Shown one piece after another: positions 1 through 64,000 of a stretch of 64,000 nt of DNA. The position numbers and the translations under genes are program-made. Position 1 is the stretch's first letter, and each line of letters opens with the position of its first letter. The stretch is from Nitrospira sp. ND1 (lineage in GTDB: Bacteria; Nitrospirota; Nitrospiria; Nitrospirales; Nitrospiraceae): assembly GCF_900170025.1 (NCBI RefSeq), contig NZ_FWEX01000006.1:3153839-3217838 (forward strand). The letters are read 5' to 3'. Below the pieces are notes generated by a model, which did not search any database, was not told the DNA's origin, and was given only the letters and a program-made list of their open reading frames with translations.

Positions 1-296
1 GGGCCACCCTGCTTGCCGAGGTACTGGGCGATGATTTCTCCGGGGGAAAAGCCGCGAATGAGAAACGCGCCCATATCGCGGTGAAACGGCGCAATGACGT
101 CATCCGGCCTCAGCGCCGAGGCATAACCGACGGCGATCGCCTCCATCCCATGACTCGTATAGACGCCGCCGACGATGCGGCCCTGCCGGTAGAGCGCGCT
201 GATCCGGTCTTCCAGGCTTCTCGTCAACCGGAGGTAGTAGTACATATCGAGGAGGTCGCCGCGTTTGATTTCATTGGCGATGACCGCAACGTCCAT
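1..296 (-). CDS. 2-oxoacid (pyruvate/branched-chain) dehydrogenase E1 component, alpha subunit, partial
   Basis: Only the N-terminal 98 codons lie in the window; the gene runs off the left edge. The protein begins MDVAVIANEIKRGDLLDMYY and continues with RSLEDRISALYRQGRI, a GGVYTSHGMEAIAVG stretch and RPDDVIAPFHRDMG. This is the usual opening of thiamine-diphosphate-dependent E1 alpha subunits (dimer-interface helix, then the H-x-G-x-EA region). The enzyme would decarboxylate a 2-oxoacid and pass the acyl group to E2 lipoamide. The start is ATG at 296, preceded by GGAGG. It is the last gene seen in the tyrosine operon, 29 nt after the phosphoribosyltransferase-like gene. Substrate (pyruvate or branched-chain oxoacid) cannot be decided from this fragment. 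Confidence 0.85.
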   Translation of the reverse strand, partial: MDVAVIANEIKRGDLLDMYYYLRLTRSLEDRISALYRQGRIVGGVYTSHGMEAIAVGYASALRPDDVIAPFHRDMGAFLIRGFSPGEIIAQYLGKQGG

Positions 297-325
297 GATG
301 ACCTCCGAGTGAGGTGGCCAGGTAC

Positions 326-1087
326 TCAGAGTGCCGGAAGATCCCGCCATGACAACAAGGGTTTGTGGTCCTTGCACGAGTGACAATCGGACGCGTCCCA
401 CTGCGGCATGTCCAGGTCAACGCTGAAGTAAAAGGGAAAACGCGCCGTGAGTTCGTCCATCAAGGGGAATTGCCCGCTGTCTCGTCTGGCAAAAACCATC
501 ATGCCTGCAAGTTGTCCTCCGCGATCCGTCACGACCTTTCCCAATTTGCTGACGCACAGTCCGCGAGTGGTCACGTCGTTCAAGGAGAGAAAGCGTTCTC
601 CCGTTTCGACTGTGCCTTGGATGATGTCGGTGCCGATCTTGCCCGTCTCGTGATTGAACGGGGTCAGGACGACGCGGAGCGGCATCTGTGGAACCAGGAT
701 GTCGCTGGTTCGCTCGGCCAGAAATCGCGCGTCGGATGAGGTGGTGAGAATTCCTGTCGGCGGATGGTGTCGAAACGTCTGCAGAATCCATTCCGCCATG
801 TTGGATGCGATGATGGTCACGAGATCGGGGAATCGCGCGATGGATTCAAAGCGCAGATAGATATCCGTGTGGTGGCCGGAGACCACTTCCACATGGCTAT
901 CGAAATACACCGCTCGCGAGTCATGCAGCAGGCGCTGAATATCCCATGACGACAGAGTGGGATGCGGGGTGTCGCGAATCAGGTGTTCCAGCCTCACGTC
1001 GATCTCAGAACCCTCATAGAGCTTCCTCTGTCGTTCCACCAACTCCAGGGTGGCGGTTTCCGGGGATTTGTCGATTGACGGCATCAT
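326..1087 (-). CDS. Orotate-phosphoribosyltransferase-like protein (type I PRTase fold)
   Basis: The 253-residue protein resembles type I phosphoribosyltransferases. An N-terminal helical part is followed by an IYLRFESIARFPDL segment, a TSSDARFLAE region and a PRPP-loop-like stretch LSLNDVTTRG. In the classical PRPP loop two acidic residues precede the TTxG part; here the first is Asn, so the call rests partly on overall layout. The tail contains CHSC, a possible metal or redox site. The start is taken at ATG 1087, where an AGGAG sits 8 nt upstream; a longer reading to 1117 has no such site. It lies 13 nt after the FAA hydrolase gene and is probably cotranscribed with it. A role in tyrosine breakdown is not obvious; salvage or a regulatory role are alternatives. 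Confidence 0.6.
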   Translation of the reverse strand: MMPSIDKSPETATLELVERQRKLYEGSEIDVRLEHLIRDTPHPTLSSWDIQRLLHDSRAVYFDSHVEVVSGHHTDIYLRFESIARFPDLVTIIASNMAEWILQTFRHHPPTGILTTSSDARFLAERTSDILVPQMPLRVVLTPFNHETGKIGTDIIQGTVETGERFLSLNDVTTRGLCVSKLGKVVTDRGGQLAGMMVFARRDSGQFPLMDELTARFPFYFSVDLDMPQWDASDCHSCKDHKPLLSWRDLPAL

Positions 1088-1100
1088 GACCCGTACTCCT

Positions 1101-2084
1101 CTAGTTCTGTGCGGCAATGGTCGTTCTCAGAATGCCGATCGGCAGAATCTCCAATTCGACGACATCGCCTGGTTTCAAATATCGATCAAGCTCCAGGCCG
1201 CACCCGCCGCCGACTGTTCCGGAGCCGAACAGATCGCCGGGATATAGGAACTCACCTCGCGACACGTGTTCGATCATTTGCGAAAACGACCAATGGATTG
1301 AACCGAAACGCCCCTCAGACCAGACCTCGCCGTTGATACGGGCGATCATCCGTAACGACGCGAGGTCCTGAATGTCATCGGGCGTGACGATGCAGGGACC
1401 GATGGCGGTGGCGAAATCTTTCCCTTTTGCCGGTCCTAGGCGGCAAGCCATTTCCTGAAATTGAATGTCTCGCGCGCTGAAGTCGTTCATGATCGTATAA
1501 CCGGCGATGTAGTTCACGGCATCCCGCTCGGCAATATCGATTCCCTTGCGTCCGATGACGCAGGCCAGCTCCAGTTCGTAATCCAGTTTCTGTGTGTTCA
1601 GCGGCCACCGAAGCTCATGATCAGGCCCGATGATCGTCCGGTGGTTGCCTTTGTAGTACACGGGGGCCTTGTACCATTCAGGCGGGATCGGTTGTCCCCG
1701 TCGCTTGGAGGTCGCCGCAATGTGCTCCTCGAAGGCAATAAAATCACGCAGGGATGAAGGATTGGGGAGGGGAGCCGTCAATCGGACGCTCGCCGGATCA
1801 TAAAAGATGGTCTCACCCGCCGGACCTGCGATGGAGGAACCATGGCCTACCGCATAGTCGAATGCGCGACGGGCCGCGTCTGTCGCAGCGGGGCCGCCTT
1901 CCAAAAACTCCAACATGGTGGCGGGGACCTGCGCGTCGGCGAGGCGGCGCGGTTGTGTTTCGCCCTGATCGGTGAGTCGTCGCGCCTGCGCCATGTTGAG
2001 GTCTACGATCGAGGCATTGTGCAACGCACCGATTCTGGTGAAGGTTCCGACGGGAGTGCGCACCTGGAAGCTGACGAGTTTCAT
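1101..2084 (-). CDS. Fumarylacetoacetate hydrolase family protein
   Basis: The 327-residue protein has the FAA hydrolase fold signature: a DYELELACVIGRKG metal-binding acidic segment, MNDFSARDIQFQE, and KDFATAIGPCIV. In this family the acidic residues bind Mg2+ or Ca2+ and the enzyme cleaves a C-C bond in a beta-diketo acid. Its position directly after homogentisate dioxygenase, with stop and start overlapping as ATGA at 2081-2084, supports a role in the last step of tyrosine catabolism, giving fumarate and acetoacetate. No maleylacetoacetate isomerase is seen in the window, so isomerisation may be done elsewhere or the enzyme may accept the maleyl form. The start is ATG 2084, chosen for the overlap and the GGAG upstream. 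Exact substrate is inferred from context. Confidence 0.85.
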   Translation of the reverse strand: MKLVSFQVRTPVGTFTRIGALHNASIVDLNMAQARRLTDQGETQPRRLADAQVPATMLEFLEGGPAATDAARRAFDYAVGHGSSIAGPAGETIFYDPASVRLTAPLPNPSSLRDFIAFEEHIAATSKRRGQPIPPEWYKAPVYYKGNHRTIIGPDHELRWPLNTQKLDYELELACVIGRKGIDIAERDAVNYIAGYTIMNDFSARDIQFQEMACRLGPAKGKDFATAIGPCIVTPDDIQDLASLRMIARINGEVWSEGRFGSIHWSFSQMIEHVSRGEFLYPGDLFGSGTVGGGCGLELDRYLKPGDVVELEILPIGILRTTIAAQN

Positions 2085-3196
2085 GGGCGGCTCCAACTCA
2101 TCGCATAGTCCTTCAGTTCAACGGCGTCACATTCGGGCATCACCGTAAAGGCCCGTCGCGATTCGATCATCACGGCGACTTCGTCCGTCTGCTCCTTGGT
2201 CTTGCTCGCGGCGATGGCCTGCGGGTGCGGGCCATGATGAATCCCTTGTGGATGCAGCGTGAACATGCCGGGATGAATGCCGGCGCGGCTGAAAAAATCT
2301 CCCTGGTGATAAAAGAGCACTTCGTCATAGTCCATGTTGCGATGATAAAACGGAACGCGAAGTGCGCTCGGGTCGCTTTCCAGCGGCCTTGGCGCGAAGG
2401 TCGATATCAGCAGTCCGCCGGCTTGAAAGGTCATGTGCACGCTGGGCGGGAGGTGATAGCGCGGGCTGATGACCGGACGAAAATCCCGGACATTCAACTT
2501 GGCGACCCAGAGGTCACCCTTCCAGGCCGCGACATCCATGGGATAGAACGGGTAGTACACCCGGGTGTAGTCACCGTCCCGCTTGATGCGCACTTCCCAT
2601 TCGTGTCGACTATGGGCGTCTTCCGGAGGCAGCGCCAGTTCCGGCGCGGTGAGGACCCCCGGATCAAATAACGCATGGCGGCCGAGCGGGCCTCGATCCG
2701 GCACTTCGACAGGCGCCGTAGTCTCGACCATGAGAAACAGCCCCGGCTCTCCCTTCGTATCGACATGGACTCGATATGTTGTGCCTTTCGGGATCACCAG
2801 GTAGTCGCCCGGTTCATAACTCAAGAATCCGTAGTCCGTTTCCCACCGACCGCGCCCTCGATGCACAAAGACGATTTCGTCCCCGTCGGCATTGCGCACG
2901 AAGTGAGGCATCGTTTCCGCACGTCTGGACAGGGAGACACGGGCATCCGGACTCTGCAAGACCAGGGTTGGGCGTCCGTCGGCGGAATGGTAATCGGCGG
3001 TCGGCAGCTCGGTGCAGGTAAACGCCCGGGGGCGGAGCGGACCGTCGATCCTGCTCCACGCAGTCGGTGGATGGTGATGGTAGAGGTGCGAGGAGGGGCC
3101 GCTGAACCCCTGACGACCATGCTCTTCCTCGTGGAGTCCGTCGGGAACACCGACGTGTGCCTGATTGGGAGGGGCGCCTTTTTTCACTAAGTACAT
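2081..3196 (-). CDS. hmgA: Homogentisate 1,2-dioxygenase
   Basis: A 371-residue cupin-type ring-cleaving dioxygenase, shorter than the roughly 430-445 residues of classical HGD. It converts homogentisate to maleylacetoacetate using Fe2+ and O2. The C-terminal cupin holds the expected ligand region: His285 in FYHRN, Asp291 or Glu292 in the following DYDE, and His321 in IHHGPHP. The His-to-His spacing matches the human enzyme, while the acidic ligand is either one residue late or an Asp. The start is ATG 3196, 6 nt after AGGAGG; a GTG directly in front at 3199 is too close to that site. The gene is 37 nt downstream of the HPPD-like gene and overlaps the FAA hydrolase gene. Confidence 0.88.
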   Translation of the reverse strand: MYLVKKGAPPNQAHVGVPDGLHEEEHGRQGFSGPSSHLYHHHPPTAWSRIDGPLRPRAFTCTELPTADYHSADGRPTLVLQSPDARVSLSRRAETMPHFVRNADGDEIVFVHRGRGRWETDYGFLSYEPGDYLVIPKGTTYRVHVDTKGEPGLFLMVETTAPVEVPDRGPLGRHALFDPGVLTAPELALPPEDAHSRHEWEVRIKRDGDYTRVYYPFYPMDVAAWKGDLWVAKLNVRDFRPVISPRYHLPPSVHMTFQAGGLLISTFAPRPLESDPSALRVPFYHRNMDYDEVLFYHQGDFFSRAGIHPGMFTLHPQGIHHGPHPQAIAASKTKEQTDEVAVMIESRRAFTVMPECDAVELKDYAMSWSRP

Positions 3197-3233
3197 CACG
3201 AACCTCCTGATGCCTCAGGGACGGCTCGATGTT

Positions 3234-3830
3234 TTACGACGTCGACTGAAACGACTCGGATGGCGTGTCTTTAAAGGGAAGCGGAAGGGTCTCGTAGTCG
3301 ATGATCGTGTTCTCGATCCCTCTGGTTTGATCTCTCTCAATATCTCTATAGAGCGCTTCGACGGTCGCGCGCACGAAGGTCTTGGATTCCTCCAGCCCGT
3401 GCTGCCGTTGGGTCAGTTCCAGGAACAGGCCGCACCCGGGGAAGAGGGGATAGGTGAATCGCTGCTTGAGGGGCCCGAAGCCGTCGCGGCCATTCTTGGT
3501 TTCTCCGGAGAATCGGACTCCATGGGATTCCCATTCGCGACAGACCGCTTCGATGTCATCGACCTCTAGGGCGATGTGCTGAACCCCTTCGCCGTATTTA
3601 TCGATAAAGTCACAGATCTGGGACCGACGTGCTTTATTGCGGCCTTGCATGAGCGCGATCTTCGCATCGCCCCGTTGAACGACCACGGTGTCCATGCTCG
3701 ACATGTCACTGCCGACATCCTGAGCGGACCAAATCACGTGAAAGCCGAGTACGGTGGTGAAGAGGGATTCGACGGCGGCGAGATTTTTCACGCAGAGCGT
3801 GATGTGATCAATACCGATGGCTTCTTTCAT
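3234..3830 (-). CDS. 4-hydroxyphenylpyruvate dioxygenase-like VOC protein
   Basis: A 198-residue protein of the vicinal-oxygen-chelate family, about half the length of classical HPPD. It carries one full set of the 2-His-1-carboxylate iron ligands: His9 in GIDHITLCV, His85 in GVQHIALEV and Glu138 in GLFLELTQR. The GVQHIAL and FLEL-QR motifs are the ones seen in the catalytic domain of HPPD, so the protein looks like that domain alone. It would convert 4-hydroxyphenylpyruvate to homogentisate. The start is ATG 3830 with AGGAGG 7 nt upstream; a longer reading to 3944 runs into the promoter. It is the first gene of the minus-strand tyrosine operon. Another aromatic 2-oxoacid substrate is possible. 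Confidence 0.78.
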   Translation of the reverse strand: MKEAIGIDHITLCVKNLAAVESLFTTVLGFHVIWSAQDVGSDMSSMDTVVVQRGDAKIALMQGRNKARRSQICDFIDKYGEGVQHIALEVDDIEAVCREWESHGVRFSGETKNGRDGFGPLKQRFTYPLFPGCGLFLELTQRQHGLEESKTFVRATVEALYRDIERDQTRGIENTIIDYETLPLPFKDTPSESFQSTS

Positions 3831-3920
3831 GGTGGGTCCTCCTACGCGGCCTCGGAAAACGTGGAAGGGACTCATGCCATTGTCGCGATCGGGAAGAGCA
3901 GGATTCACATACGCCCACAC

Positions 3921-3948
3921 TATATAACATAATAGTTGCATCATTCAA
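3921..3948 (-). promoter_or_regulatory. Predicted sigma-70 promoter of the tyrosine-degradation operon
   Basis: On the minus strand TTGAAT (3948-3943) is followed after 16 nt by TATATA (3926-3921). The leader to the ATG at 3830 would be about 84 nt. The region is strikingly AT-rich against its surroundings. Confidence 0.55.
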
Positions 3949-3965
3949 TATAGATTTTGTATTAT
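3936..3965 (+). promoter_or_regulatory. Predicted sigma-70 promoter of the fatty-acid operon
   Basis: TTGCAT (3936-3941), an 18-nt spacer and TATTAT (3960-3965) precede the diiron-protein gene, giving a leader of about 84 nt. Its -35 box lies inside the spacer of the divergent minus-strand promoter. Confidence 0.5.
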
Positions 3966-4055
3966 TTGCCATGGCGACGAACATGAGAAAGGACATTCGC
4001 ATGAAGTTCGGTTGGGACGAGACGGGACATCCCGGTATGACCGCGGAGGTGCACG

Positions 4056-4823
4056 ATGTCGTTTTACGAACATGTGCGCGCGGACGTGCTCCGGCATGGA
4101 GCGATCAATAATACCTACCTGACACGGTTTCAAGCCGGTGAGGTGACCGACAGAGAGTTCCACGAATTTGCCGTCGAGTTTTATAGTTTTGCGCGATTCT
4201 TTCCCCGCATCCTTGCCGCTCAATTAGTCAACACTGAAGATGAGGCCGTGGCCGATGAGCTGACGAAAGTCCTCTACTCGGAACTCGGCGACGGCATCGT
4301 CAAGCATCGCCACGAATTGCTGTACCGGAACTTCCTCCGGTCGATTGGCATCGACATTCATGACGCGATGCACACACCCATGAAACCCAGCACAAGGGCG
4401 TATATCCAGGGAATGGAACGGCTTTATAGCAGCAGGCACCACGCGACGGCGTTGGGAGCGTCCTTTGGTCTTGAGAACATGGCCATCACGATGTGGGACC
4501 ATTTGATTCCAGGGTTGACCCGGTTGAAGCAGGTCCGGTATCCGCGCATGGACATGACGTATTTCACCTTCCACCGCCAACTCGAATCCGCGCATGAAAA
4601 AGCCATGGAGCATGCCGTGGAAGCTGTCGGAGGAGCGGGGGCGAATGGGTGCGCAACGATGAGCGCACAAGAGCATAGAGATTTTTGCCTGGGAATGAAC
4701 GCGGTGCTGGACTATCTCGAAGGGTTTTGGATGGGGCTGGAACGAAAGGCGTCCGGTATCCGACGGAGCCGGCCTCAGCCGGCGCGGCAGTTGGCGAGTG
4801 AACTGCGCGGACAATCGCATTGA
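4056..4823 (+). CDS. Heme-oxygenase-like diiron protein (CADD/UndA/TenA-type fold)
   Basis: A 255-residue, largely helical protein. It has the ligand pattern of heme-oxygenase-like diiron oxidases: acidic residues and histidines in helix two (Glu76, Asp79, His84, His86 in SELGDGIVKHRHE), Glu140 in GLENMA, and an H-x3-E-x2-H set (His173, Glu177, His180). Known members include CADD, which makes p-aminobenzoate from its own tyrosine, and UndA, which makes terminal alkenes from fatty acids. The start is ATG 4056 with GGAGG 6 nt upstream. It is first in the beta-oxidation operon and 24 nt ahead of an acyl-CoA ligase. That neighbourhood favours an acyl substrate, but this is inference; a cofactor role is also possible. 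Confidence 0.72.
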   Translation: MSFYEHVRADVLRHGAINNTYLTRFQAGEVTDREFHEFAVEFYSFARFFPRILAAQLVNTEDEAVADELTKVLYSELGDGIVKHRHELLYRNFLRSIGIDIHDAMHTPMKPSTRAYIQGMERLYSSRHHATALGASFGLENMAITMWDHLIPGLTRLKQVRYPRMDMTYFTFHRQLESAHEKAMEHAVEAVGGAGANGCATMSAQEHRDFCLGMNAVLDYLEGFWMGLERKASGIRRSRPQPARQLASELRGQSH

Positions 4824-4847
4824 CCCGGCTGCGGGTCGGAGGATCAC

Positions 4848-6563
4848 ATGGAGCGCGTGTGGATCAGCCGCTACGATGCGGGTGTTCCTCTCTCCTCCGC
4901 CTATCCGGAATGGACCGTCCCGGACCTGCTTCGTCGCTCCGCCTCATGTTTTCCCGAATCGACCGCTCTCTTCTTTTATGGCGCGCGTCTTTCCTTCCGT
5001 GAACTGAACGATCTGACCACGCGTTTTGCACATGGGTTGCTGCGGCTCGGCGTGAAGAGGGGCGATCGGGTCGCTCTCATGCTGCCGAATATTCCACAGG
5101 CGGTCATCGCCTATTACGGCGTACTAAAGGCCGGAGCGATTGTCGCGCCCATGAATCCTCTATACGTCGAACGTGAAATTCACAGTCAGTTGGCCGACGC
5201 CGGCAGCGAGATCATCGTTGCGTTGGATCTTTTTTATCCCCGCATTCAGGCCGTCCGCGAGCAGACGGGTCTACCCGAACGGATCATCATCACCAGCCTC
5301 GGAGATTTTCTTCCGACCGTGAAGCGGCTGCTCTATCCGCTTAAGGCCCGGTTGGCAAAGCGCTGGGTGGCGGTCGAGAAAACTCCCCCGGTCTATGACT
5401 TTCTTGCACTGCTCGACGCGGCATCCCCTCGCACCGAAGATGATTCCCCGCTTCTACCCACGGTGGAGCCGGACGCGCTGGCCCAGATTCAATATACCGG
5501 CGGCACGACCGGCACCCCCAAGGGTGTCATGCTCTCGCATCGTAACGTGGTGGTCAATGCGATGCAGGGGCGCCTCTGGTGTTCGGATTTTCAGGAGGGG
5601 AAGGAGGTCTTCCTGGGCGCGGTGCCGTTTTTCCATTGTTATGGGCTGAGTACTTGCCAGAATCTCGCCGTCGCGACTGGTTCACAGATCGTCCTGCTCC
5701 CGCGATTCCATGCGGAGGAGGCGGTGAAATTGATTCATCAGCACCGGGTCACCATTGTGTCGGGCGTGCCGGTGATGTTCGCCATGATCACAGATTGTCC
5801 GAAAGTCGGACGGTACGACTTACATTCGATACGGGTCTGCCTTTGCGGAGCCAGCCCCTTGCCGACCGAGGTGCAGGAACGATTCGAGCGGTTGAGCGGG
5901 GTCAAGATTTCAGAAGGATACGGGTTGACCGAGGCGGGTCCCACCACCCATTGCAACCCGATTCAGGGGGATCATCCGCAAGGCTCGATGGGGTTGCCGT
6001 TTCCCGATACGGACGCACGGATTGTGGATGAAGAGACGGGCATGCGGGACATCCCTACGGGAGAAGCGGGGGAACTGATCATCCGCGGGCCTCAGGTGAT
6101 GCAGGGCTACTGGCGGAAAACCGAGGACACGCAAGCGGTGTTGCGCGACGGCTGGCTCTACACCGGAGATATCGTCACGCGTGATGAGCATGGATTTTTC
6201 TTTTTTCTGGATCGCAAGAAAGATGTCATCAAGCCATGGGGGGAGACCGTCTATCCGCGAGAGGTTGAAGAAATCCTTTATCAGCATCCCGCCGTGCGTG
6301 AGGCGGTGGTGGTAGGCGCTCCCGACCACCATTACGGAGAAGCGGTCAAGGCGTTTGTCGTGCAGAAGGAGGGATGTGCCGTCACGGAGAGAGAGTTGAT
6401 CGAGCACTGCCGCCGGTCGCTGGCACGGTTCAAGGTCCCGGTGGCTATCGAATTTCGCACTGAATTGCCACGCACCATTATCGGGAAGGTGTTGCGACGC
6501 GCCTTGCGCGATGAGGCGGATCCGGTCCCGGCCGGTATGCAGTCGTCGCGCAAGGCGATGTGA
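4848..6563 (+). CDS. Long-chain fatty-acid-CoA ligase (AMP-binding, FadD-like)
   Basis: A 571-residue adenylate-forming enzyme that activates a carboxylic acid with ATP and ligates it to CoA. Visible motifs are the P-loop YTGGTTGTPKGVMLSH, GYGLTEAGP, YTGDI, the hinge DRKKDVIKPWGETVYP, and the C-terminal catalytic lysine region GKVLRR. Length and motif order fit long-chain acyl-CoA synthetases rather than short-chain ones. ATG 4848 has GGAGG 6 nt upstream. The next genes cover the following beta-oxidation steps, so an acyl chain is the likely substrate. Chain length cannot be read from the sequence. Confidence 0.9.
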   Translation: MERVWISRYDAGVPLSSAYPEWTVPDLLRRSASCFPESTALFFYGARLSFRELNDLTTRFAHGLLRLGVKRGDRVALMLPNIPQAVIAYYGVLKAGAIVAPMNPLYVEREIHSQLADAGSEIIVALDLFYPRIQAVREQTGLPERIIITSLGDFLPTVKRLLYPLKARLAKRWVAVEKTPPVYDFLALLDAASPRTEDDSPLLPTVEPDALAQIQYTGGTTGTPKGVMLSHRNVVVNAMQGRLWCSDFQEGKEVFLGAVPFFHCYGLSTCQNLAVATGSQIVLLPRFHAEEAVKLIHQHRVTIVSGVPVMFAMITDCPKVGRYDLHSIRVCLCGASPLPTEVQERFERLSGVKISEGYGLTEAGPTTHCNPIQGDHPQGSMGLPFPDTDARIVDEETGMRDIPTGEAGELIIRGPQVMQGYWRKTEDTQAVLRDGWLYTGDIVTRDEHGFFFFLDRKKDVIKPWGETVYPREVEEILYQHPAVREAVVVGAPDHHYGEAVKAFVVQKEGCAVTERELIEHCRRSLARFKVPVAIEFRTELPRTIIGKVLRRALRDEADPVPAGMQSSRKAM

Positions 6564-6581
6564 GGCTGCGAGGAGGGCACC

Positions 6582-7772
6582 ATGAGAGAGGTCGTCATCG
6601 TCGCCGGCGTACGCACCCCTATCGGTAACTTCGGCGGTGCCCTGAAGGACCTTCCGCCTCACAAGATGGGGGAATTGGTCGTGCGTGAAGCCGTCTCGCG
6701 TGCCAAGGTGGATCCCCGGCTCATCGACGAAGTGATCGTGGGCTCCGTTGGTCACACGAGTGATGCCTACAACGTCGCTCGTGCGATTGCGCTCATGGCC
6801 GGACTGCCCGTGCGTACCCCGGCCTATTCGGTGCAGCGCAACTGCTCCTCCGGCCTCCAGCCGTTCGTCAATGCGTACCAGAACATTCAAAGTGAGGATG
6901 CAGACGCACAAGTCGTGGGGGGAGTGGAAAGCATGAGCCGCGCCCCGTTTGTCTCACGGGACATGCGATGGGGAAAACGGCTCCGCAACGCCGAATTGAT
7001 CGACAGTATCTGGGAGGGATTGACCGATGCGTTTTGTGGCCAATTGATGGGCCGGACGGCCGAGAACCTGGCTGAGGAGTTTGGCATCGGTCGTGAGGAG
7101 CAGGATCGATATGCGGTGGAGAGCCACCGCCGGGCGTTCAAAGCCATTCGGGAGGGTCGGCTCAAGGATGAGATTCTGCCTCTGATGGTGCCGAAGTCGG
7201 TGGCCGGACGTGATGTCGCACCGGTGGTCGTCTCGCAAGACGAGGGGCCGAATGTCGGGTTGACGGAACAGCAACTCGCGCTCTATCCGCCGCTTTTCAA
7301 AGAACAGGGGAGCGTCACGGCGGGGAACAGTTGCCCCCTCAACGATGGCGCCGCTGCAGCGGTCGTCATGTCCTCCGCGCGTGCGCGTGAGTTGGGGTGT
7401 CGCCCGCTCGGCCGCATCAGAGGGTATGCCTTCATCGGCGTGGAGCCGACGCGTATGGGGATCGGTCCCGCCGAAGCGCTCCCGTTGGCACTCAAGCGCG
7501 CCGGTGTCACCCTCACCGATCTTGAACTCATCGAAGTGAACGAGGCCTTTGCCGTGCAGTACCTCGCGGTGGAACGTGTGTTGGGACTCAAGCGGGAGCT
7601 CGTCAATGTGAACGGCGGCGCGATTGCGCTGGGTCATCCGGTCGGCATGACGGGTGCCCGGCTGGTCATCACGATCCTGTACGAGATGCAGCGGCGTGGC
7701 GCTGCACTCGGTGCAGTGGCCCTGTGTGTCGGCGGCGGGCAGGGCGCTGCGATGGTGTTGGAACGCATGTGA
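6582..7772 (+). CDS. Acetyl-CoA C-acyltransferase (thiolase)
   Basis: A 396-residue thiolase with the full catalytic set: nucleophile Cys88 in QRNCSSGLQ, the NEAFAVQ motif, His in GGAIALGHPVGMTGAR, and the second Cys in ALCVGGGQGAAMV near the C terminus. It would cleave 3-ketoacyl-CoA or condense two acetyl-CoA. It starts at ATG 6582 after AGGAGGG, 18 nt behind the ligase gene, and is followed at once by a 3-hydroxyacyl-CoA dehydrogenase. It could also process acetoacetyl-CoA derived from the acetoacetate made by the divergent tyrosine operon. The sequence does not separate the degradative FadA role from the biosynthetic one. Confidence 0.92.
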   Translation: MREVVIVAGVRTPIGNFGGALKDLPPHKMGELVVREAVSRAKVDPRLIDEVIVGSVGHTSDAYNVARAIALMAGLPVRTPAYSVQRNCSSGLQPFVNAYQNIQSEDADAQVVGGVESMSRAPFVSRDMRWGKRLRNAELIDSIWEGLTDAFCGQLMGRTAENLAEEFGIGREEQDRYAVESHRRAFKAIREGRLKDEILPLMVPKSVAGRDVAPVVVSQDEGPNVGLTEQQLALYPPLFKEQGSVTAGNSCPLNDGAAAAVVMSSARARELGCRPLGRIRGYAFIGVEPTRMGIGPAEALPLALKRAGVTLTDLELIEVNEAFAVQYLAVERVLGLKRELVNVNGGAIALGHPVGMTGARLVITILYEMQRRGAALGAVALCVGGGQGAAMVLERM

Positions 7773-7803
7773 CCGGTGCGTGTCGAGCGACAGGAGTCGT
7801 CCC

Positions 7804-9027
7804 ATGTACATCTATAAAGTCGGTGTGGTGGGTGCCGGTACCATGGGCGCGCAGATTGCTGAAGTGGTGAGTTATGCCGGAGTGCCGGTGCTGCTGGCAG
7901 ACATACAGGAATCACTGGCCAGGAGAGGTGTCGAATCCGTGCGGGCGATATATCAAGCCCGCGTGGACAAAGGCAAGATGACGCCTGAGCAGCTGGAAGA
8001 GAAAATGCTGCTGGTGACGGCCTCGCCGAACCTCGAGGCTCTCAATGATGTCGATCTGGTGATCGAGGCGGTCTCAGAAGAGGTCACGCTGAAACAGCGC
8101 GTGTTCCGCGAACTGGACCGGGTCTGTGCGCGAAGTGCCATCCTGGCGAGTAACACCTCCGCGCTCTCCATCTCGGCCATCGGGGCTTCAACCACGAGGC
8201 CCGGTAAGGTGCTCGGACTTCATTTTTTCAATCCTGCCTATGCGATGCCGCTGGTGGAGGTCATCCCCGGCCTGGCCACCGATCCCCAGACCGTCGATGA
8301 TGTCGTCGGTTTTGCCGAAAGTCTCCGCAAGACGCCGGTGATCGTGAAGGAATGCGCAGGTTTCCTCGTCAATCGCCTGCTCTCTCCCTATCTGAATGAA
8401 GCCGTGTGGTGCTTCCAAGACGGCGATGTGTCCATCAAGGAGATCGATCAGGACATGGTGGCATTCGGCATGCCGGTCGGCCCATTCATGCTGCTGGATA
8501 CCGTCGGGCTGGATATTGCGTTCGAGGTCGCGCGCATTCTCCACCGATCCTACGGGCCCCGGATGGCGCCGGCGCCGCTCCTCGAAGCCTTGGTCAAGGC
8601 GGGGCGATGGGGAATCAAATCAGGGCGGGGGTTCTACGAGTATTCGGAGGGCGAGGAACGGAGCGGCGATCAGGACCTCGATACTCTGCTGCAGCAAGTG
8701 CGGCAGGGCGGCGGGCAGACCAGGATGGAATGGACCAAATTACGCCCTCTCCTCGCCATGGTGAATGAGGCTGTGACTGCGTACCAGGAGGGCGTCGCGT
8801 CGGCGCGAGATATCGATCTGGCGATGGTGGCGGGAACAGGATTTCCCAACGAGAAGGGAGGACCGCTGCATGTTGCCGACCAGCTTGGGATCGACCATGT
8901 GTTGCATGAACTGGAAGCATTGCGGGATACGCTGGGCGTGCGCTTCTGGCCGGCGCCGATGTTGCGCCGAATGGTTGACGCCGGCTTCACCGGACAGCTC
9001 GCGGGACGAGGGTTCTTTGCCTATTAA
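7804..9027 (+). CDS. 3-hydroxyacyl-CoA dehydrogenase (double C-terminal domain)
   Basis: A 407-residue enzyme. The Rossmann motif GVVGAGTMGAQIAEV stands at the N terminus, followed by NTSALSISAI, HFFNPAYAMPLVEVI and KECAGFLVNRLL, which contain the catalytic His-Glu pair and substrate site. Two 3HCDH C-terminal domains follow (first about residues 185-285, second about 315-405), as in the hydroxyacyl half of FadB-type proteins but without a fused crotonase. It oxidises 3-hydroxyacyl-CoA with NAD+. The start is ATG 7804, with AGGAG 8 nt upstream. The reading frame stays open upstream inside the thiolase gene, but that part has no homologous look. Confidence 0.92.
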   Translation: MYIYKVGVVGAGTMGAQIAEVVSYAGVPVLLADIQESLARRGVESVRAIYQARVDKGKMTPEQLEEKMLLVTASPNLEALNDVDLVIEAVSEEVTLKQRVFRELDRVCARSAILASNTSALSISAIGASTTRPGKVLGLHFFNPAYAMPLVEVIPGLATDPQTVDDVVGFAESLRKTPVIVKECAGFLVNRLLSPYLNEAVWCFQDGDVSIKEIDQDMVAFGMPVGPFMLLDTVGLDIAFEVARILHRSYGPRMAPAPLLEALVKAGRWGIKSGRGFYEYSEGEERSGDQDLDTLLQQVRQGGGQTRMEWTKLRPLLAMVNEAVTAYQEGVASARDIDLAMVAGTGFPNEKGGPLHVADQLGIDHVLHELEALRDTLGVRFWPAPMLRRMVDAGFTGQLAGRGFFAY

Positions 9028-9119
9028 CGCTCTTGTCGGCGGGGCAGGATTAGTATGCTCGTCCCTTTCCCGATCGCATCCATGTGGGAATACCCACCAT
9101 TCAATGCTGTGAGGCTCAT

Positions 9120-9908
9120 ATGACGATGACAGCCGGTTCGATGCTTTCTTGCACTGTCGAGGGGGCGGTGGCCACTTTGTTGATCAACCATCCTCCCGCT
9201 AACACCCTGACACCTGAACTCCTTGCCGAGCTGAGCACGACGTTCGACCAGGTTGCCAAGGACGAAGCGGTCAAAGTGGTCGTGTTGACCGGCACGGGTC
9301 GATTCTTCATTGCCGGGGCAGATATTCGAGTCTTGGCCTCGATCGCTTCGTCGAAGGAAGGGGAGGCCATGGCTCTGCAGGGCCAGGCCATCTTGGATCG
9401 GATCGAAGGGGTTGGAAAACCGGTGATCGCTGCCATCAACGGGATTTGCCTGGGGGGAGGATTGGAATTGGCCCTGTGTTGCCATATCAGGCTTGCCGCG
9501 GAAGGGAGCCGATTGGGCCAGCCGGAAATCAATCTGGGGATCATGCCTGGATTCGGCGGCACGCAGCGACTTGCCCGGATCCTCGGGCAGTCGAAAGCCA
9601 TGGAGCTGATCCTGACCGGTGAGCCGATCTCGGCGCAGGAAGCAAAGACGATTGGGCTCGTGTCGCAGGTCGTTTCCCCTGAGGATCTCCTCCGTCAGGC
9701 TCAGGGGTTGGCGCGCACGATTGCCTCGAAAGGCCAGATGGCGGTGCGCGCGTCGCTTCGGGCGATCCGCCAGGGTGTCGAGCTGAATCTTCATGACGCC
9801 CTGGCCTTGGAAGCGCGCCTGTTCGGAGAGTTGTGCGACACGGCGGACAGACGAGAAGGCCTGTCGGCGTTTCTGGAGAAGCGGCAGCCGCATTTCATGG
9901 ATCGATGA
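9120..9908 (+). CDS. Enoyl-CoA hydratase/isomerase (crotonase family)
   Basis: A 262-residue crotonase-fold protein. It has the oxyanion-hole motif AGADIRVLA and the second one GGGLELALCC, with catalytic-type Glu in GLELAL and in PEINLGIMPGFGGTQRL. Both glutamates of hydratases appear present, which supports hydration of 2-enoyl-CoA to 3-hydroxyacyl-CoA. ATG 9120 has GAGG 5 nt upstream; an in-frame ATG at 9084 lacks a site. It sits between the dehydrogenase and a patatin-like hydrolase and supplies the hydratase activity that FadB would carry by fusion in enterobacteria. Confidence 0.92.
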   Translation: MTMTAGSMLSCTVEGAVATLLINHPPANTLTPELLAELSTTFDQVAKDEAVKVVVLTGTGRFFIAGADIRVLASIASSKEGEAMALQGQAILDRIEGVGKPVIAAINGICLGGGLELALCCHIRLAAEGSRLGQPEINLGIMPGFGGTQRLARILGQSKAMELILTGEPISAQEAKTIGLVSQVVSPEDLLRQAQGLARTIASKGQMAVRASLRAIRQGVELNLHDALALEARLFGELCDTADRREGLSAFLEKRQPHFMDR

Positions 9909-9945
9909 ATGGCCGTTGTGCCGTTGAGTCGATGTGGAGCCCACG

Positions 9946-11166
9946 ATGGCACCGACTTTCAGCAAGCGGGCCCTGGCGTTGGGCGGAGGTGGCTTCACCG
10001 GCTACCTCTTCGAAATCGGCGCGTTGACCGCCTTGGACGATCTCTTCGAGGACGGTGTGACGATGAACGATCTCGATCTGTATGTCGGCGTGAGTGCCGG
10101 AGCGGCGGCGGCGTCACTGTTGGCCAATGGAGTCAGGCCGCAGGAGATTCTGGACACGAATCTGTCCGGCGCCAGACCCTACTACTTCGATCATCATAAC
10201 GTGTTTTCTCCTGCCATCGGCGAGGGGCTGAAGACGGTGTGGCGGGTGACCCGGCAACTCGTTCCGCTGCTGAAGCTCTATGTGCGTCACTATGGAGAGA
10301 TGACGTTCATCGATTTGCTCGATAAGGCGCAGGATGCGCTGCCGAGCGGTATTTACACGCTGGAGCCTTTTGCGAAGTATCTCGAGGCGATCTTCAAAGT
10401 CAAAGGGTTGAGCAACCGGTTCGCCGGACTCGCCAAGGAACTGTACATCCCGGCCATCGATTTGGAAACCGGCGATGGCGTTCTGTTCGGCGACGAGGAT
10501 TGGCGGGACGTTCCGATCTCACGTGCCGTGACGGCCTCCTCCGCAGTGCCGATTTATTTCTGCCCGGTCCGGATCCAGGGCCGGGACTACATCGATGCCG
10601 GCATCGGTCGCATGGCCTTCTTCGAGATCGCCGTTCAAAAACACGTGGACTTCATGATCATGATCAATCCGATGGCACGCGCTCCGCAGGCTCGGTCACG
10701 GCGGGCGCAGCCGGCCGTCGGCAAGCCCGGAAATCGATTGCGAGACAGGGGCTTTTTGTCCATCGGGGAACAGGCCTCCCGCATCAATTTCGACGCGCGT
10801 TTCTCGCAAGCCTTGGAGCGCTTCCAGCAGGACTATCCGGAGAAGGAAGTGCTCGCCATTTCGCCGGTGGAAGCCGATGCGCTGCTGTTCGAACGGAGTT
10901 TTCTGAGTTACGACGACCGGATCCATCTCCTTCGGGCCGGATATGTGGCGGTGATGACGCTGGCACGGGATCGGTGGGAGGACCTGTCCGCGCAGTTCTT
11001 GCGCCATGGTCTGGTGATGTCGCGGGCCAGGTTCGAGGACCGCGCCGGGCGGCGCCTCGCGCGGCTCGATGAAGTCGCGAGGTTTGCTGATCCGAACACC
11101 CTTCAGCCCATGGTCGGACCGGCACGCATCGGCGGTATCGGCGCGGCCTGGCGCAAGGCCAAGTAA
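9946..11166 (+). CDS. Patatin-like phospholipase/acyl hydrolase
   Basis: A 406-residue patatin domain protein. It shows the glycine-rich oxyanion loop LALGGGGFTGYLFEIGAL, the nucleophile elbow GVSAGAAAA (Gly-x-Ser-x-Gly) and the dyad aspartate in YIDAGIG. No signal peptide or membrane segment is visible, so it probably acts on the cytoplasmic side on membrane lipids or stored acyl esters. The start is ATG 9946 with GGAG 6 nt ahead; GTG 9934 is in frame. Located amid beta-oxidation genes, it could release free fatty acids for the ligase at 4848. That role is inferred from position. Confidence 0.87.
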   Translation: MAPTFSKRALALGGGGFTGYLFEIGALTALDDLFEDGVTMNDLDLYVGVSAGAAAASLLANGVRPQEILDTNLSGARPYYFDHHNVFSPAIGEGLKTVWRVTRQLVPLLKLYVRHYGEMTFIDLLDKAQDALPSGIYTLEPFAKYLEAIFKVKGLSNRFAGLAKELYIPAIDLETGDGVLFGDEDWRDVPISRAVTASSAVPIYFCPVRIQGRDYIDAGIGRMAFFEIAVQKHVDFMIMINPMARAPQARSRRAQPAVGKPGNRLRDRGFLSIGEQASRINFDARFSQALERFQQDYPEKEVLAISPVEADALLFERSFLSYDDRIHLLRAGYVAVMTLARDRWEDLSAQFLRHGLVMSRARFEDRAGRRLARLDEVARFADPNTLQPMVGPARIGGIGAAWRKAK

Positions 11167-11186
11167 GCAACGCCGCAGAGGTACGT

Positions 11187-13124
11187 ATGACGAACGGAGC
11201 AGAGATGTTCAAGGGGTCGCTCGCGGCAGCGGAAGCCGCCCGCGACACGCGTGCCTATTCAGGATTTATTGCAGGGTTATTCGAAGGAGTCGTTCGGAGA
11301 TCGCTGTTTACCTCTGCATCGATTCCGGCGATGAGCGGGGATGCGAAGGAATTTCTCGACACCCTCCGCCTGCTGCTGATCGAGAAGGTAGATCCGGAAG
11401 CCATCGATAGAGAAGGCGCGATCGGCGAAGAGGTGATCGAGGCGTTCAGAGCGATCGGCGCCTTCGGGATCAAAATCCCGCGCAGCTACGGCGGGTTGGG
11501 GCTTTCGCAGTCGGAGTATCACACAGTGGCGACCCTCCTCGGCAGTCATGACGCGGCGACCAGCGTGTTGCTGTCGGCCCACAATTCGATCGGAGTGGCG
11601 GAACCGGTCAAGCTGGTGGGAAATCGTGAGCAACAGCAGCGGTTGCTGCCTCGATTGGCACGGGGAGACATATCCGGATTTGCGCTGACGGAAAAGAGTG
11701 CGGGGTGTGATATCTGGGATCTCAAAACCTACGCGATTCCTGTTCATGAAGGCGGCGTCGTGGTGGGCTATCGGCTCACGGGTGAGAAGTTGTACACGAC
11801 GAACGCGCCTCGCGAGGATCACGAGTTCCTGGCCTCACTCCTTGTCGTCATTGCTCAGATCGTCACGGTGCCTCAGGACGTCGACCGTCCCAAGGAAGAG
11901 CGGCGATTCGGGGCGTTTGTCGTGGAGACGCAGTCTGCGGGGTGCCGCTGCACGCGTCTCAACTTTATGGGTGTTCGAGGCATCTATAATGGGCAGGTGC
12001 ATCTGCGCGATGTTTTTGTGCCGGTGGCCGACCGGCTCGGAGAGGAGGGCGAAGGTCTGCGGCGCGCTTTGGAGAGTCTCACGGTCGGACGATTGACACT
12101 GCCTGCCGCCTGCCTGGGCAGTCTGAAACAATGTCTCTGGTTGGCTCGGGCTCGCGCGCAGCAACGTATTCAGTACGACCGCCCGATCGGTGAGCATACG
12201 GATATCGGTTCCAAAATTGTTCTGATGGCTTCCCGCGTGCTCGCGCTCGAGGCCATCGTGAAGATCACGGGAATCTGGACCGATGCCAAGGTGGATGTAC
12301 GGCTGGAGTCGGCGGCGGCGAAAGTCCTCGCGACTGAGTGGCTGTTGGAGTCGTTGCTGGATCTGTTCCGCATCTACGGCGGGCGCGCGTTTGAGAGGCC
12401 CGATTCGTTGCGTCTCCATGGGGACTTGCCGGTGCCGATCGAACGGATGATCCGGGACGCGCTCATCAATGTGATCTGGGAAGGGAGCAACGGTATTCTG
12501 ACGTTGTGGATTGCGCGGGAAGGACTCGGCGAATATGTGACGCAAGGCAGGGCTTTTCTGGAACGCGGGATCGAGGACATGGCTCAGGCTGTGCCATTTT
12601 TCGCGAGAATCTCCGCGCGAGCCTTCAATCCGATTGCCTTTCTTGGGCGAGGTGTGCGATCGGGGGCTGATGCGGCTCCGTGGGAGCGGTTTGTGTTTGA
12701 AGAGAGTCGTGCGCTCGCGCGGAAATCCCTGTGGGCCAGTGTCCGTCACCGACAGGGGCTCGCGCGCAATCAACGCTTGTTGAGACGTCTGGTGACAGCC
12801 GGCCTGCAGCTATTTGCCGTGGAAGCCTTGTTGTGGTACGGATCACAGCCGGAAGTCCGGGAGCATGCCTTGTCGCGGGCGCTGGTTGAAGATTTCTGTC
12901 TGCGAGTCAAAGAAACATTTCATCCCACCCCGTTGCTCTCTCTGACGACGCCCTTGTGGGATGACGATCGGAGGTTGTTTCATCTGGCCAAAGACATACT
13001 TGCGGGCAAGGCCGGATGGTTGGAGGAGGGCATCATCCCGTCCTGCCCGGGCGGGCGAACCGGTGTTGCCGAACCGGCCGGTGTGGTGACGGGCGCTTCG
13101 GTGGAGACCTGGTCAGGGATTTGA
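11187..13124 (+). CDS. Acyl-CoA dehydrogenase (VLCAD/ACAD9-like, extended)
   Basis: A 645-residue flavoprotein, much longer than the usual 380-400 residues and close to the length of VLCAD-type enzymes with a C-terminal extension. The core has FGIKIPRSYGGLGLSQSE, FALTEKSAGCD, the QRIQYDRPIGEHTDI helix region and VIWEGSNGIL, where the Glu corresponds to the catalytic base of the family. It introduces the 2,3 double bond in acyl-CoA and reduces FAD. Roughly the last 200 residues form a helical extension. Start ATG 11187 has AGAGG upstream. Its electron acceptor (an ETF) is not encoded in the window. Confidence 0.9.
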   Translation: MTNGAEMFKGSLAAAEAARDTRAYSGFIAGLFEGVVRRSLFTSASIPAMSGDAKEFLDTLRLLLIEKVDPEAIDREGAIGEEVIEAFRAIGAFGIKIPRSYGGLGLSQSEYHTVATLLGSHDAATSVLLSAHNSIGVAEPVKLVGNREQQQRLLPRLARGDISGFALTEKSAGCDIWDLKTYAIPVHEGGVVVGYRLTGEKLYTTNAPREDHEFLASLLVVIAQIVTVPQDVDRPKEERRFGAFVVETQSAGCRCTRLNFMGVRGIYNGQVHLRDVFVPVADRLGEEGEGLRRALESLTVGRLTLPAACLGSLKQCLWLARARAQQRIQYDRPIGEHTDIGSKIVLMASRVLALEAIVKITGIWTDAKVDVRLESAAAKVLATEWLLESLLDLFRIYGGRAFERPDSLRLHGDLPVPIERMIRDALINVIWEGSNGILTLWIAREGLGEYVTQGRAFLERGIEDMAQAVPFFARISARAFNPIAFLGRGVRSGADAAPWERFVFEESRALARKSLWASVRHRQGLARNQRLLRRLVTAGLQLFAVEALLWYGSQPEVREHALSRALVEDFCLRVKETFHPTPLLSLTTPLWDDDRRLFHLAKDILAGKAGWLEEGIIPSCPGGRTGVAEPAGVVTGASVETWSGI

Positions 13125-13178
13125 GGCGGAGATGAGAGTGGTTGTTGCTTCCCAGTATTCATGTTCAACGGAGTCTCT

Positions 13179-14162
13179 ATGACGGAAATTTCCGGGTACT
13201 TCGAGGCGATTAAAGACCGCTACGCGTTGACCAGTGATTATACGCTGGCCGAAAAGCTTGGTATTGCACAACCGGATGCCAACTTGATGCGGCGCGGGCT
13301 CAAGGTTCCCAAACCAGAGCTCTGCATCAAAATCGCGAAGCTGCTCGACAGAAATCCGGTGGAACTTCTCCTGATCGCGCAAAAGGACAAGGCCCCGAAA
13401 CAGGCAAAAGAATACTGGACCCTGGCGCTGACGGCCGTGGATGTCATGTTGCATGTGCCGAAACGTCCCCGGTATCTCCCGAAGAAGGTCGAGGCAATCG
13501 GCAGGGAATTGAAACAGCTGGAGTCACAAACCCTGACCTATGAAGGCGCCGCCGCCAATGCCGAGGCGGTCCGTCTGATGGAGACGGCGGAGCAGTCCGT
13601 CGACGCGATGATGGAACGGTGGAACATTTGGAAGAAGGGGGAAGCCCTGTATCCCAACTATCTGTTGGCGAATCAGGCTGCCGCGCGGCGCCAGGTCAAA
13701 ATCAGACGCCTCCTGATCCTCACTCAGGCGCAGATGCAGGACAGCATGACGGTGTCCGATGCGGTGAATGTCATGGACGATCAGCAACGTGCCGGCGTCA
13801 AGGTATTCTATGCGTTTCGGGAAGCGCTGGTGCAGTCACCCACCTTTCAGCGGCTCGAAGAGGATTTCAGGATACACGGCGCTGCCGAAGACATGAATAC
13901 GGCGATGTTCGATCGGGAAATTTTGATCTTCTCGCAAACCTACGGCACGGTCCCGCTCGGCATGGTCGGCACGCCCACGCCCATCACCATGATCAATCGG
14001 CTTCAGATTTCATGGAAACCGGAGATGATCCGGGACCTGGATCCGGCCCCGCTGTTCGATATGACCCGCTATGTGTTCGAGTATGAGGGGGTCGGTTCAT
14101 TCCGGGAACAGCTGGCCCGGTTCACGCGGTCGATGCGGGAGCTTCCCCGCCGAGCCGTCTAG
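13179..14162 (+). CDS. XRE-family HTH protein with large uncharacterised C-terminal domain
   Basis: A 327-residue protein. The first 70 residues look like a Cro/C1 helix-turn-helix (SDYTLAEKLGIAQPDANLMRRG, a turn, then KPELCIKIAKLLDRNPVEL). Residues 85-190 are helical and charged. The last 130 residues include YGTVPLGMVGTPTPITMIN and a FDMTRYVFEYEG segment that I do not recognise. ATG 13179 is preferred because GGAG lies 6 nt upstream; ATG 13161 has none. It closes the fatty-acid operon 54 nt after the acyl-CoA dehydrogenase, so it may be the local regulator sensing an acyl compound. That role is inference from position. Confidence 0.65.
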   Translation: MTEISGYFEAIKDRYALTSDYTLAEKLGIAQPDANLMRRGLKVPKPELCIKIAKLLDRNPVELLLIAQKDKAPKQAKEYWTLALTAVDVMLHVPKRPRYLPKKVEAIGRELKQLESQTLTYEGAAANAEAVRLMETAEQSVDAMMERWNIWKKGEALYPNYLLANQAAARRQVKIRRLLILTQAQMQDSMTVSDAVNVMDDQQRAGVKVFYAFREALVQSPTFQRLEEDFRIHGAAEDMNTAMFDREILIFSQTYGTVPLGMVGTPTPITMINRLQISWKPEMIRDLDPAPLFDMTRYVFEYEGVGSFREQLARFTRSMRELPRRAV

Positions 14163-14309
14163 CAGGCTGCGGAACAACTCGATTGTCGTGCAATACGGTG
14201 TGATCAACTCGTGTGCCGTGTCGGTATCAGCATCATCCGCAGGATGCGCATAAAGGCCGTCCCCTCGTCCGTTGTTCGTGAAACGTCGTTCGTCTCTCGG
14301 CCTCAGAAA

Positions 14310-14399
14310 AGAGCGTATGGCATAGAGCGCATAGCCTATGGTCAGAAATCGGGAGTGGGCGTCCGTACTCTCAGCTATACGCCACCAGCCATACGCTCT
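14310..14399. repeat. Inverted repeat, REP-like
   Basis: A 12-bp arm (AGAGCGTATGGC, 14310-14321) recurs as its exact reverse complement (14388-14399). Next to it are further partly matching GCGCATAG / CTATACGC blocks. The arms could form a long cruciform or mRNA hairpin. No transposase is nearby. Confidence 0.6.
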
Positions 14400-14680
14400 G
14401 ACCCTGACGAGATACGCTTCACGATTCACGGGTGTCGCGCATCCTGCTAGAGTCACGCCCGCCGCATCCATCCGATATCACCCCACATGACCGACGGCCG
14501 TATCGTGCCGCAGGCCGAGCCATGCGCTCACCCATAGTGGGCTGCGGGCGTTCAGACCTGAAACGCAAGGTCTCTCCCGCCGGCCTTCTCTCCGCCGCCC
14601 CCTCACGAATCTCCCTTATGAGGATCGACTTCACCCGCACGAAAAAACTTTTCGAGGCAGGAGTATTTTAATTCGAGACA

Positions 14681-14689
14681 TGTTATAAG
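14681..14689 (+). promoter_or_regulatory. Candidate extended -10 promoter for the secretion cluster
   Basis: TGT followed by TATAAG forms an extended -10 element about 200 nt upstream of tpsB. No good -35 box is present at the expected distance, so this is weak. Confidence 0.35.
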
Positions 14690-14895
14690 CAGTTCCTTCG
14701 CAGGTAAGACTCTCCAAAGAGATACGTATCGCGCGGCTGTCTCATTGTCGCACAGGTACGGTTCTCCCGAGGAGAGGCACATGGGCGCAACAAGAGACAT
14801 CGCGCGGATGCAAGGGCAATGAGGGTGGTCTGGATTGTTGCGGGCAGGGGGACAGCCACGCTGTGCCCCGTCATCAAGAAAGAGGGGAGGCCTTG

Positions 14896-16713
14896 ATGGC
14901 TGGCGTGAAGAAGTCGGTGGGGCAGGAAGCAGGAATGACGACGTCGGCTGGTGCGGGTGGGGCTGTGTCGGGTGGCTCATCCCATCCTCGGAAGCACTGG
15001 CAATTGCTACGGCGATGGCGTCGCACATTTGCGAGTGTGACGGCTCTTCTATTGCTTGGCGCGCTGGCATTGCCGGCCTATTCGCAGACCGGCTCGCAAC
15101 TCGGTCCGTTGCCCCCGAAATTGCCCCAATTGCCTGTCGTCCCGCCTCCCGCGCAGCCTCCCGCTATTGAGGTGCCGGCACCCCGCCCCCCAAGTGCGCT
15201 CGATCAGGCGGCGAAGGGGCCCAAGATCATGGTCAAGGATATCCGGCTGGTCGGCAATACCGCCTTTACGTCGCAACGGCTTTCTGAAATCACCACTCCC
15301 TACACGAATCGAGAGTTGACGGCGGAAGATTTAGAATCGTTGCGCCTCGCCCTCACCTCTTATTACGTCAACCACGGCTATTTGACCTCCGGTGCGGTGG
15401 TGCCAGAGCAGGATGTCGCGGACGGCACCCTGACCATGCAGATCATCGAAGGAAAAATTACGCAGGTCAACGTCGAGGATACCAAGTGGTTCCGGCCCTC
15501 CTATTTTCAGAGCCGCGTCAATTTGGCGGCCGGCCCTCCGCTGCATGTGGAAGCGCTCCAGGAACGGTTGCGCGTGATCCAGGCCAACCCCCGCATCGAA
15601 CGGATCAATGCCGAATTGTTGCCGGGCGCCGCCATTGCAGAAAGTACGCTGAATATGAAAGTGAAGGAAGCCAACCCGCTCAAGGCCTGGTTGGAATTCA
15701 ACAACTATCAGTCTCCCGTGGTCGGCGCGGAGCAAGGCTTCGTGACGTTGGCGCATCAGAACCTGCTGGGCTTCGGCGATACGCTGAGTTTGCAATACGG
15801 GCGGTCGGCCGGGGTGAACCCGATGCTCAACTTTAAATACGAAATTCCGGTAGGCCCGCGTGACACCACCGTCGCGTTGCAATATCGCCGGTTCGATTTC
15901 GGGGTTGAGGAAGCGCCGTTCGATGCGTTGGATATCAAGAATAAGGCTCAGATTTTCGGGCTGTCGGTCAGACATCCCGTCATCCGGACGGCCGACCAGG
16001 AGCTGGCCTTTTCCCTCACGGGCGAACATGCCCGGAATGAAAGTACGTTGGGCGGGAATCCGTTCGAGCTCATCACCGGGTCGCCGAACGGGAAGTTCCG
16101 CGTGACCTCGCTCCGCTTCGGTCAGGAATATGCCCGGCGTTCTGCCGATCAGGTGATTTCTCTGTTATCACGTTTCTCCGTCGGTGTCGGAGCGATGGGG
16201 GCGACTGCCAATGGTGATCCGAATCTGCCGGATGCCCGTTTCTTCTCTTGGTTGGGCGAAGCCCAATGGATCCGCCAGCTCCCCTTGTGGCGGACGCAAT
16301 TGGTGAGTCGAGGCGTGGTGCAATTGTCCAACGACCACCTGTTCCCCCTCGAACAGATTGCGGTCGGTGGCCGGTACAGCGTGCGTGGCTATCGGGAGTT
16401 CACGTTGATTCGTGACAATGCCGCCATGTTGTCGATTGAGGCGCGGGTTCCGGTATATACGACGAAGGCCGGTGTGGATTCAGTCTTTCTCGCGCCCTTT
16501 TTCGATTTGGGGCATGGCTGGCAAACGACGGCCCAGACGCCCGGTACCCCCCCGAAAACATTGGCGAGTCTGGGTGCCGGCGTCATCTGGAATTTTTGGC
16601 GCGGGAGTCATTTCGAACTCTATTATGGAAAACAGTTGAAGCGGTACGATACCGACCGCAACAACCTGCAGGATCACGGCATCCATCTGCAGCTGGTGGT
16701 TGAGGCGTTCTAG
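14896..16713 (+). CDS. Two-partner secretion outer-membrane transporter (TpsB; ShlB/FhaC/HecB family)
   Basis: A 605-residue outer-membrane protein. A long basic N-region precedes a hydrophobic core near residues 47-62 ending at LPAYSQ, a signal peptide. A proline-rich linker comes next, then POTRA domains (KIMVKDIRLVGNTAFT..., and YYVNHGYLTSGAVVPEQ), then a beta-barrel rich in alternating strands. The barrel contains SVRGYREF, the VRGY motif conserved in TpsB and Omp85 proteins and needed for secretion. It would export the TpsA protein encoded downstream. The start is ATG 14896, 5 nt after GGGGAGG. Confidence 0.9.
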   Translation: MAGVKKSVGQEAGMTTSAGAGGAVSGGSSHPRKHWQLLRRWRRTFASVTALLLLGALALPAYSQTGSQLGPLPPKLPQLPVVPPPAQPPAIEVPAPRPPSALDQAAKGPKIMVKDIRLVGNTAFTSQRLSEITTPYTNRELTAEDLESLRLALTSYYVNHGYLTSGAVVPEQDVADGTLTMQIIEGKITQVNVEDTKWFRPSYFQSRVNLAAGPPLHVEALQERLRVIQANPRIERINAELLPGAAIAESTLNMKVKEANPLKAWLEFNNYQSPVVGAEQGFVTLAHQNLLGFGDTLSLQYGRSAGVNPMLNFKYEIPVGPRDTTVALQYRRFDFGVEEAPFDALDIKNKAQIFGLSVRHPVIRTADQELAFSLTGEHARNESTLGGNPFELITGSPNGKFRVTSLRFGQEYARRSADQVISLLSRFSVGVGAMGATANGDPNLPDARFFSWLGEAQWIRQLPLWRTQLVSRGVVQLSNDHLFPLEQIAVGGRYSVRGYREFTLIRDNAAMLSIEARVPVYTTKAGVDSVFLAPFFDLGHGWQTTAQTPGTPPKTLASLGAGVIWNFWRGSHFELYYGKQLKRYDTDRNNLQDHGIHLQLVVEAF

Positions 16714-16805
16714 GGGCGAATGGCCAGGGCCGATGGATGGTGTCCTACATGTGTCGTCTCACGGAGTAAGGGGTTATGCGTGTTGAAGTTGTGCACCGTT
16801 TAGGG

Positions 16806-16830
16806 TAAGAGAGGAGGCCTTCCTCTCTTA
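16806..16830 (+). promoter_or_regulatory. Hairpin between tpsB and tpsA
   Basis: A perfect 10-bp stem (16806-16815 with 16821-16830) and a 5-nt loop end 19 nt before the tpsA start codon, just ahead of its GAGGAG ribosome site. No T-run follows, so it is more likely a processing or stabilising element or attenuator than a full terminator. Confidence 0.55.
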
Positions 16831-16849
16831 TCACACGAGGAGAATTACC

Positions 16850-18127
16850 ATGACGTGTCGCCCCGCAGGTCTGCCGCTGTTCATTCATGGGTTGCTCGCC
16901 GTCCTGATGCTTCTGGGCCATACGGGGTCGATCGCCTACGGACAGGCCACGAACATCGTCGCGACCCCCTCCGGGCCTGGCGGTCTGGGTACATCTCTGA
17001 GCACTTCGGGCAATACCACGAACATTACCGGCGGAACCAGACCGGGAAGCGGTCCGAACCTCTTTCACAGCTTCAATCAATTCTCCGTCGGCACGGGGGA
17101 TGTGGCGGCATTCGTGAATCCCGGCGGCGTGTCCAATGTCATCAGTCGGGTGATCGGAGGATCGCCATCCAACATTAATGGTACGGTTCAGGCGCTCAAC
17201 GCGAACCTGTTCTTCATCAATCCTTCCGGGATCGTATTCGGCCCCAGCGCTTCACTGAACGTGTCCGGGTCCGCCTACTTCAGCACGGCTCAGCAATTGC
17301 GTCTGAGCGATGGCGGAATCTTCACGGCCAACACCGGACTCCTGGCCTTCGACTCGACCTTGTCGGTCGGTTCACCTGTTTCCTTCGGGTTTTTCGGCCA
17401 GGGCCCTTACGGTTCGATCGTCTTATCTTCTGCCTCGACAGTGCTCCAGACCGGGGCCGTACTCGGCTTGATGGGGGGCGGGATTCAGATCAACGGATCG
17501 AAAATCAGCGCGCAGCGAGTTATTCTAGGGAGTACGAGCTCGGCCGGCGAGATGAGTGTCCAGCCATTTGTCGGCAATCCTTTTTCCGGCGCGTCAGGAA
17601 ACGGACAGGTTCAAGCCCTTCCCGGGACTCTGATTGTTGCGGGTGGCGGAGGAGTGATTCCCGCCTCTATCGATGTGACTCCGAATGTGAGCGTGCCGAC
17701 AGGAGCGCAGGTCAACACGACGACGAATCCGTTGAATCAACGTGTGACGCAAATCCAGGTCGTGGGTGTGAATCTTGGCGGGCTTCCGCCTCTTCCTACA
17801 GCGAATGCGGCAAGTGTGAATACGGCTAATCCCGTCGAGCCTGTGGCGTTCTTGAATCGCGCAGCCATCGTACTTCCTCAGGAGGCTCCGGCCCCACCAG
17901 CCCCCTTATTGACCAGTCGGTGCGCGGCCCGAAAAGACGGTGCATTCAGCAGCCTTGTGCAAGCCTCGCGCGACGTTACGCCGTCGCAACCAGGTGCGTC
18001 TCTGGCGGCGCCTGTGGTGCTGGAGGAGGTCGGCAGCGAAGGCGAGCCGGGCACTCCGGCGACACAAACAGCACAGAGACTGGGTCAGTCGACGGCACAA
18101 CTTATGGAATCATGGCAGGGGTGCTAG
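16850..18127 (+). CDS. Filamentous-haemagglutinin N-terminal domain protein (short TpsA exoprotein)
   Basis: A 425-residue exported protein. The signal peptide ends near residue 31 (GSIAYGQA). The TPS domain that TpsB recognises follows, with SGNTTNITGG, NLFHSFNQFSV, and ANLFFINPSGIVFGPSASLNVSGSA, the NPxG-type motif of the family. TpsA proteins often exceed 1000 residues; this one has little beyond the TPS domain. The C-terminal part has a cysteine-containing SRCAARKDGAFSSLV segment, like the tail found in cyanobacterial TpsA proteins, and the protein ends in Trp-Gln-Gly-Cys. GAGGAG lies 7 nt before the ATG. It sits between tpsB and the CHAT gene. Confidence 0.85.
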   Translation: MTCRPAGLPLFIHGLLAVLMLLGHTGSIAYGQATNIVATPSGPGGLGTSLSTSGNTTNITGGTRPGSGPNLFHSFNQFSVGTGDVAAFVNPGGVSNVISRVIGGSPSNINGTVQALNANLFFINPSGIVFGPSASLNVSGSAYFSTAQQLRLSDGGIFTANTGLLAFDSTLSVGSPVSFGFFGQGPYGSIVLSSASTVLQTGAVLGLMGGGIQINGSKISAQRVILGSTSSAGEMSVQPFVGNPFSGASGNGQVQALPGTLIVAGGGGVIPASIDVTPNVSVPTGAQVNTTTNPLNQRVTQIQVVGVNLGGLPPLPTANAASVNTANPVEPVAFLNRAAIVLPQEAPAPPAPLLTSRCAARKDGAFSSLVQASRDVTPSQPGASLAAPVVLEEVGSEGEPGTPATQTAQRLGQSTAQLMESWQGC

Positions 18128-18146
18128 CTCCCCCAAGGAGGACGTC

Positions 18147-20621
18147 ATGCCTACGAAGCGTAACATGGTCACTCGGCGCGGCATGAAGCGGAGGCATGGA
18201 TCCGCTGGTCCCTCCGCCACGCGCGCGCTTTCCTCGCCGTTGACGATGCTGGGCGTCGGGGTGCTTGCGTTGAGCGGATTGGCCTGGCCTGTGAGCGGGA
18301 TCGCGATGGAATTATTTGGCGGTTCGGGTGCGTCGTCGATCTCGCCTTCGCAAGAAATGAGACAGGGGACGACACAGTTTCAGCAGGGTGCGTTTGCCCA
18401 GGCCGCCGCGCACTGGATGAATGCTGCGCGCGGGTATGAAGAGAGTGGACAGGCAAAAGAGCAGTGCCAGGCGTTGATCAACCTCGCGCACGCGCTTCAG
18501 CAGGAAGGACAGATCCGTCGCGCGCAAGGCACGTTGCAAGCCGCGCTCAAACTCTCGGAACAGAATGGTGAGCGTGGCCTCACGGCGACGATTCTCGCTC
18601 AGCTCGGCAACACCTTTCACGTGCTCGGGAAAGACGAACCCGCCACCGAACATTTGACCAGAGCCTTGACGTTGGCACGTGAGGAGAACAAGCCTCTGTT
18701 GGTTGCCGGGGTCCTGAACGATCTGGGTAATGCTCTGACGGCCCGTCGGCAGTTTGCCGAAGCGATCGACGTCTATGCGGAAAGCCGGAGCCTTGCCATT
18801 GAGACCAAGCAGCCGGCACTGGCGGCTACGGCCCAAATCAACGGCGCGATGGCCTTGCTCCAGAACCAACAACTGAGTGAAGCGCATCGTCATTTGGATC
18901 AAGCCTGGTCGGATGTGCGGTCGCTGGGGGATGGTCAGGCGAAGACTGCCGGTCTATTGAATATCGGGCTTGGATACCAGGAATTGTTCGCCGCCACGAC
19001 TGCGAAATCAGGCGTCGCCAGGAAATCGGATGCGGGGAAGGGCCGCGCGACGGAGGCGGTTGCTTCCGCCGGGCTGGGAGCCGGCCTGTTACGGCAATCG
19101 TCCGATGCCTTTATCGCGGCCGGTGAAGTGGCCGGACGCATCGGCGATGCGCGTGGACAATCGTACGCCTGGGGCTATTTGGGTGGATTGCTGGAGCAGG
19201 AGCATCGCAATCCCGAGGCGTTGGAGTATTCACGGAAGGCCACCTTCGCAGCTCAAAAGGTGAACGCGCCGGAATCGCTGTACCGTTGGCAATGGCAAAC
19301 GGCGAGGCTGTTGCGTGCGGACGGCAAAGAAGAAGAAGCACTGGCCGCGTATCAGCGTGCCGTGACGCTGCTGAAGCCGATTCACTACGAATATTCCGTG
19401 GGGTATCAGGGACGGCACCACTCGTACTACGAGTCTGTTGCGCCGCTGTTTGTGGAGTATGAAGATGTCTTGTTGCGGAGAGCGGCGGCGGCGAAGACGC
19501 CCGACCAGAATGAACAGTTGCTTGTTCAGGTGAAGGATACGGTTGAGGTCTCCCATGCGGCCGAGCTGCAGGATTATTTCCAGGACGATTGTGTGACGAC
19601 GGTCGCGAGTCATCGAGGCGTCGGCACGTTGGCGCCCGGCACCGCCGTGGTGTATCCGATTTCTTTCCCGGACCGGCTCGAACTGCTCCTGGAAACTGCC
19701 AATGGGCTTAAGCAGGTCAGGGTTCCTGTGGCGGGAGAGAGGCTGACGAAGGAAATTCGTTCGTTCAGGCGGCTGATCCAGGATTCCCAATCGCAGAACT
19801 ACCTGTCTTCCGCGCAGACGTTGCATGGGTGGCTGGTTGCGCCTCTTCAGCAGGATTTGCAGGGAGCCGGGATTCATACGCTCGTGATGGTGGCCGACGG
19901 GTCGCTCCGGACTATTCCAATGGGGGCCTTGCATGATGGGCGGCATTATCTCGTGGATTCGCTTGCCGTGGCCGTCACGCCGAGTCTGGCGTTGACCGAT
20001 CTGAGTGTTGCCCAGCGCCGAAAAGGCAGTCTGCTGTCGGTGGGCCTGACTGAATCGGTCGAGGGCCTGTCTGCTCCGCGGTACGCGGAGTCCGAAGTAC
20101 AAGCCATCAGAACGCTGTATGGCGGGAAGCTGCTGATGAACAAGCAGTTCTCTGCACCGTCTCTGGAGGAAGAGATCAAGGACCAGGGAGTGGGGATCGT
20201 TCATGTGGCGTCCCACACAGTCGTCGGCACCGAGGCCAGAGATTCGTTTGTGCTGGCTCATGACGGCAAGATCACGATGGACCGGTTGTCGCAGCTGGTG
20301 GGTCTTCAGCAATACCGGCAGCAGCCCTTGGATCTGTTGACGCTCAGCTCCTGCGAGATTGCTGCCGAGGACGATCGTGCGGCGCTCGGGTTGAGTGGTG
20401 TGGCCGTCAAGACAGGGGCGCGGACGGCTTTGGCGAGTTTGTGGACGTCGGATGATGAAACGACCACGGAACTCGTGTCGGAATTCTACAGGCAATTGCA
20501 GGATCCCGCGCTGTCAAAGGCCGTTGCGTTGCAACGGGCCCAGCAAAAGATTCTTTCCCAGCGCGGTCACACGCACCCCAGCTTCTGGGCGGCCTTCCTC
20601 TTGATCAACAATTGGATGTGA
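18147..20621 (+). CDS. Exported TPR-CHAT domain protein (putative caspase-like protease)
   Basis: An 824-residue protein. A basic N terminus and hydrophobic segment (about residues 30-52) form a signal peptide or anchor. Residues about 65-420 are tetratricopeptide-like helical repeats. The C-terminal CHAT domain has the His-Cys dyad: His690 in VHVASHTVVG and Cys736 in LTLSSCEIA, followed by LGLSGVAVKTGARTALASLW and the terminal FWAAFLLINNW. CHAT domains are caspase/separase-related peptidases. The start is ATG 18147 after AAGGAGG; the frame is open further upstream inside tpsA. Its place after tpsB-tpsA suggests it acts in the periplasm or at the surface, perhaps on TpsA. Substrate unknown. 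Confidence 0.87.
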   Translation: MPTKRNMVTRRGMKRRHGSAGPSATRALSSPLTMLGVGVLALSGLAWPVSGIAMELFGGSGASSISPSQEMRQGTTQFQQGAFAQAAAHWMNAARGYEESGQAKEQCQALINLAHALQQEGQIRRAQGTLQAALKLSEQNGERGLTATILAQLGNTFHVLGKDEPATEHLTRALTLAREENKPLLVAGVLNDLGNALTARRQFAEAIDVYAESRSLAIETKQPALAATAQINGAMALLQNQQLSEAHRHLDQAWSDVRSLGDGQAKTAGLLNIGLGYQELFAATTAKSGVARKSDAGKGRATEAVASAGLGAGLLRQSSDAFIAAGEVAGRIGDARGQSYAWGYLGGLLEQEHRNPEALEYSRKATFAAQKVNAPESLYRWQWQTARLLRADGKEEEALAAYQRAVTLLKPIHYEYSVGYQGRHHSYYESVAPLFVEYEDVLLRRAAAAKTPDQNEQLLVQVKDTVEVSHAAELQDYFQDDCVTTVASHRGVGTLAPGTAVVYPISFPDRLELLLETANGLKQVRVPVAGERLTKEIRSFRRLIQDSQSQNYLSSAQTLHGWLVAPLQQDLQGAGIHTLVMVADGSLRTIPMGALHDGRHYLVDSLAVAVTPSLALTDLSVAQRRKGSLLSVGLTESVEGLSAPRYAESEVQAIRTLYGGKLLMNKQFSAPSLEEEIKDQGVGIVHVASHTVVGTEARDSFVLAHDGKITMDRLSQLVGLQQYRQQPLDLLTLSSCEIAAEDDRAALGLSGVAVKTGARTALASLWTSDDETTTELVSEFYRQLQDPALSKAVALQRAQQKILSQRGHTHPSFWAAFLLINNWM

Positions 20622-20657
20622 TCGGGGCAGGATTCAAGGGCCTCTCGTCAAAACGAT

Positions 20658-20690
20658 AACAAGCCATCGATCCTGTATCGATGGCTTGTT
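20658..20690. terminator. Bidirectional terminator hairpin
   Basis: A perfect 14-bp stem (20658-20671 with 20677-20690) and a 5-nt loop stand between the convergent CHAT and Lon-like genes. The minus strand has a short T-tract after the stem (ATCGTTTTG); the plus strand has none. Confidence 0.8.
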
Positions 20691-20762
20691 CATTGGCGCG
20701 AATCAGGAGTGAGGAGAGCGCTGCCGGAGACGGCACACGGCCCTGGGGGAGAGGGGGAAAGG

Positions 20763-21446
20763 CTAGAGCTTTTTCCCGGTCATGATTTCGTAGGCTTCCT
20801 CGATCGTCCCCACTTCACGCACCAACACATTCGATTCGAGGTTCAGGCTGACTCGATTGACTCGCGGGGCATAAAACTGCCCTCGCGGCACCAGCAGTAC
20901 GTGGTAGCCAGCCCTCGCCGCCGCCGTCGTTTTTTCAGCCACCTGCGCGACTTGTCCGATCCGGCCATCGCCTTCCAGCGTACCGGTGATCGTAATGTCC
21001 TGTTTCAGGTGGTCACCTTTCAGCAGGGCGAGGAAACCGATGGCCAGGGCGGCTTCTGCGGTCGCTCCCTCCGCGTTCAATGGCCCGGAAAATGTCGCAT
21101 AGAGGGACAAGGTTCCGGTCGGACGGACGGATGGAGCCAGGCGTTCGACGGCAAAGCGAAAGGCCCGCTGAATGGAACTCATCCCGGTCCCTCTGACAGG
21201 AACATGACTCCGCCCCCACCGCAATGACAATGGATCCGGTTGGCTTCCTTCATCCCATTTCATCACAAATGTCGGGAAGCCGACTTGGTCGTCAGTGTAG
21301 GTGGCGATGGAGATGGGGACTGTGAGGGTTCGACTTGCAGAGGCAGCAGAGGGAAGCAATGAAAGCAGGGCAGTCAGGGAGAGGATGACTCCCGCAACCA
21401 TGCCTGAAAATGTGCCGCTTCTGGGACATGTTGTTCGCGCGCGCAT
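20763..21446 (-). CDS. Exported Lon-protease-domain-like protein (S16 fold) with Thr at the nucleophile position
   Basis: A 227-residue protein with an N-terminal signal peptide (hydrophobic residues 16-37, SAASAS) and a single domain resembling the Lon proteolytic domain. Recognisable parts are AEGATAEAALAIGFLALLKG, DITITGTLEGDGRIGQV and VAEKTTAAARAGY. The Lys of the S16 dyad is present (Lys172). At the serine position stands Thr129, 43 residues before the Lys, the same spacing as Ser679-Lys722 of E. coli Lon. There is no AAA+ domain. It may be a Thr/Lys peptidase or a non-catalytic relative. The promoter places transcription start at about the ATG, so the message is likely leaderless. Confidence 0.72.
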   Translation of the reverse strand: MRARTTCPRSGTFSGMVAGVILSLTALLSLLPSAASASRTLTVPISIATYTDDQVGFPTFVMKWDEGSQPDPLSLRWGRSHVPVRGTGMSSIQRAFRFAVERLAPSVRPTGTLSLYATFSGPLNAEGATAEAALAIGFLALLKGDHLKQDITITGTLEGDGRIGQVAQVAEKTTAAARAGYHVLLVPRGQFYAPRVNRVSLNLESNVLVREVGTIEEAYEIMTGKKL

Positions 21447-21452
21447 GAATTA

Positions 21453-21480
21453 AGTCTAGATGAGGATGCTCGATTGTCAA
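21453..21480 (-). promoter_or_regulatory. Strong sigma-70 promoter for the Lon-like gene, leaderless layout
   Basis: TTGACA (21480-21475), a 16-nt spacer and TAGACT (21458-21453) leave only 6 nt before the ATG at 21446. Transcription would begin at or next to the start codon, and no Shine-Dalgarno site exists. Confidence 0.7.
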
Positions 21481-21714
21481 ATCGACCCGGCGCCGTCATT
21501 GTGTGCAGTGAGAGCGTGCGGGAATGAGTGGGGTAAGTATCCGAAAACACTCATCTCTTTTTCTGAATTCTAGAATTACCTACTGAAATGCGTGAGGGGG
21601 CGGGTCATCCGGACCCATGATGCCTCTTGCCTCAGGCGCGTGATATTCTTGCGTCTTGCTCATCCGCTCGCCCGGGCATGTATGGCAGTCGGTGCTGCGT
21701 GGAGAACAGAACGT

Positions 21715-22578
21715 ATGGCCGTGCAGGGACCGATTGTGATCACCGGAGCGTCCTCCGGAATTGGTGCGGCGTGCGCGCGGTATCTCGATGCGTTGGGGTT
21801 CACTGTATGGGCGGGTGTCCGGAGCACGCAGGACGGGGAGGCGCTGACACGTCTGACCTCCTCACGACTTCGTGTGTTGATGCTGGACGTGACGGATCCG
21901 GCGTCGATCGAGGCGGCCCGCAAGACGTTGGCCGAGGCTACGCGTGACACGGGACTGGCGGGTCTCGTGAACAATGCCGGTATTTCCGTCGCCGGCCCCC
22001 TGGAACTCCTGCCTCTCTCAGAGGTGCGAACTCAGTTTGAAGTGAATGTGATCGGCGTCCTTGCGGTGACCCAAGCACTGCTCCCATTGCTGCGGCTGGT
22101 GCGCGGGCGGATCGTCAACATCAGTTCGATCGCCGGCCTTGCGGCCACGCCGTTTCTCGGCGCCTACTGCAGCTCGAAGTTTGCGTTGGAGGCGATGAGC
22201 GATGCGCTACGGCTCGAATTGGCGCCGTGGGGCATCTCGGTGTCGCTGGTCGAGCCTGGTGCGATCCAGTCGCAGATATGGCAACGGGCTACGATGTCGG
22301 CCACGCGCACCCTCGGCGGTGTCGAGCCGGAGGCACTCGCTCTGTATGCTCAGCCGTTGTCCCGGATGCAGGAGGTGATGGCCGCCGCCGCCGCGCGCGC
22401 GATTCCGGCCGAGGTGGTGGCACGGGTGGTGGCCGACGCATTGATCGCCGCGCGACCACGTGCGCGTTATCTGGTCGGCAAGGATGCGCGATTCAGAGCC
22501 ATGCTGAAATGGATCTTGCCCGATCGCGCTCAAGATCGCCTGTTGGCCTGGTTTCTAGGATTGCCCCACCGGGGCTAG
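21715..22578 (+). CDS. Short-chain dehydrogenase/reductase
   Basis: A 287-residue SDR with the NAD(P)-binding motif TGASSGIGAACARYL, the NNAG motif (LVNNAGISVAG), catalytic Ser in NISSIAG and the YxxxK motif YCSSKFALEAM. The VEPGAIQSQIW segment and the long C-terminal helical part resemble the retinol/17-beta-hydroxysteroid dehydrogenase branch. It reduces or oxidises an alcohol/ketone that cannot be named from sequence. The start is set at ATG 21715 because GGAG precedes it; the frame remains open to 21592 without homologous look. A Nudix gene follows 49 nt later. Confidence 0.85.
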   Translation: MAVQGPIVITGASSGIGAACARYLDALGFTVWAGVRSTQDGEALTRLTSSRLRVLMLDVTDPASIEAARKTLAEATRDTGLAGLVNNAGISVAGPLELLPLSEVRTQFEVNVIGVLAVTQALLPLLRLVRGRIVNISSIAGLAATPFLGAYCSSKFALEAMSDALRLELAPWGISVSLVEPGAIQSQIWQRATMSATRTLGGVEPEALALYAQPLSRMQEVMAAAAARAIPAEVVARVVADALIAARPRARYLVGKDARFRAMLKWILPDRAQDRLLAWFLGLPHRG

Positions 22579-22627
22579 ATGGAGTAAGTCAGACGGAATA
22601 TCGAGTGCGGCGGGGGAAGAACGGGTT

Positions 22628-23050
22628 ATGCCTGAAGCAGGATTGGTGCGATCAGCGGGAGGCGTGGTGTTCCGGCAACAGGATGTGTTGCTGATCCGTG
22701 TGTCCGATATCAAGGGGCGTCCCGTCTGGTCGTTCCCCAAGGGCCGGCTCGACGCCGGGGAAACGCCTGCGCAGGCTGCGTTGCGTGAGGTGTTGGAAGA
22801 AACCGGATGGTGCTGTCGAATCGAGGCGGACCTCTCCACGACCGAATATTGGTTTCAGCGGGAGGGGCGGCGGTTCCGCAAGACGGTCGTGTGGTTCAAG
22901 ATGTCGGCGCTTGAAGAGGCGGGAGTCCCCGACGGAGAGGTCGAGGAGGTGCAGTGGGTCGATCGCGAAGTAGCACTCGGCCGTCTGACGTATCCATCGG
23001 ACGTGGCGTTGTTGTCTCAAGCGCTTTCCCAGGGGCCTTCCTCCCGATAG
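22628..23050 (+). CDS. Nudix hydrolase
   Basis: A 140-residue protein with a complete Nudix box, starting GRLDAGETPAQAALREV and continuing LEETGW, which supplies the REUxEE metal-binding glutamates. These enzymes cleave nucleoside diphosphates linked to another moiety, such as Ap4A or oxidised dNTPs. The N terminus (AGLVRSAGGVVFRQQD) and FPKGRL are like Ap4A-type and house-cleaning members. It is 49 nt downstream of the SDR gene and probably cotranscribed. Substrate not determinable. Confidence 0.88.
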   Translation: MPEAGLVRSAGGVVFRQQDVLLIRVSDIKGRPVWSFPKGRLDAGETPAQAALREVLEETGWCCRIEADLSTTEYWFQREGRRFRKTVVWFKMSALEEAGVPDGEVEEVQWVDREVALGRLTYPSDVALLSQALSQGPSSR

Positions 23051-23139
23051 CCGCAATGGTCTGCGTGCGAGACGGGTGTGAGATGCGATCGCTTGAAATG
23101 ACTCGGGTGTTTCGGTCAGCCTGAGCCCACCTGTCTGCC

Positions 23140-23168
23140 TTGACATGGCCGGCCCCCTTTACTAGACT
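23140..23168 (+). promoter_or_regulatory. Predicted sigma-70 promoter for the PAS kinase gene
   Basis: TTGACA (23140-23145), a 17-nt spacer and TAGACT (23163-23168). The leader to ATG 23347 would be about 170 nt. The rest of the 296-nt gap after the Nudix gene shows nothing else. Confidence 0.65.
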
Positions 23169-23346
23169 CGCCACGAGAGTGACTTTGTGCCTCGCCTTGC
23201 AAGGCAGTGCTCTGCAGAGACGCGCCTTCCCTCACGAGCCGTTTTCTCCGGACGAACGTCAACCAGTGGCGCGTTGATCCGTATTCCCCCATCGTTCACC
23301 CGAGGGCCCGCCTGTGTATAGTCTGGCTCGCTTTTCCCTGTTGGAA

Positions 23347-26300
23347 ATGACCGAATGCTCTGCCGTGTTGCGTCAGCTTGGCGAGCAATCGAGTTCGCTT
23401 CAGGATGCCGCATCGCGAGCGGTGGACTATCTGTTCCGCACCCTCGGCAATCCCGACACAGGCGCTCGCGACTGTGTCCTGGTTCGCTGCTTCAAGACCG
23501 TTTCCTACAACCGGTTGAATCCGATGACCCAGCAGAGGGTTCGGGAACAGCTCGGGGGCATCGCTCCGTTCCCCGACCTCAAGTGTTTCACGCTCATGGC
23601 CACGGCCGGTGAGGAGGCGGAGTGGAATCAAGTCGAGCGTTCCCATCGCTACCGGGCGATTCCGATGGTCAGCGCCGATTTCGTCAAACAGTTTCCGATG
23701 TTTTCCCAGCTGTTGCACCAGTTCGGCCTTTCCTCCAGCTTTGATGTGGCTCCGGAGGGGGAGTGGTTAGTGGATCTGGAGGAGAAGACGTACAACGTAT
23801 TTTATGTGCCGGACGCGGTGGGGAGCCCCTATGTGCCGGTGCAGGAAGGGTTTGTGCTGAAGTACGGGGTGAAATCGGTGTTGTGTTTCGGTGGGATGTT
23901 ACCGTCCCGAGATCTCTTCGTCGTGGTTTTATTTTCCAGAACACCGGTGCCCCGTGACACGGCAGCCTTGTGCAAGTCGCTCGCCCTCAGCCTGAAAACG
24001 TCGTTGCTGGCTTGCGACGAGACCGTTCCCTTGGAGGCCGGTGTCGATGCGCACTCGTCGTCGGCTCCGGTGTTCGGCGCACCGGAGCAAGGGGCCGGCC
24101 TCCGGCATCAGTCCCGCTTGGCGGTGGCCGAACAATTGCTACGGGTCTATGAAAATGCGGTCCGGACGCAATCGGCGGGAATTGCGCAGGCGAAACAGGC
24201 CCTTTGGGAGCGCGCTAATGCGCTTGAGCGATCTGAACAGGCGTTGAGTGAGCAAACCAGGATCGTGAACTCCGTCCTGCGGAGTATGGGCGACGGGGTT
24301 GTGGTGACCGATGCCGAGGGGCAGCTGGTCGTTGCCAATCCGGCGGTGGAAAGTATTCTGGGCTTTTCGCCCTTTGACATTCCTCTGACGGCATGGGCTG
24401 AACGGTATGAGTTTTTTCATGCGGACACGGTGACACCGTTCGGGCAGGATGAGTGGCCGCTGGCGCGCGCGCTGCGAGGCGAAAAAATCGACTGGCTCGA
24501 AGTCTACCTACGGGCCTCGCAGGGTATGCCGGGCCGCTGGATCAGCATCAATGCCAGGCCGATCAAGGATGAGGCCGGTGTGCTCTCCGGGACCGTGGTG
24601 GTGTTTCACGACATTACGTGGCTCAAGCGGGCGCAGGATGCCTTGTTTGAATCGGAATATCGATTCCGGAGTTTGGTGGAAGGGGCGCGCGATATCATCT
24701 TCACGCTCTCGGCGGACATCACGATTACCTCGCTCAACCCGGCTTTTGAGACGGTGACCAACTGGTCGCGTTCGCAATGGATGGGGGAGCCGCTCGTTGC
24801 CCTGCTGCATCCCGATGACGCGGGTTTCTGTCAGGATGTGTTGCAGGCGATTCTTGAACGCGGGGCGCCGCTGACCTGTTCGATGCAGATCAGCACGAAG
24901 CAGGGCGGGTACGTCACTGGAGAGTTTGTCGGGACTCCGCAAATGCGACAGGGCCGTGTCATCGGGGTCTTGGGCATCATTCGTGATGTGACCGAACGCC
25001 GCCGGATCGAGGATGCGCTTCGCGTCAGCGAGGAGCGGTTGCGCTCCATTGTGCAGTCGACGAAAGACGCCATCGTATTGGTCAATGCGCTCATGAAAGT
25101 GGCGTTCTGGAACAAGGGTGCTGAAGCGACCTTCGGCTATTCGGCCGAGGAAATCATCGGTCAGCCTGTGACGATGATCATCCCCGAGCGGTACCATGAG
25201 GAATTGGAACGGAATGTTCAGCGGGTTCGATTGTTTGAACGGGTGCAGCTGACGAGCAGGACGCTGGAACTCTTCGGCCGTCGGAAAGACGGCGGCGAAT
25301 TTCCCCTCGAGCTGAGTGTGACCTCCTGGAAGGGGAAATCGGATCTCTTTTTTACGATCATCATGCGCGATATCAGTGAGCGGCGATCGGCGGAAGAGGA
25401 ACTGGATCGCCTGCATCATCACAACCAAGTCGTTCTCAATTCAGCCGGGGAGGGCATTTACGGGATCGATCGGGACGGGCGGCTGACGTTCGTCAATCCG
25501 GCGGCGGCGAAAATGTTCGGCTGGGAGGCGGAGGCATTGATCGGCCAGCCCTTTTCTACGTTGGTTCACCGTCCCGACTTCCGTGAGGGAGCTTCCGGTG
25601 AACGCCTCAGTCCCATTGTGGAGACCATTCAGGGCGGGGAGATTCGGGAGGAGGCGGACAGCCGGTTCTGGCGAAGAGACGGAACCAGTTTTCCGGTGGA
25701 GTATGTGAGTACGCCGATTCGGGAGCGGGGGGACATCGTCGGGGCGGTCGTCGTATTCAAGGATACGACGGATCGGAAAAGGGCTGAGGAGCAGTTGCAG
25801 GACTCATTGCGTCGCCTGCGCAAACTGTCGGGGCGGATGGAGGGGATTCGAGAAGAGGAACGCGGGCGAATTGCACGTGAGTTGCATGATGAATTGGGCG
25901 TCGGCCTGACCTGTCTGAAGATCGATCTGTCCCGCCTGGGTGGATTGCTGGGGGAGCGGTTGGAGCCCCGGGATCGCGCAAAGGTCGACGAAAAAATTCG
26001 AGGCATGAAGGAGCAGGTGGATAGTACCATCACCTCTGTGCAACGTATCGTGGCGGAGTTGCGCCCCGGCGTGCTCGACGATCTTGGCCTGGTCGCGGCC
26101 ATCGAATGGCAGTGTCGCGATTTCCAACGCCGCACCGGCGTTGCCTGTCACTGCACCGTCAGTCATGAAGATTTGCGGGTGGACCCGGAACATGCCACCG
26201 CGGTTTTTCGGATTTGCCAGGAGGCGCTGACCAACGTGACCCGTCATGCTCAGGCCACGGAGGTTCACGTGCGCTTGGAAGACCAGGGCGGGGGGTTGCT

Positions 26301-26469
26301 GTTACAGGTCAGCGACAACGGTCGTGGCATTCCATCCGATCGCCTTGCGGATGCCAGGTCGTTCGGCCTGCTGGGGATGCGGGAGCGCGCCGGGCTGCTC
26401 GGCGGGGATGTACAGATCGAGACGAAGGAGGGCAGCGGGACGACGATCGCGCTGCAGCTGCCTCGGTAA
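23347..26469 (+). CDS. Multi-PAS sensor histidine kinase (HisKA_3/NarX-UhpB type)
   Basis: A 1040-residue soluble sensor kinase. Residues 1 to about 280 form an unrecognised sensory region. Four PAS domains follow (from about residues 310, 430, 555 and 685), each ending in DITWLKR, DVTERRR, DISERRS or TTDRKRA. The HisKA_3 dimerisation helix has His847 in ARELHDELG, and the HATPase shows EALTNVTRHA, SDNGRGIP and FGLLGMRERAGLLGG. No transmembrane segment is visible. It should phosphorylate the NarL-type regulator 17 nt downstream. The start could also be GTG 23314; neither has a good ribosome site, and ATG was preferred. Confidence 0.88.
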   Translation: MTECSAVLRQLGEQSSSLQDAASRAVDYLFRTLGNPDTGARDCVLVRCFKTVSYNRLNPMTQQRVREQLGGIAPFPDLKCFTLMATAGEEAEWNQVERSHRYRAIPMVSADFVKQFPMFSQLLHQFGLSSSFDVAPEGEWLVDLEEKTYNVFYVPDAVGSPYVPVQEGFVLKYGVKSVLCFGGMLPSRDLFVVVLFSRTPVPRDTAALCKSLALSLKTSLLACDETVPLEAGVDAHSSSAPVFGAPEQGAGLRHQSRLAVAEQLLRVYENAVRTQSAGIAQAKQALWERANALERSEQALSEQTRIVNSVLRSMGDGVVVTDAEGQLVVANPAVESILGFSPFDIPLTAWAERYEFFHADTVTPFGQDEWPLARALRGEKIDWLEVYLRASQGMPGRWISINARPIKDEAGVLSGTVVVFHDITWLKRAQDALFESEYRFRSLVEGARDIIFTLSADITITSLNPAFETVTNWSRSQWMGEPLVALLHPDDAGFCQDVLQAILERGAPLTCSMQISTKQGGYVTGEFVGTPQMRQGRVIGVLGIIRDVTERRRIEDALRVSEERLRSIVQSTKDAIVLVNALMKVAFWNKGAEATFGYSAEEIIGQPVTMIIPERYHEELERNVQRVRLFERVQLTSRTLELFGRRKDGGEFPLELSVTSWKGKSDLFFTIIMRDISERRSAEEELDRLHHHNQVVLNSAGEGIYGIDRDGRLTFVNPAAAKMFGWEAEALIGQPFSTLVHRPDFREGASGERLSPIVETIQGGEIREEADSRFWRRDGTSFPVEYVSTPIRERGDIVGAVVVFKDTTDRKRAEEQLQDSLRRLRKLSGRMEGIREEERGRIARELHDELGVGLTCLKIDLSRLGGLLGERLEPRDRAKVDEKIRGMKEQVDSTITSVQRIVAELRPGVLDDLGLVAAIEWQCRDFQRRTGVACHCTVSHEDLRVDPEHATAVFRICQEALTNVTRHAQATEVHVRLEDQGGGLLLQVSDNGRGIPSDRLADARSFGLLGMRERAGLLGGDVQIETKEGSGTTIALQLPR

Positions 26470-26485
26470 GACGGAGGACCAGGAC

Positions 26486-27148
26486 ATGATGGAGGGCACT
26501 ATGCGAACAACAGGGACCGTGCGGATACTCGTCGTCGATGATCACCCTTCGTTTCGTCGCGGTGTGAAGGATATTCTGGAAGAAGGATTCGAGGGCGCCA
26601 GCATGGCTGAGTGTGGAAATGCGCAGGAGATGCTGGACCATGTTCGCGAGCAGCCCTACGACCTCGTCGTCATGGACATCAGTATGCCGGGACGGAGCGG
26701 GCCGGAAGTTTTGAAGGAACTGAAGCAACTGGCGCCGACGCTGCCTGTCTTGATCTTGAGCATGCACCCGGAAGACCAGTATGCCATTCGTATGTTTAAG
26801 GCCGGCGCGGCAGGGTATCTCACGAAGGCGAGTGCGCCGGAAGAGCTGGTCCATGCAGCGAAAAAAGTCATGTCGGGCGGGCAGTACGTCAGTGCTTCGG
26901 TGGGAGAAGCCTTGGCGTTGACGGTCAGGACCGGGGTCGACAAGTTGGCCCATGAACGGCTGTCGGACCGGGAGTACGAAGTGCTCTGTCTGATTGCTTC
27001 CGGACAGACCGTCAGTGACATTGCCGAAAGTATTCATCTCAGCGTGACGACGATCAGTACGTATCGAGCGAGAATTCTGGACAAAATGAATTTGAAAAAT
27101 AATTCCGAGTTGACGCGCTATGCGTTGCAGCATGGGTTGGTCGTATAA
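26486..27148 (+). CDS. NarL/FixJ-family response regulator
   Basis: A 220-residue two-domain regulator. The receiver (residues 12-130) has the acidic pocket VVDDH, phospho-acceptor Asp64 in VVMDISMPG and Lys in YLTKASAPEE. A LuxR-type HTH (about 155-215) contains LSDREYEVLCLIASGQTVSDIAE and the recognition helix VTTISTYRARILDKM. It lies 17 nt after the kinase gene and is almost surely its partner. ATG 26486 with GGAGG 8 nt upstream is chosen; ATG 26501 is also possible. Confidence 0.92.
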   Translation: MMEGTMRTTGTVRILVVDDHPSFRRGVKDILEEGFEGASMAECGNAQEMLDHVREQPYDLVVMDISMPGRSGPEVLKELKQLAPTLPVLILSMHPEDQYAIRMFKAGAAGYLTKASAPEELVHAAKKVMSGGQYVSASVGEALALTVRTGVDKLAHERLSDREYEVLCLIASGQTVSDIAESIHLSVTTISTYRARILDKMNLKNNSELTRYALQHGLVV

Positions 27149-27274
27149 GGGAATGGGGCCGGCTGCCACGCGCATGTCGTTATAACCATGACGTTGAGTC
27201 ACTGTCTATTTGTGACACAGGAATCGCACCTCTGCCGATAGCATCCTCCTCTTCTCGGGCCTATCCTCATCTTC

Positions 27275-27517
27275 ATGCAGAAGCCGTGGATCTCCACTAC
27301 GACGACATTGCTTGCGGTCTTTGAGGCTGCGCAGGGACAGGGATCGGCAGAGCGGTCTGGTATTGATCGCCGAACCGGGTCCTTTCGCCCGGGTTGGCCC
27401 GGCATCCTCACCGGATTGACCGCCGTGGAAGCCGCGATGTTACAAGACCTCGCCTGGTGGGGTCCTCAAATGGCGCGTCGATTGACACAACTCACAGGCG
27501 TTCGAACCACAACCTAA
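27275..27517 (+). CDS. Small hypothetical protein (doubtful)
   Basis: An 80-codon frame, beginning MQKPWISTTTTLLAVFEAAQ. No recognisable domain and no ribosome site at the ATG. It fills the gap between two regulators and has an ordinary GC-rich codon pattern. It may be a small conserved protein or noncoding; listed with low confidence. Confidence 0.3.
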   Translation: MQKPWISTTTTLLAVFEAAQGQGSAERSGIDRRTGSFRPGWPGILTGLTAVEAAMLQDLAWWGPQMARRLTQLTGVRTTT

Positions 27518-27541
27518 GCCGATCCAGACGTGGGTGAACTG

Positions 27542-27931
27542 ATGGAGCAACCGACTGGTAGAAGCGGACAGCGATCCGGGAAACGACCCACGGTCGCCGT
27601 GGTGTACGAAGACGTCACGACCGGCTACAAGTGTGCCGATTGGTTTGCGCTGCACGGGTACCAAGCCACCATGACGTCGGCAGTCCATCACCTGGAGCGC
27701 AACCTGAAGGAACTTCGTCCGGATGTGATTGTGGTGAGATTGTCGTCCGCTCCGACGCCGCTGCACAGTACCGTACCCAGACTCAAAATGACCTGCCCGC
27801 AAGTGCCGATTATTGCGATGGTGGATCAATCAACGGATGCCCTGGATGGGGTGGCTCCTGATCTGACCAAGGCTTTCGGTGCTGATGTCTTTATGTGTGA
27901 TTCCCTGGATCCGCCGTCGCCGCCCTCGTAG
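27542..27931 (+). CDS. Hypothetical protein, degenerate receiver-like domain
   Basis: A 129-residue protein. TVAVVYEDVTTGYKCADWFALHGYQATM, then LKELRPDVIVVRLSS and CPQVPIIAMVDQS, follow the beta-alpha rhythm of a response-regulator receiver. The acidic pocket is reduced and the usual phospho-acceptor Asp at the end of strand three is replaced by a VVRLSS segment. It may be a pseudo-receiver working with the neighbouring kinase or sigma-54 activator. Start ATG 27542 has only a weak site (GTGGGTGAACTG ahead); GTG 27530 is an alternative. Confidence 0.5.
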   Translation: MEQPTGRSGQRSGKRPTVAVVYEDVTTGYKCADWFALHGYQATMTSAVHHLERNLKELRPDVIVVRLSSAPTPLHSTVPRLKMTCPQVPIIAMVDQSTDALDGVAPDLTKAFGADVFMCDSLDPPSPPS

Positions 27932-28037
27932 TACGCCTCCACGCCTGACTTGCTCAGACACCGCCTAGCATAGACAGTGCGACGATGGTCAGCCGTCCCA
28001 TCGTGCCAGTGTCTCACCAGCTGAAAGGAGTCGAATC

Positions 28038-29450
28038 GTGGCGAAACCCAAGGTATTTGTTCTCACAGATGATCAGGCAGCCGTTGCCGCCGTGCGCAGC
28101 TCGATCGAGAGCGAGTGTGAGGTGTTCGTGGCCGCATGGGATCGGACGGCGGTGGTTCAGATCCACGAACAGGCCCCGTTGGTCGTGCTTCTGGATTTGG
28201 GGTCCTCGTCCGATCCCGTTGTCGAGGAGCGTGTGCGGGTTCTGCAGGAAGTGCGACAAACCGGGCATGCCGGAAAGGTCATCGCCTGCACGGAAAGGAC
28301 GGAGCGCCGCCTCGCCGTCCGCGCGATCCAGTATGGAGCCTACGACGTGTTGTCTAAACCGCTGGATATCACCCTTCTGGCACAACTCATCCGGCGGGCT
28401 GCGGGAGTGGCTGATCTGGAGCGAGAGGCCCGAGGCGTCATGGTTGGAGGAGGCCCTGAAGAATTCAGCGGCATGCTCGGCACCAGCGCCAGCATTCACC
28501 GTATCTTCGACGCCATACGAAAGGTTTCCACGAACGATGCACCGATCTTGATCACCGGGGAGAGCGGCACCGGTAAGGAGCTGACGGCGCGCGCGATTCA
28601 CGAGAGAGGGTTACGGCATCAGGGACCGTTCATTCCCATCAACTGCGGGGCGATTCCAGAAAGTTTGCTGGAGTCGGAACTTTTTGGGTACGAACGTGGA
28701 GCCTTTACGGGAGCGGTGAGCCAAAAGAAAGGCAAGGTTGAATTCGCTCAAGGGGGGACGCTTTTCCTCGACGAAGTGGGCGAACTCCCGAATGCCTTGC
28801 AGGTGAAGTTATTGCGCTTTCTCCAGGACCACACGTTTGAGCGGGTGGGCGGGCATCAGCCGATAGAAATGAACGTGCGAATCATCGCCGCGACGAATGT
28901 GAACCTGAAGGAGGCCATTGAAAAAGGAACGTTCCGCGAGGACCTCTATTATCGGCTCGGGGTGGTCCATATCAATGTGCCTCCGCTTCGGGAGCGCGGT
29001 GAGGATGTGTCGCTGATGGCCATGGCGTTCCTGCGTCAGGCGGCAGCGCACTATGGTAAACATCTGGAAGGTTTTACCCGCGAAGCGCTGGAGGCGATGC
29101 GTGCCTATGCCTGGCCGGGAAATGTGCGTGAACTGTCGAACAGGGCCGGTCGTGCGGTGGTGATGGCGGAAGGCACGCATGTGACTCCGGCGGATCTCGA
29201 TATCCCGCATGAGGTGGCGCGACCGGACGGTAGCTCGATTTCGCTCAAGGTGAATCAACAGCGGATCGAGACCGATCTGATCATGAAGGCCTTCACGCTG
29301 TCGCAGGGCAACTTGAGTCGAGCCGCTCAGGAATTAGGGATTAGCCGTTCGACGTTGTATAGACGGCTGCGTCAGTACGGGATGGACCGGACGCTTGATG
29401 CGCGGCGAACCCTCGAGGTGTTCCCGCGCGCCTCGCTGTCAGAGCACTGA
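28038..29450 (+). CDS. Sigma-54-dependent response regulator (NtrC family, PrsR-like)
   Basis: A 470-residue transcription activator. The receiver has Asp53 in VVLLDLGSSSDP and Lys107 in VLSKPLD. The AAA+ domain has Walker A GESGTGKE, GAFTGA (sigma-54 contact), Walker B GGTLFLDEVGEL and the arginine finger region FREDLYYRL. The C-terminal Fis-type HTH is NLSRAAQELGISRSTLYRRL. The LDLG receiver motif and the linker resemble PrsR, the regulator linked to PEP-CTERM/exopolysaccharide clusters, but no such cluster is in the window. The start is GTG 28038, 7 nt after AAAGGAG. Confidence 0.92.
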   Translation: MAKPKVFVLTDDQAAVAAVRSSIESECEVFVAAWDRTAVVQIHEQAPLVVLLDLGSSSDPVVEERVRVLQEVRQTGHAGKVIACTERTERRLAVRAIQYGAYDVLSKPLDITLLAQLIRRAAGVADLEREARGVMVGGGPEEFSGMLGTSASIHRIFDAIRKVSTNDAPILITGESGTGKELTARAIHERGLRHQGPFIPINCGAIPESLLESELFGYERGAFTGAVSQKKGKVEFAQGGTLFLDEVGELPNALQVKLLRFLQDHTFERVGGHQPIEMNVRIIAATNVNLKEAIEKGTFREDLYYRLGVVHINVPPLRERGEDVSLMAMAFLRQAAAHYGKHLEGFTREALEAMRAYAWPGNVRELSNRAGRAVVMAEGTHVTPADLDIPHEVARPDGSSISLKVNQQRIETDLIMKAFTLSQGNLSRAAQELGISRSTLYRRLRQYGMDRTLDARRTLEVFPRASLSEH

Positions 29451-29747
29451 GGATATGGCGGCAGGTGGAGCCTGATCGTGGTTGTGTGTGCCGTGTTGAG
29501 GCAGCTCTGTCAGTCTCGCCGGTCGAGCGAGCGCGCAGGTGCGTAAAACCGTTGACCGTCGTACGGGTATTTGGTACATACAACAGTCTACGATCACCGC
29601 CGACCTTGCTGTTCTCCGAGGCACTGATCCTCATCTCGGCTTGTGGCCCATCCTGTGACAATGGTCCGCGTGAATTGTTTGTTTCACGCATCTCAGGTTG
29701 AGAAATCAATGGGCGCAGCCTCGTCGGCGAGGTGCTGAAGGCGCGAA
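29451..29747. other. Intergenic region after the sigma-54 activator
   Basis: 297 bases with no convincing gene, RNA or terminator. A short plus-strand frame in it (29465-29701) has no ribosome site. Confidence 0.5.
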
Positions 29748-30347
29748 ATGGCACGTATGTTTTCGAGGCAGAGTCAATCGATGGTTTCCGATGCACCAGC
29801 CCTCTTGAGCCGGCGCGGATTGTTGCGCGCCGCTACGGCCGGGATGGCGCTGGCTGTGGTTCGCCTGGCCCTGCCGTCGGTGACGTGGGCGTCACGGTTA
29901 CCCGATGGCCGGGTGAGTTTGTACAATCTCCACACCGATGAACGGTTGTCGGTGACGTACCGGGACGAGACAGGCGCGTATGATCAGGACGCGCTCAATG
30001 CGCTCAATCATTTTCTGCGTTGCCACCATACGAACGAAACCACCACGATGGATGTGCAGCTCATCGAATTCATCAATCTTGTCCAAAAGCGGGTCGGCGG
30101 CCGTCGCGAAGTGCATATCGTATCCGGTTACCGGTCCCCCGAATATAACGCGCAGCTCATCAGAATGGGCACGCGTGCGGCGCGTCACAGTTACCATGTG
30201 TCGGGGCAGGCTGTGGATGTGCAGATTCCCGGTGTGCCGCTGCGGACCTTGCGTGAGGTGGCGTTACGGCTCGGTTGTGGCGGGGTGGGATATTACCCGC
30301 GTGGCAAGTTTGTCCATCTCGATTCAGGTCCCTTCCGTCACTGGTAA
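29748..30347 (+). CDS. Tat-exported YcbK/MepK-like murein peptidase (DUF882, M15 family)
   Basis: A 199-residue protein with a twin-arginine signal: SRRGLLRAATAGMALAVV ahead of a cleavage-like VTWAS. The mature part has the zinc-peptidase layout of the YcbK family: VSGYRSPEYNAQL, HSYHVSGQAVDVQIPG with His and Asp ligands, and KFVHLDSGP with the last His. Relatives cut peptidoglycan cross-links in the periplasm. Tat export fits a protein that folds and binds metal first. ATG 29748 lacks a clear ribosome site; an in-frame ATG at 29781 would still leave a full Tat signal. Confidence 0.85.
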   Translation: MARMFSRQSQSMVSDAPALLSRRGLLRAATAGMALAVVRLALPSVTWASRLPDGRVSLYNLHTDERLSVTYRDETGAYDQDALNALNHFLRCHHTNETTTMDVQLIEFINLVQKRVGGRREVHIVSGYRSPEYNAQLIRMGTRAARHSYHVSGQAVDVQIPGVPLRTLREVALRLGCGGVGYYPRGKFVHLDSGPFRHW

Positions 30348-30628
30348 CGACCAGTTCTTGCCGTTCCCTTTTCGTTCACGGCGCTTCTCAGAGCATCACC
30401 GGATCGCCTGCTCTCGGTGTATAGGTCCGATCACCTGCTGGCATGAGGGGCATTCCTGCTATTCCCATGACCCCATGGCCCCGTCGTGATAGGGTGCTTC
30501 TGGATGTCGTCTCTAGCGCATTGCCGTCTGTTTCCCGAGCACGAGCGGAGGCTGCAGGACATGGCGGACTGAGATGGGCCGAAGCGGAAGTGATGGCAAC
30601 CATGGGGACTGCCGGTGAGGGGGGCTGA

Positions 30629-31108
30629 ATGATGAAGGTATCTAAGGGCGATATCGTTTCAGTCGAGTACACCATTCGCCTGGACGATGACCGTGTGATT
30701 GAAACAACCGTTGGTGAGGTGCCGCTGAGCTACACCCATGGGCAGAATGAGATCTTACAGGGACTGGAAGCCGGGCTTGATGGAATGGAGCGTGGAGCGG
30801 CCAAGGTCATCACCGTTGAGCCGGTCGATGCCTATGGAGAGATTCACCCCGAGGGATTTTTTGAAGTGCAGCGAGAACGTGTTCCGGCGGAGGCGCAGCG
30901 GATCGGAACAAAGTTGGAAACGACGGCTCCGGATGGCCGAGTGGTATTCCCTTATGTCGCCGAGATCAGGCCGGACGTCATTGTGCTTGACCTCAACCAC
31001 CCGCTTGCCGGACGGACGTTGCGGTTCGATGTGAGAGTGGTGGATATTCAGCGTGGTGAGCGCCAGCTTGTCGCGGGGGGAGCGCGAGGAAGCGAGAAAG
31101 AGACTTAA
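30629..31108 (+). CDS. slyD: FKBP-type peptidyl-prolyl isomerase, SlyD-like
   Basis: A 159-residue SlyD-type protein: KGDIVSVEYTIRLDDDRVIETT at the start, LSYTHGQNEILQGLEAGLDGM, then the inserted chaperone (IF) flap from about residue 70 and the closing VLDLNHPLAGRTLRFDVRVVDI. This NHPLAG motif is typical of SlyD. It catalyses prolyl isomerisation and assists folding. The His-rich metal-binding tail of E. coli SlyD is absent. The gene ends tail to tail with the OB-fold gene, sharing a 4-bp TTAA. Confidence 0.88.
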   Translation: MMKVSKGDIVSVEYTIRLDDDRVIETTVGEVPLSYTHGQNEILQGLEAGLDGMERGAAKVITVEPVDAYGEIHPEGFFEVQRERVPAEAQRIGTKLETTAPDGRVVFPYVAEIRPDVIVLDLNHPLAGRTLRFDVRVVDIQRGERQLVAGGARGSEKET

Positions 31109-31542
31109 CCGACCAGGTCCGGGTTCATGCGGGCCATAGACTGGACCGATGTGGCTTTGATTTCGTTATACACAATGGCGCGGCCGGCCTGACGAAGACG
31201 ACTGAATATCCCTTCCACCACCACGTAATCACCTTCCCGCACATCTGCTTTTCCGAGGCCTACAACTTTCACCGTTCCTGCGGTGTCCTGCAGGAGAAAT
31301 CCGAATGCCGGGTGACCGTCACGATTGGTGGCGAGCTGAAAACTGCTTACGCGCCCGCTGACGGTGACGACTTGATGATCATAGTGATCGGGGTGGGCCA
31401 GGAGTTCTGTGACTTCGACTAAGGCTGCGGCATATGGGACACCGACCGGCAATGCCCAAGCCATCATCGTCAACGTACCGAGCAGACACAGGGTGCCAAT
31501 GGCGGTAGGCCGGAAAGACCGTCTGTCTCTACGTTGCAGCAT
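31105..31542 (-). CDS. Exported OB-fold protein
   Basis: A 145-residue protein with an N-terminal hydrophobic segment (about residues 12-40) acting as signal or anchor. An OB-fold-like domain follows: VTVSGRVSSFQLATNRDGHPAFGFLLQDTAGTVKV and REGDYVVVEGIFSRL, as in tRNA-anti-codon-binding or NirD-like small OB proteins. Function unknown. A TATAAT box lies 9 nt before the ATG, so the message would have almost no leader; a longer reading to 31560 would overlap that box. No Shine-Dalgarno site is seen. Confidence 0.65.
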   Translation of the reverse strand: MLQRRDRRSFRPTAIGTLCLLGTLTMMAWALPVGVPYAAALVEVTELLAHPDHYDHQVVTVSGRVSSFQLATNRDGHPAFGFLLQDTAGTVKVVGLGKADVREGDYVVVEGIFSRLRQAGRAIVYNEIKATSVQSMARMNPDLVG

Positions 31543-31551
31543 GATAGTTGG

Positions 31552-31557
31552 ATTATA
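31552..31557 (-). promoter_or_regulatory. -10 box of the OB-fold gene
   Basis: A consensus TATAAT on the minus strand with its end 9 nt upstream of ATG 31542. The -35 region is poor. Transcription would start about 3 nt before the start codon. Confidence 0.5.
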
Positions 31558-31668
31558 CAAAATTCACTCCAGGCTGAGAAGGAGGACGTGAAAAAACTTT
31601 TCTGAACAACTGGGACGATGCGCAACCAGTGTCGTAAGCAGGCGCCGGCGCGCTGCCAGAGCACGCGA

Positions 31669-32838
31669 CTATCGCCGCAGATCGTCGTGCAACTCACCCA
31701 TAAAGCTTGTCAGCACATGCTGTTTCATCTGCCCGACTTCTTCCACGACCGGTTGGGCGGCTTCATCGGGCAGTGCCAAGGATTCCTTGCTGATCGGGGT
31801 CGTACGGGTCACCATTTCCTGCTCGAGCGCATCCGGGCTGGTATCGATTTCGGACAGTACTGCCATCAGGCGTTGCAGGCCGAAGAGCGAGCGGGTATTT
31901 TCAGAATGGACGGCATTCGAACTGGCGCCATGAACGAGTGACAGCCAGAATTTCCCTTCGAGATCCTCCCCCAGGGTGCCCCACGCGAAGGTTCGAAGCT
32001 TCTCCACGAGCGCATCTTCGGTCCGCTCTAACCCGTCATACTGCGCAATGGATCGCTCCACCGGTCGTTCCCCCAGCACGGCGAGGGTTTCTTTCCAGAG
32101 GTCAAGTGGCGCAGTCGCCGGAAGGTCCTTTGCCGACGACCGTTGGAGAGAATTTTGAACGGCCTGAAGGTACTGGTGGAGATGTTTGACCTTCCTTGCG
32201 GCGAGACTTCCGGCCGGAATGCCCCAGATATGCCCGATTTCGTGATCCTGCAAGGGCGCGGCATTAATCGATTTCCATTCCCGTTCCGAGAGTTCGAACC
32301 GTTTCCGGTACTTGTCCAGCAAGCGCAGCTGCGTCTGGACCTCAAGGCCGAGCCGGGCTTCCTGGTACGCTTCGGCAGAAATGTCGTCTTCATCCCATCG
32401 ACGGTTCAAGAGCCGGATCGCCGGCTTGGGAACTGCAGCACGGGCCTCTTGTTTGAGGGCAGTCACAGCTGCAGCGTCCACCTTATACTGTGTGAGCAAC
32501 AGGTCCGACCCGGCGCGAATCAACCCCTCGGCGAGCGTGATCATGCGCTTCATGGCTTCCATCTGGAGCCAGAGCCGTTCTCGTCGCAACCGGACCCGGC
32601 GGCGATATTCGTCGCGGCGGCTCGTCACATCGCGCAGCGCGTCCTGTTTCACAACTTGGTGGATCGGTTTCGAGCCCGCGACGCAACGTGGATCGGGCCG
32701 ATCAGCCGCGATGTGGGTGATTTCCTCCTCCGTGATATCGAAATGCTGCAACAGCAGCAGCTTGAGCATGATGCGGCCCTGAATCGGGGCCTGCTCGATG
32801 GTCGAGGCGATCAGTTCTGGGGTGAGCAAAGCGGTCAT
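31669..32838 (-). CDS. Uncharacterised helical protein
   Basis: A 389-residue protein with no recognised domain. It is rich in charged helical stretches (RRDEYRRRVRLRRERLWLQM, LLDKYRKRFELSEREWKSI) and has no signal peptide or membrane segment, so it is probably cytoplasmic. A possible motif is DEDDISAEAYQEARL. GAGGGG lies upstream of the ATG. It follows a 70-residue gene by 33 nt and the two are probably one operon. I do not recognise either protein. Confidence 0.6.
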   Translation of the reverse strand: MTALLTPELIASTIEQAPIQGRIMLKLLLLQHFDITEEEITHIAADRPDPRCVAGSKPIHQVVKQDALRDVTSRRDEYRRRVRLRRERLWLQMEAMKRMITLAEGLIRAGSDLLLTQYKVDAAAVTALKQEARAAVPKPAIRLLNRRWDEDDISAEAYQEARLGLEVQTQLRLLDKYRKRFELSEREWKSINAAPLQDHEIGHIWGIPAGSLAARKVKHLHQYLQAVQNSLQRSSAKDLPATAPLDLWKETLAVLGERPVERSIAQYDGLERTEDALVEKLRTFAWGTLGEDLEGKFWLSLVHGASSNAVHSENTRSLFGLQRLMAVLSEIDTSPDALEQEMVTRTTPISKESLALPDEAAQPVVEEVGQMKQHVLTSFMGELHDDLRR

Positions 32839-32871
32839 AGTGTGGCCCCTCGTGCGACGTAAAAGGTTCGC

Positions 32872-33084
32872 TCAGGCCGTGCCCTGATGGCTGTTTTCAA
32901 GGTAGACCGCGACATATTCACGGATTTCCTGGATGCTGCCGTTCGCAAACAACTCACGAGGAATCTCGACCCGCACCAGCTTGGCAGGGTCGACGCCCCG
33001 GTCGATGGCATATTCTTCGTCGATATACAGAGTCACGGAACCGTCAGGAAAGCGGATGGCATAGACCGCGCTGTTTTCGGCCAT
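32872..33084 (-). CDS. Small uncharacterised protein
   Basis: A 70-residue protein: VYAIRFPDGSVTLYIDEEYAI gives a beta hairpin, followed by a helix IPRELFANGSIQEIREYVAVYLE. A GGAG stands 8 nt before the ATG. On the minus strand TTGACA (33156-33151), a 17-nt spacer and TTACCT suggest its promoter. It is upstream of the 389-residue gene. Function unknown. Confidence 0.6.
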   Translation of the reverse strand: MAENSAVYAIRFPDGSVTLYIDEEYAIDRGVDPAKLVRVEIPRELFANGSIQEIREYVAVYLENSHQGTA

Positions 33085-33184
33085 GGAGGCTGCTCCGTCT
33101 GATGTTGTGGAACGGTATGGCTATTACAGGTAACACAGCCCCAGCCCGAGTGTCAAAACGCGTCGGGGGTTCGAACAGGGGTGT

Positions 33185-33847
33185 TCAGAGCCGGAAGACC
33201 CGTCTCCGTGCGATCACATAAGTCGTAAAGACAATGAGGGCGATGAGGAGTGTGTTCCGGATCCGGCCGGGGCCAAAGCAGGTCAGATTGACGAGGGCAT
33301 TGGTGGTGCCGTAAGCGGCATAGACCAGATAGATCAGGAGGGACCATTTCTTGATTCGTAAGAAGCCATACCCGACCAGGGTATGGAGAAACGGTGACAG
33401 CGCTTTGGTGATGAACCCGGCCGAGCCGTCCAGCCTGGTACAAAAAAACGGCAGCAGGTAATCGGGATTTCTTGCGATCAAGAGGGCATCGTTCCCAGCA
33501 CTGACCAGAAAGAGAAGTCCGAGAAACCGGATATCGTGTCCCTGCGCCCAGGCGGTGCGGGTGCTGCGAGCAAGGTCCGAACCGCTCTCGGGCGGCCCAA
33601 GTGCGGCGTCGTAGCTCTGCAGGGCCCACCAGGGAAGGGCCAACAGCATAAAGAAAAAGACTTCGGCGGCTCGACCGGAGGCACGCCCGAGCGCCAGGCT
33701 CAGGAGGATCAGGAGAATGGTGACCAGGCCGTAGAAGAGTCCTGCCCCACATCGTCCCCGAATGAGTTGTCCGAGCCCGGGGAGTAGGGCTGAGTAGACA
33801 GCTGCGGCCCGATCCGGGATAGCGTAAGAAAGGGCGTGGGTGGACAT
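33185..33847 (-). CDS. Integral membrane protein, DUF5683/TM2-like
   Basis: A 220-residue protein with about five hydrophobic segments. The N terminus has YSALLPGLGQLIRGRCGAGLFYG, the PGLGQ-x-G-x-GA pattern of small TM2-like membrane proteins, followed by ILLILLSLALG and a second cluster after residue 100. Function unknown; no enzyme motif is seen. No good ribosome site precedes the ATG. A strong hairpin separates it from the HemQ-like gene, so it is probably transcribed on its own. Confidence 0.65.
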   Translation of the reverse strand: MSTHALSYAIPDRAAAVYSALLPGLGQLIRGRCGAGLFYGLVTILLILLSLALGRASGRAAEVFFFMLLALPWWALQSYDAALGPPESGSDLARSTRTAWAQGHDIRFLGLLFLVSAGNDALLIARNPDYLLPFFCTRLDGSAGFITKALSPFLHTLVGYGFLRIKKWSLLIYLVYAAYGTTNALVNLTCFGPGRIRNTLLIALIVFTTYVIARRRVFRL

Positions 33848-33893
33848 TGATCGAGAACGCGTGAGATCAGACGACGTGTCGGGATAGAAACGG

Positions 33894-33925
33894 CACGGCC
33901 TTCGATCAAGGGATCGAAGGCCGTG
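33894..33925 (-). terminator. Terminator hairpin after the HemQ-like gene
   Basis: A perfect 14-bp stem (33894-33907 with 33912-33925) and a 4-nt loop. On the minus strand it is followed by CCGTTTCT, a short T-tract. It ends transcription of the chlorite-dismutase-family gene. Confidence 0.75.
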
Positions 33926-33950
33926 TCCACAGACTGCTGCTCAACCGTTG

Positions 33951-34658
33951 TTAGCCGCCTAGGGTGTCCAAGGCTTCTTTCAGGCTCTTACGGATGCAGG
34001 TGAAGATTGGGGTGTCGCGCAGAGTGTACCGGCTGCCTTCGGTTTCCCGGAGCGCCATGACGAGGTCCAGGAAGTCTTCCGGCTTGTCGCTCTCGAAGGC
34101 CACAACCCATTCCTGATCGTCGAGGCCGAAGGAGTAGGTGGTGTTGAGCTTGACCGAGGGGAAGCGATGGCCGACTTCAATGTGTTCGTCCATCATGCCC
34201 TGCCGCGCCGCCTTGGTGAGGAGGAACCATTCGCGGGTTTTCACGAACGGATAGACGAAAATGTACTTGGCTTTGCCGGGGACCACGGTGAGGCGCTTGC
34301 TTTCCTGGTTCTCATGCGTGTGGTGGTCGACATAAATTGAACGTTTGGTGATCGCGAGGTACGAATAGGGATTGTACAGATACTTGCCCAATCCGGATGC
34401 CATGATCTTCGTGCTCATTTCCTGGAACAGTTCAAGCTCGTAGCTGATGCGCCAGAGCATCAGATCACAGTCGCCTCGAATACCCACCGTGGTGTATGCG
34501 ATGACGAGCACTTTTCCCTGATACTCTTCGACGGCACGGAGAAACTCCTGCTTTCCGCGTGTGCGTTCATCTTCAGGAAGCCGACGCCATGCGGGATCGA
34601 TCTTATAGAAGGTAAAATTGACGTATTGACGGCGGGGTGCTTGTTCGGGGCTGGACAT
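33951..34658 (-). CDS. chdC: Coproheme decarboxylase-type member of the chlorite dismutase family (HemQ/ChdC)
   Basis: A 235-residue heme-family protein. Its second half, with MMDEHIEVGHRFPSVK, TTYSFGLDDQEWVVAFES and SRYTLRDTPIFTC, is the pattern of HemQ proteins. Tyr136 and Lys140 in VYPFVK match the catalytic Tyr and Lys spacing of coproheme decarboxylases, and His159 fits the proximal heme ligand. The segment that carries the distal Arg of true chlorite dismutases here reads Val-Lys-Leu-Asn, without Arg. It should convert coproheme to heme b in the coproporphyrin-dependent pathway. The start is ATG 34658, 6 nt after GGAGGG. No signal peptide. Other heme genes are not in the window. Confidence 0.8.
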   Translation of the reverse strand: MSSPEQAPRRQYVNFTFYKIDPAWRRLPEDERTRGKQEFLRAVEEYQGKVLVIAYTTVGIRGDCDLMLWRISYELELFQEMSTKIMASGLGKYLYNPYSYLAITKRSIYVDHHTHENQESKRLTVVPGKAKYIFVYPFVKTREWFLLTKAARQGMMDEHIEVGHRFPSVKLNTTYSFGLDDQEWVVAFESDKPEDFLDLVMALRETEGSRYTLRDTPIFTCIRKSLKEALDTLGG

Positions 34659-34765
34659 GACGAACCCTCCAGGCAACTTCTTGATAATGTAAAAGAATAA
34701 GAGTTAGCTCTTTAGCATTTCGTCTCTGGGGCTGTCAACAGAGTCCGGGGTGCGCGGGGCTCGAA

Positions 34766-34794
34766 TTGACAGGCCCACATCGATCTGATACTGC
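34766..34794 (+). promoter_or_regulatory. Promoter of the exported protein gene at 34804, leaderless layout
   Basis: TTGACA (34766-34771), a 17-nt spacer and TACTGC (34789-34794), leaving 9 nt to the ATG. The -10 box is weak but the -35 is consensus, and no Shine-Dalgarno site is present. Confidence 0.45.
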
Positions 34795-34803
34795 CTGCAT
34801 ACG

Positions 34804-35415
34804 ATGCGCGGCGTTCGAAGATTGCCGGCCGGATTCTGGCTCGTGGGAAGCCTCTTCGTGGTCCTGTGGGGGAGCACCGTCTCCTCATATGCCATCGAGG
34901 TGCAGCCGACCACCGAACAAATTCAGGCGCAGGTGGAGCGTGGAAAGCTGGCTGCCGGCCAAGGTGTCTCTCCGGATCAGCTGCACGCCTGGTTCGGTGC
35001 GACCGAAGACCTTGCCCCGCGCGGTTTCATCATGACGAAGCTGGGAAGCCTGTTGGTGATGGCCAATCACCTTGCCCTGCGCGCGTTGTCGCCGACCGAA
35101 CAGGATATTGCCCAGGTACTGGCAAACGAGCATGTGCTGGTCAATGTGGTGTTGTACGGAGACCGTGTCAATTTTGCCGCCGACAGTTACATTGTGCTGG
35201 AGCAGGCCGGTCGGACGGTGAAGCCCTCCACCGTTCGATTTGACGCCAGGGGCGATCGCACGACGGCGTGGCCGCAGCAGCCTGCCTACCGTGCGAAGGT
35301 GATCGCGCAATTCGCCTACGCGGAACTCGATCCACGTGCGAAGACGACGCTCACGGTATTTCCTTCACGCGGAGGCCAGGTCAGTTTCGAACTGGACTTC
35401 TCGCGGATCGAATAG
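34804..35415 (+). CDS. Exported hypothetical protein
   Basis: A 203-residue protein with a clear signal peptide (basic MRGVRR, hydrophobic LPAGFWLVGSLFVVLWG, cleavage near SSYAIE). The mature part has no recognised domain: a helical region to about residue 115, then beta-strands (VLVNVVLYGDRVNFAADSY, KTTLTVFPSRGGQVSFELDF). It is probably periplasmic. Its promoter suggests a leaderless message. It lies 47 nt before cinA, with which it may be cotranscribed. Confidence 0.65.
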   Translation: MRGVRRLPAGFWLVGSLFVVLWGSTVSSYAIEVQPTTEQIQAQVERGKLAAGQGVSPDQLHAWFGATEDLAPRGFIMTKLGSLLVMANHLALRALSPTEQDIAQVLANEHVLVNVVLYGDRVNFAADSYIVLEQAGRTVKPSTVRFDARGDRTTAWPQQPAYRAKVIAQFAYAELDPRAKTTLTVFPSRGGQVSFELDFSRIE

Positions 35416-35462
35416 TATCAGTCCCTCTCCATCGCTCTGCCCATCGCAAAGGTGTATCCCGC

Positions 35463-36743
35463 ATGAGTAAGACCAAAACCTGGACGGCTGAAACCATCGC
35501 CGTCGGATCGGAGTTGCTGCTCGGCGGCCGCCTCGACACGAATTCACTCTTCATTGCCGATCGTCTCGCCGCCTGCGGAATTGAGCTTCGATATAAGACC
35601 ACGGTCGGCGACGACCTGTCCGACATCGTGGCTGTGTTGAAGACGGCGTTACGGCGCGCCCGCGTGGTGATTCTCACCGGTGGGTTGGGGCCGACGATCG
35701 ACGACCTCACGCGGGAAGCCGTGGCGCAAGCGACGGGCCACCGCTTGAGCCGGCGCAAGGCTGCCCTGGATGGGATGATCGCACGGCTGGTCGAATGGGG
35801 GCGAACTCCGACCACCACGCAGTTTCGCCAGGCCATGATTCCCGCCCGTGCGGAGATTCTCTTCAATCTGGTCGGAACGGCGCCGGGGTTTTCGCTTGTC
35901 TGGAAGGGTACGTTTCTCGCCGCCTTGCCCGGGGTGCCGCGTGAGATGGAACCGATGGTGCGTGATGGCGTGTTGCCGCAGTTGCAGGCGTGGATGCGCA
36001 CACAGAAGAGGCTCAGCGCGTCGCCCATGATCCGGAGGGTGCTCCACACGTCCGGTGTGCCGGAATCAATCGTGGACCAGGCCCTGGTCGGGCTTGTTCC
36101 CAAAGGTTGCACGATTCAACTCGGCATCTATGCTTCCCCAATGGAAGTCATGGTGTCGCTGACGGGACCGGCTGGAGCGGAGGGGGCTGTCACCATCGAG
36201 CAGTTGTTGAAGGAAGCCAAGGCGCGGCTCGGTGACATCGTTTATGGAGAAGAAGATGAGACCATGGAATCGGTGGTCGGTCGATTGCTCAACGAGCAGC
36301 AGTTGACGCTTGCCGTTGCCGAATCCTGTACCGGTGGACTGATCGGCCATCGGCTGACGCAGGTGCCGGGCGCATCGACATATGTTGATCGAGTGGCCGT
36401 CACCTATAGCAATCGTGCCAAGGTTGAGATGTTGGGTGTGCCGTCAGGACTGCTCGAACGGCATGGGGCGGTCAGCGCAGACGTGGCCGCCGCGATGGCG
36501 CGGGGCATTCGTGAGCGGAGCGGCGCCTCCGTCGGCGTGAGCGTGACCGGCATCGCCGGGCCCGGTGGCGCGACCGAGAGCAAGCCGGTGGGCCTGGTCT
36601 ATGTGGGGCTTGACGGCGGGCCGGGCGAGGCGATGACGAAAGAGTTTCGTTTTCACGGCGGTGACCGTACGGTGATCAAGCAACGGTCCTCGCAGGCGGC
36701 GCTCGATCTGCTTCGTCGCTGGTTGATCAAGAAGGGGTGCTAA
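35463..36743 (+). CDS. cinA: CinA family protein (competence/damage-inducible; NMN amidohydrolase domain)
   Basis: A 426-residue two-domain CinA. The N-terminal molybdopterin-binding-like domain (1-170) has AVGSELLLGGRLDTNS and LTGGLGPTIDDLTREA. The linker contains ALPGVPREME. The C-terminal CinA domain (about 265-420) has AESCTGGLIGHRLTQVPGAS and VTGIAGPGGATESKPVGLVY, the nicotinamide-mononucleotide deamidase site. It probably works in pyridine nucleotide recycling. The frame stays open far upstream, but ATG 35463 with AAAGGTG upstream matches the family start. Its stop overlaps the thpR start by one base. Confidence 0.92.
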   Translation: MSKTKTWTAETIAVGSELLLGGRLDTNSLFIADRLAACGIELRYKTTVGDDLSDIVAVLKTALRRARVVILTGGLGPTIDDLTREAVAQATGHRLSRRKAALDGMIARLVEWGRTPTTTQFRQAMIPARAEILFNLVGTAPGFSLVWKGTFLAALPGVPREMEPMVRDGVLPQLQAWMRTQKRLSASPMIRRVLHTSGVPESIVDQALVGLVPKGCTIQLGIYASPMEVMVSLTGPAGAEGAVTIEQLLKEAKARLGDIVYGEEDETMESVVGRLLNEQQLTLAVAESCTGGLIGHRLTQVPGASTYVDRVAVTYSNRAKVEMLGVPSGLLERHGAVSADVAAAMARGIRERSGASVGVSVTGIAGPGGATESKPVGLVYVGLDGGPGEAMTKEFRFHGGDRTVIKQRSSQAALDLLRRWLIKKGC

Positions 36744-37360
36744 TGGTCCGGGCATTCCTGGCCATCGAGTTGCCACAGGAATTGCGCACGACGCTCGCCG
36801 CCATTGAGCAGGACATGAAGCGACAACTCGAACGAACGGTCGATCGCCACGTGAGGATCAGCTGGGTTCGGCCGGATTCGATGCACCTCACCCTCAGATT
36901 TCTCGGCGACACAGCCGACGAATCGATTGAGCCGCTTCGGGTAGCCATCGAAGAGTCCATGTCAGCGCATCAGGCGATTCCTATTCCTCTCGAACGACTG
37001 GGTACGTTTCCGCGCCCGCAGGCACCACGGGTGCTGTGGGTGGGACCCTCAGGGAGTTGGGAGCAGGGCCGTGAGGCGCAACGGCTCACAGGCCTCCATC
37101 GTGCGGTGGAGGCCTGTTGCCGGGCAGCGAACTTCGCGCCGGAAGAGCGGCCATTCAGTCCGCATTTGACGCTCGCGCGGATCAAGGAAGGGGAGCGGCA
37201 GGTCGGACAGGCGCTGGCTCAGAACGGGTTGTTGGAGCGGCCGGTGGCGATCGGCATGTTGCCGGTCGAGGCAATCGTCCTCATGAAAAGTGAACTGCGT
37301 CCCACCGGCTCGGTCTATACGAAACTCTGGGAATGTTCACTGGCCCCTTTTGCGACGTAA
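36743..37360 (+). CDS. thpR: RNA 2',3'-cyclic phosphodiesterase (LigT/ThpR)
   Basis: A 205-residue 2H phosphoesterase. The two catalytic H-x-T motifs are MHLTLRFLGD and SPHLTLARIKE, and the N terminus RAFLAIELPQELR is typical. It opens 2',3'-cyclic phosphate ends on RNA. ATG 36743 overlaps the cinA stop (TAATG), and AGGGG lies just upstream. cinA and thpR are often adjacent, upstream of recA, in bacteria; here uvrB follows after 285 nt instead. Confidence 0.9.
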   Translation: MVRAFLAIELPQELRTTLAAIEQDMKRQLERTVDRHVRISWVRPDSMHLTLRFLGDTADESIEPLRVAIEESMSAHQAIPIPLERLGTFPRPQAPRVLWVGPSGSWEQGREAQRLTGLHRAVEACCRAANFAPEERPFSPHLTLARIKEGERQVGQALAQNGLLERPVAIGMLPVEAIVLMKSELRPTGSVYTKLWECSLAPFAT

Positions 37361-37519
37361 GAACCGTAACGCCCTCCCAACTTTGCCGGAAGCGGCATCA
37401 TGCTTGGGTCGCCCCGCCACTATTGCTAGGCCGGGCCGTCAGCAGGAACGGTCGAGTGCGTCGTTTCTGATTCATGAACAGTCTGGGCATGGAAGTTTTC
37501 CGACGCCCAAGGCCCGGAA

Positions 37520-37528
37520 TGGTATGAT
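37520..37528 (+). promoter_or_regulatory. Extended -10 promoter candidate for uvrB
   Basis: TGG followed by TATGAT (37523-37528) gives an extended -10 element about 118 nt before uvrB, in the 285-nt gap after thpR. No convincing LexA-type operator was seen. Confidence 0.45.
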
Positions 37529-37645
37529 GATCGGTGATAAACTACGAGCCCATACGCAACGCAATCTACTACCGGTCCGGCGGGAGTCCAGCAAGTCGCC
37601 TCAAGCATGTACAGCATGCAGATCTAGAAAGTTGATCTATTCAAT

Positions 37646-39643
37646 ATGCCTCCGTTCAAGCTCGAAGCTCCATTCAAACCCTGTGGTGATCAGGGGCAAG
37701 CCATTGAGAAGCTGTCATCCGGAATCCTGGCCGGGAAGCAGCATCAGGCGTTGCTCGGGGTCACCGGCTCCGGCAAGACCTTCACGATGGCCAATGTCGT
37801 TGAACGCGTCCAGAAGCCGACCCTCGTCCTCGTGCATAACAAAACTCTGGCCGGCCAGCTGTATCAGGAATTCAAGCAGTTCTTCCCTCACAATGCCGTC
37901 GAGTACTTCATCAGTTATTACGATTATTACCAACCCGAAGCCTACATCCCGCAGAGCGACACCTACATTGCCAAGGATGCCTCGATCAACGATGCGATCG
38001 ATCAGATGCGTCACGCGGCGACGACATCCTTGCTGCAGCGCAACGATGTGCTGATCGTGTCCTCGGTCTCCTGCATCTACGGCCTTGGATCGCCGGAGGT
38101 GTACCACGACATGTTGGTCTATCTGGAAGAGGGGATGGAGACGCGGCGTGAAAAGATTCTAGCGAAGCTGGTCGACATTCAGTATGCGCGCAACGACGTG
38201 GATTTTCACCGCGGCACCTTTCGCGCACGCGGCGATGTCATCGAGATTTTTCCAGCCTCGTCGGAAGCGAAATCGGTGCGTATCGAATTGTTCGGCGATG
38301 TGGTGGACGCCATTCATGAGATCGATCCGTTGACCGGTAAATCGCTGGGCAAATTACCGAAGATTGCCATTTACCCGAATACTCACTATCTTATTGCGCC
38401 GGACCGGTATGAACGGGCGATCACGGGCATCGAAGAAGAATTGGACGCCCGCGTGGCGGCATTCAAGAAGAACGGTCAGTTGTTGGAAGCGCAACGGATC
38501 GAGCAGCGCACCAAGTTCGATCTCGAAATGATCCGTGCCATGGGGTATTGCCACGGAATCGAGAACTATTCGCGCCACTTGAGTGGTCGCGCGCCGGGCG
38601 ATCCGCCCCCGACCCTTTTGGATTATTTCCCCAAAGACTTCCTGTTGATCATCGACGAATCGCACGCGTCGGTGCCGCAGGTCGGCGGCATGTACGAAGG
38701 CGACTTTTCGCGCAAACGGACGCTCGTGGATTATGGATTCCGGCTGCCGTCCGCGGTCGATAATCGTCCGCTGAAGTTTGCCGAGTTCGAGCGGATGCTG
38801 AAGCAAGTGATCTACGTCTCGGCGACGCCCGGTCCCTATGAGCTGGAGCATGCCAAGGGTGAGGTCATCGAGCAGATCATTCGCCCGACGGGACTGATGG
38901 ATCCCCTCATCGATGTGCGATCGGCGAAGGGGCAGGTCGACAATCTGCTGGCCGAAGTGCGGACGGAGGCGGCGAAGGGACATCGGGTGCTGGTGACGAC
39001 CCTCACCAAGCGAATGGCCGAAGACCTCACGGAGTATTATCACGACCTCGGCGTGAAGGTGCGCTATCTTCACTCCGACATTAAGACGCTGGAACGCGCG
39101 GAGATTATTCGCGATCTCCGGCGGGGGGTGTTCGATGTGCTGGTCGGGATCAACCTGTTACGGGAAGGGCTCGACCTTCCCGAGGTCAGTTTAGTGGCGA
39201 TCTTGGACGCGGATAAGGAGGGCTACCTCCGGTCGCATCGGTCGCTGATTCAGACGGCGGGCCGCGCCGCTAGAAATCTGGATGGGCGCGTGATTTTTTA
39301 CGGTGATACGATCACGGATTCCATGCGGCGGGCCATGGACGAGACGGCGCGCCGGCGTCATATCCAGGAAGCCTATAATGAGGCCCATGGCATCACCCCC
39401 GAGAGCATCAAGAAGCAGATTCCCCTGCTGGACTATGCAACGGGTGGCGGGAATGCGGGGCAACTCGAACTGGCGGCGGAGTCAGTAGGCGATTATGCAA
39501 CGACGGGCGACACGGAGCAGTTGATTCGCCGTCTTGAGGTTGAGATGAAGGCGGCAGCCAAGAAATTGGAGTTTGAGCGGGCGGCGGAGTTACGGAATCG
39601 GATTCGAACGTTGAGGTTGAAGGCGTTGGAATTGGCGCAATAG
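37646..39643 (+). CDS. uvrB: Excinuclease ABC subunit B
   Basis: A 665-residue helicase-like damage-recognition subunit of nucleotide excision repair. It has Walker [11 protein letters not shown], the beta-hairpin region [21 protein letters not shown], helicase motifs [11 protein letters not shown] and [24 protein letters not shown], and the C-terminal UVR motif ([21 protein letters not shown]). Full length and intact. ATG 37646 has no obvious ribosome site but matches the usual start. It forms UvrA2B2 and then loads UvrC. Confidence 0.97.
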
Positions 39644-39681
39644 TGAAGGCGGCTACTGTCCCTCCTGCGCCGGAAATTCTG

Positions 39682-39942
39682 TTACATCTGTTTGTAGAGA
39701 TAGGCCCCGAGAAACATCCCCAACACGCTGAGCAGGCTCACCTTGATGCTGAAGCCGAACGTCAGTTTGAGGAGGACCAGATCGACGGTGAGTGGCGGGT
39801 TGATTCCGGGAGAGAAATTACTGGCAAAGATGTTTTGAATGGCGCCATTCGGGGCCATGACGCGAAGTATTTCCCCGAAAATCCCGCCCAGCATTCCGCC
39901 GATCAGGATAAAGATCAGCAGCACGCCGATCGATTTTCTCAT
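39682..39942 (-). CDS. Small membrane protein, DUF4321
   Basis: An 86-residue protein with two hydrophobic segments, one at the N terminus (IGVLLIFILIGGMLGGIFGEIL) and one at the C terminus (VSLLSVLGMFLGAYLYK), joined by a loop containing INPPLTVDLVLLKLTFG. This matches DUF4321, a small inner-membrane family of unknown function. AGGAG lies 9 nt before the ATG. It has its own promoter and faces uvrB tail to tail. Confidence 0.8.
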   Translation of the reverse strand: MRKSIGVLLIFILIGGMLGGIFGEILRVMAPNGAIQNIFASNFSPGINPPLTVDLVLLKLTFGFSIKVSLLSVLGMFLGAYLYKQM

Positions 39943-39994
39943 CCGATATCTCTCCTAGTTCCCGCTGGTCGGGGTGCATGTGCCGACTTGAGGC

Positions 39995-40023
39995 ACCATA
40001 TCGGAAGCGGAAAATGATGTCAA
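39995..40023 (-). promoter_or_regulatory. Sigma-70 promoter of the DUF4321 gene
   Basis: On the minus strand TTGACA (40023-40018), a 17-nt spacer and TATGGT (40000-39995), with a leader of about 45 nt. Confidence 0.6.
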
Positions 40024-40248
40024 CAAAATGCATGCCAGACGCCGCGGTGGATGCATGTGGCTGATTGCAAAGCACCTCTTCTGGAGATCGGTGGGAGAAT
40101 AGAGGGCACCCTCGGCGCTCGAGGGTGAAGCAGGGAGAACGCTCGACAGTATTTCTGGTGCAACTAAGTCTGGCGCCGTGTGTCACGTGTATCAACAGTG
40201 GTGCATTGGAACGGTCCGAGGGCATCGCTTGAATCCCTGCCGAATATC

Positions 40249-40276
40249 TTGACTTCACGCACACCCCTTCTATAGA
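40249..40276 (+). promoter_or_regulatory. Sigma-70 promoter of ffh
   Basis: TTGACT (40249-40254), a 16-nt spacer and TATAGA (40271-40276), with a leader of about 80 nt to the GTG at 40366. Confidence 0.6.
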
Positions 40277-40365
40277 CTGCCCGATGCTATTTTTTGTGAT
40301 GTTTTTCCAGGCGATCGGAGCTCTGGCTCGACCCCGGCTTCGATGGCCTTTTTGTTTGGTGATTC

Positions 40366-41715
40366 GTGCTTGATGCGTTGAGTGAAAAGTTCGAACGAAT
40401 CCTCAAGAAGCTTCGTGGGCAGGGTGTGCTCACCGAAGACAATATTGCTGAGGCGTTGAAGGAAGTCCGCCTCGCGTTGCTTGAGGCGGACGTCAACTTT
40501 AAGGTCGTCAAGGATTTCCTTGACCGCGTTCGCGAGAAGGCGGTCGGGCAGGAAGTTCTGAAAAGCCTGACCCCCGGGCACCAGGTCGTCAAAGTTGTCT
40601 GGGACGAGCTCCGCGGCATGATGGGCGGTGAGCGGTCCGGTATCAGTCTCGCCTCCAGACCCCCGACCATTATTATGATGGTTGGGTTGCAGGGAGCCGG
40701 GAAAACGACCACGTCCGGCAAACTCGCCCGCTTGTTTAAGAGCCAGGGGAAGCGCGTGTTACTCGTGGCGGCCGACCCGCGTCGTCCTGCCGCAGGTGAC
40801 CAGTTGGCCAGCCTCGGGCATGATCTTGGAATCGATGTGCATCGATTCGATCAGATCGATGCCTCACGCGCCGATGTGGTGCGTATCTGCCAGCGCGGGG
40901 TGGAACGCGGTCAAGAGCAGGGCTACGATCTGATTGTGCTCGATACCGGCGGCCGGTTGCATGTCGATGATGAGTTGATGGCCGAACTCGTGGCGGTCAA
41001 GCAGGCTGTGAACCCCCACGAAGTGCTGCTGGTTGCCGATGCCATGACCGGCCAGGATGCGGTCAATATGGCCGGTCAGTTCGATCAGCAGGTCGGCCTC
41101 ACCGGTGTCATCCTGACTAAAGTCGAGGGCGACGCGCGTGGTGGCGCCGTGCTGTCGATCCGGGCCGTGACCGGCAAGCCGATTAAGTTTCTCGGCATGG
41201 GGGAAAAGCTCGATGCCCTGGAGCCGTTCCATCCTGACCGGATGGCGTCACGGATCCTCGGGATGGGTGATGTGCTTTCGTTGATCGAGAAGGCGCAGGA
41301 GACGTTTTCACGGGAAGAGGCCGAAGCGGCACAAAAGAAGCTGACCAGCAGCACCTTTACGCTGGAGGATTTCCGGTCACAACTCGGGCAGATGAATCGG
41401 TTGGGGTCGTTCGAGCAGATTCTGGGAATGCTGCCCGGCGGCCAAAAGTTGAAAGATCTTGCGAACAGCGGATTGCCCGAAAAAGAAATGAAGCGGGTTG
41501 CGGCCATGATCGACTCCATGACCACGCGTGAGCGGCGCGACCATACGCTGATCAACGGGAGCCGGAAGAAGCGGATTGCGCGTGGGAGCGGAACGAGTGT
41601 GCAGGAGGTCAACCGCCTGATCAAGCAATTCCTGCAGGCCAGGAAAATTGCCAAGGTCATGTCGGCTGGCGCGGGAGGCCGGCGTCAGTTGGCCCAAATG
41701 CTCCGAGGCATGTAG
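40366..41715 (+). CDS. ffh: Signal recognition particle protein Ffh
   Basis: A 449-residue SRP54 GTPase that binds signal sequences and delivers ribosomes to the membrane receptor FtsY. The N domain (1-90) is followed by the G domain with GLQGAGKTTTSGKLA, DPRRPAAGDQL, DTGGRL and TKVEGDARGGA, and by the M domain with LGSFEQILGMLPGG and RRDHTLINGSRKKRIARGSG, which binds SRP RNA. The first codon is GTG. It leads a translation-related run (rpsP, rimM, trmD, rplS), the common bacterial order. Confidence 0.97.
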   Translation: MLDALSEKFERILKKLRGQGVLTEDNIAEALKEVRLALLEADVNFKVVKDFLDRVREKAVGQEVLKSLTPGHQVVKVVWDELRGMMGGERSGISLASRPPTIIMMVGLQGAGKTTTSGKLARLFKSQGKRVLLVAADPRRPAAGDQLASLGHDLGIDVHRFDQIDASRADVVRICQRGVERGQEQGYDLIVLDTGGRLHVDDELMAELVAVKQAVNPHEVLLVADAMTGQDAVNMAGQFDQQVGLTGVILTKVEGDARGGAVLSIRAVTGKPIKFLGMGEKLDALEPFHPDRMASRILGMGDVLSLIEKAQETFSREEAEAAQKKLTSSTFTLEDFRSQLGQMNRLGSFEQILGMLPGGQKLKDLANSGLPEKEMKRVAAMIDSMTTRERRDHTLINGSRKKRIARGSGTSVQEVNRLIKQFLQARKIAKVMSAGAGGRRQLAQMLRGM

Positions 41716-41821
41716 CAGGCCACGAGTGTTTCGAGTGTGCATCGATTCGAGGTGAAGAAGAGAGTCCTAACCGAGCGGACACAGTCTAGGGCTGAACGCT
41801 CATTACTCTGAGGAGGTTCTA

Positions 41822-42139
41822 GTGGCGGTTCATTTACGATTGGCACGGACAGGGCGACATAAGCGGCCGATGTATCGGGTTATTGCGGCCGATTCACGGA
41901 AACCGCGCGACGGGCGCTTTTTGGAGATTCTCGGGATTTTCGATCCGCTCAAGAACCCGGCGGTGCCGGTGTTGAAGTCGGAACGGGTGCTGTCATGGTT
42001 GCGGCATGGCGCCCAGCCCACTGTGACCGTTCGGACTCTGCTGAAGCGGCATGGGGTCTGGAAAGAGTTCGAGACCGAGAAGTCCGCAAAGGCGGAGAAG
42101 ACCGAAAAGACCGAGAAGAGCGCAAAGAGCAAGAAGTAG
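41822..42139 (+). CDS. rpsP: 30S ribosomal protein S16
   Basis: A 105-residue protein; the core (VHLRLARTGRHKRPMYRVIAAD, then DGRFLEILGIFDP) is canonical S16. The last 23 residues are a Lys/Glu/Ser/Thr-rich tail with repeated KTEK and KSAK units, beyond the usual end. The GTG start has GAGGAGG 5 nt upstream. rimM follows after 10 nt. Confidence 0.97.
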   Translation: MAVHLRLARTGRHKRPMYRVIAADSRKPRDGRFLEILGIFDPLKNPAVPVLKSERVLSWLRHGAQPTVTVRTLLKRHGVWKEFETEKSAKAEKTEKTEKSAKSKK

Positions 42140-42149
42140 CCGGCATCAC

Positions 42150-42677
42150 ATGGCGACGCTCGATCAAGCAGAGCTGGTGACCATTGGAAGGATCGAGCGA
42201 TCGTTCGGGGTTCGAGGCGAGGCGCGCGTGCGTTCCCTCACAGATGTGCCTGGACGGTTCGAGTCCCTTGGGCAGGTCACGATTGTCGGGCCTGTCGGGA
42301 AGACGCTCGACACCCGTGTGACCCACGTGCGGCCAGGCGGGCCGACGTGGATTATGGGGTTCGAGGCGTTTACGACCCCTGAGCAGGTCGCCGAGTTTCG
42401 TGGAGCCTTCATTCAAGTTCCCCGCGGAGACTCGCCGGCGCTGCCGGCCGATCAATACTATCAATGTGATTTGATCGGGATGGTCGTGCAGGATGAAGCC
42501 GGAACCGTACTGGGCTGTTTGGAAGAGGTCGTGTCTATGTCCGGCAACCAGAACTTTCTGGTGCGTCACGACGGGAAAGAAATGCTGATTCCTGCGGCGA
42601 AACAAGTCGTGGTTGCGGTCGACGTAGTGGGGCGGGTCATGACGGTGCGGCTGCCGGAAGGGTTTGGAGATCTGTAA
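42150..42677 (+). CDS. rimM: Ribosome maturation factor RimM
   Basis: A 175-residue protein with the N-terminal RimM barrel (VTIGRIERSFGVRGEARVRSLTD) and the PRC-barrel half (YYQCDLIGMVVQDEAG, VVSMSGNQNFLVRH, MLIPAAKQVV). It binds S19 and helps assemble the 30S head. The start ATG 42150 follows the rpsP stop closely; its ribosome site is weak. The next gene, trmD, begins one nucleotide after its stop. Confidence 0.95.
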   Translation: MATLDQAELVTIGRIERSFGVRGEARVRSLTDVPGRFESLGQVTIVGPVGKTLDTRVTHVRPGGPTWIMGFEAFTTPEQVAEFRGAFIQVPRGDSPALPADQYYQCDLIGMVVQDEAGTVLGCLEEVVSMSGNQNFLVRHDGKEMLIPAAKQVVVAVDVVGRVMTVRLPEGFGDL

Positions 42678-42678
42678 G

Positions 42679-43452
42679 ATGCGGTGTGCCGTTCTGACAT
42701 TATTTCCGGATATGGTGGCTCCGGTGCTTGGCCAGAGTATCCTTAAGCGCGCCCAGGAAAAGGGGTTGCTGGAGGTCTCTGTGCAGAACCTGCGTGACCA
42801 TACCTTCGACCGGCATAAGACCGCAGATGATGTGCCGTATGGCGGGGGAGCCGGAATGGTCATGAAGGCCGAACCGGTGCTTCAGGCTGTCGATGCGCTG
42901 CGGGCCCATTATCAGGCTTCTCATCCGGAGACGACGTTGCGGGTGATTATTCCGTCTCCGCAAGGGCGGCCCTTTACGCAGGAACTCGCACAGTCCCTGG
43001 CGCAGGATGAACGGGTAGTGGTGTTTGTGTGTGGGCACTATGAGGGGATGGATGAGCGCGTCAGGCTGGCGCTGCACCCCGAAGAAATCTCCGTCGGCGA
43101 TTATGTGTTGACCGGAGGGGAGCTGCCGGCGTTGGTGATGATCGATGCGGCGGCGCGCCTGGTCCCTGGCGTGTTGGGCGATGCGGCGTCGGCGGCCGAG
43201 GAATCGTTTACCGAGGGATTGTTGGAGTATCCGCACTACACCAGACCGGCGGAGGTGCGCGGGATGGCGGTTCCGGAGGTACTGGTATCGGGTCACCATG
43301 AGGCGATCCGGTTGTGGCGCCGGAAGGAAGCGTTGCGGAACACCTATCTGAAGCGGCCGGATCTCCTGCGGGATCGCGAGCTTGGATCGGAAGATCGACG
43401 GTTGTTAAGCGAAGTGATGCAAGAGAGTCTTGTACAGGTACCTGTTCGTTGA
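42679..43452 (+). CDS. trmD: tRNA (guanine-37-N1)-methyltransferase
   Basis: A 257-residue SPOUT methyltransferase. It has [59 protein letters not shown] and [11 protein letters not shown], which form the trefoil-knot S-adenosylmethionine site. It methylates G37 in tRNAs and prevents +1 frameshifting. Coupled to rimM by a one-base gap. Confidence 0.97.
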
Positions 43453-43468
43453 GAGGAGGAGAAGGACT

Positions 43469-43882
43469 ATGAATCGGCTAGAACGGATCCAACGATCCTT
43501 AACCAAGAAGACGACGCCCAAGTTCGAGATCGGGGATACTGTTCGTGTCCACGTGAAGGTGGTCGAGGGTGAAAAAGAGCGTATCCAGGTGTATGAGGGG
43601 ACGGTCATCGCCAGGAAAGGCACGCTCAATAGCGAAACCTTCACTGTGCGCAAGCTGTCCTACAACGTCGGCGTTGAGCGGACCTTCCCCATCCACTCGC
43701 CCAATGTGGCCAAGGTTGATGTCGTCCGTCAGGGTCGTGTTCGCCGGGCCAAGCTCTATTATTTGCGCACCAAGAAGGGCAAGTTTGCCAAGGTGGAAGA
43801 TCGCGAGTTTAAGGTCGAGAGCAAGGCGCAAACCGCGGCCAAGCGTGAGGCGGCAGCAGCAGTCACGGCTGCTAAGGCCTGA
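43469..43882 (+). CDS. rplS: 50S ribosomal protein L19
   Basis: A 137-residue protein. [38 protein letters not shown] and RRAKLYYLR are the L19 core. The tail after about residue 115 is Ala/Lys-rich ([16 protein letters not shown]) and longer than in E. coli. The start is ATG 43469, preceded by GAGGAGGAGAAGG. Confidence 0.97.
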
Positions 43883-43931
43883 TCGATCAGTTGTGCTGTG
43901 TTCCGCTTGAGACCAGGACAGAGGCGCACGT

Positions 43932-44645
43932 TTGGCTGGTTCTTCGAACCCGACGACAGGGGGCCCCACCGAGGAGTTTGAGGTGGAGGCTCGGTGTCGC
44001 GGGTACCGGCATATAGCCGGGCTCGATGAGGCCGGGCGTGGGCCTCTCGCCGGTCCTGTCGTAGCGGCTGCCGTGCTGTTGCCGCGTGGATGCCGCCTGC
44101 CCGGACTCAACGATTCGAAGCAGGTCGGCGAGTCAGACCGAGTTCGATTGTTCGCCGAAATCGTTCGCCGGGCAACCGGCGTCGGCATCGGAGCTGCGAC
44201 GGAGGCGGAGATCGATCGGTTGAATATCCTTCAAGCAACCCGGTTGGCGATGCGTCGTGCTCTGCAGGCATTACCGCTTCAACCGGACTTTTTGTTGTTG
44301 GATGCGGTCACTCTTTCCGGGCTCTCAGTTCCTCAACGTTCTATCATCAAGGGCGATGGCCTCTCCTGCTCCATTGCGGCCGCCTCGATCATCGCCAAGG
44401 TGACGCGCGACCGTTTGATGGTTGAGTACCACCGTTGGTATCCCCAATATAATTTTGCCGAGCATAAAGGTTACGGGACTCCGGAGCATCTCCGTCTGCT
44501 CCGGGAGCACGGGCCCTGTGCGATTCATCGCCGGAGTTTTGCGCCTGTGCAGCAGCTCTGTGTCGGCGATGCTCGAAAATTGTGTTCCTCTGTCGACCAG
44601 TCTGAGAGCCCGCTGGACCGATGCGCGACCGACGCCGATTGGTAG
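43932..44645 (+). CDS. rnhB: Ribonuclease HII
   Basis: A 237-residue RNase HII that removes RNA from RNA-DNA hybrids and single ribonucleotides. The catalytic acidic set is visible in GLDEAGRGPLAGPVVAAAV and LLLDAVTL; LNDSKQV, GDGLSCSIAAASIIAKVTRD and HKGYGTPEH are also conserved. The start is a TTG at 43932 with GAGG 8 nt upstream. Its end overlaps the YraN gene by 25 bases. Confidence 0.95.
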   Translation: MAGSSNPTTGGPTEEFEVEARCRGYRHIAGLDEAGRGPLAGPVVAAAVLLPRGCRLPGLNDSKQVGESDRVRLFAEIVRRATGVGIGAATEAEIDRLNILQATRLAMRRALQALPLQPDFLLLDAVTLSGLSVPQRSIIKGDGLSCSIAAASIIAKVTRDRLMVEYHRWYPQYNFAEHKGYGTPEHLRLLREHGPCAIHRRSFAPVQQLCVGDARKLCSSVDQSESPLDRCATDADW

Positions 44646-45007
44646 GGGATGAAGGAGAGGGGCGAGCCGAGGCCTATCTGCGCCGACAGGGGTTTCGAAT
44701 CCTTGGACGGAATGTGCGCTCTCCATCGGGTGAACTCGACCTGGTTGCCGATGACCAGGGGGTGCTGGTGTTCGTCGAGGTGAAACGGCGACGGTCTGGG
44801 ACCTACGGTGGTGCGATTGAAGCGGTGGATGCGCGCAAACGTGCCAAATTGATTCAGCTTGCGGCGCAGTATCTGGCGCAACACCGGATTCATGATCGTG
44901 CGTGCCGATTTGATGTCGTCTTGATACAGGATGATTCCGGGACGACTGAACCCGTGCAGCATATTGCGAATGCATTCGACGTCGCGGGGGATGATCTGCG
45001 ATGGTAG
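44621..45007 (+). CDS. YraN family endonuclease-like protein (UPF0102)
   Basis: A 128-residue protein with the Holliday-junction-resolvase-like core of the YraN family: GEGRAEAYLRRQGFRILGRNVR, GELDLVADDQGVLVFVEVKRR and RAKLIQLAAQYL, with the D-ExK nuclease residues. Typically found after rnhB. It overlaps the end of rnhB by 25 bases in another frame, which suggests coupled translation. Confidence 0.92.
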   Translation: MRDRRRLVGDEGEGRAEAYLRRQGFRILGRNVRSPSGELDLVADDQGVLVFVEVKRRRSGTYGGAIEAVDARKRAKLIQLAAQYLAQHRIHDRACRFDVVLIQDDSGTTEPVQHIANAFDVAGDDLRW

Positions 45008-45109
45008 GATGGGAATCGCGCTCCTGATTCATCCAGTCACTGTGTGTCGTGCCGGGCGGCAGGGGCCCGAGAGGTCACTCCGGTCCGGCGGCTGCTCTTG
45101 TCACCATCC

Positions 45110-45778
45110 ATGATTCAACTTTTTCACGTCTCAAAATATTACGACCGCCGTTTGGCGCTGTCCGATGTGACCCTTGAAATCGAGAAGGGCGAGTTCGTGC
45201 TCTTGATGGGACCGAGCGGCGCCGGAAAATCGACCTTGTTGAAATTGCTGATCGGCGCAGAGCGCCCTGAGGAAGGACAGATCCTGGTGCAGGGCCGTAG
45301 TTTGTCGAAATTGCGATCGTCTGAAATTCCCTTACTGCGTCGAAAGATCGGTGTGGTGCTGCAGGATTTCCGCCTGCTGCCAAAGAAAACCGTATTCGAC
45401 AATGTGTCGTTGCCCTTGTTGGTGCAGGGGGCCTCGACTGTCGAAATCAGGCGGAAAGTGACGGACGCATTACGGTCGGTTGGGCTGGATCACAAGAAGG
45501 ATCTCTTTCCCCCCGGCCTCTCTACCGGCGAGCAGCAACGGATTTGCATCGCTCGCGCGATCGTCAACGGGCCGATCATGCTGTTGGCCGATGAACCGAC
45601 GGGGAATCTGGATCCGGAGCTGACCAGCGAAATCATCGAACTGTTCAAGTCGATCAACGCCCGGGGCACGACCATCATCGTGGCGACGCACGATCCCAAT
45701 GTCTTGGCCCAGGTTAATCGCCGGGTGATCACATTGGACCAGGGCAAGGTGGTCTCGCAGGAACAGGTGTGCTCGTGA
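45110..45778 (+). CDS. ftsE: Cell-division ABC transporter ATP-binding protein FtsE
   Basis: A 222-residue ABC ATPase: IQLFHVSKYYDRRLALSDV at the start, Walker A MGPSGAGKST, signature LSTGEQQR (Thr in place of the usual first Gly), Walker B IMLLADEPTGNLDP and the switch His in VATHDPN. With FtsX it controls peptidoglycan hydrolases at the septum through EnvC-type activators. Start taken at ATG 45110, matching the family, although the frame is open upstream and no good ribosome site is seen. Confidence 0.95.
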   Translation: MIQLFHVSKYYDRRLALSDVTLEIEKGEFVLLMGPSGAGKSTLLKLLIGAERPEEGQILVQGRSLSKLRSSEIPLLRRKIGVVLQDFRLLPKKTVFDNVSLPLLVQGASTVEIRRKVTDALRSVGLDHKKDLFPPGLSTGEQQRICIARAIVNGPIMLLADEPTGNLDPELTSEIIELFKSINARGTTIIVATHDPNVLAQVNRRVITLDQGKVVSQEQVCS

Positions 45779-46674
45779 GGCGGTTGTTGTACCTGCTGCG
45801 GGAAGCGGTCGCCAATGTGTTGACCAATCGAACGACCACGGTGGTCGCGGTGGCTACCACGGCCTTCACGTTTGCCTGCGTCGGCGTGTTTTTGTTGTTG
45901 TATGTCAATTTGAGGACCATGGCCTCGTCGCTTGAGCAGGACATCCAGGTTATGGTGTACCTGCAGGACGACCTGACGGAGCAGACGAGAAACGAAATCG
46001 AACTGCAACTGAAGGCCGATCGTGCCGTCGGGTCGTTGACCTTCGTGTCCAAGGAACGGGCGTTGGCTGATTTCCAGAGTCAGTTTCCGGCCGAGTCCCA
46101 TCTGCTGCAGGGGCTCGGGCAGAACCCGCTGCCGGCCTCATTTGTCGTGACGCTTGCGGTGGAGTCCCGTTCATCGGATGCGATGCGGCGGTGGGCCAAT
46201 CGCACCCAGTCGATCCCGGGAGTTGTGCAGGTGCAATACAATCAGGAATGGGTCGAGGCCTTGGCCGGCATTGTCCGGTATATCGAGGTGGCTGCCATCA
46301 TTGTCGGCCTCATTTTATCGGCGGCGTCGGTCACGATCATCGCGAACACAATCCGCCTGGCGCTGTATTCACGCCGGGAGGAAATTGAAATTCTGGGGTT
46401 GATCGGGGCGAGTACGACTTTTATCCGTGTGCCCTATTTGCTCGAAGGTGCGGCGCTCGGGTTGCTCGGCAGTGCTCTCTCGCTGGTAATCCTCAAAGCC
46501 GGGTTTGAGTTGTTCCGCCATGAAATCCGGTCTGCCAGCCGGTTTCTGGGCGTGGACACGCTGCTGACATTTTTCCCCTTCCAAATGTGTGTGGTGCTTG
46601 TCTGTGTGGGGCTCTTTCTCGGTTGTGCCGGCAGTTTTCTCTCGCTGCTCCGATTCGGAGAGGGACGGGCATGA
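45775..46674 (+). CDS. ftsX: Cell-division ABC transporter permease FtsX
   Basis: A 299-residue membrane protein with four hydrophobic segments: near residues 20-45, 165-190, 215-240 and 265-290. A periplasmic loop (about 45-155) follows the first, containing SFVVTLAVES. The IEVAAIIVGLILSAASVTII segment and RREEIEILGLIGASTTFIR are typical. The start is GTG 45775, which overlaps the ftsE stop (GTGA); GTG 45769 is an alternative. It transmits FtsE ATP hydrolysis to the EnvC-like protein encoded next. Confidence 0.95.
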   Translation: MRRLLYLLREAVANVLTNRTTTVVAVATTAFTFACVGVFLLLYVNLRTMASSLEQDIQVMVYLQDDLTEQTRNEIELQLKADRAVGSLTFVSKERALADFQSQFPAESHLLQGLGQNPLPASFVVTLAVESRSSDAMRRWANRTQSIPGVVQVQYNQEWVEALAGIVRYIEVAAIIVGLILSAASVTIIANTIRLALYSRREEIEILGLIGASTTFIRVPYLLEGAALGLLGSALSLVILKAGFELFRHEIRSASRFLGVDTLLTFFPFQMCVVLVCVGLFLGCAGSFLSLLRFGEGRA

Positions 46675-47861
46675 AGTGGGCGCGATGGGGATGTGTTGTG
46701 GTGGCTGCTCATCTGGTCTTGTGGACTGTCCCTGCCTGGGCGGAGCGCAAGGACTCGTACGCGGACAAGATCGAGCAAGAAAAGAAAACGCTGGAAAAGT
46801 TGCGCGGCACGATTGTCGAGAAACGTAAGAAGGCGGACGAGGCGGAAAAGAAACGCGAGTCGGTCCTGCAGGGATTGCAGTCCTTGGACGAACGTCTGGT
46901 TCGTTACCGGCAGGAACACCAGGACGTCGTGAAGAAGCTCAAAAAGAAGGATGTGGAAATCGAGCAGATGAGCGTGCAGCTGAGCCGGCTGTCCGAACGC
47001 ATCGATGAACGGCAGGATGCCATCGCTGCTCGCTTGCGGGTTCAATATGTCGAGGGGCGGTTTTGGCACCTGAGAACGCTCCTGGCGGCCAGTTCTTCCG
47101 GAGACTTTCAGCGGCGGTTTCGATATCTCTCGGCCGTGACGCAGCGAGAGTATGAGATCATGGAAACCTACCGGAAAGATGCCGAGCGGATCGCCGAGGT
47201 CGAGCGGAGTCGAGAAGAGGCACGCCAGGGCATCCTGGCCTACAAGGCCAGCACCGAGGAAAAGCTGGCTCAGATCCAAGGGTTGAAAAAACAGAAACGG
47301 GTGTATCTCGCTAAAATCACTCAAGAAAAGGAATCGCATGATCGGGCCGTAGAGGAACTGGAGCGGTCTGCCAACCGGGTCGACAGCTTGCTGAAGGAAC
47401 TGGAAACCAGACGTCGGGCAGCGCTGGCGACTCGTCCACCCTCCGCGACAGGAGGCCTTCGCGCATTACGTGGGACGCTCCTATGGCCGACCGAAGGGCA
47501 AGTGGTGTCCTACTTCGGCCGGCAGAAGCATCCGACCTTCAATACCTATATCCAGCGAAAAGGGATTGAGATTCGCGCTGCGGAAGGGAGTAATATACGG
47601 TCGGTGCTTGCAGGCCAGGTTGTCTACGCGGACTGGTTGAAAGGCTACGGACTCGTTATAATCATGGATCATGCAAACGGAGTTTTTTCGTTGTATGCCC
47701 ATGCGTCGAAAATATTGACGGCGGTCGGGGCCCGGATCGAAGCCGGAGAAGCGATCGGTGAAACGGGCGACACGGGCATGACGGGTGAGAATACGCTCTA
47801 TTTTGAGTTGCGCGAGGGGGCAGAGCCGGTGGATCCCCTCGTGTGGCTGTCGAAGCGATAG
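46671..47861 (+). CDS. envC: EnvC-like murein hydrolase activator (coiled coil + degenerate LytM)
   Basis: A 396-residue exported protein. Signal peptide 1-23 (ending PAWAE), then a long charged coiled coil (about 28-260), then a C-terminal LytM/M23 domain (about 270-396). Of the metal ligands, the first H-x3-D motif is lost: the segment reads RKGIEIRAAEG, with no His and Glu for Asp. The later DHANGVF and LYAHAS histidines remain. This is the pattern of non-catalytic activators such as EnvC. ATG 46671 overlaps the ftsX stop (ATGA), so FtsE-FtsX-EnvC are coupled. Confidence 0.92.
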   Translation: MKWARWGCVVVAAHLVLWTVPAWAERKDSYADKIEQEKKTLEKLRGTIVEKRKKADEAEKKRESVLQGLQSLDERLVRYRQEHQDVVKKLKKKDVEIEQMSVQLSRLSERIDERQDAIAARLRVQYVEGRFWHLRTLLAASSSGDFQRRFRYLSAVTQREYEIMETYRKDAERIAEVERSREEARQGILAYKASTEEKLAQIQGLKKQKRVYLAKITQEKESHDRAVEELERSANRVDSLLKELETRRRAALATRPPSATGGLRALRGTLLWPTEGQVVSYFGRQKHPTFNTYIQRKGIEIRAAEGSNIRSVLAGQVVYADWLKGYGLVIIMDHANGVFSLYAHASKILTAVGARIEAGEAIGETGDTGMTGENTLYFELREGAEPVDPLVWLSKR

Positions 47862-47887
47862 GCCTCGGAAGGAAGGAAACCTACGTT

Positions 47888-49237
47888 ATGGAACAGCGGC
47901 GAAGCCGACGGTGGTTATATCTTTTGCTGATGGTGACGGTAGCCCTGGGTATCGGCATTGTGCTGGAAAAGGGATTGGAACGGACCGGCCACGCCTCCGA
48001 GACCTATGAAGAGCTGCGGACCTTCTCCGAGGTCTTGACGCAGGTGCAGAAACACTACGTCGACGATACAAAGGTGAAAGACCTCGTACAGGGTGCGATT
48101 CGCGGGATGCTCTCCACGTTGGATCCGCACTCAGCCTATATGACGCCCGAGATGTACAAGGAAATGCAGGTCGAAACGAAAGGCGAATTCGGCGGGGTCG
48201 GGATTCAGATCGGCGTGAAGGAGAATCGCCTTGCCGTCATTTCCCCGATCGAAGGCACGCCTGCCCATCGAGCCGGGATCAAGGCGGGTGATTTCATTAC
48301 TAAGGTGAACGACGAACCCACAAAGGATTTGACGCTGATGGATGCGGTGCAGAAAATGCGCGGCCCCAAAGGCACCAAGGTGAACCTCACGATCCAGCGG
48401 GACGGTACGGCAGACCCGCTGGCGTTTTCATTGGTGCGGGACACCATCAAGATCGAAAGCGTGAAGTTCAAGGTGCTCGACAATATCATTGGGTATGTGC
48501 GTTTGACGCAGTTCCAGGAAGCCACGGGACGGGACCTCAGCCGGGCGCTCAAGCAGTTCAAGGAGCAGAAGGTTCAGGGGACGATTCTCGACTTGCGGAA
48601 CAATCCCGGTGGCCTGTTGACGGCGGCCGTCGATGTGTCCGAACAGTTTGTGGGGAACGGGAAGCTGATCGTCTATACCAAGGGTCGTGAGGGGAAGAAG
48701 GATGAGTGGTTCTCCAAGACGAAGGAGACGCTGGAAGATTCGCCGATGATCATCCTGGTGAACGAAGGGTCGGCTAGCGCGTCGGAGATTGTGGCCGGTG
48801 CGTTGCAGGATTGGGGACGGGCCGTCATTGTCGGGACCACGTCGTTCGGCAAGGGATCCGTCCAGACGATTCTGCCGCTGGGTGACGGGTCGGGACTTCG
48901 GCTCACGACTGCCAAGTACTACACGCCGAAGGGGCGCTCGATTCAGTCCACCGGCATCACGCCGGACATTGTGGTCAAACTGCAAACGCAGACCGTCGCA
49001 AAGGCCGGCGAGAAAGACGGAAAAGAGTCTGAACCGAAGACGGCCAAAGCGCCTGCAGCCGGAAAGGATCCATCGCCTTCGGCCAAGCCGGGTGAGGAGC
49101 CTGCGCACAAGAATGGCGCCGTGTCGGCCGGGGATGGGGCCGGGGATATTTCGCTGGATGATGACGTGCAGCTTCAAAAGGCCGTTGAGCTGTTGAAGAC
49201 CTGGAAGATCTTTAAGGAGCTGCGGCCGGCGGCGTAG
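47888..49237 (+). CDS. ctpA: Carboxyl-terminal processing protease (S41)
   Basis: A 449-residue exported protease. N-terminal hydrophobic segment about 9-28, then GVGIQIGVKENRL leading into a PDZ domain (about 85-165), then the S41 core with LDLRNNPGGLL, the nucleophile Ser in NEGSASASEIVAGAL and the lysine in FGKGSVQT. A Lys/Pro/Ala-rich low-complexity stretch follows before a last helix (QKAVELLKTW). It processes periplasmic protein C termini. It follows envC, as in many bacteria. Its last 26 bases overlap a convergent gene. Confidence 0.94.
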   Translation: MEQRRSRRWLYLLLMVTVALGIGIVLEKGLERTGHASETYEELRTFSEVLTQVQKHYVDDTKVKDLVQGAIRGMLSTLDPHSAYMTPEMYKEMQVETKGEFGGVGIQIGVKENRLAVISPIEGTPAHRAGIKAGDFITKVNDEPTKDLTLMDAVQKMRGPKGTKVNLTIQRDGTADPLAFSLVRDTIKIESVKFKVLDNIIGYVRLTQFQEATGRDLSRALKQFKEQKVQGTILDLRNNPGGLLTAAVDVSEQFVGNGKLIVYTKGREGKKDEWFSKTKETLEDSPMIILVNEGSASASEIVAGALQDWGRAVIVGTTSFGKGSVQTILPLGDGSGLRLTTAKYYTPKGRSIQSTGITPDIVVKLQTQTVAKAGEKDGKESEPKTAKAPAAGKDPSPSAKPGEEPAHKNGAVSAGDGAGDISLDDDVQLQKAVELLKTWKIFKELRPAA

Positions 49238-49703
49238 TCGGCACGGTTCCGATCCGTTCGCGGATGGCGGCGAGCAGCGTGTCTTCCGACCCGGAAAAAC
49301 CTGGTTGTGTTCGTAAGAGATGGGACGCAACCAGGCTTTCCAGGTCGGCCAATGTGCGGATGTTCAGCCGGAAATATAAGTAACTCACCAGGGCATCAGA
49401 GAGGCCCGGCAACGAAGCCCAGCCGGCCACTTCCTCCGGCAACGGTGTCTTCAGTTCTTCATAGGCGCGAATCGTTCCTGTCGCCAGAAACTCTTCAATC
49501 TTCACTGCCAAGTCCCGCCCGATTCCGGGGATCTCCTGAAGCTGATGGCGCGCGGCTAGATCAGCCAGGTCTCCCGTAACCGTCAGGATCGAATCGGCCG
49601 CTTTCCGATACGCGCGGACGCGATAAGGATTGGCGCGTTGGCTTGCCAGCAGGTTGGCCATCGCACGAAAGATCTGCGCAAGTTGATGGGTGCGGTCGTC
49701 CAT
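49212..49703 (-). CDS. Helix-hairpin-helix protein (DNA polymerase X N-terminal-like)
   Basis: A 163-residue protein. The first 70 residues, AQIFRAMANLLASQRANPYRVRAY through EIPGIGRDLAVKIEEFL, match the HhH region at the N terminus of bacterial family X polymerases; GWASLPGLSDALVSYLY forms a second HhH-like unit. No polymerase or PHP domain follows, so it is a free DNA-binding module. No clear ribosome site. It overlaps the end of ctpA by 26 bases on the opposite strand. Confidence 0.75.
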   Translation of the reverse strand: MDDRTHQLAQIFRAMANLLASQRANPYRVRAYRKAADSILTVTGDLADLAARHQLQEIPGIGRDLAVKIEEFLATGTIRAYEELKTPLPEEVAGWASLPGLSDALVSYLYFRLNIRTLADLESLVASHLLRTQPGFSGSEDTLLAAIRERIGTVPTTPPAAAP

Positions 49704-49778
49704 AGTCGTGTGCCCGGCGGTCTTTATCTACATTGTGCGAGTATCGAATCCCAAACGGCAAGGCCTTACCGGGCTTGG

Positions 49779-49808
49779 TTGACAACCGGTTTTCCCGTTT
49801 CATAGGAT
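49779..49808 (+). promoter_or_regulatory. Sigma-70 promoter of the thiamine genes
   Basis: TTGACA (49779-49784), an 18-nt spacer and TAGGAT (49803-49808). No TPP riboswitch (CUGAGA-type motif) is present between it and thiS. Confidence 0.6.
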
Positions 49809-49831
49809 GATCTGAAGAATTGAGGTGCGCA

Positions 49832-50038
49832 GTGATCATTCACGTGAATGGTGAATCTCGCGGAATCGGCGATGGGGAGACGGTTGCAGCGCTGTTGCAC
49901 GAGTTGGAGATCCGCGCGGATCGCGTCGCCGTCGAATTGAATTTGGAGATTCTGGATCGCAAGGATTTTGAAACCCGCGGACTCCGCGAGGGGGATCGGG
50001 TGGAGATATTGAGCTTTATTGGTGGCGGAGCGAGGTAA
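49832..50038 (+). CDS. thiS: Sulfur carrier protein ThiS
   Basis: A 68-residue ubiquitin-fold sulfur carrier: [22 protein letters not shown] and [10 protein letters not shown], ending IGGGAR. The C-terminal Gly-Gly that receives the thiocarboxylate is followed by Ala-Arg, so it is not the exact terminus. The start is GTG 49832 with TGAGG 6 nt upstream; a TTG at 49820 would be the only longer choice. thiG begins 9 nt downstream. Confidence 0.9.
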
Positions 50039-50046
50039 CCACATTT

Positions 50047-50826
50047 ATGGATACGATCAACGATCGCTTAGTGATTGCCGGCCGGGAATTTACGTCTCGC
50101 CTCTGGGTGGGGACCGGTAAGTATAAAGACTTTGTCGAGACTAAGAAGGCTATCGAGGCGTCCGGTGCGGACGTGGTGACGGTGGCGGTTCGTCGCGTGA
50201 ACATCACGGATCGGTCCAAGGAAAATCTCCTGGATTATCTCGACCCGAAAAAATACATCATTTTGCCGAACACCGCCGGTTGTTACACGGTGGAAGATGC
50301 CGTCCGGTATGCCCGGTTGGCTCGCGCGGCCGGCGTGTCCGATCTGGTCAAGCTGGAAGTCCTGGGCGATGAAAAGACTCTTTTCCCGGACACCGCGGGA
50401 TTGATCGAGGCGGCCAAGATCCTCATCAAAGAAGGCTTCATCGTCCTGCCCTATACGAACGATGACCCGATCGTTGCCAAGAAGCTGGTGGATATCGGCT
50501 GTCCTGCGGTGATGCCGCTGGCTGCTCCGATCGGCTCGGGGCTCGGGATCCGTAATCCATACAATCTCAAGATCATCATGGAAACGGTCAAGGTGCCCAT
50601 CATCGTGGACGCCGGAGTCGGAACGGCATCCGATGCCGCGCTGGCGATGGAGTACGGAGCGGATGCGGTGCTGATGAACACCGCTATTGCCGGCGCGCAG
50701 GACCCCATCGCGATGGCCGAGGCTATGAAGTATGGTGTCTGGGCCGGGCGACTGGCCTACAAGGCCGGGCGCATTCCGCGCAAGCTCTATGCGACAGCCA
50801 GTAGCCCGATCGAGGGCATGCTCTAA
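50047..50826 (+). CDS. thiG: Thiazole synthase
   Basis: A 259-residue TIM-barrel enzyme that makes the thiazole phosphate of thiamine from deoxyxylulose phosphate, dehydroglycine and ThiS-thiocarboxylate. Conserved parts are [95 protein letters not shown] and [12 protein letters not shown]. The Schiff-base lysine is in VKLEV. Full length. Confidence 0.96.
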
Positions 50827-50955
50827 TAGCCAGAGAACCGTCTTTGGTCGGTGTCGGCGAGCCGGGCTGAGTGCGTGTGTGAGTGGTGAACCGGTCCTGA
50901 TCTCCCGGCATCTCACATTCAACTGGCATCATTCAGCATCCAGAATATTTCCCGA

Positions 50956-51582
50956 ATGCCCTCCGTCGATTTCCGTCTGTATTTAGTGACTGATCGTCAA
51001 CAGACCGCCGGACGTCCGCTGGTGTCGGTCGTCGGGCGGGCGGTGAGTGCCGGTGTGCGCGCGGTGCAGCTGCGTGAACGTGATCTTCCGATCCGAGAGC
51101 TGCTCTCTTTGGCGCTCGACCTGCAGCGCGAGTTGTCGGACATGCAGTTGTTCATCAATGACCGTGTGGATCTGGCGGTGGCACTGGGGTGCCGGGGGGC
51201 GCATTTGCGCGAGAGCAGTTTGCCGGCCCCGGTGGTGCGAACGCTGTTGCAGCCCTCGCAGCTGTTGGGTCTGTCCGTCCATTCCATCCAGGATGCGGTG
51301 GCGGCAGAACGGCACGGCGCGGATTTTGTGGTGTTGGGTCCGATTTACGACACGCCTTCGAAGCGGGAGTATGGGGCGCCGCTTGGCCTCCAGGTACTCG
51401 AACAGGCCGCGCGCGCGGTGAACATTCCAATTTTTGCCATCGGAGGGATGACTGCCTCGCGTACACGTGAGGTGCGGCAGGCGGGAGCATTCGGTGTGGC
51501 GGTGTTGTCCTCGATCTTGAGTGCGTCGAATGTCGAAGTAGCGACCGAGAAATTTCTTTCGGCGATCGAGCGCGGATCATGA
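50956..51582 (+). CDS. thiE: Thiamine-phosphate synthase
   Basis: A 208-residue enzyme joining the thiazole and pyrimidine halves of thiamine phosphate. LYLVTDRQQTAGRPL, VQLRERDLPIRELL, FINDRVDLAVALGCRGAHL, GLSVHSIQDAVAAERHGADFVVLGPIYDTPSK and IFAIGGMT are the family motifs. It follows thiG after 129 nt that show no structure of note. Ribosome site weak. Confidence 0.94.
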   Translation: MPSVDFRLYLVTDRQQTAGRPLVSVVGRAVSAGVRAVQLRERDLPIRELLSLALDLQRELSDMQLFINDRVDLAVALGCRGAHLRESSLPAPVVRTLLQPSQLLGLSVHSIQDAVAAERHGADFVVLGPIYDTPSKREYGAPLGLQVLEQAARAVNIPIFAIGGMTASRTREVRQAGAFGVAVLSSILSASNVEVATEKFLSAIERGS

Positions 51583-51648
51583 AGAGGATTGCTGCAGAGG
51601 GCGTCTCACGCATCGACACACGTCACGATGTATCGCCGTCTGCTGCTG

Positions 51649-51677
51649 TTGACCACCCCATAGGCGGGTGATAGAAT
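51649..51677 (+). promoter_or_regulatory. Sigma-70 promoter of the proteasome operon
   Basis: TTGACC (51649-51654), a 17-nt spacer and TAGAAT (51672-51677), 60 nt before the arc start. It separates the proteasome genes from thiE. Confidence 0.7.
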
Positions 51678-51737
51678 CCGAAACAGTGTTGATGACCGTC
51701 ACTGACAGGGATTGTAAGCGATCCAAAGAGTGGGGCG

Positions 51738-53507
51738 ATGGCCGAATCAAAAGGGAGTTCAGGCCGACTCCGGTCCTTCCGTGATTCCGTCAAGCGCCTG
51801 ACCAAGTCACTTTCTGACGGAGATGGAGTCGTGACACACAAGAACGACGAACAGGCCCGCGAGGTGGAAAAGCTTCGCATCCAAATCCAGTCCATGGAGG
51901 AGGAGATTCGGCGGCTCTACCAGTCACGCTATCAGCTCGAACAAACGACGAAGCAGAACGAAAAGCTCGTCGCCACTCTTCAGGAAGCCAAATCTCAAAT
52001 CGAAACGTTGCGGGCTGAAGTGGAGAAGTTGACCGCTCCGCCCTCGACCTACGGCATTTTCTCCAGCCTCGATACCGATGGCACGGGGAATGTCTACGTA
52101 TCCGGCCGTAAGATGAAGGTCAGTCTTCATCCCTCCATCAAAGCGAAGTCTCTCCGCAAAGGGCAGGAGGTCATCCTCAACGAAGCGCTCAATGTCATCG
52201 AGGTGCGTGGGTTCGATGTGCAAGGGGAAGTCGTCCGTTTGAAGGATGTGCTGGAGGGGAATCGGGCGCTGGTGACGCTGCACTTCGATGAAGAAAAAGT
52301 CGCGGAGCTTGGCGAGCCATTGCTCAGTGAGCGCCTCAGCGTCGGCGATCATCTGTTATACGATCCGCGGTCCGGTTGCGTCATCGAAAAGCTGCCGAAA
52401 TCGGAAGCCGAGGAGCTGGTGCTCGAAGAAGTCCCCGATGTGGACTACGAACATATCGGCGGACTCCAGAAAGAAATCGAGCAGGTGCGTGATGCGGTGG
52501 AGTTGCCTTTCCTGTATCCGCACATTTTTGCGAACTACAAACTCAGCGCCCCGAAGGGCGTGTTGCTCTATGGCCCGCCGGGTTGCGGCAAGACGTTGAT
52601 CGCCAAGGCCGTGGCCAGTTCGATCGCCAAAAAACTGGGGCATCTCAAGGACAAACAACTGCGCAGCTACTTCCTCCATGTGAAGGGGCCTGAACTGTTG
52701 AATAAGTATGTCGGCGAGTCGGAGCGGCAGGTGCGCGAGGTGTTCAAAAAAGCCAAGGAACGCGCCGACGACGGTCATCCCGTGATTGTGTTTTTCGACG
52801 AGATGGACGCACTGTTCCGCACCCGCGGCACCGGCATCTCCTCGGACATTGAATCGACCATCGTGCCGCAGTTCCTCTCGGAGATCGACGGCGTAGAGCG
52901 TCTTACCAATGTCATCGTCATCGGGGCAAGCAACCGACAGGACTTGATCGATCCGGCCGTGCTCCGCGCGGGCCGTCTCGATGTGAAGGTGAAGGTCGGT
53001 CGTCCGGACGCCACGGCGGCCCGGGATATTTTCTCCAAGTACGTCTCGACCGATTTGCCGTTTGCCGAGGACGATCTGAAGCGGCATGGCGGGGATGCCC
53101 GGGCACTTGTGGATTCCCTCATGAACATGACCGTCGATGCCATGTATGCGACGACGGACGAAAACAAGTTCATTGAAGTGACGTATGCGAACGGCGAGAA
53201 GGAAGTGTTGTACTTCAAGGATTTCGCCAGCGGCGCGTTGATCGAGGGCATCGTGTCGCGTGCCAAGAAATTCGCCGTGAAGCGGGCGATTGCGCAAGAA
53301 GGAACCGGTCTGCGGGCCGAGGATCTGATCCGCGCGATCCGAGAGGAGTTCAAAGAGCACGAAGACTTGCCCAACACCACGAATCCGGATGATTGGGCAA
53401 AGGTCGCCGGCAAGAAAGGCGAGAAGATTGTCCACCTCCGGACGATCAGCGGCGGGCCTGCAGAGGCGCGCCAAATCGAAACGGTCAACACCGGTCACTA
53501 CCTGTAG
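51738..53507 (+). CDS. arc: Proteasome-associated AAA+ ATPase (ARC/Mpa)
   Basis: A 589-residue ring ATPase that unfolds tagged proteins and feeds them to the 20S proteasome. The N-terminal coiled coil (about 38-98) is the Pup/UBact docking element in homologues. Two OB-type domains follow (about 100-235), then the AAA+ module with GPPGCGKTLIAKAVA, VIVFFDEMDALF and GASNRQDLIDPAVLRAGR. The C terminus ends Gly-His-Tyr-Leu, giving the hydrophobic-Tyr-X motif that opens the proteasome gate. First gene of the operon, with its own promoter. Confidence 0.96.
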   Translation: MAESKGSSGRLRSFRDSVKRLTKSLSDGDGVVTHKNDEQAREVEKLRIQIQSMEEEIRRLYQSRYQLEQTTKQNEKLVATLQEAKSQIETLRAEVEKLTAPPSTYGIFSSLDTDGTGNVYVSGRKMKVSLHPSIKAKSLRKGQEVILNEALNVIEVRGFDVQGEVVRLKDVLEGNRALVTLHFDEEKVAELGEPLLSERLSVGDHLLYDPRSGCVIEKLPKSEAEELVLEEVPDVDYEHIGGLQKEIEQVRDAVELPFLYPHIFANYKLSAPKGVLLYGPPGCGKTLIAKAVASSIAKKLGHLKDKQLRSYFLHVKGPELLNKYVGESERQVREVFKKAKERADDGHPVIVFFDEMDALFRTRGTGISSDIESTIVPQFLSEIDGVERLTNVIVIGASNRQDLIDPAVLRAGRLDVKVKVGRPDATAARDIFSKYVSTDLPFAEDDLKRHGGDARALVDSLMNMTVDAMYATTDENKFIEVTYANGEKEVLYFKDFASGALIEGIVSRAKKFAVKRAIAQEGTGLRAEDLIRAIREEFKEHEDLPNTTNPDDWAKVAGKKGEKIVHLRTISGGPAEARQIETVNTGHYL

Positions 53508-53518
53508 CGCGATATTTC

Positions 53519-55018
53519 ATGAGCGACAATCCTACGCACAATCCGTCCCGTGTCATCGGCACGGAGACCGAATTCGGTATCGCCAGTCGTGACCCGAATG
53601 CGGCCGACCCGGTGGCCAACTCCATTCACCTCATCGGCTACTACCCGAATCTTCCGGCTCCGCATGCGGTGTGGGACTACGAGAACGAAAATCCCCTGCT
53701 GGATGCGCGCGGGTTTGAGGTCGATGGTGAGCGGGAACGGCCGGGACCTGATTACAATCGGCAACTCAATAAAGTCCTGGCGAACGGTGGTCGTCTCTAT
53801 GTCGATGGCGCGCATCCTGAATATTCCACGCCGGAGTGCCTCAATGCGAGGGAAGTCGTGGCGTTCGAGCGCGTCGGTGAACGCATTGTCGCGCAGGCCC
53901 TGGAAGGGATTACCAAGGCGCGCGGGCGTGACCAGTTCGTGTTGTATAAGAATAATTCAGACGGTAAGGGCAACAGCTATGGGTACCACGAGAATTATCT
54001 CGTGTCGCGGGCGGTGCCATTTGAACGCATCACCCAGGTCCTCACGCCGTTCTTTGTGACGCGGTCGATTTATGCCGGGTCCGGCAAGGTCGGCGCGGAA
54101 AACCAGACCAGCCCCGTCGACTATCAGATTTCGCAGCGGGCGGATTTTTTCGAAACGCTCGTGGATCTGAACACGATGGTTCGGCGGCCGATCATCAATA
54201 CGCGCGACGAACCGCATTCTGATTCGGCGAAGTACCGGCGGCTCCATGTGATCGTCGGAGACGCCAATATGGCCGAGGTATCGACCTATCTGAAGGTCGG
54301 GACCCTCTCGATTGTGTTGGAGTTGCTCGAGGCCGGCGCCGACCTTCCTCGAATCAGCCTGGCAGATCCGGTGAATGCCATCAAGCAGGTCTCCCGGGAT
54401 GTGCAGGTGAAGGAGAGTGTGAAGCTCAGTGACGGGAGCTCATCCACTGCGATCGCCGTGCAGCGAGCGTACCTCAAGGCCGCCCAGAGCTATTATGCCT
54501 GCCACGAGCTCAATCAGGTGACGAAGGACGTGCTGGTGCGGTGGGAAGATGTGCTTGATCGCCTGGAACGGGACCCTCGGTCATTGGTGCGGGAGTTGGA
54601 TTGGGTCGCGAAGCGGTACTTGATCGAATCCTATATGGAACGCAAATCCTGTGGCTGGGACGATCCGCGCGTCCGTCTGATGGATTTCCAATACCATGAT
54701 GTCCGTCCCGACAAGGGACTGTATTATACCCTGGAACGGAATCATCGAATTGAGCGGGTGGTATTGGATCATGAGATTGCGCGGGCGGAATTCAATCCGC
54801 CTGTTGGGACCAGGGCCTATTTCAGGGGCCAGTGCATCAAGAAGTACCCGACTGTCGTCTACGGGGCAAGTTGGACGTCCGTGCTGTTCGATACCGGACA
54901 AAACAAGATCAAGAGAATCCCCTTGATGGATCCCCTGCGGGGTACCGAATCGCTCACGGGGGAACTCCTGGCGCAAGCGGAGACGGCGTCCGCGCTGCTC
55001 GCTAAACTTTCGACCTGA
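53519..55018 (+). CDS. dop: Depupylase/Pup deamidase Dop
   Basis: A 499-residue glutamine-synthetase-like enzyme. The GTETEFGI start gives the metal-binding Glu pair, and the catalytic Asp is in RLYVDGAHPEYSTPE. Between them lies a long insertion (about residues 30-75, including HLIGYYPNLPAP and DYENENPLLD), the Dop-loop that distinguishes Dop from PafA. It cleaves Pup-type modifiers from proteins or deamidates them before ligation. The start is ATG 53519, 11 nt after arc, without a Shine-Dalgarno site; the frame is open upstream within arc. The next gene begins only 13 nt after its stop, leaving no room for pup. Confidence 0.95.
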   Translation: MSDNPTHNPSRVIGTETEFGIASRDPNAADPVANSIHLIGYYPNLPAPHAVWDYENENPLLDARGFEVDGERERPGPDYNRQLNKVLANGGRLYVDGAHPEYSTPECLNAREVVAFERVGERIVAQALEGITKARGRDQFVLYKNNSDGKGNSYGYHENYLVSRAVPFERITQVLTPFFVTRSIYAGSGKVGAENQTSPVDYQISQRADFFETLVDLNTMVRRPIINTRDEPHSDSAKYRRLHVIVGDANMAEVSTYLKVGTLSIVLELLEAGADLPRISLADPVNAIKQVSRDVQVKESVKLSDGSSSTAIAVQRAYLKAAQSYYACHELNQVTKDVLVRWEDVLDRLERDPRSLVRELDWVAKRYLIESYMERKSCGWDDPRVRLMDFQYHDVRPDKGLYYTLERNHRIERVVLDHEIARAEFNPPVGTRAYFRGQCIKKYPTVVYGASWTSVLFDTGQNKIKRIPLMDPLRGTESLTGELLAQAETASALLAKLST

Positions 55019-55031
55019 CTGTGACCATTGA

Positions 55032-55856
55032 ATGAAACATTCCTTCTTCTTTTCACATCACGAGGGGTCCAGCTTCTTCGACTTCCTCACCCAGCACCAT
55101 CCTGAGTTAAGACCCGGTTTGAGTGAGATCGCCATCCAGCGAGCCGCGCTTCCCGTGGATTTCGGCCGACCCGGAACGATCCCGGTGCCGCATGGGACGA
55201 CGGTTCTCGCGTTGAAATATCGGGATGGGGCCATTATTGCCGGTGATCGACGCGCGACCGAGGGATTTCAGATTGCCGACCGGCGGATTGAAAAGGTCTT
55301 TCGCATCGACGACTATTCCGCGATGGCGATCGCCGGGGCTGCGGGGCCGTGCATCGAGATGGCCAAATTGTTTCAGACGGAGCTTGAGCATTACGAGAAG
55401 CTCGAAGGCGTGCAGCTGTCCTGTGAGGGGAAGGCCAACAAGCTGGGGCAGATGGTGAAGGCCAACCTCCCGATGGTATTTCAGGGACTCGTCGTCATGC
55501 CGCTTTACGTCGGATACGATCTCAAGCGGAACGAAGGGCGCATTTTTAAGTACGACATTACAGGGGGACGCTACGAGGAGTCCGACCACCATTCCATCGG
55601 CTCCGGCGGCAAGGATGCCCGCAACACGATGCGTGAACATTACCGATCCGGCCTCCAGGAAGAAGAGGCGCTGCGGGTCGGGCTGTTGGCCCTCTATAAT
55701 GCGGCGGATGAGGATGTGGGTACCGGTGGGCCTGATTTAGTCCGCGGTATTTATCCGACGGCGAAAATCGTCAGTAGCGCCGGTATCACTGATGTGCCCG
55801 AAGATCGGGTGCGTGCCTTGTTCGAAACCATGATCGCAGAGCGAAGGAGATCCTAG
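55032..55856 (+). CDS. prcB: 20S proteasome beta subunit
   Basis: A 274-residue precursor. A propeptide of 55 residues, with SSFFDFLTQHHPELRP as in actinobacterial PrcB, ends in His-Gly before the nucleophile Thr56 of HGTTVLALKYRDG. Further family parts are AGDRRATEGFQI, ELEHYEKLEGV, SIGSGGKDA and DVGTGGPDLVRGIYP. Autocleavage would expose the N-terminal Thr for peptide hydrolysis. It is followed 3 nt later by prcA. Confidence 0.96.
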   Translation: MKHSFFFSHHEGSSFFDFLTQHHPELRPGLSEIAIQRAALPVDFGRPGTIPVPHGTTVLALKYRDGAIIAGDRRATEGFQIADRRIEKVFRIDDYSAMAIAGAAGPCIEMAKLFQTELEHYEKLEGVQLSCEGKANKLGQMVKANLPMVFQGLVVMPLYVGYDLKRNEGRIFKYDITGGRYEESDHHSIGSGGKDARNTMREHYRSGLQEEEALRVGLLALYNAADEDVGTGGPDLVRGIYPTAKIVSSAGITDVPEDRVRALFETMIAERRRS

Positions 55857-55859
55857 CCG

Positions 55860-56543
55860 ATGCCGTTGCCCTACTACGTCTCGCCTGAACAAATGATGCA
55901 GGATAAGGCGGAGTATGCCAAAAAAGGCATTGCCAAAGGACGCTCCATCATTGCGCTTGAATATATCGACGGCATCCTGCTCGCAGCGGACAATCCAAGC
56001 TCCTCATTGCATAAAGTGTCAGAGGTCTACGACCGGATCGCGTTTGCCGGAGCCGGAAAATATAGCGAGTTCGAGCATCTCCGGAAGGCCGGCATTCGCC
56101 ATGCCGATCTGACAGGGTACATGTACAGCCGGGAAGATGTGAGCGCGCGGACTTTGTCCAATGCCTATTCGCAGAGTCTGGGGACGGCCTTCAGCACGGA
56201 CGTCAAGCCGCTGGAAGTCGAAATCCTTGTCGTGCAGGTCGGTGTGAACGGTCAGGCGAATGAGATCTTCCGTATTTCATTCGACGGCAGCATCGTGGAT
56301 GAAAAAAATCTCGCGGTGATCGGGGGACGGTCGGAAGCCGTTCAGCAATATTTGCGGGAACATGCGACACCGCAGCCACCCACGTTGAAGGATGGGCTCC
56401 GGCGTTGCCTTGCCGCCCTGGAGCAGGTCGCCACTCAAAAGATCCCTTCCGAAAATCTTGAAGTCGCCGTGCTGGACCGGAACCGCCTTGGGCGGAAGTT
56501 CAAACGGTTGAGCAGTGCCGACATCTCCCAGCTCTTCGCCTGA
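55860..56543 (+). CDS. prcA: 20S proteasome alpha subunit
   Basis: A 227-residue subunit that builds the outer rings and the gate. PYYVSPEQMMQDKAEYAKKGIAKGRS is the gating N terminus and H0 helix seen in actinobacterial PrcA; NPSSSLHKVSEVYDRIAFAGAGK and RTLSNAYSQSLGTAFS are conserved. There is no N-terminal Thr, as expected. It lacks the acidic C-terminal extension common in mycobacterial PrcA. AAGGAG stands upstream, inside the prcB end. Confidence 0.95.
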   Translation: MPLPYYVSPEQMMQDKAEYAKKGIAKGRSIIALEYIDGILLAADNPSSSLHKVSEVYDRIAFAGAGKYSEFEHLRKAGIRHADLTGYMYSREDVSARTLSNAYSQSLGTAFSTDVKPLEVEILVVQVGVNGQANEIFRISFDGSIVDEKNLAVIGGRSEAVQQYLREHATPQPPTLKDGLRRCLAALEQVATQKIPSENLEVAVLDRNRLGRKFKRLSSADISQLFA

Positions 56544-56614
56544 CATCCCCTCCACGCAACTGCGTGCTTATCCGCTTTCCGGTCGGTGAGACGTTTTTCA
56601 TTGCCGGGCATCTG

Positions 56615-56643
56615 TTGAAGCCTCACCCGCAGCGGTGTATCCT
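56615..56643 (+). promoter_or_regulatory. Internal promoter candidate before pafA
   Basis: TTGAAG (56615-56620), a 17-nt spacer and TATCCT (56638-56643) in the 131-nt gap between prcA and pafA. It would allow the ligase to be made apart from the proteasome core. No gene for a small modifier is visible in this gap on either strand. Confidence 0.5.
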
Positions 56644-56674
56644 GAGAGAAGCGGATTCGAGGAAACGTCTCTCC

Positions 56675-58051
56675 ATGCAGCAACGCATCTTCGGTTTAGA
56701 AAACGAGTACGGCCTGATTTTCTCTCCGAACGGGAAGATTTATCTTCCGATGGAGAAAGTGCTGGGCTACATCTTCGAAGGTCTCATTCCGAACAGCTGG
56801 CCGTCGAATGCATTCCTGGTCAACGGCGCGCGCTTTTATCAGGATACCGGCTGCCATCCGGAGTACTCCACGCCGGAGTGCGACAATATCCTCGATCTCG
56901 TCATCCACGATAAAGCGGGCGAGCGCTTGCTGGAAGCCTGTTTGCCGGCGGCTGAAGAGCGCCTGCGCGAAGAGGGGTTGTCCGGAGAAATTTATATTTT
57001 CAAGAACAACACCGATTCGCTCGGCAATACCTACGGGTGCCATGAAAATTATCTCATGCGCCGGGACGTGGATTTTTGGAAAGTCACCGAGCAGCTCATT
57101 CCGTTTTTTGTGACCCGGCAGATCTATTCCGGCGCCGGTAAGGTCCTGAAAGTCTCAGGTAAACCGCAGTACTTCATCTCGCAGCGCGCCCAGCATATTC
57201 ACGAAAAGACCTCCTCCTCGACGACCTCGTCCCGGAGTATCATCAACACCCGCGACGAGCCCCACGCCGATGCGGAGAAGTATCGGCGGCTGCACATCAT
57301 TGTGGGCGACTCCAATATGTCGGAGTATGCGACGTATCTGAAGGTCGGCACCGCCACGTTGGTGCTCTCGATGATCGAAGCCGGGTACTCGGTCAGCGGG
57401 ATGGAACTCGAGGATCCTGTGAAAGCCATCCGTGAAATTTCCCGCGATCCGACCCTCAATAAGAAGGTCAAGCTGGATGACGGTCGGCAGATGACTGCCA
57501 TCGAGATCCAGCGGGTCTACGTCAAGCGCGCGAAAGAGTTTCTGTCGGAGCAGGAACACGATCCGGTGCTGGACGACGTCTGGGAGAAGTGGGTGTCGGT
57601 GTTGGATCGTCTGGAAGAGGATCCGATGCAACTCGTGCACGAGGTCGATTGGGTGATGAAAAAGCATCTGATTCAGTCGTACACCGACAAGAAGGATTGC
57701 GGTTGGGATGACCCTCGGGTGTTCCTGTTGGATTTGCAATTTCATGACGTGAAACGCACGCGGGGGCTGTATTATCTGATGGAGAATCGAGGGATGGCCG
57801 TGCGGGTCGTGGAGGAGGAAGCGGTGCAACGGGCGATGTCCGTGCCGCCTCAGACCACGCGCGCAAAAGTCCGCGGCGACTTTATCCGGTTCGCGCGGGC
57901 CAAGAACCGGTCGTACACGGTCGACTGGACCTATTTGAAGTTGAACGGGTACTGGGAAGAGACCATTCTCTGTATGGATCCTTTCAGCGCGGTGAACCGG
58001 CGGGTCGAAGAATTGTTATCGCAGGTGTCCGGCGCGCGACTATATCGATGA
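56675..58051 (+). CDS. pafA: Pup-protein ligase PafA
   Basis: A 458-residue ligase of the glutamine-synthetase-like fold. GLENEYGLIF and RFYQDTGCHPEYSTPE hold the metal-binding Glu and catalytic Asp; KNNTDSLGNTYGCHENYL, INTRDEPHAD and VGDSNMSEYATYLKVG are shared with Dop. The Dop-loop is missing, which identifies it as PafA. It joins a Pup-type modifier C terminus to substrate lysines. The start is ATG 56675. Its stop overlaps the ATG of a peptidase gene (ATGA). Confidence 0.95.
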   Translation: MQQRIFGLENEYGLIFSPNGKIYLPMEKVLGYIFEGLIPNSWPSNAFLVNGARFYQDTGCHPEYSTPECDNILDLVIHDKAGERLLEACLPAAEERLREEGLSGEIYIFKNNTDSLGNTYGCHENYLMRRDVDFWKVTEQLIPFFVTRQIYSGAGKVLKVSGKPQYFISQRAQHIHEKTSSSTTSSRSIINTRDEPHADAEKYRRLHIIVGDSNMSEYATYLKVGTATLVLSMIEAGYSVSGMELEDPVKAIREISRDPTLNKKVKLDDGRQMTAIEIQRVYVKRAKEFLSEQEHDPVLDDVWEKWVSVLDRLEEDPMQLVHEVDWVMKKHLIQSYTDKKDCGWDDPRVFLLDLQFHDVKRTRGLYYLMENRGMAVRVVEEEAVQRAMSVPPQTTRAKVRGDFIRFARAKNRSYTVDWTYLKLNGYWEETILCMDPFSAVNRRVEELLSQVSGARLYR

Positions 58052-59070
58052 CAGCGGGGCACGGGCAGAGACGAGACAAGACCATGTCGTTCCTGGATCG
58101 TTTTCTCATCATTTCGGTCGTGCTGCTGACGAGTGTGTTTCCCGTCGAACTTTTTCCGAACACGGGGCCGGCGCCTCGCGGCGGGGACGGGCAATTCAGC
58201 GGCAAGCAGGGCCAGGTGATCCTCATCAACGTGCCGGACATCAAGGATGCGGCCAGCGTCAAAGGTCAGTTTCTTGGGCGTAAAGTGACGCTCTTTCCAG
58301 ATCCTTCTGCCGGTGGCGGTGCCGGTTATGTCGGATTGCTGGGGATCGACCTACAGGATGAGCCGGGTGCGCATGAGCTCACGATCGATGCCCAACTGGG
58401 TGAGCAGACGCGCCATTTTTCCTATCAGGTGTTGGTGCTGAAGGAGAAGTTCGCCGTCGAGCATCTGAAGTTGCCGAAAGACAAAGTCGATCTCGACGAG
58501 AAAGCGGCTGCGCGCTGGAAGGCCGAGCAGGAGCAGGTTCGCAAGGCGTTGGCTGAAGAGTCTGCCATGCGGCTCTGGCAGGCCGGGTTCATCGAACCGG
58601 TCCATGGTAAGCGGACCGGGATTTTTGGCAGTGTCCGCATCATGAACGGTCAGGCCAGAAACCCGCACAACGGAGAAGATATCGGCGCGCCGATGGGCAC
58701 CGACGTGATGGCCAGCAATGACGGTGTCGTCCGGCTCATTGTGGACCATATCTTTTCAGGCCGCGGCATCTTTGTGGACCATGGTCTCGGCCTGTACTCG
58801 ATGTACTTTCACCTCTCCGACGTGCTGGTGAAAGAAGGTGATTTGATCAAGGCCGGGCAGATCATCGGCAAAGTCGGCGCCACCGGTCGCGCCACGGGTC
58901 CGCATCTCCATTGGGGCATGAAGGTCAACGGGGCGCGCGTGAATCCCTACGCTCTGCTCGAATTGCCCTTTCCCCAGAACCCCGCTGTTGCACGGCCTGT
59001 GTTGGCCTCCCCGACGCGTCCCGCACAGGGCGAATCAAGCGCCACCGCAGTCGGCGGTGATACGCGATAA
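58048..59070 (+). CDS. Exported M23 family metallopeptidase
   Basis: A 340-residue protein. A hydrophobic N-terminal segment (about residues 13-33) acts as signal or anchor. After a middle domain and a short charged helix, the C-terminal LytM domain has complete zinc ligands: HNGEDIGAP (H-x3-D) and HLHWGM (H-x-H). It is likely an active peptidoglycan endopeptidase. It overlaps the pafA stop by ATGA, so translation may be coupled; ATG 58084 is a second possible start. Why a cell-wall enzyme is joined to the proteasome operon is unclear. Confidence 0.88.
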   Translation: MTAGHGQRRDKTMSFLDRFLIISVVLLTSVFPVELFPNTGPAPRGGDGQFSGKQGQVILINVPDIKDAASVKGQFLGRKVTLFPDPSAGGGAGYVGLLGIDLQDEPGAHELTIDAQLGEQTRHFSYQVLVLKEKFAVEHLKLPKDKVDLDEKAAARWKAEQEQVRKALAEESAMRLWQAGFIEPVHGKRTGIFGSVRIMNGQARNPHNGEDIGAPMGTDVMASNDGVVRLIVDHIFSGRGIFVDHGLGLYSMYFHLSDVLVKEGDLIKAGQIIGKVGATGRATGPHLHWGMKVNGARVNPYALLELPFPQNPAVARPVLASPTRPAQGESSATAVGGDTR

Positions 59071-59141
59071 CGCGACTCGCTGCTGACCCGCCGTCCCATT
59101 CAGCCGGCGGATCAATTCTCAGGATCCGTGAGCCGTTTCCC

Positions 59142-61571
59142 TCAGGTCTGATTCGACAACGTTGGATCAAGCGCGGCGTTCACTGCCTTTATCAGCGAGT
59201 CGGGGGTATAGGGCTTGGGCAGAAATGTGGTCCGTGCATCAAGCTGTTCCAGCATCGATCCTTCGCGGTCTGAATAGCCGGAGGTGAGGATGATGTTGAT
59301 CTCCGGTTGCAGCGTCCGGAGTTCGGCGGCGAGTTGTATCCCCCCCATGCCGGGCATCACCATATCGGTTATCAAGAGTGAGATTCTCCCTCCCCGCTGG
59401 CGAACCAGCTGGAGCGCTTCCTCGCCGGTTCGCGCGGCCAGTACCGAATGATGCTGTCCGACCAGCACCGTCCGTGCCAGGCCTCGAACCATGTCATTGT
59501 CTTCGACGAGGAGAATAGTTTTCGACTGTTCAATGATGCTCCTGGGTTGAGCCACAGGGCGCGGCGATTCGGAATCCTCGTCGATGCACGGCAGATAAAT
59601 CGTAAATGTGGTGCCACGTCCGGGCTCGCTCTCAATCCCAACCGTCCCTCCGCTCTGCCGGACGATTCCATAGACCGTGGACAATCCGAGGCCGGTACCT
59701 TTGCCCAGCTCCTTCGTGGTGAAAAACGGCTCAAACACATGAGCGACCGTGTCGGCATCCATTCCGCATCCTGTATCCCGGACGGCGAGCGTGACGTACG
59801 GGCCCGGGGTGAGGGGATCAGGCCAGAGCGGATCGGAGTGAGTGATCGAGACCGATTTCGTCTCCAGGTCCAGGCGGCCTCCCTGCGGCATCGCATCGCG
59901 CGCGTTAACCACCAAATTCATCACGACCTGCTCGATTTGGCCGGGATCCGCCTTGATTCGTCCAAGTGCAGGATCCAAGGTGAGGGTGAGTTGAATGTCT
60001 TCCCCGATGACACGTTTCATGAGCTCGACAATGTCGGTCACGCGGTCATTCAGGTTGAGCGGTTGGCGTTCCACAATCTGGTGACGTGTGAAGGCCAACA
60101 ACTGCCGGGTGAGGGCAGTGGCTTTATTGCCGGCTTCCCTGATTTGTGCCATCCCGCGCTGGGTCCGCGTGGTTTGTCCCGGCTCATCCGTCAAGAGCTC
60201 AGCCCAGCTATTGATAATCGTCAAAAGATTGTTGAAGTCGTGTGCAATTCCTCCGGCCATGCGTCCCAGGGCTTCCATTTTTTGCGCCTGACGAAGCTGG
60301 CGCTCGAGATCCTTTCGGTGAAGAAATTGAGTAATCATGGCCCCCAACTCGGAAGCCCGTTCCAATCGAGATGAGCTGGGCCGCAGCCGTTCGTAGGTGA
60401 GAAACTCCATGATCCCCAGGATCTCTTTTCCCGTGTGAATGGGGAACGCGATCCCTCCGTGGAGGTCGGCTTTTTGCGCAGCGTGAAGGATCGGGCAGTC
60501 GGCCTCGTTGAGAATATCCGGGCAGAGAGTGGCATCCCCTGTCTTCCAGACCTGGCCCGCCAAACCGGCTCCCTGCCGCAGGGCAAGGCCCCGATAGATC
60601 CGGGCGAAGTTCTCGGCAGGGAGGCTTGGTTGGTGCCACAGGGCATTGCAGCGCAAGGTCTTGTCTTGTGAGTGTATCAGCCACAGTGCGCCCAGCGTCC
60701 AGCCTTGGAGTTCGCACATGGTGCGAAGAATTTTTGGTACCGCTTCACCGAGAGAGGCGGATTCCTCAAGGGCGAGGCCGACCGCGAGTTGAACGGCATG
60801 CATCGTTTCAGCTTGCCGTCGTTCGGTGATATCGGCCTTGGCGCCGATCATGCGGTAGGGGCGGCCCTCGTGGTCACGGAGCACATACCCGTGATCGATG
60901 ACATAGGCAAAGGTGCCGTCGGCTCGACGAAATCGATATTCGGCTGTCCACAGTTTCTGGTCGGACTGAAGCACTTGAGCGAGGTTGGTGAGAACCGCGG
61001 TCTGGTCCTCAGAATGAATCTGCTCGGCCCAGGGAATGTGGCCTCGCCGAAGCTTCTCAGGGGCGGAACCATATACCGATTGGTGCGCCTCGTTGAACCA
61101 CGTTACGCCGGAGGTGATCTCCCAGTCCCAGATGCCGTCGCGGGTGGCGAGGCAGGTCAGATGAAACCGCTCCTCGCTCTTCCGTAAGGCTTGCTCGACG
61201 CGGTGCCGGCCCATGGCATAGCGAATGGCGCGTCGGAGTGCGTCCCCCGTCAGCCGGCCCTTCACGAGATAGTCCTGCGCGCCATGCAGGAGGGATTTCT
61301 CAGCCACCACGTCGTTATCCAGCCCTGTCAACACGATGACCGGCGCGTCATGTGCTTGAGCCCGTACCCGATCGAGCGTCTCCAGGCCTTGGCTGTCCGG
61401 CAGCGAAAGATCGACCAGGACGGCATCCACCGGGCATTCCGCCAGTTTTTTTATGCCCGTTTGGAGTCTGTCCGCCCAGTTGAGCGTGACAGCGTCCGTC
61501 GACCGTTCGCAGAGCGCCTGTTGGATCAGCTCGGCATCATCTTCGTTGTCCTCGATGAGCAACACATGCAT
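59142..61571 (-). CDS. Hybrid sensor histidine kinase (REC-PAS-GAF-HisKA-HATPase-REC)
   Basis: An 809-residue cytoplasmic hybrid kinase. The N-terminal receiver has IEDNEDDAEL and Asp54 in VLVDLSLPD. A PAS domain (about 130-260, ending ADITERRQ) and a GAF domain (about 265-430) follow. The HisKA has GGIAHDFNNLL and the HATPase NLVVNARDAM, DTGCGMD and GTGLGLSTVYGIV. The C-terminal receiver has LLVEDND and DMVMPGMGG. It lies 3 nt after a single-domain receiver gene on the same strand and appears to belong to one phosphorelay with its upstream neighbours. Confidence 0.93.
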   Translation of the reverse strand: MHVLLIEDNEDDAELIQQALCERSTDAVTLNWADRLQTGIKKLAECPVDAVLVDLSLPDSQGLETLDRVRAQAHDAPVIVLTGLDNDVVAEKSLLHGAQDYLVKGRLTGDALRRAIRYAMGRHRVEQALRKSEERFHLTCLATRDGIWDWEITSGVTWFNEAHQSVYGSAPEKLRRGHIPWAEQIHSEDQTAVLTNLAQVLQSDQKLWTAEYRFRRADGTFAYVIDHGYVLRDHEGRPYRMIGAKADITERRQAETMHAVQLAVGLALEESASLGEAVPKILRTMCELQGWTLGALWLIHSQDKTLRCNALWHQPSLPAENFARIYRGLALRQGAGLAGQVWKTGDATLCPDILNEADCPILHAAQKADLHGGIAFPIHTGKEILGIMEFLTYERLRPSSSRLERASELGAMITQFLHRKDLERQLRQAQKMEALGRMAGGIAHDFNNLLTIINSWAELLTDEPGQTTRTQRGMAQIREAGNKATALTRQLLAFTRHQIVERQPLNLNDRVTDIVELMKRVIGEDIQLTLTLDPALGRIKADPGQIEQVVMNLVVNARDAMPQGGRLDLETKSVSITHSDPLWPDPLTPGPYVTLAVRDTGCGMDADTVAHVFEPFFTTKELGKGTGLGLSTVYGIVRQSGGTVGIESEPGRGTTFTIYLPCIDEDSESPRPVAQPRSIIEQSKTILLVEDNDMVRGLARTVLVGQHHSVLAARTGEEALQLVRQRGGRISLLITDMVMPGMGGIQLAAELRTLQPEINIILTSGYSDREGSMLEQLDARTTFLPKPYTPDSLIKAVNAALDPTLSNQT

Positions 61572-61574
61572 GTG

Positions 61575-62015
61575 TCACCTCTTCAGCGTCGGGACTCGCG
61601 AGACCAGCGTCCAATAGAGTTCGAACTCTTTCACGACCGACAGGAACCGGCTGAAGGTGACAGGCTTTCGAATGTACGAGCAGGCGCCCTGTTCAAACGA
61701 CCGCACGATATCCTCCTCGCGCTCACTGACGGTCAGCATGACGACCGGGAGCGGACGAAAGCGGGGGTCGGACTTAATTTCAATCAGCACCTCGAGTCCG
61801 GTTTTCTTCGGCATGTTGATATCGAGGAGCACCAGGCCGGGGAACGGACATTGGCTGAAAGGACCTTCACCCCGCAAATAGGCCAGCGCTTCTTCGCCGT
61901 CCCGTACGACGGCCACTCGATTAGCCATGTTCACGGTCTCGAAGGCTTCCCGGATCAGCAAGATGTCGTCTTCATTGTCTTCTGCGATAAGAATATCGAA
62001 GGGCCGCATGGTCAT
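61575..62015 (-). CDS. Single-domain response regulator (Rcp1-like)
   Basis: A 146-residue receiver: LIAEDNEDDILLIREAF, Asp65 in VLLDINMPKKTGLEVL, TVSEREEDIV and the Lys of YIRKPVTF. The DINMPKK motif and the longer alpha4 region are those of Rcp1-type regulators that partner phytochrome-like kinases. There is no output domain. Its ATG overlaps the stop of the kinase upstream (ATGA), so it is likely that kinase's direct target. Confidence 0.92.
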   Translation of the reverse strand: MTMRPFDILIAEDNEDDILLIREAFETVNMANRVAVVRDGEEALAYLRGEGPFSQCPFPGLVLLDINMPKKTGLEVLIEIKSDPRFRPLPVVMLTVSEREEDIVRSFEQGACSYIRKPVTFSRFLSVVKEFELYWTLVSRVPTLKR

Positions 62016-64000
62016 CGTTGCACCTTCCTCGGACTAGACTGGTTGACGCCGAATGTAATGAAAAATTCTGATCCGCCACCTTCGCGGGGCTCCACCCAGG
62101 CACGGCCACTGTGTCGTTCGGCCACCTGCCGAACGATGGCCAGTCCTGCGCCGGTCCCCTCTATCTCGCGTCCGACCGCCCGTCGGAAGAGTTCGAATAT
62201 CCGATCGCGTTGCTCAGGAGCCACTCCCGGGCCACGGTCGCGCACGACCAGGCCGATGAGTTCGTTTCCTTCAAGATCCATCCCGGAATGTGGCGCAATC
62301 TCAATGTCAGGAGCTTGCCCGGCGGATGCAAACTTGAGCGCATTCGCGACCAGATTATAGATACCCTGGATGGCCCAGGTGGTATTGACCCGCAGGCGGG
62401 GAAGGGGGGAGCGAATCGTGATGCTGGCGTCGGTTTCTTTGATGCGCTTCTCCAGCCGATGTAGGACTTCGTGCACCAGCTGTTCCGCGTCGATGTCGTC
62501 GACGGGCGGATCCATGCGCTGCGCGCGGGAGAGATCCAGGATGTCCGTGAGCAGTTGATCGAGGCGTTGCGTGGCTCGAACGATGCGCCGCAGAAAATCC
62601 TGGCCCTTCTCATCGAGCCGGTTTACATACCGTTCCTGGATGAGGACAGAAAAACTTTCAATTGCCCGTAGCGGTTCCTTCAGATCGTGGGAAGTCACGT
62701 GCAGGAGCGTTTCAAGATCCTTATTCTTTTTGAGGATCATGATCTCGGACTGGCGCAGCTGAGTGATATCCCGGTTGGTTTCCAGGACGAGGCTCCGGCC
62801 GTTGGTCTTGAGCAATCCCCAGCGGCTGGCCACGAGCACGTCCCGCCCGTCTTTCGTGCGATGGTGAATCTCGCCGGTCCATTCTCCGGTCTGTTCCAAT
62901 TCGGCCTGGATCGTGCCGAGGGGCGCGGGCAGCCGGCTCTGCAGCAGACGATTGCTGCTGTGCCCCAAGGCTTCCGATCGAGTATAGCCGTACAGCTGTT
63001 CGCACCCACGGTTCCACTCCACGATGCCCTGGTCGATCTCCCAGGCGAAAATCGGTTCGTAAGACAATTCGATGAGCCTGCGTTGCTGGGTCATCATCTC
63101 TTCGGTCTGCTTTCGCGCCGTGATGTCGTGAGCGATGGTGGAGACGGCGTTGACGAGACCGTTGGCATCCATGATGGGGGACACCGTTAAGGAGACCTGG
63201 ATAGAACTGCCGCTTTTCCGGATCCGAATGGTTTCGTACTGTTGCACCCGTTTTCCTGTTTTGATCAGTTCTATCAGGGTGGTTTCTTCGAGTTGACGGT
63301 CCGGTGGAATGAGAAGGAAAATCGATTGGCCGATGATTTCCTCGCCGGAGTAGCCGAACATCAGCTCGGCGCTCTTGTTCCAGGTCAGAATGCGTCCGTC
63401 GAGCGATTTGCTGATGACGGCATCGGAAGAAGATTCGACAATGGCGGCGAGCCTGGCCTGCATGGACTCCGCCTGTTTTCGGTCATGGATCTCCGTGAAG
63501 GTCCCTAACCACCTGAGGAGGCAGCCGGCGTTGTCCCGAAGCGGTGACGCGTGCGCATGAAACCAGCGATAGGTGCCGTCCGCCCGTCGAAGACGAAACT
63601 CGCTGTCGAACGGCTGTGCACGTGCGATTGCCTCTTGCCACTGCTCGATCGCCATCCGGCGGTCTTCGGAATGCACTTGCCGAGTCCATCCGTGACCGAG
63701 CTGCCCCGCCGCCGGCATTCCCGTATAACTCATCCACTGCGGACTCAGATAGTCGCACTCTCCTTCGGGGAGGCAGGTCCAGATCGGTTGCGGGAGGCAC
63801 TCCACCAACTCTCGAAATCGTCCCTCGCTGTCGGCCAGCGCGGTTTGGATGCGATTGCTCTGGGCCAGCTCCTGCGCCAATCGGTGGTTGGTCTGCTCAA
63901 GCGCGGCGGTACGTTCTTTGACGAGGATCTCAAGCGTCTGGTGACTCTGGCGAAGGGCCGCATCGGCTTTTCGGCGTTCCGTGATATCGACGAGGGTAGA
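62012..64000 (-). CDS. Multi-PAS sensor histidine kinase, 5' end outside the window
   Basis: The frame remains open to the right edge. The first residues in view read TLVDITERRKADAALRQSHQ, the end of a further PAS domain, then a coiled linker. Three PAS domains are seen after it, ending near EIHDRKQ, DITARKQ and RDITQLRQ. The HisKA carries HVTSHDLKEPLRAIESF, as in phytochrome-type kinases. The HATPase has NLVANALKFA, DRGPGV and GTGAGLAIVRQVAERHSG. The start codon lies beyond 64000. It is coupled to the Rcp1-like regulator. Confidence 0.92.
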   Translation of the reverse strand, partial: STLVDITERRKADAALRQSHQTLEILVKERTAALEQTNHRLAQELAQSNRIQTALADSEGRFRELVECLPQPIWTCLPEGECDYLSPQWMSYTGMPAAGQLGHGWTRQVHSEDRRMAIEQWQEAIARAQPFDSEFRLRRADGTYRWFHAHASPLRDNAGCLLRWLGTFTEIHDRKQAESMQARLAAIVESSSDAVISKSLDGRILTWNKSAELMFGYSGEEIIGQSIFLLIPPDRQLEETTLIELIKTGKRVQQYETIRIRKSGSSIQVSLTVSPIMDANGLVNAVSTIAHDITARKQTEEMMTQQRRLIELSYEPIFAWEIDQGIVEWNRGCEQLYGYTRSEALGHSSNRLLQSRLPAPLGTIQAELEQTGEWTGEIHHRTKDGRDVLVASRWGLLKTNGRSLVLETNRDITQLRQSEIMILKKNKDLETLLHVTSHDLKEPLRAIESFSVLIQERYVNRLDEKGQDFLRRIVRATQRLDQLLTDILDLSRAQRMDPPVDDIDAEQLVHEVLHRLEKRIKETDASITIRSPLPRLRVNTTWAIQGIYNLVANALKFASAGQAPDIEIAPHSGMDLEGNELIGLVVRDRGPGVAPEQRDRIFELFRRAVGREIEGTGAGLAIVRQVAERHSGRAWVEPREGGGSEFFITFGVNQSSPRKVQR

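Follow-up and report, generated by a model that had tools for sequence, protein, structure and literature searches.

A TpsA exoprotein with a conserved C-terminal tail, its TpsB transporter, and a very probably exported TPR-CHAT protein are associated in Nitrospira and well beyond it, and the tail follows the CHAT protein across genomes. The instance described here is a trio of genes, tpsB, tpsA, and a TPR-CHAT gene, which lie in that order on the + strand of the window, by which we mean the whole 64,000-nucleotide stretch of DNA that was analyzed, part of a 4.45-Mb Nitrospira genome. This trio is a reduced form of the system. The closest named relatives at the locus are Nitrospira sp. and Candidatus Nitrospira defluvii (95–96% identity for the CHAT protein). 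CHAT proteins are mostly known from inside cells, in CRISPR, cell-death, and developmental settings, and in the literature that we searched, which covered few subscription journals, we recognized no description of CHAT joined with two-partner secretion. A sequence-only reading of the window had seen in the trio an exported caspase-like enzyme beside its possible substrate, at work in surface processing or in a contact-dependent system; we confirmed what it had observed, and its interpretation is partly supported.

The trio and its features in the window

All coordinates in this section are on the + strand unless stated otherwise. The tpsB gene (14896–16713) encodes an outer-membrane transporter of the ShlB/FhaC type (605 aa), in which a POTRA domain (PF08479, E = 1.7e-23) and a ShlB-type barrel domain (PF03865, E = 5.9e-33) identify a type Vb system; the sequence contains no cysteine. 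After a gap of 136 nt follows tpsA (16850–18127), which encodes a short two-partner exoprotein of 425 aa (PF05860, 119 bits). Its N-terminal TPS secretion domain (residues 47–236; 16988–17557; E = 3.9e-34) is the sole Pfam match in the protein and, with the gene lying beside tpsB, likewise marks it as type Vb. The tail core (residues 350–392; 17897–18025; E = 1.5e-19 for the core profile in its own genome) holds Cys358 (codon 17921–17923), SSLV, Arg374-Asp375, and PG, and is followed by a variable spacer (18026–18121; median Ka/Ks of 0.43 for residues 393–418) and by Cys425, the last residue (codon 18122–18124). These are the only two cysteines of the mature TpsA, and both belong to the tail.

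The tpsA stop and the ATG of the CHAT gene are 19 nt apart, with an AAGGAGG ribosome-binding site for the latter at 18135–18141. The CHAT gene (18147–20621) encodes a protein of 824 aa, predicted to be exported, which consists of a TPR superhelix (residues 64–445; 18336–19481; from Pfam and the predicted model) and a CHAT domain (residues 555–820; 19809–20606; PF12770, E = 5.3e-50, 171 bits). It has three cysteines, C107, C482, and C736. Cys482 (codon 19590–19592) lies between the TPR and CHAT parts, and the putative catalytic residues are His690 (codon 20214–20216) and Cys736 (codon 20352–20354), each present in 40 of 41 alignment rows. Pfam and the sequence thus bore out the three genes and their lengths, and the His690/Cys736 dyad is intact, as had been claimed. 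Past the CHAT gene, a terminator-like stem of 14 pairs (20658–20690; a consensus match only) is reported on the − strand; it is nearly palindromic and could serve both strands. Three promoter-like sites were found (again consensus matches only), none of them between the trio genes. An Rfam search of 13000–22000 gave no matches, and PADLOC returned only a weak TPR match.

Conservation of the trio in Nitrospira and relatives

We searched 100 relatives for PF05860, PF12770, and PF03865 and joined the matches by position; 101 rows were kept, with some further pieces of split ShlB hits excluded. TPS frames shorter than 300 aa were left out, as were 7 of 128 TPS frames truncated at contig ends. The order ShlB, short TPS (a frame of ~440 aa), CHAT (a frame of ~830 aa) was found in 27 of 29 Nitrospira genomes. 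The CHAT frame adjoining the TPS is broken in one of these, G020; in G010 the trio genes are split over two small contigs, and G028 is a genome of 66% completeness. Wherever the sequence read extends to them, the flanks of the orthologous locus are the same genus-wide, with HTH and acyl-CoA dehydrogenase genes on one side and Lon-like, SDR, NUDIX, and PAS kinase genes on the other; the trio was therefore inherited at one site. The suggestion that the three genes form one unit was therefore upheld, the contrary outcome, a trio without conservation, having failed to appear.

A second arrangement, with one to three long TpsAs (~1000–1250 aa), ShlB, and a CHAT of ~780 aa, occurs in many genomes that also hold the short trio and in related genera. 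In the proposed survey of co-occurrence, made over the 100 relatives, TPS and ShlB both lay within 12 kb of 62 of 78 CHAT frames of 700–949 aa, and of only 1 of 43 CHAT frames of at least 1100 aa, among the matches listed, in which weak CHAT matches are absent. The association of mid-length CHAT with TPS and ShlB is therefore not due to chance.

The TpsA tail

The C-termini of the 121 complete TPS frames in the 100-relative set were read, and tails were counted by a regular expression in a wide form that covers variants. Most of the 121 end in a tail of one form (C-A/V-A, a glycine, SSF/L-V, often GRD, P, PG, and L.SP), in which the last cysteine stands 0–10 residues from the C-terminus. This second cysteine was aligned at the end in all 95 non-redundant tail seeds, which had been chosen by the first part of the tail. 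No Pfam family covers the core, C..SSF..GRD..P..PG. A profile of the core only (26 rows) matched 111 places in 50 of the 100 genomes, nearly all inside TPS frames. Among the 27 short TpsAs, the tail core had the lowest Ka/Ks of the protein (median 0.043), below that of the TPS domain (residues 33–240; median 0.057).

Exactly two cysteines follow residue 45 in 66 of 98 tail-bearing TpsAs. In three Desulfobacterota loci (L211, L214, and L220) TpsA stops directly behind the core, with a single tail cysteine; as the second cysteine is absent there, a disulphide cannot be a general feature of these tails. The arginine of the tail, a natural cut-site candidate, is present in 81 of 95 seeds and is replaced in some Nitrospirales and in many Nostoc TpsAs. 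We considered a cut after this arginine, with D742 of the CHAT protein as an acidic S1 residue, and do not claim it, given that the arginine is absent from whole subfamilies and that D742 is invariant even in CHAT proteins that have lost the dyad. A structure model of TpsA was too poor for use (pLDDT 49.5, with the tail unfolded).

Co-occurrence of the tail and the CHAT protein

The tail and a mid-length CHAT were present or absent together in 95 of the 100 genomes: both occur in 47 and neither in 48, whereas 3 have just the tail and 2 just the CHAT (Fisher 4.9e-22, with relatedness ignored). Of 36 genera, 12 have both, 20 neither, 2 the tail alone, and 2 the CHAT alone (Fisher 5.6e-6). The five genomes that disagree include G010, whose trio-type CHAT sits on a broken contig; G046, whose CHAT belongs to a different class (127 bits vs. 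>1000); and G036 and G072, with completeness of 70% and 73%. This leaves G040, a complete genome, as the only firm exception. Among 20 complete tail-less TpsAs of at least 300 aa, 18 had no such CHAT within 12 kb; in the other two the gene is broken, and a frame with the tail lies downstream. Within the same genomes, exoproteins that have a TpsB and lack a CHAT are mostly tail-less, including one of 2164 aa in the genome of the window. Conversely, 19 of 98 tail-bearing TpsAs had no CHAT within 12 kb, some at contig ends and some with the genes apart.

Several loci of other composition were recorded along the way. The exception G040 has an orphan tail-bearing TpsA (L108), for which the family and profile searches found neither a TpsB nor a trio-type CHAT. 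The 2164-aa exoprotein belongs to a second two-partner pair of its genome (L036, C6:1780000-1798000) and has a different conserved C-terminus (PSFNVASAIPWY...); similar exoprotein ends occur in G022, G029, and G059, with CHAT absent nearby. A third class of TpsA, of ~1460 aa with a VKRGVVIQVDVKP-like end, is accompanied by TpsB and by no CHAT (L104, L111, L118, and L120).

Probable export, predicted fold, and dyad of the CHAT protein

The CHAT protein of the window begins with a hydrophobic stretch, and a plain hydropathy rule assigns one to 63 of the 67 trio-type CHATs, so the protein is very probably exported, in keeping with the signal sequence claimed for it. Such an N-terminus did not serve as a mark of the trio alone, since two of the four non-trio controls recovered (19 control loci given) also have one. 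The TPR-CHAT model, built from 41 sequences, has a pLDDT of 81.9. Its best structural match is the TPR-CHAT protein Csx29 of the type III-E CRISPR system Craspase (Z 29.6 over 562 residues, 6.2 Å, 10% identity), and the predicted model also resembles separase (ctSPD; Z 22.2 over 310 residues, 3.6 Å). The CHAT domain, the His/Cys dyad, and the TPR-CHAT/separase fold of the predicted model all place the protein among the clan CD CHAT proteins.

The dyad is intact in 62 of the 67 trio-type CHATs (23 of 27 in short trios, 39 of 40 others). His690 or Cys736 has been lost in 4 of the 27 short-trio proteins (L068, L044, L063, and L046, in G024, G003, G021, and G005, respectively), and both are lost in 1 of the 40 others, the second CHAT of G042 (L073). 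The tree requires no fewer than four independent events to account for these five losses. The four dyad-less short-trio proteins are nevertheless as conserved as intact copies (Ka/Ks 0.04–0.075). C482 and D742 are kept in all 41 alignment rows and in all 67 trio-type CHATs, the five dyad-less ones included, and the aligned part has just two cysteines in 23 of the 41. Ka/Ks is as low in the TPR part (0.068) as in the CHAT part (0.070), and is 0.49 at the N-terminus. That the dyad can be lost while the protein stays conserved means that cleavage is not always needed. Every genome with a dyad-less CHAT holds another trio-type CHAT, so activity could also come in trans. CHAT activity thus seems to matter, and a non-catalytic role must exist too. 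As to the earlier idea that CHAT may process TpsA, a natural fusion (described below) ties the two proteins together; cleavage as the whole function is weakened by the independent losses in 4 of 27 conserved proteins.

Beyond Nitrospirota, and fuller forms of the system

The association recurs in other Nitrospirota, Desulfobacterota, Rokubacteria, Acidobacteria, Scalindua, and Cyanobacteria. A scan with the CHAT alignment gave 80 named loci from Nitrospira, Rokubacteria, Scalindua, Acidobacteria, Desulfobacterota, and Methylococcaceae. Among the 42 loci of at least 20 kb, picked by CHAT alone, TPS and ShlB were both present in 38, and TPS, ShlB, or the tail in 40; the remaining two (L170 and L188) have CHASE2 and DUF928 instead. 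Over all 80 loci, short contigs included, TPS and ShlB were both present in 48 and at least one of TPS, ShlB, and the tail in 66. The tail profile matched 56 of the 58 complete TPS frames of at least 300 aa in these loci, a count that is not independent, because the genomes from which the profile was built overlap the loci tested; one of the two misses is a broken gene, and the other (L214) has a degenerate tail. An apparent TpsB-CHAT fusion in L220 was rejected as a scaffold-gap artefact, in which an NN separates the two genes. As a single outgroup control, a Variovorax exoprotein had neither a tail match nor an adjoining CHAT.

In Cyanobacteria, 12 loci of TpsAs with a two-cysteine tail were sampled stepwise down the 60 best of 84 records. 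Nine of them hold such a CHAT, and three have none in the stretch read. The last two cysteines stand 94–124 and 2–20 residues from the C-terminus in 19 of 19 cyanobacterial TpsAs, with a core between them that varies. The comparison made earlier with cyanobacterial TpsAs, whose tails share this form and which also lie beside CHAT genes, therefore held. Plasmid pREC3 of Acaryochloris marina carries a single CDS of 1756 aa in which a TPS domain (177 bits), repeats, the tail core, TPRs, and CHAT (202 bits) follow one another, the tail core standing between TPS and CHAT.

Fuller forms include further partners. Near CHAT in the 80 loci, DUF928 was found in 35 and a CHASE2 protein in 17, and all four non-cyanobacterial CHASE2 proteins tested have a cyclase domain. 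In several of ten cyanobacterial plasmid loci, the trio genes occur with DUF928, CHASE2, and DUF1822. Neither CHASE2 nor DUF928 was found beside the trio of the window. A weak phmmer match to CHASE2 at 59145–61574 of the window was rejected, as Pfam identifies a hybrid histidine kinase there. DUF928 is present in 40 of the 100 relatives, and the genome of the window has only a 130-aa piece (C6:1389921-1390259), also seen in G022, which is probably a remnant of a lost long TpsA-TpsB-CHAT-DUF928 system; this agrees with a history in which the long system was lost and the short one survived. The DUF928 and CHASE2 cyclase of the fuller forms suggest that the state of the tail is sensed and reported inward. 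A different neighbour set was seen in Nostoc-type plasmids (L247-L249 and L251-L255), where TpsA and CHAT occur with a hypothetical gene and a Ser/Thr kinase or TPR protein, often also with NB-ARC.

Comparison with known systems

We know of no CHAT partner in the HMW1/HxuA systems, which otherwise resemble the trio in having a TPS-domain TpsA, a TpsB partner, and a C-terminal cysteine pair (C358 and C425 in the window), the likeness being drawn by cysteine pattern; a further difference is the tail core of the window, which is absent from Pfam. According to the excerpts of PMC5422565 available, a C-terminal disulphide in HMW1/HxuA makes a globular loop that locks the end of TpsA in the TpsB pore on the periplasmic side, and the C-terminal part of HxuA that was not resolved comprises 66 residues, against a Cys-to-Cys distance of 67 in the window. 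Because disulphide-containing TpsA tails stay in the periplasm in these systems, we revised the site of action from the surface, as first proposed, to the periplasm, which by this analogy is the likely one.

Other parallels are partial. In the FHA/FhaC system of Bordetella, proteases degrade a C-terminal prodomain that is retained in the periplasm, and a periplasmic C-terminal part of TpsA worked on by proteases is what we propose for the window; there the proteases are general, whereas the window encodes a dedicated clan CD protein. Csx29 shares the TPR and CHAT architecture and the dyad but differs in that the CHAT protein of the window is predicted to be exported and sits beside TpsA and TpsB, and neither Cas7-11 nor Csx30 was among the genes identified around the trio. 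Separase, similar in its protease fold to the predicted model, is eukaryotic and intracellular and has cohesin as its substrate. PorU of type IX secretion is a clan CD protease that acts on the C-terminal tail of exported proteins; its likeness to the CHAT of the window is an analogy only. HetF of Anabaena is a CHAT protein with a role in cell division and heterocysts, and differs in that no TPS partner is mentioned in the excerpts of PMC8406250 available.

Proposed mechanism and alternatives

From the observed conservation, association, tail, cysteine pattern, natural fusion, and predicted CHAT fold, we infer a type Vb system with an exported TPR-CHAT protein as its dedicated partner, which binds a disulphide-closed periplasmic anchor tail and in most cases cuts it, a reading to which we give about an even chance. 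TpsB would export TpsA through the outer membrane, and a Cys358-Cys425 disulphide would close the small C-terminal tail, which would stay in the periplasm and hold the exoprotein in its transporter, as in HMW1/HxuA. The CHAT partner, itself exported to the periplasm, would bind the tail through its TPR superhelix, and in most lineages its separase/caspase-like CHAT domain would cut the tail, so that the exoprotein is released or matured; where the dyad has been lost, the protein may still serve as a tail-binding partner. A periplasmic partner that binds the tail, and as a rule cuts it, is the simplest account because a protein predicted to be exported is tied to the tail by co-occurrence, by neighbourhood, and by fusion.

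An alternative that we doubt, yet take seriously, is that the exported TPR-CHAT protein acts in the periplasm chiefly as a chaperone or adaptor without catalysis, guiding the tail to TpsB or holding it there, with protease activity secondary; C482 might then be linked to a tail cysteine by a mixed disulphide. The repeated loss of the dyad in a protein that remains constrained speaks for it, as do the persistence of C482 and D742 in dyad-less proteins, the low Ka/Ks of the TPR part, the presence of just two cysteines in so many aligned CHATs, and the single cysteine of the Desulfobacterota tails. It has to contend, however, with a dyad that is intact in nearly all trio-type CHATs, and with short-trio losses that all fall where a further trio-type CHAT, not listed as damaged, exists: 4 of 17 genomes with a further CHAT show a loss, against 0 of 10 without, although these numbers are too few to decide. 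We think it quite unlikely that the system is built for transmembrane signalling, in which an outside event on TpsA leads CHAT to cut the tail and a CHASE2 cyclase senses the product, the trio of the window being a stripped remnant with another sensor. The CHASE2 and DUF928 genes beside CHAT in several phyla and Cyanobacteria, the Ser/Thr kinase that replaces CHASE2 in several Nostoc-type plasmids, and the retained DUF928 piece all fit such a role, but the trio of the window has neither gene adjoining it, and CHASE2 is missing next to CHAT in most long systems of Nitrospira, although these do have DUF928.

Contact-dependent inhibition, or a polymorphic toxin with CHAT as its processing peptidase, comes to mind since the former uses two-partner secretion and caspase-like peptidases process polymorphic toxins (PMC3482391, in the excerpts available). 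We consider it highly unlikely. TpsA matches TPS alone and has no toxin domain, its C-terminus is conserved rather than polymorphic, and 3′ of tpsA lies the 824-aa CHAT gene and not a small immunity gene; the contact-dependent system suggested earlier is therefore unsupported. That the neighbourhood has no function and is an old synteny block kept by descent is barely credible: a block of patatin, acyl-CoA dehydrogenase, HTH, trio, Lon-like, SDR, and NUDIX genes is indeed fixed in the genus, but the association recurs in other gene orders, in other phyla, and as a fusion.

If the periplasmic binding-and-cutting reading is true, the CHAT family gains a role in the cell envelope and a concrete predicted substrate, and two-partner secretion gains a third partner in nitrifiers, cyanobacteria, and others; the prediction comes down to one tail, one protease, and two cysteines. 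A more sweeping version, speculative and rather improbable as a whole, would make this a widespread type Vb subclass, in which the C-terminal sorting tail is usually closed by cysteines and an exported separase-like protease, dedicated to it, is the switch for release and maturation, an outer-membrane counterpart of sortase or PorU systems. Its full form, with DUF928 and a CHASE2 cyclase or kinase, would be coupled to inward signalling, and in the lineage of the window the protease would be turning repeatedly into a non-catalytic tail receptor.

A minor observation concerns the gene that lies directly 3′ of the trio, in convergent orientation, and is kept there genus-wide. Its product, 227 aa long, is Lon-C-like and begins with a hydrophobic stretch (20763–21446 of the window, − strand; PF05362, E = 5.6e-7); it has ATAE at the position of PSAG, which we take to be the usual Lon serine motif.
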